Of a DNA stretch of 21,429 bases, positions 1 through 21,429 are shown piece after piece. A model generated the notes under the pieces. The model made no database searches and was not told where the DNA came from. It saw nothing but the letters and a program-made list of their open reading frames with translations. The DNA comes from Elusimicrobiaceae bacterium (lineage in GTDB: Bacteria > Elusimicrobiota > Elusimicrobia > Elusimicrobiales > Elusimicrobiaceae). The stretch spans positions 1 through 21,429 of the forward strand of contig JAGCKY010000033.1 of NCBI GenBank assembly GCA_017647245.1, written 5' to 3'. How positions within the stretch are numbered: the stretch's first letter is position 1; every line of letters starts with the position of its first letter. The position numbers were made by a program, and so were the translations under genes.

Positions 1-1851
1 GATGCGCTCTCCCGTGAAAATATGTTGCACGGTACCGCCGGTGTATTTGCTTTGAATGGTGCTTTGCAAGTCCAACATTTCAAACACATCGTCGGTATAG
101 TTAACCGGCAACTGGGACGAGTTGGTATAAAAAGGCGGGTGGCCTTGTTTATACATCGGCTCATCTGCGCAGATAATTTCCGGGTAATGCTCTTTATCCA
201 ATTTGGCCAAGCGGTACGAAGTACCTTCGGCCGGGGTGGCTTCCAAGTTATAATTGTTCCCGGTTTCCTCTTGGAATTTAATTAAATGTTCGCGCATAAA
301 GGTCAGCACTTTTTCAGCAAACGCTTTGCCTTTTTCGGTGCCGATATCTTCGCCGATTAAATTGATAGCCGCTTCGTTTAAACCCACCAGACCGATGGTA
401 GAGAAGTGATTGGTCCAGTATTTGCCAAAGCGTTCTTTGACGCTGCGCAAATAGAAACTCATGTACGGATACAAGTTGGCCGCCGTAAAACGTTCAATGA
501 CTTTACGTTTGATTTCCAAACTTTCCTTGGCGGTCAGCATGCGATCCACCAAGTTATCAAAAAATTCTTTTTCGTCTTTGGAGATATACCCGAGGCGCGG
601 CAAGTTAATCGTTACCACACCGATAGAGCCCGTCAGCGGGGCAGAGCCAAACAAACCGCCGCCGCGTTTGCGCAGTTCGCGGTTGTCAATGCGCAGACGG
701 CAGCACATAGAGCGCGCATCTTCGGGATTCATGTCGGAATTAATGAAATTGGCAAAATACGGGATACCGTATTTGGCTGTCATTTCCCACAGCGGGGTCA
801 GTTTTTCATTATTCCAATCAAAATCTTTGGTGATGTTGTACGTCGGAATCGGGAACGTAAACACGCGGCCTTTAGCGTCACCGGCGAGCATCACTTCGCA
901 GAACGCGCGGTTGAACAAGTCCATTTCGTTTTGGAATTCTTTATAGGTCTTGTCCATCAGTTTGCCGCCAATGATAACCGGTTGGTCCTTATAATAGGAA
1001 GGAACATTGAGGTCCAACGTCAGGTTGGTAAACGGCGTTTGGAAACCCACGCGGGTCGGCACGTTGACGTTAAACAAAAATTCCTGCAAAGCTTGTTTAA
1101 CTTCTTCATAGGTCAATTTATCGTAATAGATAAACGGTGCCATTAACGTGTCAAAGTTGGAGAAGGCCTGCGCCCCGGCGCTTTCGCCCTGCAAGGTATA
1201 GAAAAAGTTTACCACTTGGCCTAAAGCGGTGCGGAAGTGTTTGGCCGGTTTACTTTCGGCTTTGCCGGTTACACCCGTAAAACCGCTCAAAAGTAAATCT
1301 TGCAAATCCCAGCCCACGCAGTATGCACCCAACAGGCCCAAATCGTGCAAGTGGATATCACCTTCGGTGTGCATGCGTTTTACTTTTTCCGGGTAGATTT
1401 TATTAAGCCAATAAATTTTGCTTACTTCAGAGGAAATATAGTTATTGAGCCCCTGCAAGGAATAGCCCATGTTGCTGTTTTCATTGACCTGCCAGTCCAA
1501 CTGTTGCAAGTATTGGTCCACCAAATCTACGTTAAATTTGGAAGAAATTTCGCGGATACGTGCGTGTTGGTCGCGGTACAAAATATAAGTTTTGGCGGTT
1601 TTGTGATAATTAGATGTCAGCAAAACGTCTTCTACAATGTCCTGCACATTTTCTACGTTCGGGGTGGTGTCGCCATATAATTGCTGAATAATGTTAATGA
1701 CGCGGATGGTGAGTTTTTTGGCGGTTTCGGTGTCAAATTCTCCTGTTACTTCCGCTGCTTTTACAATGGCATTGGTAATTTTTTTAGAGTCAAAATGTTG
1801 AATACTACCGTCGCGTTTGACGATGTGTGTGATTACTTCTGTGTTTTCCAT
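1..1851 (-). CDS. nrdD: Anaerobic (class III) ribonucleoside-triphosphate reductase, N-terminal 617 residues, truncated by window edge
   Basis: Reduces ribonucleotides to deoxyribonucleotides in anaerobes with a glycyl radical made by the activase NrdG. Translation from the ATG at 1851 begins MENTEVITHIVKRDGSIQHF and stays open to base 1. Residues 1 to about 95 form an ATP-cone (KRDGS motif), the allosteric dATP/ATP site. The catalytic barrel follows: GDIHLHDLG and YCVGWDL around Cys178, and SMCCRLRIDNRELRKRGGG with Cys383/Cys384, the place of the thiyl-radical cysteine. The C-terminal zinc cysteines and the glycyl-radical RVxGY-type loop lie beyond the window, so activity cannot be judged. 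The start is supported by AAGGAAA upstream. Overall pattern resembles the Thermotoga-type NrdD. nrdG is not visible; it may lie further left. An anaerobic lifestyle follows from this gene. Confidence 0.95.
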   Translation of the reverse strand, partial: MENTEVITHIVKRDGSIQHFDSKKITNAIVKAAEVTGEFDTETAKKLTIRVINIIQQLYGDTTPNVENVQDIVEDVLLTSNYHKTAKTYILYRDQHARIREISSKFNVDLVDQYLQQLDWQVNENSNMGYSLQGLNNYISSEVSKIYWLNKIYPEKVKRMHTEGDIHLHDLGLLGAYCVGWDLQDLLLSGFTGVTGKAESKPAKHFRTALGQVVNFFYTLQGESAGAQAFSNFDTLMAPFIYYDKLTYEEVKQALQEFLFNVNVPTRVGFQTPFTNLTLDLNVPSYYKDQPVIIGGKLMDKTYKEFQNEMDLFNRAFCEVMLAGDAKGRVFTFPIPTYNITKDFDWNNEKLTPLWEMTAKYGIPYFANFINSDMNPEDARSMCCRLRIDNRELRKRGGGLFGSAPLTGSIGVVTINLPRLGYISKDEKEFFDNLVDRMLTAKESLEIKRKVIERFTAANLYPYMSFYLRSVKERFGKYWTNHFSTIGLVGLNEAAINLIGEDIGTEKGKAFAEKVLTFMREHLIKFQEETGNNYNLEATPAEGTSYRLAKLDKEHYPEIICADEPMYKQGHPPFYTNSSQLPVNYTDDVFEMLDLQSTIQSKYTGGTVQHIFTGERI

Positions 1852-1901
1852 GGTATTATTTCCTTAACTAATCTACGCGGTAAGAACCTGCGGTAATTTA
1901 A

Positions 1902-1929
1902 ATTTTACATAAAAATTTGAAACTTGCAA
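1902..1929 (-). promoter_or_regulatory. Possible nrdD promoter
   Basis: On the minus strand TTGCAA (1924-1929) is followed after 16 bases by TAAAAT (1902-1907), about 50 bases before the nrdD start. The surrounding 1852-2123 gap is very AT-rich, so chance matches are likely. I looked for paired NrdR boxes and FNR-type TTGAT-N4-ATCAA sites and saw no convincing ones. Confidence 0.3.
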
Positions 1930-2032
1930 ATCTTTTTACAAAAACCCTTATATTTTAATGGAAAATTAGTGTTTTTTTTATTACAAAACAGGACTCATTT
2001 TGTTGTTTTTTTGTGTTTCTCCTCGGAGTTTT

Positions 2033-2061
2033 TTGGGTTGGTTTAGCATTTTTCATATAAT
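2033..2061 (+). promoter_or_regulatory. Probable promoter of the small membrane protein gene
   Basis: TTGGGT (2033-2038), a 17-base spacer and a perfect TATAAT (2056-2061) predict transcription from about 2068. A second, weaker candidate lies closer to the gene: TTGACC at 2075-2080 with TTAAAT 18 bases later. The rest of the 272-base divergent gap with nrdD holds no gene that I can see. Confidence 0.45.
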
Positions 2062-2123
2062 CTAAATTTTTCGCTTGACCTTTCCCCTCTCAAACTGATT
2101 AAATAAAGGAAAAGGAGGTAGTT

Positions 2124-2390
2124 ATGGATTTTTACCAAATCATCAGTTTAGTAGCTTTAGTTGCCTTTGTGATTTTAGTAATTTACGCGGTGCGCCTGCT
2201 CATTCAGCTCAAAAAAACGGCTGAATCTGTGGAATATCTCGCGCTGACCACCGCCGAAAAAGTGGACAAAACCAGCAGCACGTTTGAGCTTTTAAACAAT
2301 GTTTCTTCCGTGTTAGACAACGGCTTTTACAAAGCGATTGCCATGGGTGTAGACCTTGCCCGCCGCTGGCACAAAAAGAAAGAAGATTAA
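2124..2390 (+). CDS. Small membrane-anchored protein of unknown function (88 aa, DUF948-like shape)
   Basis: A strong ribosome site (AAGGAGGT) lies seven bases or fewer before the ATG. Residues 4-28 are one hydrophobic helix at the extreme N-terminus (ISLVALVAFVILVIYAVRLL). It is followed by a charged amphipathic stretch (LKKTAESVEYLALTTAEKVDKTSSTFELLN) and a basic tail ending RRWHKKKED. No catalytic motif is visible. The layout, an N-terminal anchor followed by a helical tail, resembles DUF948/YtxG-type stress or envelope proteins, but sequence likeness is too thin to assign the family. It is monocistronic: its own promoter lies upstream and a terminator follows 36 bases after the stop. The good ribosome site, codon use and terminator make it a real gene. 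Confidence 0.75.
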   Translation: MDFYQIISLVALVAFVILVIYAVRLLIQLKKTAESVEYLALTTAEKVDKTSSTFELLNNVSSVLDNGFYKAIAMGVDLARRWHKKKED

Positions 2391-2425
2391 GTTTTTGACC
2401 ATTAGGCCAAGTTTTTAGTTTACCT

Positions 2426-2454
2426 AAAAATCCCCGTCTAGCGCGGGGATTTTT
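2426..2454. terminator. Bidirectional intrinsic terminator
   Basis: ATCCCCG (2430-2436) pairs with CGGGGAT (2444-2450) around the 7-base loop TCTAGCG, flanked by A4 on the left and T4-5 on the right. It therefore gives a U-tailed hairpin on either strand and can end both the plus-strand small membrane gene and the minus-strand pilin A. Confidence 0.85.
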
Positions 2455-2483
2455 GTATTTTACTAGGTCTAGTTTAGCAATGC

Positions 2484-2993
2484 TTAATACCACCACGATG
2501 TATAGTCACCTTCGGCAGTATAGGATGGAGTTGTAAGCCCGGTTTCTGTCTTGCATATTTGTGCTTGCAAAGAGGTAGTTTCTGAGGAACCTCTTGCCAA
2601 GCAACTATATTTTCCAGGATTGCCAATTGAATATTTAAAGCGAATCTGAAAACTCATATTTATCAAATTGTTAGTACATTGTGCAAATGATCTATCTCCA
2701 TCTGCCAAAAAGCAAGAACCCCAACTATAGTCATATTGTTTTCGTGTACTTGTATTTAATTTTCCTCCCGGCATTTGTACGTCTAATTCTGCAAAGTCCA
2801 AACTATATTTATTATTGGCTAAATAATAGATTTCTTCTGCTTCAGCAATACTGCGTGTTAAGTTTTTTAGCGTAGCATAACGCGAGCGCATCACTGCCTT
2901 TTGATACTGTGGCAAAGCAATCGCTGCCAGTATACCTATAATTAATACAACTACTAACAGCTCTATAAGCGTAAATGCTTTTTTATTCATCAT
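2484..2993 (-). CDS. Type IV pilin-like protein (pilin A, 169 aa)
   Basis: Exported, membrane-assembled pilin or pseudopilin subunit of a type IV pilus / type II secretion-like machine. The prepilin signal is short and basic (MMNKKA), with cleavage predicted between Ala6 and Phe7. The mature helix FTLIELLVVVLIIGILAAIA follows, with the conserved Glu11 (position 5 of the mature protein). Ala rather than the usual Gly stands at -1. The globular part has four cysteines (94, 106, 131, 147), likely two disulfides, and ends in a Trp-Trp-Tyr. The first of two adjacent ATGs is preferred because GAGAGG sits seven bases before it. The first 30 mature residues match pilins B and C while the C-terminal parts differ. 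No assembly genes (ATPase, platform, prepilin peptidase) are in the window. Major pilin and minor pseudopilin cannot be told apart here. Confidence 0.9.
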   Translation of the reverse strand: MMNKKAFTLIELLVVVLIIGILAAIALPQYQKAVMRSRYATLKNLTRSIAEAEEIYYLANNKYSLDFAELDVQMPGGKLNTSTRKQYDYSWGSCFLADGDRSFAQCTNNLINMSFQIRFKYSIGNPGKYSCLARGSSETTSLQAQICKTETGLTTPSYTAEGDYTSWWY

Positions 2994-3007
2994 ACTTTTT
3001 CCTCTCT

Positions 3008-3087
3008 GTCGTCCTGAGGTGTTGTTGCTCAGGACCTATTTGTTTTCAATAAGGCTGAGGTGCTGAGCAAAAACGACTCAGCACGAC
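3008..3087 (-). repeat. Tandem hairpins in the pilin A leader with an alternative long-range pairing
   Basis: Two perfect 8-bp hairpins with 9-base loops lie between the pilin A promoter and its ribosome site. One is GTCCTGAG (3011-3018) with CTCAGGAC (3028-3035); the other is GTGCTGAG (3060-3067) with CTCAGCAC (3077-3084). The outer arms can instead pair with each other: GTCGTCCTGAG (3008-3018) with CTCAGCACGAC (3077-3087), 10 of 11 positions. The inner hairpin ends a few bases before the GAGAGG ribosome site. It may be a translational control element or a REP-like repeat. Confidence 0.7.
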
Positions 3088-3114
3088 ACTTTATTTATAC
3101 TCCCTACCCTTGCC

Positions 3115-3143
3115 ATTGTACCAAAAAAAAAAAAACAAGTCAA
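3115..3143 (-). promoter_or_regulatory. Pilin A promoter with a poly-T spacer
   Basis: On the minus strand TTGACT (3138-3143) and TACAAT (3115-3120) are 17 bases apart. The spacer consists of TG, thirteen T and GG, which also supplies the TG of an extended -10 (TGG-TACAAT). The predicted start is near 3108, giving a leader of about 115 bases. Nearly the same block, including an upstream CGTCGG plus A-rich stretch, precedes pilin B. Confidence 0.8.
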
Positions 3144-3179
3144 GGCCTATTTTTACCGACGAAAAACCTCAATCAAAAA

Positions 3180-3212
3180 CCCCGAGGCATAAATTTTTGC
3201 CCCGGGGATTTT
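3180..3212 (-). terminator. Terminator of the M29 aminopeptidase gene
   Basis: CCCCGAGGCA (3180-3189) pairs with TGCCCCGGGG (3198-3207) with one A-C mismatch. The minus-strand reading ends in TTTTTG (3175-3180 region), and the plus-strand side also has a T run. It lies 17 bases or more after the aminopeptidase stop codon. Confidence 0.8.
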
Positions 3213-3228
3213 TACCTTTCCTTGTATA

Positions 3229-4434
3229 CTAGAAACGAAATTGGCCTTTTTCGTAAATGAGGATTTTTTTGCCGTTTTTGAGCGTGGCGTGCACGGTCTT
3301 ATCTTCCGTGTTAATCAAATCCCAATGCAAAGCAGATTCATTATAGCCCAATTTTTCTTTGAGCTTCTTATCTAATTTGCGGATATCGCCCGTAAAGGTA
3401 TCGGCGTAGCTGGAGCCAATCGCCACGTGGCAATTGCCGTATTTGCCGCCGAAATTTTCATCAAACAAAATATCTGCCATAAATTTGTCTATCTTGGAAA
3501 AACGGCGGTCCGTCAAAGAAAACTCGCCGATTTGCGCCGCGCCGCGGTCCATCGCCAGCATCTTGCGCAAAAAGTCTTGGCCTTTTTCCGCAGTTGCTTT
3601 GACCGCGCGCCCGTTTTTAAATTCCAAACGCATACCTTTGACATAATTGCCGCTTCTGTACGACGATAAATCTGCAAAATACACACCGCGTGTGCCGCGC
3701 CAATCCGGCGAGGTAAAAATTTCAAAAGACGGGATATTGCAACCGCTGCCGGAAATAAACTGACGTTTTTCCCCCAGCAACACTTCAAAATCCATGTGCG
3801 CGCTTTCCACCTGCAAACGCTCTATTTTCAGTCCGCTCAGCCACTTGCCGATTTCGCCAATTTGTTTCATCACTTCTTTCCATTTGGCCACAGGGTCTTT
3901 CTCATTTAAAAAGCATGCTTTGACAATTTGATTGGCATATTCTTTAAGCGAAAGACCTGCTTTGTCGGCTAATTCCTGTGTGGGAAAGTTGCACAAAGTC
4001 CACGAAAATTTACCGTCCTGTTCCGTGCGGTCCAACAAATCTTTAATCGGCTTGCGCGCCACCGCGGCTTTGCCGATGCGGGCCGGATTGACCGTTTTGA
4101 GTGCGGTTAAATCTTCCGGCGCGCGCAATGCAATCAGTCCGTTCAACGCCCCTTGAAAATCTATTTCCCCCGCCGGGATATAAGCCAACTGTTTATCGTC
4201 GGCCTTGGTGTACAAAGCGCGCTGTAAATTACCCGGCGCCATGAAACGCACGGTGGCATTATATTTTTTGTCTAATAATCGCTCGTATACCGCTTCCACC
4301 AACGGCAACGCGCCGATTTCCGCACGCACAAGCACATTGTCATATTTTTTAAATTTACCGCCGCGGCGGGCATATTCCATCGCCCAGACCATTACATCTG
4401 CATAATTATCTAATTGCTTTTGTGTTAAAATCAT
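3229..4434 (-). CDS. M29-family metallo-aminopeptidase (401 aa)
   Basis: Cytoplasmic two-metal exopeptidase that removes N-terminal residues from peptides (AmpS/AmpT, thermophilic aminopeptidase family). The full ligand set is visible with family spacing: Glu238 in PSFEIFTSPD, Glu304 in QIGEFSLTDRRF, His336 in GNCHVAIG, Tyr343 in SSYADTF, and His370 and Asp372 in ALHWDLI. The 66-residue gap between the two Glu, the seven residues from His to Tyr and the H-x-D pair match my memory of AmpS. Length is typical. The start ATG has AAGGAG seven bases before it. It is transcribed alone, divergently from the membrane protein at 4494, and ends at a strong terminator. The likely role is peptide turnover in an amino-acid-using anaerobe. 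Confidence 0.92.
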   Translation of the reverse strand: MILTQKQLDNYADVMVWAMEYARRGGKFKKYDNVLVRAEIGALPLVEAVYERLLDKKYNATVRFMAPGNLQRALYTKADDKQLAYIPAGEIDFQGALNGLIALRAPEDLTALKTVNPARIGKAAVARKPIKDLLDRTEQDGKFSWTLCNFPTQELADKAGLSLKEYANQIVKACFLNEKDPVAKWKEVMKQIGEIGKWLSGLKIERLQVESAHMDFEVLLGEKRQFISGSGCNIPSFEIFTSPDWRGTRGVYFADLSSYRSGNYVKGMRLEFKNGRAVKATAEKGQDFLRKMLAMDRGAAQIGEFSLTDRRFSKIDKFMADILFDENFGGKYGNCHVAIGSSYADTFTGDIRKLDKKLKEKLGYNESALHWDLINTEDKTVHATLKNGKKILIYEKGQFRF

Positions 4435-4457
4435 AGCTGTCTCCTTTCCTCATATAA

Positions 4458-4466
4458 TGTTATAAT
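4458..4466 (+). promoter_or_regulatory. Extended -10 promoter of the 252-aa membrane protein
   Basis: TG at 4458-4459, one base, then TATAAT at 4461-4466 predicts a start at about 4473. That leaves a 21-base leader with a GAGGG ribosome site. No clear -35 is present, as is usual for extended -10 promoters. Confidence 0.55.
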
Positions 4467-4493
4467 ACAAAATATAGGACCGAGGGTAGAACT

Positions 4494-5252
4494 ATGAAAA
4501 AAATTTTATTTTTCGCTTTACTCATTGTGACGATGACCCCACTGTGGGCCGGCATCGCGCCGAAACCGGAAATGGATTTTACGCTGATCTATGCGACGGA
4601 AAACAAGCCCGCCGTTTTGCCTGATACCAGCGAGCAAATCCAATGTGAGGACAATCAATGTCTGCAATCCGACCCCTTGGGTGCGTACGGCATACAAAAA
4701 TTGTATTGCAAAGCAGACGGCTGTTTTTCCATTGCTTATGAATATGCGCCGTTTCAGCAATTGGTACTGGACTTTGCCGACGGGAAAAAACGCGCCAGCA
4801 ATGTGTTCAGCACGCCCAGCAAATTGCGCAACAGCTTTACCGTAACCGTACGCGAAAAAGATTTACTCGTGCAACCCTCTGCTACCCCGCAGCAATTTCA
4901 CGCGCTGCTACGCGCCGATGCGTGGATGTCGCTGATTATTATTTTACTGTTGGAAATGATCGCCGCGTGGGCGTATTTGAAATACACGCGCAAGAGTTTT
5001 CGCGTGTTGTATGCCGTTGTAATTGCCAATTTAATTAGCATGCCGCTTTCGTGGCAAGTATTGGGCAGAATTGCAACCGAACAATGGTTTATTTGGTTTT
5101 TCTGTCTGATTTTTGAAGCGCTGTTTATTTGGATATTCAACCGCAAACGCATCACGGCGCGCGACAGTTTTGAATTATCTTTTGCAATTAACGTGACGAG
5201 TTATTCCGTCGGAATGATTTTATCGTTCTTAATTGCACCGTATCTGTTCTAA
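4494..5252 (+). CDS. Unrecognised exported membrane protein with two CxxxxC pairs (252 aa)
   Basis: I do not recognise this family. Residues 1-19 form a signal peptide (MKKILFFALLIVTMTPLWA). An exported domain of about 120 residues follows, with Cys51, Cys56, Cys72 and Cys77 in two CxxxxC pairs 15 residues apart, and the stretches KPEMDFTLIYATE and QQLVLDFADGKKRASNVF. About four membrane helices follow, near 143-163, 170-188, 195-216 and 228-250. The cysteines could form disulfides or hold a metal. The 3' end overlaps the convergent zupT gene by four bases (shared CTAA), so the two messages are antisense at their ends. GAGGG precedes the ATG. The zinc transporter next door could hint at metal biology, but convergent orientation is weak evidence. 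Confidence 0.8.
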   Translation: MKKILFFALLIVTMTPLWAGIAPKPEMDFTLIYATENKPAVLPDTSEQIQCEDNQCLQSDPLGAYGIQKLYCKADGCFSIAYEYAPFQQLVLDFADGKKRASNVFSTPSKLRNSFTVTVREKDLLVQPSATPQQFHALLRADAWMSLIIILLLEMIAAWAYLKYTRKSFRVLYAVVIANLISMPLSWQVLGRIATEQWFIWFFCLIFEALFIWIFNRKRITARDSFELSFAINVTSYSVGMILSFLIAPYLF

Positions 5253-6022
5253 AAGATAAGTAAAGATAAAGCCATTATCACCATGCCCGCAATCACGCCG
5301 CCGATCACGCGGTGTCCTTCGCCATAGTCGTGTGCGGTGGGCAGGAGCTCATCTAAAGAAATATACACCATAATTCCCGCCACGCCCGCAAACATTACGC
5401 CAAACGCCGCCTCGTGCAGTATCGCGCGAAAAATCAAAAAACCCAGCACCGCGCCCACGGGCTCGGCTAATCCCGAAAAGGTACTGTACCAAAATGCTTT
5501 TGATTTACTGCCCGTAGCATGATAAACCGGTAGCGCAACTGCAATACCTTCGGGGATATTATGCACCGCCACCGCTATGGCAATAGATACACCCAGCGTG
5601 ACATTTTCCATAGATGCCATAAAGGTAGCCAACCCTTCGGGGAAATTGTGTATAGCAAGTGCCAGCGCGGTAAAGAGCCCCAAGTGTTTGAGTTTGTTTT
5701 TTTGTTCCAAAGCATCTTCGTGCACATGGTGCGTAGGCATAAATTGGTCAATCAGAAACGCTAAACCTATTCCGCCAAAAAATACTGCCGCCGCAAGCCA
5801 CTGCCCGGGGTTTTTGCCATACAAAGCAGACAGCGTATCTTGCGCTTGCGGCATCATTTCCATAAAGGAAACATACAGCATCACGCCCGCCGAAAACCCC
5901 AGTCCGATGGCAAGCGCGGCAAAATTATCTTTTTTGACCACAAAGGCCAAGAGCCCGCCGATACTGGTGGCAGCTCCGGCGAGGAAGCTTAACACTAAAG
6001 CAGTTTGCACGGACGCACTCAT
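5249..6022 (-). CDS. zupT: ZIP-family divalent metal transporter (ZupT type, 257 aa)
   Basis: Inner-membrane importer of zinc and other divalent cations. About eight hydrophobic helices are visible. The two ZIP signature helices are intact: HNFPEG at 125-130 (helix IV) and HNIPEG at 154-159 (helix V), which supply the binuclear metal site. The variable loop carries a His cluster, THHVHED, around 97-103. Length matches bacterial ZupT. There is no Shine-Dalgarno sequence: the bases before the ATG read as an extended -10 (TGC-TACTAT) ending exactly six bases upstream, so the message is probably leaderless. Pilin B lies 88 bases upstream on the same strand with only a weak AT-rich hairpin between, so some read-through from the pilin promoter is possible. 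Confidence 0.93.
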   Translation of the reverse strand: MSASVQTALVLSFLAGAATSIGGLLAFVVKKDNFAALAIGLGFSAGVMLYVSFMEMMPQAQDTLSALYGKNPGQWLAAAVFFGGIGLAFLIDQFMPTHHVHEDALEQKNKLKHLGLFTALALAIHNFPEGLATFMASMENVTLGVSIAIAVAVHNIPEGIAVALPVYHATGSKSKAFWYSTFSGLAEPVGAVLGFLIFRAILHEAAFGVMFAGVAGIMVYISLDELLPTAHDYGEGHRVIGGVIAGMVIMALSLLIF

Positions 6023-6028
6023 ACTTAT

Positions 6029-6037
6029 ATAGTAGCA
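6029..6037 (-). promoter_or_regulatory. Leaderless extended -10 promoter of zupT
   Basis: The minus-strand reading is TG-C-TACTAT, then six bases (ATAAGT), then ATG. With the usual spacing, +1 falls on the A of the start codon. The pattern repeats at 13605 and 17386. Confidence 0.55.
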
Positions 6038-6110
6038 AAGCGCGCGGCCCCGCAGAAAAGAAAAAAGGGTTAGTACTTGTGTTTTAGGTCCAAAAAATCT
6101 CTAAAAAAAA

Positions 6111-6629
6111 CTAGTACAAAAACATAATATAGTCGCTCGTATAATCATCCATATCCCTCGGGAAATATGCTTTACCTATTTCATTTTGACAAACTTTGGT
6201 AGGTATGGAATTAGCATCTGTACTGTACCCTATACAATAGGTCGCCCCGGGCATCAATTCGGAATGCCGAAATTTAATATTGTAACCAATATATTTTTCC
6301 CCATTATTGTATAGGATACAATGTGAATAGGCATTACTACTATTTTCCCTAATAGTACATTCTCCCCAGTCATATACATAGCGTCCTGTTTCACTAGATA
6401 CTGGAGTAGGTAATGAGATATCCAATTCTTCAAAATCATTGGTATATTTTCCGTTTGCCATGTAATATACTTCTTCGGCATCGGCCAGACTGCGTGCTAG
6501 CGTTTTAGCTTGTGCAAAGCGACTTTTCCACACGGCTTTTTGGTACTGCGGCAAAGCAATGGCCGCCAGTATACCTATAATTAAAACAACTACCAACAGC
6601 TCTATCAGCGTAAATGCGCGACTTTTCAT
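6111..6629 (-). CDS. Type IV pilin-like protein (pilin B, 172 aa)
   Basis: Same class as pilin A. The signal is MKSRA with predicted cleavage between Ala5 and Phe6, and Glu10 is the conserved mature position 5. The N-terminal helix is identical to pilins A and C up to PQYQKAV. The globular domain has four cysteines (91, 104, 132, 147) placed much as in pilin A and ends YTSDYIMFLY. Codon choice over the conserved helix is closer to pilin A than to pilin C, and the promoter block is also shared with A, pointing to a duplication or gene conversion covering promoter plus 5' end. AGGAGG lies five bases before the ATG. The leader is only about 30 bases and lacks the hairpins found before pilin A. 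Confidence 0.9.
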   Translation of the reverse strand: MKSRAFTLIELLVVVLIIGILAAIALPQYQKAVWKSRFAQAKTLARSLADAEEVYYMANGKYTNDFEELDISLPTPVSSETGRYVYDWGECTIRENSSNAYSHCILYNNGEKYIGYNIKFRHSELMPGATYCIGYSTDANSIPTKVCQNEIGKAYFPRDMDDYTSDYIMFLY

Positions 6630-6665
6630 ACATCCTCCTTTTGTTTTGATGTCCTTACGCTTATC

Positions 6666-6693
6666 ATTGTACCAAAAAAAAAAAACAAGTCAA
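6666..6693 (-). promoter_or_regulatory. Pilin B promoter with a poly-T spacer
   Basis: TTGACT (6688-6693) and TACAAT (6666-6671) on the minus strand are separated by 16 bases: TG, twelve T and GG. It matches the pilin A promoter but is one T shorter, so the spacer is 16 rather than 17. The predicted start is near 6659. The upstream CGTCGG and A-tract context is shared as well (block 6665-6716). Confidence 0.8.
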
Positions 6694-6722
6694 GCCCTTT
6701 TTTCCCGACGAGAAAACAAAAA

Positions 6723-6752
6723 AAGCGGGAAAGATAAAAATCTTTCCCGCTT
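6723..6752 (-). terminator. Terminator of the efflux operon
   Basis: A perfect 12-bp stem AAGCGGGAAAGA (6723-6734) / TCTTTCCCGCTT (6741-6752) with a 6-base loop is followed on the minus strand by a run of T. It sits 19 bases after the RND pump stop and just upstream of the pilin B promoter, insulating the two. Confidence 0.9.
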
Positions 6753-6771
6753 CCAATCCATTCACAAAACC

Positions 6772-9700
6772 TTACGCTTTTTTGGTACGCTTGCGGTTTA
6801 TCCACTTATCTACCATTTTCTGTATCAATATGTAGAACAGCGGAATAAGAAACAAACCTGCCATCGTACCAACAAGCATTCCGTAGAACACAGGTACGCC
6901 GAGTGCGCGGCGGCTGGCTGCACCGGCTCCGGTAGCAAACACCATAGGCAGCATACCCAAAATAAAGGTAAAGGCCGTCATAAGTACCGGGCGGAAGCGC
7001 TGCGTAAGCCCATCTAATGCGGCTTCTTCTACGCTAGTGCCATGCGCTCGTTCGTCTTTGGCAAATTCCACAATCAAGATAGCGTTTTTGGCCGCCAAAC
7101 CTACTAACAGCACCAGCCCCAGTTGTGCATAAATACTTAACGATAAACCGGTAATCCAGAGCCCCAAAATACCGCCCAGTACTGCCGCTACCACAGACAT
7201 GAGCACCGGTATAGGAATAGTCATACTCTCATATTGCGCCACCAAGAACAAATAAGCAAATATAACCGCCAGCAAAATAAGCGTATTGATTTGCCCTTTG
7301 TTTTTCCTTTCCTGATAGCTCATACCGCTCCAATCATACGCATAACCGGCCGGCAAAGTCTTCAGCACGTTCTCTGTTACTTCCATTGCTTTTCCGGTGC
7401 TGGAACCCGGAGTAGGGGTGGCATTAACAGACGCGGCCGGATATTGGTTATACCGTATAATCTGACGCGGAGAAACAATATCACGCATATTCACCAAAGC
7501 ATCCAGCGGCACCAGCTCACCATGCGTATTAGCTACATACATTTTTCTAATATCTTGCGGTGTTAAACGGTAATGCCAATCCGATTGCAAAATTACCCGG
7601 TTGACCTGTGTGCCGAAGTTAACATCAGACACATAGGCAGAACCCAGATAATTTTCCAACACGGCAAAAATACTGGACACCGGCACATTCATGGCTTCGG
7701 CCTTGGCGCGATCCACCTCTAAGAAGATATTAGGAGTATCCGCCTTAAAAGTAGAATAAGCCATTTGTATAGACGGGTCCCCCATCATACGCATCGCTAT
7801 TCCATTAGTGGTATTAGCTAATTTTGTGTAATCAAAGTCATTAAGTGTCTGAATACGCAAATCCAATCCGCCAGAAGTTCCTAAGCCCGGAATAGACGGC
7901 ATTTCAATAAACCGAACAGTCGCTTCCGGAAGGGAGGCAAAGCGAGCATTGTATTTATTTGCAATAGCAGACTGTTGTTGTGCCGCTTTTTTGCGGTCAT
8001 CCCATGGTTTTAACCGGATAAAACCGATCCCTACGTTTTCTCCGGAACCGGACATCAAACTAAAACCAATAATCGTGGCCAAATGTCTAACAGCGGGATC
8101 CTCTCTTAAAACAGGTGTAATCTGATCCATCACTGCCTGCGTACGCTCAAAAGACGCTCCTTCCGGCAATTGCACATCAAAAACGACTATACCTTGGTCT
8201 TCTGTCGGAATAAATGAAGTATGCGAAAACTTTAAGAACAGCATATTCGCCGCCAAAATTGCCAAGAACAAAACAGCAATGACAACTAATTTGCGGGCCA
8301 CCGTACGCACCCACTTCTTATATCCGCGCCCCCCGCGTTGTACACTTAAGTTAAACCAACGTAGCATAAAAATCTTTGTTTCCGGAATTTTGCGCAGCAT
8401 CGTAGAACAAATGGCCGGAGATAAAGACAATGCATTTAACGTAGAGAAACACACCGCCGTAGAAATCGTGACCGCAAACTGACGATAGATTTCTCCGGTA
8501 ATACCGCCCATAAAAGTAATCGGCACAAAGATGGCCAAGATAACTAACGTCGTGGCTACCAACGCGCCGGACAATTCGCCCATAGCTTGCGTAGTGGCAT
8601 CAATAGGCGGTTGGTTTTCCTTGTTCATTAAGTAAATAACACGCTCTACCACACAAATGGCGTCATCTACCACTAGACCAATTGCGAGTACCAATGCAAA
8701 TAATGTAAACAAGTTAATTGAGTAGCCCATTGCCATCATTACTGCAAAGCTACCCAGCAAAGATACGGGAATTGTAGCAGCCGGTACAAGCGTAGCGCGC
8801 CAATCCTGCAAGAACACATAACACACGATAACTACCAAAATAAATGTCAAAAATAATGTAAAGACTACTTCATCAATAGAGGCATAAATAAATTCGGTGG
8901 TGTCCATGGCGAAATCATATTCTAAATCTTCCGGGAAAAACTGTTTTAGACGTTTCATTTCCGCCTTGACCTGCTTCATGGTTTCAATAGCGTTGGCCCC
9001 CGATGAAAGATTAATCATCATCGGAATCATTTCCTGACCATTAAACCGCGCAGAAAAACTATAGTTTTCTTGTCCTTCCTCTACTTTAGCAATATCTTTC
9101 AAACGCACTAAACCGCCTTGTTGGTCCGTGCGAATAATAATATCAGCAAATTCTTCCGCATTATTTAAACGACCCTGTGTTTGCAAAGCATATACCTTAA
9201 GCACATTGCCTTCATGCGGACGAGCCCCGATTTTACCCAAAGATGGTTGATAGTTCTGGCTATTAATGGCTTGGGTCACTTCGGCCACCGTCATATTCAT
9301 AGCCGCCATTTTATCTGGATCCAGCCACACACGCATACTTTTGGCGGCACCGAACATACGCGCTTCCCCCACGCCGTGAATACGACTAACGTTCTTTACC
9401 ACGTTGTTATTAAGATAGTCACTAATATCTAATGTAGAGTGCGTCTTGTTGGGAGAAGTAAAAGCAATCAGCCCCAAGATATTAGAGGAACGGCGAAACG
9501 TATTGACACCGCGCCGCGTGACATCGCCCGGCAAACGCGGGCTGGCTTGCGCTACACGGTTTTGTACTTTTACTTGTGCCAAATCCGGATCCGTTCCGGT
9601 TTCAAAGGTAACCGTCAGCATATAACTGCCATCGGACGAAGTAGAACTCATATAAAGCATATCTTCTACGCCGTTGACAGCTTCTTCCAGCGGGATACCT

Positions 9701-9885
9701 ACGGTTTTAGCAATTGTTTCCGCACTTGCACCCGGGTAATTAGCCATTACTACAATTTCCGGCGGGGTTACTTCCGGATACAAGGCAATCGGTAATGTGT
9801 TTAACGCAATAATACCCGCCAAACACAATACCAGTGAAATAACAAGCGCAAAACGGGGTCTTCGGATAAAGAAATTTGAAAACAT
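6772..9885 (-). CDS. RND multidrug efflux pump, HAE1 (AcrB/MexB) type, 1037 aa
   Basis: Inner-membrane proton-driven transporter that exports hydrophobic or amphiphilic compounds as a trimer with its adaptor and outer-membrane channel. The N-terminus MFSNFFIRRPRFALVISLV is typical of HAE1 pumps. Helix 1, the large periplasmic porter and docking domains, and a second half of similar layout are all present. The proton-relay residues are intact: Asp407-Asp408 in GLVVDDAI of helix 4, at the same numbers as E. coli AcrB, and Lys933 in GLAAKNAILIVEF of helix 10. FMGGITGEIYRQFA and the C-terminal RRALGVPVFYGM are also family hallmarks. Length is normal. It is the last gene of a three-gene operon, starting 13 bases after the adaptor stop with AAGGGG as ribosome site. 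No TetR-type regulator is adjacent. Substrates cannot be told from sequence. Confidence 0.95.
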   Translation of the reverse strand: MFSNFFIRRPRFALVISLVLCLAGIIALNTLPIALYPEVTPPEIVVMANYPGASAETIAKTVGIPLEEAVNGVEDMLYMSSTSSDGSYMLTVTFETGTDPDLAQVKVQNRVAQASPRLPGDVTRRGVNTFRRSSNILGLIAFTSPNKTHSTLDISDYLNNNVVKNVSRIHGVGEARMFGAAKSMRVWLDPDKMAAMNMTVAEVTQAINSQNYQPSLGKIGARPHEGNVLKVYALQTQGRLNNAEEFADIIIRTDQQGGLVRLKDIAKVEEGQENYSFSARFNGQEMIPMMINLSSGANAIETMKQVKAEMKRLKQFFPEDLEYDFAMDTTEFIYASIDEVVFTLFLTFILVVIVCYVFLQDWRATLVPAATIPVSLLGSFAVMMAMGYSINLFTLFALVLAIGLVVDDAICVVERVIYLMNKENQPPIDATTQAMGELSGALVATTLVILAIFVPITFMGGITGEIYRQFAVTISTAVCFSTLNALSLSPAICSTMLRKIPETKIFMLRWFNLSVQRGGRGYKKWVRTVARKLVVIAVLFLAILAANMLFLKFSHTSFIPTEDQGIVVFDVQLPEGASFERTQAVMDQITPVLREDPAVRHLATIIGFSLMSGSGENVGIGFIRLKPWDDRKKAAQQQSAIANKYNARFASLPEATVRFIEMPSIPGLGTSGGLDLRIQTLNDFDYTKLANTTNGIAMRMMGDPSIQMAYSTFKADTPNIFLEVDRAKAEAMNVPVSSIFAVLENYLGSAYVSDVNFGTQVNRVILQSDWHYRLTPQDIRKMYVANTHGELVPLDALVNMRDIVSPRQIIRYNQYPAASVNATPTPGSSTGKAMEVTENVLKTLPAGYAYDWSGMSYQERKNKGQINTLILLAVIFAYLFLVAQYESMTIPIPVLMSVVAAVLGGILGLWITGLSLSIYAQLGLVLLVGLAAKNAILIVEFAKDERAHGTSVEEAALDGLTQRFRPVLMTAFTFILGMLPMVFATGAGAASRRALGVPVFYGMLVGTMAGLFLIPLFYILIQKMVDKWINRKRTKKA

Positions 9886-9898
9886 AGATTATAACCCC

Positions 9899-11101
9899 TT
9901 ATGCTTGCGGAGCAGCTTGTTCGCTGACGGTCACTTTTTGACCGTTTTGCAATTTCTGCTGACCCACAATGACCACCCGGTCTCCGTCTTCCAAACCGGA
10001 CGCCACCACATAATCTTGTCCTACGCTATCGCCGATAGTAATATATTTTTGTAGGATGGTGTCTTCACCATTGGCGGTCATAACATACGTTCCGGCGGCA
10101 TCTTGCGATACCGACGCTTGCGGCACTAAAATCATCGGGCGGAATTTATCCAAACTGACGGTTACATTAACATAGTTTCCGGGAATGAGTTTGTTGTCCG
10201 GGTTACTGGCTTGCGCATAAACGGCCATGGTAGCGGTTTGTGCATTGATTTCGTTATCCGAAAACACTTGCGCAGAAGGCAAATCAATCTTTTCACCGTT
10301 GGGCAAAGCTACTTGAATATCCGGATTTGTGTTAGTCAGCTGATCCATGCCGGACAGACGTTCTTTATCGGTGATAGAGAACACCACGCGCACCGGATCC
10401 ATTTGGATCACGCGCGCCAGTTTGGTAACTGCGGCTGTCGTGAAATTACCTTTGGTAACTAAAGCTTTACCAATATAACCGCTAATAGGTGCACGCACTT
10501 CGGTATATTGTAAATCCAATTTAGCCAAATCTAAACTGGCTTGTGCGGCTTTGACATTGGCTTTAGCATTGGCCAAATTACTTTCGGCTACTTCCAAATC
10601 CGCTTTGGACAACATTTTCTCTTTATACAAAGAGAGTTCACGTTCATAATTGCTGGAAAGCTGTTTTTCGGTTGCTTTGGCTTTTTCCAAGGTGGCCTCG
10701 GCTGAAACGACCGCCGCTTTATAGCGGTTTTGGTCAATGATAAATAGCACATCGCCCTCATGCACGAAGGAACCTTCTTTAAATCGCACCTCATCTACAT
10801 AGCCGGATACTTCTGCAATAACATCGGCTGCATTGATAGCTTCCACTTTAGCGATAAAGTTTTTGCCCAGTGCTACCGGACGTTTTTGTACCGTTTTCGT
10901 CAATACCGTAGTCGGACCGCCTGCGCCAAATCCCATTTGCGGCTGTCCCCCCATTTTTCCTTTAATAAAAAACCCCAGCAAAATGCCCACGATCAATACG
11001 AGTACATATTTGCCCCAATAAATTACTTTTTCTTTATTTATTTTTTTTAGGATATTTTTCCCTGTGTTAGTTACATTATCTTTTTCCATACGATTTCCCA
11101 T
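9899..11101 (-). CDS. RND efflux periplasmic adaptor (membrane fusion protein, 400 aa)
   Basis: AcrA/MexA-type adaptor bridging pump and outer-membrane channel. Residues 27-47 are an N-terminal membrane anchor (YWGKYVLVLIVGILLGFF); there is no lipobox cysteine, so it is helix-anchored rather than a lipoprotein. The lipoyl half-motifs are present: INAADVIAEVSGYVDEVRFKEGSFVHEGD near 89-117 and RAPISGYIGKALV further on. Between them lies a coiled-coil hairpin rich in Ala, Lys and Glu (about 128-200), then a beta-barrel and a C-terminal membrane-proximal domain (GLEDGDRVVIVGQQKLQNGQKV). The start codon overlaps the upstream TolC-like stop (TAATG), a sign of translational coupling. Met5 is a possible alternative start. 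Confidence 0.93.
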   Translation of the reverse strand: MGNRMEKDNVTNTGKNILKKINKEKVIYWGKYVLVLIVGILLGFFIKGKMGGQPQMGFGAGGPTTVLTKTVQKRPVALGKNFIAKVEAINAADVIAEVSGYVDEVRFKEGSFVHEGDVLFIIDQNRYKAAVVSAEATLEKAKATEKQLSSNYERELSLYKEKMLSKADLEVAESNLANAKANVKAAQASLDLAKLDLQYTEVRAPISGYIGKALVTKGNFTTAAVTKLARVIQMDPVRVVFSITDKERLSGMDQLTNTNPDIQVALPNGEKIDLPSAQVFSDNEINAQTATMAVYAQASNPDNKLIPGNYVNVTVSLDKFRPMILVPQASVSQDAAGTYVMTANGEDTILQKYITIGDSVGQDYVVASGLEDGDRVVIVGQQKLQNGQKVTVSEQAAPQA

Positions 11102-12432
11102 TATTTTCCTATGCTTCTATACAAATTGGCTTTGCTCAGCAGTAAACTGTAAAAAGCCGTAATCTTATTTTGACGCGCATCGGCCAACTGTGCTACCGCG
11201 CTGAGCAAATTTAAAATATCACCTTTGCCCAACTCGTAATAGCGGAAAGCCACACGGTGGTTTTCTTCGGCGCTTTCCAACACAGCTTGGCTGATTTCAT
11301 ACGAGCGCAAAGCAGTTTTGTAATTTTGATAAGCACGCCATACTTCATTTTGCACTTGCAATTTAAGCACCTGCATATTTTCTACTTCCTGGTAGTATTT
11401 GTAAGATGCTTGTTGCACTTGGTACATATTTGAAAATCCGGTAAACAGAGGCATGGTCACTAAAAGCCCCGCCGAATTATTGGTGGTATAGGGATTACTG
11501 CGTTTCCAATTGTCGCCATAACCCACGGAACCCGTCGCACTGATGGTAGGTAACATAGCGGTTTTGCTGGCAGTTACATTTTTTTTGGCCGCCTGTTGGG
11601 TGCTGCGCTGAGCATGAATTTCGGCACGCTCCTTCAGAGCCGTTTCCATTAGACTGCTAATGTCATCATTAGCAATTTCAATCATATCTTCACCGTATAC
11701 CGGTTTTTTAAGTGTAATCGGCGTGTCGGGCGACAGATTAATCAAAACAGCCAACGAGCCGCGGTTTTGTTTGATTAAATTTTCCGCTTGTACGACGGCC
11801 AGACTGGCTTGTTCATAGCGGGTATTGGCCTGCAGTTTATCGCTCAAGGAAACCATACCCAGTTTGTAGCGCTTTTCCGCTTCTTGCGAAGATTGTTTGT
11901 AGGTATCCAAACTGGCTTGCGCACTGATTAAACTTTCTTGCGCCGCCAATAGATTTAAGTAAGCCGTTTGTACCGCCAGCACGGCATCTTGGATAGAGGC
12001 ATCGTAGCTATAACGCGCGGCGTCTACATAATTGCGCACACTGCTCGTGCGTGCTTCTCGTCCGCCAAAATCAAACAGTAGCCACGAAGCTTCCGCTTTG
12101 CCGGCGTAAGGTTCATCTTGCGCGTAAGAGCCGCCTTCCAACTTTTTCCCGGTGATATCGCCCGTGCCTTTCAAATTAACAGTAGGTAAGTACTGCGCAC
12201 GCGCCTGACCGAGCTCGGCTTCGGACGCTTTTACCCCCATATATCCCGCACTTAAAGACGGATTATTGCACAAACTGATTTGTACTAAATCGTCTAATGT
12301 TAATTCTTCCGTTGCGACATCTTTGTCAATGCAACCCTTGGGTGCATCGGTTTTGTGGGTAAACAGCGGATCAAATGCCGCCGCTGGAAGCGCCACGCAC
12401 ACCAACGCTAGTAATGTAATATATCTTTTCAT
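11101..12432 (-). CDS. TolC-family outer-membrane efflux channel (443 aa)
   Basis: Outer-membrane exit duct of the tripartite pump. Residues 1-19 form a signal peptide (MKRYITLLALVCVALPAAA). Two TolC-type repeats follow, each with long alpha-helical, Ala/Gln-rich segments: LTLDDLVQISLCNNPSLSAG at the first repeat, and RAEIHAQRSTQQAAKKNV with the strand-rich LPTISATGSVGYGDNW at the second. AFRYYELGKGDILNLL near the C-terminus is a hallmark of the family. The length is slightly below E. coli TolC and normal for efflux-operon channels. It is the first gene of the operon; AAAAGGG lies upstream of the ATG. The channel, adaptor and pump are tightly packed, so they are made as one set. Confidence 0.93.
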   Translation of the reverse strand: MKRYITLLALVCVALPAAAFDPLFTHKTDAPKGCIDKDVATEELTLDDLVQISLCNNPSLSAGYMGVKASEAELGQARAQYLPTVNLKGTGDITGKKLEGGSYAQDEPYAGKAEASWLLFDFGGREARTSSVRNYVDAARYSYDASIQDAVLAVQTAYLNLLAAQESLISAQASLDTYKQSSQEAEKRYKLGMVSLSDKLQANTRYEQASLAVVQAENLIKQNRGSLAVLINLSPDTPITLKKPVYGEDMIEIANDDISSLMETALKERAEIHAQRSTQQAAKKNVTASKTAMLPTISATGSVGYGDNWKRSNPYTTNNSAGLLVTMPLFTGFSNMYQVQQASYKYYQEVENMQVLKLQVQNEVWRAYQNYKTALRSYEISQAVLESAEENHRVAFRYYELGKGDILNLLSAVAQLADARQNKITAFYSLLLSKANLYRSIGK

Positions 12433-12509
12433 TTTTTATCCCTTTTAATAGTCAGAAGTCAGAACGGTCGGACAATTTGGCCGCATCTGACGCAAATTTC
12501 CCTGTATAT

Positions 12510-12515
12510 ATTATA
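12510..12515 (-). promoter_or_regulatory. Possible -10 of the efflux operon
   Basis: A perfect TATAAT on the minus strand lies 78 bases before the TolC-like start. Its -35 region would fall inside the ldh terminator hairpin and shows no TTGACA-like sequence, so the promoter is weak or needs an activator. Confidence 0.35.
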
Positions 12516-12521
12516 CAAAAT

Positions 12522-12555
12522 GGGACGGTGCACAGGGGAGTGCATTTTCCGTCCC
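12522..12555 (-). terminator. Terminator of ldh
   Basis: GGGACGG (12522-12528) pairs with CCGTCCC (12549-12555), and TGCAC (12529-12533) with GTGCA (12540-12544), leaving a TTTT bulge on one side. The minus-strand product continues into ATTTTGTATA. It lies 16 bases after the ldh stop. Confidence 0.75.
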
Positions 12556-12570
12556 ACTAAATATTAATTT

Positions 12571-13536
12571 TTATATCTCATTTTGTGCCAAAATATCTTT
12601 GAGCACTTTGGCAGAAGCTTGTAAGCGCGCGGTTTCATCGGCATTGAGTTTCAGCGGCACCAAAGTTTCCACACCGTCTGAGCCCACAATCGCGGGCATA
12701 CTCAAGGCAATACCCTCAATGCCGTACGCACCGCGCATCATAGAAGACACGGGCAGGATAGAGCGCTCGTTACGCACAATGGCTTCGCAAATGCGCCGCA
12801 CCGACATAGCAATTCCGTAATACGTCGCTTTCTTTTTGGCGATGATTTCGTACGCGCTGTTTTTCACGCGCGCGGCAATTTCGGCGGTGGCTTTATCGTG
12901 CTCAAAGTGTCCGCGCATTTCGCAAAAATCGTCTAACTTAATGCCCGACACATTGGCCGCGCTGAAAGCGGCGATTTCACTGTCACCGTGCTCACCGATG
13001 ATAAAGGCGTGCACACTGCGGCTATCTACGTTTAGGTGACTTCCGATTTCATATTTGAGCCGCGCGGTATCTAACACCGTGCCCGAGCCGATGACGCGGT
13101 TTTCCGGCAGGCCGCTGAGTTTCACTGCCACCGTCGTTAAAATATCCACGGGATTGGACACGATAAGCAAAATTCCCTTAAAATCGCGCTTGTTAATTTC
13201 CGGCAAAATAGATTTATAAATAGCGATATTTTTTTTGACTAAATCCAACCGTGTTTCGCCGGGTTTTTGCGCCGCACCCGCGGTGATAATCACCACGGAC
13301 GCATTTTTGATATCGTCGTAATCCCCCGCGTAGATTTTCATCGGTTTGGCAAATGCCACGCCGTGGCTGATGTCTAGCGCCTCGCCTTCTGCTTTGGCAC
13401 GGTCCGAGTCAATGAGTACCATTTCGCTAAACAGTCCGCTTTGCATCAAACTAAATGCCGAGGCCGACCCGACAAACCCGCATCCGATGACAGCCACTTT
13501 TCTAAAATTCACACAATCTTCGCAATTTCTAAACAT
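12571..13536 (-). CDS. ldh: L-lactate dehydrogenase (321 aa)
   Basis: Cytoplasmic NADH-dependent reduction of pyruvate to L-lactate, regenerating NAD in fermentation. The Rossmann motif GCGFVG is at 18-23, with Asp43 selecting NAD. Gln90 in AAQKPGETR (the Gln102 position) marks lactate rather than malate dehydrogenase, which has Arg there. Arg96, Arg159 and the catalytic His183 in GEHGDSE are all present. SNPVDILT and SGTVLDTARL are typical. At the fructose-bisphosphate site, His176 is kept but Lys161 stands where Bacillus enzymes have Arg173, so activation may differ. The short N-terminal extension FRNCEDCVNF includes two cysteines. AAGGAG precedes the ATG. The gene is divergent from the C_GCAxxG protein, with matching promoters. 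Confidence 0.93.
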   Translation of the reverse strand: MFRNCEDCVNFRKVAVIGCGFVGSASAFSLMQSGLFSEMVLIDSDRAKAEGEALDISHGVAFAKPMKIYAGDYDDIKNASVVIITAGAAQKPGETRLDLVKKNIAIYKSILPEINKRDFKGILLIVSNPVDILTTVAVKLSGLPENRVIGSGTVLDTARLKYEIGSHLNVDSRSVHAFIIGEHGDSEIAAFSAANVSGIKLDDFCEMRGHFEHDKATAEIAARVKNSAYEIIAKKKATYYGIAMSVRRICEAIVRNERSILPVSSMMRGAYGIEGIALSMPAIVGSDGVETLVPLKLNADETARLQASAKVLKDILAQNEI

Positions 13537-13554
13537 AGATTCTCCTTTTTAGCT

Positions 13555-13613
13555 ATGATAGCAAATCTGTCTTCTCCCCCCCAAGTGTGTAATTTGATTA
13601 GATTTGTTATCAT
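13555..13613. promoter_or_regulatory. Mirror-image divergent promoters of ldh and the C_GCAxxG protein
   Basis: ATGATAGCAAATCT (13555-13568) and AGATTTGTTATCAT (13600-13613) are inverted copies, 13 of 14 bases, 31 bases apart. Each contains an extended -10: TGC-TATCAT on the minus strand for ldh and TGT-TATCAT on the plus strand for the redox protein. The plus-strand hexamer ends six bases before the ATG at 13620. The gap between the arms holds a run of seven C. Confidence 0.65.
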
Positions 13614-13619
13614 ATAACT

Positions 13620-14069
13620 ATGCTCAAAGGTGAAAAAGCAAAAGAACTTTTTTTAAACGGACATAATTGCGCACAGGCGGTTTTGTGCGCGTATGCGGAC
13701 GAACTGGGTTTATCCCAACAGCAGGCCATTGCCATGTCGGCCTGTTTTGGCGGTGGACTTGGCAGACAGCGCGAAGTATGCGGCGCGGTTAGCGGAATGT
13801 GCATGGTGTTTTCCTTAAAATACGCACCCAAGGACCCCACAGACCAAGCCGCCAAAGCCGCTTTTTACGCGCATATCCAAGAACTCTGCAAGCGCTTTAA
13901 AGAAGATAACGGCTCTATCATCTGCCGCGAATTATTAAATTTGCCGCACGGCCCGTCAGACCCGACGCCTGAGCCGCGCAACGCGCAGTATTACACACAC
14001 CGCACTTGCGCGGACAAAGTCAAAAGTGCCGCAGATATTTTGGAAAAGTATTTACAAGAAATAAAATAA
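13620..14069 (+). CDS. C_GCAxxG_C_C family putative redox protein (149 aa)
   Basis: Small cytoplasmic cysteine-rich protein of a family common in anaerobes; its function is not established, but a redox or electron-transfer role is suspected. Seven cysteines are visible: 17 (GHNCAQAV), 23, 42 (SACFGGGLGRQ), 54 and 61 (CGAVSGMC), 90 and 102, plus 130 near the end. The order HNCAQ, CFGGG, CGAVSG and the later Cys pair fits the family. Length is normal. The N-terminus KGEKAKELFLNGHNCAQAV begins where family members begin, so this ATG is right although no ribosome site precedes it. Instead an extended -10 ends six bases upstream, predicting a leaderless mRNA. The promoter mirrors that of ldh. Confidence 0.88.
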   Translation: MLKGEKAKELFLNGHNCAQAVLCAYADELGLSQQQAIAMSACFGGGLGRQREVCGAVSGMCMVFSLKYAPKDPTDQAAKAAFYAHIQELCKRFKEDNGSIICRELLNLPHGPSDPTPEPRNAQYYTHRTCADKVKSAADILEKYLQEIK

Positions 14070-14075
14070 AAAAAT

Positions 14076-14091
14076 GCCCCCGTTTGGGGGC
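14076..14091. terminator. Convergent terminator between the redox protein and flavodoxin genes
   Basis: GCCCCC (14076-14081) and GGGGGC (14086-14091) close a four-base GTTT loop. The minus-strand reading ends in a run of seven T, so it ends the flavodoxin gene strongly. The plus-strand tail (CTTACTTTA) is weaker. Confidence 0.8.
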
Positions 14092-14113
14092 CTTACTTTA
14101 TATAAAGTTTACT

Positions 14114-14590
14114 CTACAGCCATTGGGCCACCCATTCGGCAAGCGCTTGGTCCGATGTGCCCGCCTCAAAACGACGGCCTTCTTTCACAGTAGCTTGCGG
14201 TACCAGTTTTTGCATATTGGTCGGAGCTTGTCCCAGTTCGCTACCGCCCGATGTAACAAACGGTATAATTGTTTTACCTTTAAAATCCGCACTTTCCAAA
14301 AAGCTGTCAATAATGCTCGGCTCGCGGTACCACCAAATCGGAAATCCCAAAAGAATTATCTTATATTCTTTCAAATCCGGCACCGCAACAGCCAAAGCCG
14401 GGCGGCAATCCGGGTCACGCATTTCCACGGAAGTGCGGCTAGCGGTATCGGTCCAATTTAAATCTTCTTTTGTGTACGGCACTTGCGGACAAATCTCAAA
14501 TACATCTGCCTGCACTACTTTAGCCAATCGTTTGGCTACCCCTGCTGTTACCCCACTGGCACTAAAATAAGCGACTAATGTTTTCTCCAT
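14114..14590 (-). CDS. Flavodoxin (flavodoxin_4-like, 158 aa)
   Basis: FMN-binding electron carrier or flavodoxin-fold oxidoreductase. The phosphate-binding loop FSASGVTAGVA (Ser10, Ser12, Thr15) is at the N-terminus. GFPIWWYREP at 82-91 supplies aromatic residues over the isoalloxazine ring, and IPFVTSGGSELG at 109-120 is the third FMN loop. This set fits the flavodoxin_4 group of short stand-alone proteins found widely in gut bacteria. The length is complete. An AGGAGG ribosome site and an extended -10 promoter precede it. It runs divergently from the Omp85-like gene and convergently with the C_GCAxxG protein. A role in low-potential electron transfer is reasonable; the partner is not visible. 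Confidence 0.9.
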   Translation of the reverse strand: MEKTLVAYFSASGVTAGVAKRLAKVVQADVFEICPQVPYTKEDLNWTDTASRTSVEMRDPDCRPALAVAVPDLKEYKIILLGFPIWWYREPSIIDSFLESADFKGKTIIPFVTSGGSELGQAPTNMQKLVPQATVKEGRRFEAGTSDQALAEWVAQWL

Positions 14591-14613
14591 AAACCCTCCT
14601 TATCCTGTAATTT

Positions 14614-14622
14614 ATTGTAACA
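14614..14622 (-). promoter_or_regulatory. Extended -10 promoter of flavodoxin
   Basis: The minus-strand reading TG-T-TACAAT (hexamer 14614-14619) lies 23 bases before the ATG. A candidate -35, TTGGAT, sits about 19 bases upstream of the hexamer, slightly far. Confidence 0.5.
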
Positions 14623-14694
14623 ATTAAGACGAAATTAATCCAATATTTTTTATACTAATATAAGATTTCATCTAGCCAAAAAATTCCAAAACAT

Positions 14695-14700
14695 TATAAT
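14695..14700 (+). promoter_or_regulatory. -10 of the Omp85-like gene, probably leaderless
   Basis: A perfect TATAAT is followed by six bases (AAGGAT) and the ATG at 14707, so +1 would be the start codon itself. AAGGA could be read as a ribosome site, but at one base from the ATG it is too close to work well. Confidence 0.45.
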
Positions 14701-14706
14701 AAGGAT

Positions 14707-16002
14707 ATGAGAAATTGGATAACCTTTTTATTTTTAATGCTGGCTATAACGGCATACGCTGAAACGGTAGGCACGGTCACTGCGCAAAGCACGCGTATGT
14801 CGCCGGGTACTTTGCGGCGGCATTTTTTGCTAAAGCCCGGCGAAGAATTTTCGCAACAACGCTATGAGCAGGCACAGGATGAATTACACAAATTGCGCGT
14901 ATTTAAAAAATTGGATTTTTCCGCCACACCAAACGGCGGGCAAATGGATATTCACATTGACGCGCAGGACGGGTGGTACATTTTCCCCATGGGCTTTTTT
15001 ACGGGCGGGTCCAAAAGTGCGGGAGGCCTGTCGCTAGCCGCGGGCAATTTATTTAAGCAAGGCGAGAGCACCTTTTTATTTGCGGGCGGCGGACACGACG
15101 GGTGGACCGCCCATGCGGGTTGGGTTACGCCCAAACATTTTTTCAATTTGCGCTACACGCATTTGGATGCCGACCAACGGTTTTATCAAAATCATTGGAT
15201 GAATATACCCTCGGTATTTTCTACCGCGGATGACAAAGAAGACCACGCAGATAAACTATTACGCGAGGTCAGCGGTACGCAAGAAACGTTGGCGTTTACC
15301 TATAAGTACCGCCTTTCGCGCACGGTGCGTTTGGCCCTGCGCCCGGAATATAAATATGTATCGTATCAAAACGGGCAATTAGACGGCGGCAAACATCATC
15401 AAGTGTCTTTCGGCTTGGAATTTTCCGACGATATACGCGCGGGTATGAATATGGGCGCGCTGTCGGGTTTCGGGCTGACGGATAAAAAACAAAGTTTACA
15501 GGATTTGCCCCGCGCGCGAAGCGGCTACACGGGCGCATTGTCTTATACGGGCGGCGGCGATTTCACGGGCAGTGATTATGATATTTCCAAAATTTCGTTG
15601 AAAGCGGCGTGGCTGTTGGAGCTCAAAACACGGCATTTATTTACACTACAACTGCACGCGGAAAATGCGTTTGACGCACCGTTTAGCGATTGGATTACTT
15701 CTACCGATTTGCTCGGCGGCATGGGCCGCTACGACCGCGAGCTGCGCGGTAAACGCGGCGCGGGACTTAGTACGGCTTTTGTGTATTATTTGCTACGCAA
15801 TCAGACGGGGCTTTTATCGGTGGCGCCTTTTTATGAACTTTCCTACGTGGACACGGGCGCGGCGTATACGCCGCACAGCGGCGCGGGCGCGGCGCTGATG
15901 TATAAACTGTGGCGTTTTCCGCTCCCGTTTGGCATAAATTACACGCACAATTTACAAGACGGAAGTCACCAAGTGGGCTTTGTCATCGGCGGTGCGTTTT
16001 AA
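14707..16002 (+). CDS. Omp85/BamA-like outer-membrane protein with a single POTRA domain (431 aa)
   Basis: Outer-membrane beta-barrel of the bacterial surface antigen/Omp85 type. Residues 1-18 form a signal peptide (ending ITAYA). Residues 19-90 look like one POTRA domain: a starting strand, the helix SPGTLRRHFLLKPGEEFS, a second helix EQAQDELHKLRVFKKLDFS and the strand GGQMDIHIDAQDGW. From about 92 to the end alternating beta strands rich in Gly and aromatics follow, closing on a C-terminal Phe (GFVIGGAF), the usual barrel signal. DRELRGKRGAG with Arg347-Gly348 resembles the conserved RG motif of the Omp85 barrel. BamA has five POTRA domains; one is few, as in some accessory Omp85 proteins. 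No chaperone or substrate gene is adjacent. The stop is 20 bases before the pilin C leader promoter, with no clear terminator. Confidence 0.82.
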   Translation: MRNWITFLFLMLAITAYAETVGTVTAQSTRMSPGTLRRHFLLKPGEEFSQQRYEQAQDELHKLRVFKKLDFSATPNGGQMDIHIDAQDGWYIFPMGFFTGGSKSAGGLSLAAGNLFKQGESTFLFAGGGHDGWTAHAGWVTPKHFFNLRYTHLDADQRFYQNHWMNIPSVFSTADDKEDHADKLLREVSGTQETLAFTYKYRLSRTVRLALRPEYKYVSYQNGQLDGGKHHQVSFGLEFSDDIRAGMNMGALSGFGLTDKKQSLQDLPRARSGYTGALSYTGGGDFTGSDYDISKISLKAAWLLELKTRHLFTLQLHAENAFDAPFSDWITSTDLLGGMGRYDRELRGKRGAGLSTAFVYYLLRNQTGLLSVAPFYELSYVDTGAAYTPHSGAGAALMYKLWRFPLPFGINYTHNLQDGSHQVGFVIGGAF

Positions 16003-16021
16003 TTACACTCCGCCAATTATT

Positions 16022-16030
16022 TGCTATAAT
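16022..16030 (+). promoter_or_regulatory. Extended -10 promoter of the pilin C leader
   Basis: TG-C-TATAAT (hexamer 16025-16030) predicts a start at about 16037, inside a run of nine A (16032-16040). The transcript would have about 280 bases of leader before the pilin C ATG. There is no clear -35. Confidence 0.55.
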
Positions 16031-16098
16031 GAAAAAAAAATTAGGAGGTTTTACCGCGGCGCAACCGCATAACATTACAATTTTTATCTGTTTTTGAG

Positions 16099-16287
16099 AC
16101 CGCACAATCGGTGCGGTGTGTATAGCAGTTATACGCGAACGAGTCAAAAACAGTCGTTTTGAGGTGTAAAATATACGGACTAATTACCCGTATATTTTAC
16201 ACCGAGTGTTTGCCACTCTCGGGTGGCAGACCACGGCTGTTATACTACATCTACTCGTTCGCAGATTAGTATGAGAGCCGTTTTTTT
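16099..16287 (+). ncRNA. Structured leader RNA upstream of pilin C, candidate riboswitch/attenuator
   Basis: The 316 bases between the Omp85-like gene and pilin C hold no convincing gene but dense pairing. Small hairpins: 16099-16105/16111-16117 (7 bp) and 16120-16124/16130-16134 (5 bp). Main domain: P1 GCGAACGAGT (16135-16144) with ACTCGTTCGC (16253-16262), 10 bp; P2 AACAGTCG (16149-16156) with CGGCTGTT (16234-16241), 8 bp with one G-U; P3 16163-16178 with 16188-16203, a perfect 16 bp; P4 16211-16217 with 16222-16228. P1 encloses P2, which encloses P3 and P4. The 3' strand of P2 and the P1 strand are then reused by a U-tailed terminator. I could not match it to known riboswitch consensus sequences. 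It could also be a stand-alone small RNA of about 250 nt. Confidence 0.7.
16233..16287 (+). terminator. Intrinsic terminator within the pilin C leader, alternative to the folded domain
   Basis: ACGGCTGTTATACTA (16233-16247) pairs with TAGTATGAGAGCCGT (16267-16281), 14 of 15 positions counting one G-U, with a 19-base loop and a run of seven T (16281-16287). It lies 32 bases before the pilin C ATG. It uses the P2 3' strand and holds the P1 3' strand in its loop, so it cannot form together with P1/P2. Confidence 0.75.
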
Positions 16288-16318
16288 ATGCTAATCCGAT
16301 TTTATAAACGGAGAAAAT

Positions 16319-16834
16319 ATGAAAAAAGGTTTTACCTTAATTGAACTATTAGTAGTAGTCTTAATCATCGGCATTTTAGCCGCGATTGCCTTGCCGCAGT
16401 ACCAAAAAGCGGTCTTAAAAGCCAAATTACACACAGGCATTCCCTTGGTCGAAAGTTTATATCAAGCACAACAAGCTTATAAAATGGCTAACGGAGATTT
16501 CGCCAGTGATATTGATGATTTGGCTGTTGATGTCCCGGGAAGAGAATCTTGTACGAAAACGCAAAATATAGCTATGTCTAAGTATGCCTGCAAGTATGGC
16601 ACGATAGGAATATATGACACTGCTTCCGATGTTCAATACATTGTAAAAGGCAGTGCCATTGCTTATTTACATTATCTGAAAGATTATGAATCCGGCGATT
16701 TAGAAAGAAAAGCTGGAGAGGTTTGGTGTTTTGCGGAAACGGAAAACAAAGCCGCAAACCAAGTATGTAAGTCAATGGGTGGCACCTTTGGGAACAGCAC
16801 TCCCAACTCATGGACCAGATACAAAATCAGATAA
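16319..16834 (+). CDS. Type IV pilin-like protein (pilin C, 171 aa)
   Basis: Pilin or pseudopilin with a canonical signal: MKKG then Phe5, predicted cleavage after Gly4 (pilins A and B have Ala there), and Glu9 as mature position 5. The helix up to PQYQKAV is identical in protein to pilins A and B but uses different codons, so it is an older copy. The globular part is unrelated at a glance: LHTGIPLVESLYQAQQAYKMANGDFASDIDDL, with four cysteines (78, 91, 137, 150). The ribosome site GGAG is five bases before the ATG. Its expression is probably governed by the structured leader and terminator upstream rather than by the poly-T promoter used by A and B. A large compound hairpin ends the gene before tRNA-Ser. 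Confidence 0.9.
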   Translation: MKKGFTLIELLVVVLIIGILAAIALPQYQKAVLKAKLHTGIPLVESLYQAQQAYKMANGDFASDIDDLAVDVPGRESCTKTQNIAMSKYACKYGTIGIYDTASDVQYIVKGSAIAYLHYLKDYESGDLERKAGEVWCFAETENKAANQVCKSMGGTFGNSTPNSWTRYKIR

Positions 16835-16851
16835 GAGGGAGTTTTCAAAAT

Positions 16852-16956
16852 AAAAAGCCCTAATTCTAGGCGCGAACTTGCGAAGTATACTGTGCGAAGC
16901 GGCGCGGTAGCGCCGAGGTATTCGAGCAAGTGAGCAACAAAGAAGTAGGGCTTTTT
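16852..16956. terminator. Compound hairpin between pilin C and tRNA-Ser, bidirectional terminator
   Basis: AAAAAGCCCTA (16852-16862) and TAGGGCTTTTT (16946-16956) form a perfect 11-bp terminator-type stem with U or A tails for either strand. The enclosed 83 bases are far longer than a normal loop and fold again: ACTTG-CGAA (16876-16884) with TTCG/CAAGT (16921-16931, AG bulge), and CGGCGC (16900-16905) with GCGCCG (16910-16915) around a GGTA tetraloop. It may be a terminator into which a palindromic repeat was inserted. Confidence 0.75.
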
Positions 16957-16967
16957 AGTAAGAAAAC

Positions 16968-17057
16968 TGGCGGAGAGGGAGAGATTCGAACTCTCGATAC
17001 GGTTTCCCGTATGCAGTCTTTCCAGGACTGTGCCTTAAACCGCTCGGCCACCTCTCC
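16968..17057 (-). tRNA. tRNA-Ser (anticodon GGA)
   Basis: The acceptor GGAGAGG starts at 17057 and pairs with CCTCTCC before the discriminator G and an encoded CCA (16968-16970). The D-arm has GCCGAGCGGTTTAAGGC. The anticodon stem CAGTC/GACTG holds the loop CTGGAAA, giving GGA for serine UCC/UCU codons. A long variable arm (GCATACGGGAAACCGTATC) marks the class II serine type. The T-arm GAGAG-TTCGAAT-CTCTC is intact. Length is 90 bases with CCA. Confidence 0.97.
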
Positions 17058-17083
17058 AAAAGGTTTCGTCGGTAAGTATCTAT

Positions 17084-17092
17084 ATTATATCA
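17084..17092 (-). promoter_or_regulatory. Extended -10 promoter of tRNA-Ser
   Basis: The minus-strand reading TG-A-TATAAT (hexamer 17084-17089) predicts a start about 20 bases before the mature tRNA 5' end. TTTTCA lies 17 bases upstream as a poor -35. Confidence 0.6.
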
Positions 17093-17121
17093 AATTGGAA
17101 AGGTTTTGAAAACTCTGCCCG

Positions 17122-17379
17122 TCAGCGGCGCAGCGTTTTGATTTGCAAGCCAAACAAGCGGCCTATCAAAAGTAGCGGCGTGATAATAAAAATAGTTATC
17201 AGCGCGCCCAGTATCATTACAACCACACTAAACGCAAGCGCAAAAAATCCCGTCAGAAACCCCACGCGCCCGTACACATCACCGTGCGCAGACGGTTTAG
17301 TGGCGGCAATCGGCTGCCCGTTCTCATCTAAAATTTCCGGCTCAATGACTTCGGCCTGGGTGCGCGCATTTTCTTTCAT
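17122..17379 (-). CDS. Small membrane protein of unknown function (85 aa)
   Basis: I do not recognise the family. The N-terminal half is polar and acidic (KENARTQAEVIEPEILDENGQPIAATK). Residues from about 40 to 75 are strongly hydrophobic (VGFLTGFFALAFSVVVMILGALITIFIITPLLLIGRLF), enough for one long or two short membrane helices, and the tail is basic (KTLRR). The open frame extends six codons further to an ATG at 17397. I prefer the ATG at 17379 because the sequence before it matches the leaderless promoter pattern seen at zupT and the C_GCAxxG gene; neither ATG has a Shine-Dalgarno sequence. It lies divergent from valS and upstream of tRNA-Ser on the same strand. Expression and function are uncertain. 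Confidence 0.6.
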   Translation of the reverse strand: MKENARTQAEVIEPEILDENGQPIAATKPSAHGDVYGRVGFLTGFFALAFSVVVMILGALITIFIITPLLLIGRLFGLQIKTLRR

Positions 17380-17385
17380 ATTTAT

Positions 17386-17394
17386 ATTGTGACA
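17386..17394 (-). promoter_or_regulatory. Leaderless extended -10 promoter of the 85-aa membrane protein
   Basis: The minus-strand reading TG-T-CACAAT, then ATAAAT, then ATG at 17379. It is the same arrangement as at 6029 and 13605, though CACAAT is a poorer hexamer. Confidence 0.4.
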
Positions 17395-17464
17395 CATTTG
17401 CGCGGCTTTTGCGCAGTTTTCTTTTAATTAGACGGACAAAAATAGTAAAATATAGATAGGTTAC

Positions 17465-17483
17465 GCGTGAAGTTACATCACGC
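17465..17483 (+). other. Hairpin in the valS leader
   Basis: GCGTGA (17465-17470) and TCACGC (17478-17483) form a perfect 6-bp stem with a 7-base loop, 24 bases before the valS ATG. It is not U-tailed and no T-box elements accompany it, so a role is not evident. Confidence 0.5.
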
Positions 17484-17507
17484 AATTTCAAAAACCGAGG
17501 AAAAATT

Positions 17508-20219
17508 ATGTTACCCAAAGCCTACGAGCCGCAAGAAGTAGAGAAGAAACTTGCCGAAAAATGGCAAAATGCGAAACTATTCGCCGCTAAAGCAGACCCC
17601 AACAAAAAACCTTTTGTAATCGTAATCCCGCCGCCAAACATTACCGGCGCGCTACACATGGGCCATGCGTTTACCAATACTTTGCAAGATGTGCTGATTC
17701 GTTCGCACCGTATGTTTGGCGAAGATGCCTACTGGGTGCCGGGCACCGACCACGGCGGTATTGCCACGCAAAATGTTATTGAAAAAAAGCTTGCCAAAGA
17801 AGAGCACAAAACCCGCCACGATTTAGGCCGCGAAAAATTTTTAGAAACCGTGTGGGAGTGGTACCACGAATGCGGTAATGCAATTTTTGAGCAGTTTCGC
17901 AAAATGGGCTGGGCGTTGGATTTGTCCGACATCCGCTTTACCATGGACGAAAAACGCGCCCGCGCGGTGTTTGAGTGTTTCAAACAATGGTGGGAGAAAA
18001 AATATATTTACCGCGGCAAACGCCTGATTAACTGGTGCGTGCGCTGTTCTACTGCACTGTCTGACATTGAAGTAGAGCACTTGCCCGAAAACGGCAAACT
18101 GTGGCATTTGCGCTACAAAGGCGAGGATGGCTCCGACGGTATTGTAATTGCCACCACCCGCCCCGAAACCATTTATGCCGATGCGGCTATCGCCGTCAAT
18201 CCGAAAGATGAACGCTATAAAAACATGGTTGGCAAAAAGGTCATTATTCCGCTGGCTAACCGCGCTATTCCCATCATTGCCGATGAAGCAGTGGAATTGG
18301 AATTTGGTACGGGGGCGCTGAAAATTACGCCTGCCCATGACGCCACCGACTATGAAGTCGGCAAGCGGCACAATTTGCCCGTCATGACCGTTATCAATGA
18401 CAAAGGAAAGATGATTAATTGCCCCAAAAAATACAACGGCATGGACCGCGATGTTTGCCGCAAAGAAACCGTCAAAGATTTAGACGCGGCGGGCCTGCTT
18501 GTCAAAGAAGAAAAATACAATCACGCCGTTTCCAAATGCTACCGTTGCGGCAGTCCTATTGAGCCGTTTATGAGCGAACAATGGTTTGTCAAAATGGACG
18601 AACTGGCTAAACCCGTCGTCAAAGCGGCCGAAACGGAAGCACTAAAATTTCATCCGGACAGTTGGAAAAAACCGTTCCTCAATTGGATGACCAACATTCA
18701 AGATTGGTGTATTTCGCGCCAGATTTGGTGGGGGCATCGCATTCCGGTTTGGTATTGTCGGGAGTGTAGCAAAAAGGGCCTCACTTTTGCCACCGACCAA
18801 CAAGGCAAAGAACAATTGACTAAAGTATCTTTTGAAGACGGTGCGCAACCGATTGTTTCTTTTGAAGAACCGGCAGAATGTCCGCATTGTCACGGGCATG
18901 ATTTAGTGCAAGACCCCGACGTGTTAGATACGTGGTTTTCTTCCGCGCTGTGGCCGATGTCTGTGTTCGGCTGGCCGGAAAAAACGCCCGAAATGGCGCA
19001 TTTCTATCCCACATCCGTCATGGTAACCGGATATGAAATTTTATACTTGTGGGTGGCACGCATGGTATTGACCGGGTTGGATTTCACAGGTAAATTACCG
19101 TTCAAAGATGTGTATTTAAATGGTATTGTGCGCGATAAAAGCGGTCAGAAAATGAGCAAATCCAAAGGAAACGTCATTGACCCCTTGGATATGACCGCCA
19201 AATACGGCACTGACGCGGTACGCTTTTCGCTACTGATGCAGGCCGTGCCAAGCAAAGATATTCCTTATTCGGAAGACAGCATTACGGGCGCGCGCAATTT
19301 CTGCAACAAAATTTACAATGCTTCGCGCTTTATCTTAATGAATATGGAAGATATTAAAGGCCCGCTCGCTATGCCCAAAGAGGCCAAAGAGCTCGCGGAT
19401 AAATGGATTTTGGACCGCTACGCCACCGCGATTAAAACCGCACGCGAAGGCATTGAAAAATATAATCTCGCGCTGACTGCCAATACGCTCTATCACTTCT
19501 TGTGGGGTGATTTTTGCGATTGGTATATTGAGCTTGCCAAACAGCGTTTTCAGACGGAAGAAAAAGAATATGTCATGGCCTTGTGCGTGAACATTTTGTA
19601 CAACACGCTCAAAGCCCTGCATCCGCTTATTCCGTTTATTACCGAGGAAATCGCGGCCAGCTTGCGCCCGTTTGTAAACGAAAAAGAGGAATTTTTGCTC
19701 AATCAAAAATATCCCGAGTTTGACGCCGCACTGCTTAACGCAGATGCACTCAAGCAAATGGAAATTGTGCAGGGCGTAACCAAAGAAATCCGCACGATTC
19801 GCTCGCAGTTTAATGTACCGCCGGGACTGAAAATTAAAGCCGTTATATCGGCGACGGACGAGCAAGAATTGTCCGTTGTTAACGCGCAAGCGGCCTACAT
19901 TCAATTAATGGCAAAAGTGGAACAATTGCAAATCGGCACGAATTTGGCCAAACCCAAACAAACCGCCACCGCAACGTTCGGAAAAATTGCCATTTATATT
20001 CCGCTGACCGGGTTGATTGATTTTGAGAAAGAAAAGAAACGCTTGGAAAAAGATATCGCCGCCGCAAAAGCCAATATCGCTTCGCGGCAAGCGCGGCTTT
20101 CCCAAGAGAACTTTATCAAAAACGCCCCGCAGGCGCAAATAGATAAAACCAAAGCCGAACTGGCCGCCGCACAAACGCTGTTGGCGCAAGCAGAGGCGGC
20201 ACTGGCGGACTTGGCGTAA
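17508..20219 (+). CDS. valS: Valyl-tRNA synthetase (903 aa)
   Basis: Class I aminoacyl-tRNA synthetase charging tRNA-Val, cytoplasmic and essential. The HIGH-type motif PPPNITGALHMGH has HMGH at 50-53. The editing (CP1) domain carries TTRPETIYADAAIAV and FGTGALKITPAHDATDYEVG. DVLDTWFSSALWP and the KMSKS loop (Lys548 to Ser552 in SGQKMSKSKGNV) complete the catalytic site. The anticodon-binding domain follows, then a C-terminal coiled coil typical of ValRS (FEKEKKRLEKDIAAAKANI to the end, about 843-903). Cys pairs CYRCG and YCREC/CPHCH may bind zinc. Length is normal. GAGG precedes the ATG and a GC-rich hairpin follows the stop. The KMSKS and editing-domain set excludes the related Ile and Leu enzymes. 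Confidence 0.97.
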   Translation: MLPKAYEPQEVEKKLAEKWQNAKLFAAKADPNKKPFVIVIPPPNITGALHMGHAFTNTLQDVLIRSHRMFGEDAYWVPGTDHGGIATQNVIEKKLAKEEHKTRHDLGREKFLETVWEWYHECGNAIFEQFRKMGWALDLSDIRFTMDEKRARAVFECFKQWWEKKYIYRGKRLINWCVRCSTALSDIEVEHLPENGKLWHLRYKGEDGSDGIVIATTRPETIYADAAIAVNPKDERYKNMVGKKVIIPLANRAIPIIADEAVELEFGTGALKITPAHDATDYEVGKRHNLPVMTVINDKGKMINCPKKYNGMDRDVCRKETVKDLDAAGLLVKEEKYNHAVSKCYRCGSPIEPFMSEQWFVKMDELAKPVVKAAETEALKFHPDSWKKPFLNWMTNIQDWCISRQIWWGHRIPVWYCRECSKKGLTFATDQQGKEQLTKVSFEDGAQPIVSFEEPAECPHCHGHDLVQDPDVLDTWFSSALWPMSVFGWPEKTPEMAHFYPTSVMVTGYEILYLWVARMVLTGLDFTGKLPFKDVYLNGIVRDKSGQKMSKSKGNVIDPLDMTAKYGTDAVRFSLLMQAVPSKDIPYSEDSITGARNFCNKIYNASRFILMNMEDIKGPLAMPKEAKELADKWILDRYATAIKTAREGIEKYNLALTANTLYHFLWGDFCDWYIELAKQRFQTEEKEYVMALCVNILYNTLKALHPLIPFITEEIAASLRPFVNEKEEFLLNQKYPEFDAALLNADALKQMEIVQGVTKEIRTIRSQFNVPPGLKIKAVISATDEQELSVVNAQAAYIQLMAKVEQLQIGTNLAKPKQTATATFGKIAIYIPLTGLIDFEKEKKRLEKDIAAAKANIASRQARLSQENFIKNAPQAQIDKTKAELAAAQTLLAQAEAALADLA

Positions 20220-20225
20220 TTTTAC

Positions 20226-20247
20226 GGGCCGGGCGCAAGTCCGGCCC
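20226..20247 (+). terminator. Probable terminator of valS
   Basis: GGGCCGG (20226-20232) pairs with CCGGCCC (20241-20247) around an 8-base loop, followed by TTATTAT. The tail is not a pure T run, so some read-through into the next gene, 19 bases later, is possible. Confidence 0.65.
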
Positions 20248-20265
20248 TTATTATAGGAGTATATT

Positions 20266-21429
20266 ATGAGAAAAGCACTCGCTGTTTTGGGTTGTCTGTT
20301 ATTAACGCTCACCGCGTCTGCCGAGCAAAACTGGAGAGCGGTGTTGCGCTATGACAAACAAACCGCCAAGGCGGATTTAGCGACGCATTTGAAAAAATAT
20401 GCCGCGCAGGATTCACACGCGCAGTTATACGCGACCACTGTCCCATCCTCAAAACAGCAAGCCGCTTTTGCTAAAGATTTAGTCTAAGAATTATAACACA
20501 TTGGCGCGGCCAATGTGCACGTTTCTAAATCAGGTATTGTAACGGCCGAAATTGCGTCCACCACAAATAAACCTGCCACCGTATTGGCACTTATTGCCCA
20601 TTATGATGCGCCGGCGCAAGCGCGTGCGCAAGACCCGCAGAGCCACAATAAATATGTCAGCGGAAACATCACGTTGGACAAAAATAAAAATATCAATCTG
20701 ACTGAAGAAAACAGCACGCAACTGCTCCGCGCGCACGGTCATGACTTTTTAACTTCCGATGGCTCCGCCGCTTTCGGAGCAGACAGCAAAGCCGGGCTTT
20801 CTATCGTGATGACTTTGGCGGATTATTTGCTTGGCCATCCGTCCTTGCAACACGGACTGATTAAAATTGTGCTCTTACCCGATGCTCCCTCGCACGCCGG
20901 AGCCCTTGCACTAGACATACAAGCCCTCGGTGCAAATTATGCCTATGTGTTAGACGGCAGCGATTTAGGAGAAATCGCCACCGGAAATTTCAGCGGCCGC
21001 AGTTTTACCGCTACCTTTGAAGGACGGCGCGATAGACCCTTGGGTCAAGCACAGTCTTCTTCTTTTGCCGATAATTTGCTGATGGCTTCGGACTTTCACA
21101 CGCTTTTGCCCCGCTACGCCCGCCCGGAAACTACTTCCGGCACGCAAGGTTATATCACGATAGATAGTATCGTTACCGACGGCAACCGCACTACTGCAAC
21201 CGGACACCTGCGTGCCTTTACCGATGCCGATTTGCAAAATCTTTCCAATCAAGTGTCCCAAGCGTTTAATACTATTAAATCTATGTATCCAAAACGCACG
21301 GGTGCGGAACTAACTTTTAAGGACCAGTTTAGTAATGCACAAAACCAAATCCCCCCCGCGCTGATACAATCCTTAGAGACGGCTTTTCGCCAAGAAGACA
21401 TACAGCCCAAACGCATTTCCGTGCGTAAC
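20266..21429 (+). pseudogene. Secreted peptidase T-like (M20B) gene with two in-frame stops and lost catalytic Glu pair; runs off window
   Basis: Translation from the ATG at 20266 (AGGAG upstream) starts with a signal peptide (MRKALAVLGCLLLTLTASA), then AVLRYDKQTAKADL and YATTVPSSKQQAAFAKDLV. Two TAA codons follow at 20485-20487 and 20494-20496 (LV-stop-EL-stop-HIGAANVHV). The same frame is then open for 311 codons to the window end, and its content matches peptidase T in order: HYD (His112/Asp114, stops counted) for HMD, FGADSKAG (Asp173) for GADDKAG, LPDAPSHAGA (206-) for TPDEEIGRGA, and VLDGSDLGE (Asp230) for VDGG. The general-base and metal-binding Glu pair is replaced by Ala207-Pro208, so the product could not work as a normal M20 peptidase even without the stops. 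Peptidase T is normally cytoplasmic; the signal peptide is unusual. Sequencing error or two separate products are alternatives. Confidence 0.75.

Follow-up and report, generated by a model that had tools for sequence, protein, structure and literature searches.

A candidate transcription-attenuating leader RNA family upstream of pilin genes in Elusimicrobiota

Introduction

The third of three pilin genes (pilin C) in the stretch of DNA analysed here (the window, 21,429 nucleotides) is preceded by a leader that was predicted to fold into a closed multi-branch domain followed by a terminator, and the question that this locus raises is whether the leader is a switch, whether it is of a known kind, and what it might respond to. 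The window forms contig 18 in a fragmented assembly (1,117,011 bases, 188 contigs, 78% complete); its genome is of the same genus as Candidatus Avelusimicrobium excrementipullorum (family Elusimicrobiaceae), which also carries a match to the leader. Pilin genes have been reported in Endomicrobium and in Elusimicrobium minutum, and leaders are not mentioned in the accessible part of that paper (PMC8809381). Pilin sets are very large across the 90 Elusimicrobiaceae genomes, with per-genome figures of at least 80 at the top end, and one genome, G085, has a very large set indeed, with 108 N-methyl motifs.

From comparison of relatives and computed folding we conclude, with a probability of about 0.7, that the leader is a member of a new transcription-attenuating leader RNA family of Elusimicrobiota. 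Such a structured RNA family, which is present in dozens of copies in some animal-gut bacteria, reaches more than 100 in a 1.7 Mb genome and is located before much of a large pilin repertoire, would offer a handle on the choice of expression in bacteria with 50 to over 100 pilin genes.

Results

Anatomy of the leader

The features of the leader are listed in Table 1. Upstream lies an ORF of 431 aa (14707-16002, + strand) that has no Pfam match at E 0.001. Transcription is expected to start near 16037 from a promoter-like site; the promoter scan returned 5 sites against 2.3 in shuffles, and is thus weak evidence when taken alone.

Table 1. Features of the pilin C leader and its gene, in window coordinates
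Feature	Position	Strand	Evidence or remarks
Sigma-70-like promoter	16002..16030	+	-35 ATTACA 16002-16007; -10 TATAAT 16025-16030, TG before it; 10/12 matches
Strand A, CUGUUUUUGA	16088..16097	+	Pairs with B1; predicted anti-antiterminator
Hairpin Pa	16099..16117	+	Sequence, fold
Hairpin Pb	16118..16136	+	Sequence, fold
X, 5' strand of locus-specific stem P1	16135..16144	+	Sequence; X:Y complementarity in relatives
B1, partner of A	16144..16153	+	Sequence, relatives, fold
B2, partner of C in predicted antiterminator helix P2; overlaps B1	16149..16156	+	Fold, alignments
Hairpin P3, 16 bp	16163..16203	+	Arms 16163-16178/16188-16203; alignments
P3 apical loop ACUAAUUAC, 9 nt	16179..16187	+	Positions 3-8 of the loop read UAAUUA; kissing-dimer contact predicted here
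Hairpin P4, extended by the pair G16206-C16232	16206..16232	+	Stem 16208-16217/16222-16231
C, 3' strand of P2, common to P2 and terminator	16234..16241	+	Sequence, fold
Y, 3' strand of P1, inside terminator apical loop	16253..16262	+	Sequence; relatives
Intrinsic terminator	16234..16287	+	Stem 16234-16247/16267-16280 (3' arm includes D), T7 16281-16287
Pilin C, putative regulated gene	16319..16834	+	171 aa, PF07963 at E 5.8e-08

The architecture of the original prediction can be read directly from the sequence: P1 has 10 bp, P2 has 8 bp with one G-U, the 16 bp of P3 are perfect, P4 is present, and the terminator with its T7 run follows the domain at once. Its stem is paired at 13 of 14 positions; a simple terminator scan with an 8-nt loop limit did not list it. 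The claim that only one state can form holds for P2, with strand C common to P2 and the terminator, but less strictly for P1, which shares no strand with the terminator and competes with it by geometry since Y lies in the terminator apical loop. What the prediction had missed are the A:B1 pairing, the hairpins Pa and Pb, and the palindromic loop of P3.

The region 16125-16295 folds to -71.1 kcal/mol, where shuffled versions average -37.0 (z -9.2), and the presumed transcript 16037-16290 to -95.4 kcal/mol (z -8.1), with none of 200 shuffles as good in either case; the computed optimum of the full transcript is the terminated state including the A:B1 helix.

Two further elements lie on the 5' side of the core. 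An AGGAG or GGAGG sequence is present near the 5' end in about 76 of 244 copies (L028, L100 and L018 are examples; 16042-16047 in the window), often followed by a hairpin of the AAGCC...GGCUU type and sometimes by AUG-UAA, and it is possibly a 5' stabiliser. An A/U-rich stretch close to AAAUUUAAU is conserved just before A in relatives, as a lower-case consensus.

Distribution of the RNA family

At the gathering threshold of Rfam 15 the window contains only a tRNA, and 20 related loci likewise contain only tRNAs; the 11 hits returned at E <= 10 for 16000-16340 are all below gathering, and assignment to a known riboswitch or other Rfam class was rejected for want of an above-threshold match. 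Searching with the leader by blastn gave many strong matches among the 90 genomes of the family, and a covariance model of 101 positions (R1) was built from 27 cores taken from 30 loci, leaving out three near-duplicates. R1 matches at E <= 1e-4 occur in 79 of the 90 family genomes and are spread over 2 of its 6 genera. When the cut-off was relaxed to E <= 1e-3 and the search widened to 340 Elusimicrobiota genomes, 91 had the RNA; 79 of these belong to the family of the window and the other 12 to a single second family. Searches of this size were run with stricter filters, by which weak matches can be lost. A broader model, R2, reaches 92 of the 340; the genome gained is G103, which belongs to an additional family and matches weakly (E 9.9e-5). 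An exact core pattern applied to 84,980 bacterial and archaeal genomes, which would miss divergent relatives elsewhere, gave 44 stretches, of which 43 carry Elusimicrobi- or Avelusimicrobium names and one is from an 'uncultured bacterium'.

Copy number is uneven. Model matches at E <= 0.01 number 127 in G020, 46 in G085 and 45 in G024, some of which can be opposite-strand shadows of the kind seen in G085, and many family genomes have one to three; of the two matches in the window's genome one is a shadow of this kind, leaving a single true copy. The set of copies used below derives from 262 of 282 loci, which yielded 269 hits, 253 of them non-redundant and 251 with enough flanking sequence. 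Phage and plasmid collections and viral contigs (the latter searched with the exact pattern) gave no match at the sensitivity used, and a phage or plasmid origin was set aside within the reach of those searches. Searches of the open-access literature brought up nothing on this RNA or on pilin leader RNAs of Elusimicrobiota. Judged by those searches and Rfam 15, this is an undescribed leader RNA family of about 200 bases, and we have high confidence, from sequence analysis, in a real, new and widespread family with attenuator anatomy.

Conservation and energetics of the alternative helices

Covariation in homologues had been set in advance as the check on the prediction of a new attenuator-type leader RNA, and P1, P2, P3 and P4 all covary. 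In a structure-blind alignment of 27 cores, 96.0% of cells are paired and 24 of 36 pairs have changed on both sides, with a covariation of 0.376 against 0.210 in shuffles (a value that none of 500 reached), while slid controls do not exceed 0.102. For 79 diverse cores, the alignment of which was guided by the model and is therefore biased in its favour, the corresponding values are 95.3% of cells, 29 of 36 double-changed pairs, and 0.640 against 0.250 (0/500), with at most 0.114 when slid. P2 contributes few double changes (1 of 8 pairs in the 79 cores, none of 8 in the 27) and is kept in 97 to 99% of cells (97.3% in the 79 cores); such low variation is what would be expected if each strand has two partners to serve.

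The other strands of the switch are equally persistent. Strand A precedes the core in 251/251 copies at no more than 3 mismatches to CUGUUUUUGG and in 222/251 at no more than one; A:B1 is paired at 10/10 positions in 199 of the 251 copies and at 8/10 or better in 249, with compensatory changes such as that of the tenth pair from G-C to A-U in 20 copies. D, the terminator 3' arm, and a T-rich tail are found in 249/251, the other two being opposite-strand shadow hits. Outside the apical loop, strong conservation is seen in the dual-use strands A, B1/B2, C and D and at three or four positions of the junction, among them the adenines of columns 22 (94%), 70 (100%) and 131 (91%); the core outside its pairing strands has few strongly conserved unpaired bases. 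A terminator and an antiterminator with a strand in common are found across the family, and the attenuator architecture, in which P2 and the terminator would exclude one another, is well supported by these comparisons.

The energies of the alternative states were computed for 244 copies using ViennaRNA with enforced helices, a treatment that ignores pseudoknots, kissing and the polymerase. In a transcript ending after C, P2 beats A:B1 in 215/244 copies (mean 1.5 kcal/mol), and in one ending after Y the antiterminator beats A:B1 in 241/244 (mean 9.4 kcal/mol); at full length the terminator state wins in 208/244 (mean 3.9 kcal/mol) and the antiterminator in 36/244. For the window copy the antiterminator stands at -78.5 versus -67.5 for A:B1 after Y, and at -81.0 versus -85.0 for the terminated state at full length. 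With moderate confidence, we read these modelled energies as the profile of a kinetic switch, in which the antiterminator would form first and the terminator can overtake it.

A locus-specific stem

Stem P1 varies by locus yet its strands remain complementary. At least 7 Watson-Crick pairs form between X and Y in 244 of 249 copies in cis, as against 0.85% of 9,922 mismatched combinations. The contrast weakens when the windows are widened and G-U pairs are counted, at least 8 pairs being formed in 241/251 in cis and in 1,160/5,000 in trans. X differs between all copies compared within a genome (70/70 in G020, 29/29 in G024, 30/30 in G085). We saw no sign of selection for orthogonal X:Y stems, the within-genome trans matches of at least 7 pairs (39/4,830, 11/812 and 5/870) being close to the overall mismatched rate.

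Five of the 249 copies are without a good X:Y. One of these is L014, which has the same Y as L017 but an X that does not fit it, as if two leaders had recombined. L168 and L170 (both in G085) precede a near-identical nuclease-like start and share the same Y window with different X; X:Y is broken in L170 and needs G-U in L168.

A palindromic loop

The apical loop of P3, taken with two bases on each side, contains a 6-nt palindrome in 206 of 248 readable apices, and 36 more have one of 4 nt only. Fifteen hexamers are listed, three of which overlap others, leaving about 12; the commonest are UAAUUA (131 copies), UUAUAA (37), UUCGAA (16), UCAUGA (9), UUGCAA (5) and CUGCAG (2), and UAGCUA, UCUAGA, UGGCCA, CACGUG, UGCGCA and CUAUAG occur in single copies. 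Counting distinct apices, 43/62 have a palindrome, whereas 500 letter shuffles gave 8.7 on average and never more than 17. As controls, P4 has one in 16/172 distinct apices (2/18 among those at least 10 long), and Pa and Pb in 23/284 (2/37 among those at least 10 long).

The self-complementarity is kept by covariation. In the 79-core alignment the central adjacent columns 46-47 are complementary in 76/76 (AU 65, GC 6, CG 3, UA 2), columns 45-48 in 71/76 (AU 45, GC 11, UA 10, CG 5) and columns 44-49 in 63/75, and the loop covariation is 0.469 against 0.104 in shuffles (0/500) and at most 0.139 when slid; the number of loop pairs and the number of pair types are not above shuffles (276 and 227 of 500). 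With distinct hexamers counted once, 44 of 57 positions pair, against a mean of 18.7 and a maximum of 29 in 2,000 shuffles, and they do so only in the palindromic register (0.77, versus 0.18 to 0.32 in others).

Because adjacent bases cannot pair within one molecule, this pairing must be between two molecules or reflect a symmetric DNA site, and the covariation of adjacent bases therefore leads us to predict kissing homodimers. That the palindrome is an extension of the stem's own symmetry was rejected for most copies, its centre lying +0.5 nt off the axis of the hairpin in 192 of 215 placements; stem symmetry may account for the 3 placements with zero offset. Pairing of the palindrome with the AAUUUAAU-like stretch before A was also considered, and by eye that stretch shows no sign of tracking the loop alleles. 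Against strong dimers stand the composition of most palindromes (A-U only), their flanks, which are often pyrimidines, and the 42 of 248 copies that have no 6-nt palindrome, among which UGAUCC (21 copies) is the commonest exception.

Downstream genes and other pilin promoters

Pilins follow 178 of 249 leaders, 175 having a pilin motif on the same strand no further than 500 nt away and three being recognized by eye; outside those 175, 69 of the 249 are without a motif hit (including those three), two have one further off and three are cut short. The motif is downstream of 69/70 copies in G020, 26/29 in G024 and 19/30 in G085. By Pfam, 23 of 37 G085 leaders (E <= 1e-4) lie less than 600 nt before a same-strand pilin, compared with about 2.3% expected; conversely, most of the 108 N-methyl motifs in that genome have no detected leader. 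Fourteen other downstream proteins, a sample of our own choosing, were typed. Eight of them are two glycosyltransferases, LicD, a polysaccharide pyruvyl transferase, an outer-membrane barrel, a staphylococcal-nuclease homologue, an EcoRI-type methylase and a restriction-subunit N terminus, which fall under surface polysaccharide, outer membrane, nuclease or restriction-modification, and the other six are TPR, PH-like, TRL-like, MptE-like and phage-tail-like proteins and one without a family. The mix suggests variable, outward-facing or defence functions.

The other two pilins of the window (A and B) give only E 0.27 (6713-6783) and E 1 (3130-3233) with R1, and the presence of the same RNA before them was rejected on these weak scores and on the poly-T promoter seen there by eye. 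The pilin A and B promoters (3115-3143 and 6666-6693, both on the - strand) have T13 or T12 between -35 and -10, in the pattern TTGACTTG-Tn-GGTACAAT. There are 52 exact occurrences in the genome of the window, the listed runs being T10 to T13 and mostly T12; of the other family genomes only G038 (three occurrences) and G019 (one) have the pattern, and the remaining 87 lack it. It precedes pilins at 20/20 distinct places checked (22 hits, at overlapping loci). These look like pilin promoters that are phase-variable by slippage. Species seemingly multiply different upstream control elements, the leader RNA in G020 and the poly-T promoter in the window's genome.

Discussion

We propose that A would pair with B1 as the polymerase advances, and that when C and Y emerge, B2:C and X:Y would form as an antiterminator closing the P2/P3/P4 three-way junction. 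Once D emerges it could invade C, entering by the single-stranded segment that separates C and Y, forming the terminator and allowing A:B1 to re-form. Escape of the polymerase, and with it conditional termination, would be set by the stability of the antiterminator when D emerges; since escape depends on that stability, a factor stabilizing P2-P3-P4 would turn the gene on. Pairing of the palindromic P3 loop with a second copy of the same RNA is a candidate for such a factor. This would make the leader a self-sensing attenuator built of RNA only, in which P3 palindromes kiss, the dimer shifts the choice between antiterminator and terminator, and the gene reads the density of its own transcripts, a reading of the loop covariation that we put forward tentatively and regard as one possibility among several. 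The kissing leaders would come from the same locus or from loci with a common loop allele, and the locus-specific X:Y would keep dozens of paralogous switches from swapping strands. The palindromic alleles that occur once per genome among the copies compared (CUAUAG in G020; UCUAGA and CACGUG in G085) are consistent with transcripts of a single locus pairing with one another. If the loop does control the switch, the leader would act in cis while taking a second copy of itself as its input; we know of no bacterial example of a cis-regulator that senses its own copy.

The signal could instead be a small molecule, a metabolite or ion of an unknown riboswitch class, that binds the P2-P3-P4 junction and stabilizes the antiterminator. 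The architecture, the occurrence before many genes and the strand shared by P2 and the terminator are all traits of transcriptional riboswitches, and the few conserved junction adenines could be read in the same way; the downstream genes, however, do not form one pathway, and most of the strong conservation is in A, B1/B2, C and D, which needs no ligand because each of these strands serves two pairings. We consider a metabolite riboswitch possible but do not favour it, and the cyclic dinucleotide guessed at in the original prediction finds no support in these data. An RNA-binding protein, perhaps dimeric, that acts at P3 or the junction and picks the state would be served by the same anatomy, and the conserved AAAUUUAAU-like sequence just before A is a possible binding site, but it does not explain a loop that changes while staying palindromic, and we think control of this kind somewhat unlikely. 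It is also unlikely, and rather more clearly so, that the leader mainly yields a short terminated RNA acting in trans on other leaders or mRNAs: the near-universal terminator (249/251 copies) and loops common within a genome that could pair between loci, such as UUAUAA in 21/70 copies of G020, would suit that role, but X:Y is locus-specific with trans pairing rare, and most leaders lie just upstream of a gene in the same direction.

The high and uneven copy number (127 model matches in G020, one or two in many relatives) raises the thought that the leader has no regulatory role and is a mobile repeat, or a recombination site, spreading together with pilin genes. The covarying alternative RNA structures, the terminator facing the gene, the distinct X:Y at each locus and the negative searches of phage, plasmid and viral sequences at their sensitivity all argue against it, and we consider it very improbable. 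The context of the leaders is strongly genic, as the pilin association in G085 and across the 249 copies indicates. Hardly credible is translation-coupled attenuation of the trp type through a leader peptide. The pairing ladder is that of a trp leader and AGGAG or GGAGG lies within 75 nt before A in 76/244 copies, some with AUG-UAA; yet a Shine-Dalgarno-like site with a start codon precedes the core in only 66/244, with at least 5 codons in 41 and none constant, and in the window copy AGGAGG is not followed by ATG, GTG or TTG at a suitable spacing. A leader peptide was therefore rejected as the general mechanism.

In trp-type attenuators overlapping segments pair 1:2, 2:3 and 3:4, the last being an intrinsic terminator. 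The leader described here has the same four-segment ladder of overlapping pairings ending in an intrinsic terminator; it differs in having no conserved peptide, and adds the X:Y stem and a covarying P2/P3/P4 three-way junction. Transcriptional riboswitches are in general laid out so that a folded domain and a terminator vie for a common strand. The leader resembles them in this competition and in its predicted strand exchange during transcription, as riboswitch mechanisms are set out in the accessible part of PMC10907184. It is unlike them in having few conserved unpaired bases and in placing the P1 3' strand in the terminator loop.

Among palindromic kissing loops, the dimerization initiation site of HIV-1 has a 9-nt loop geometry. 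This site and the leader are alike in having a 6-nt palindrome in an apical loop, which in the leader is mostly at positions 3-8 of a 9-nt loop with a half-base offset; the leader palindrome varies, is mostly A-U and often has pyrimidine flanks, whereas the kissing loop of HIV-1 has conserved flanking purines, according to the accessible text of PMC7357161. Moreover, the host of the leader is a bacterium and its loop sits in an attenuator. A further parallel for the predicted contact is the Guanidine-II riboswitch, whose hairpin loops kiss and for which homodimers have been seen, as reported in the accessible text of PMC7544219; in that riboswitch guanidinium is bound by two small loops of a single RNA, whereas the leader would present one long hairpin with a variable palindrome.
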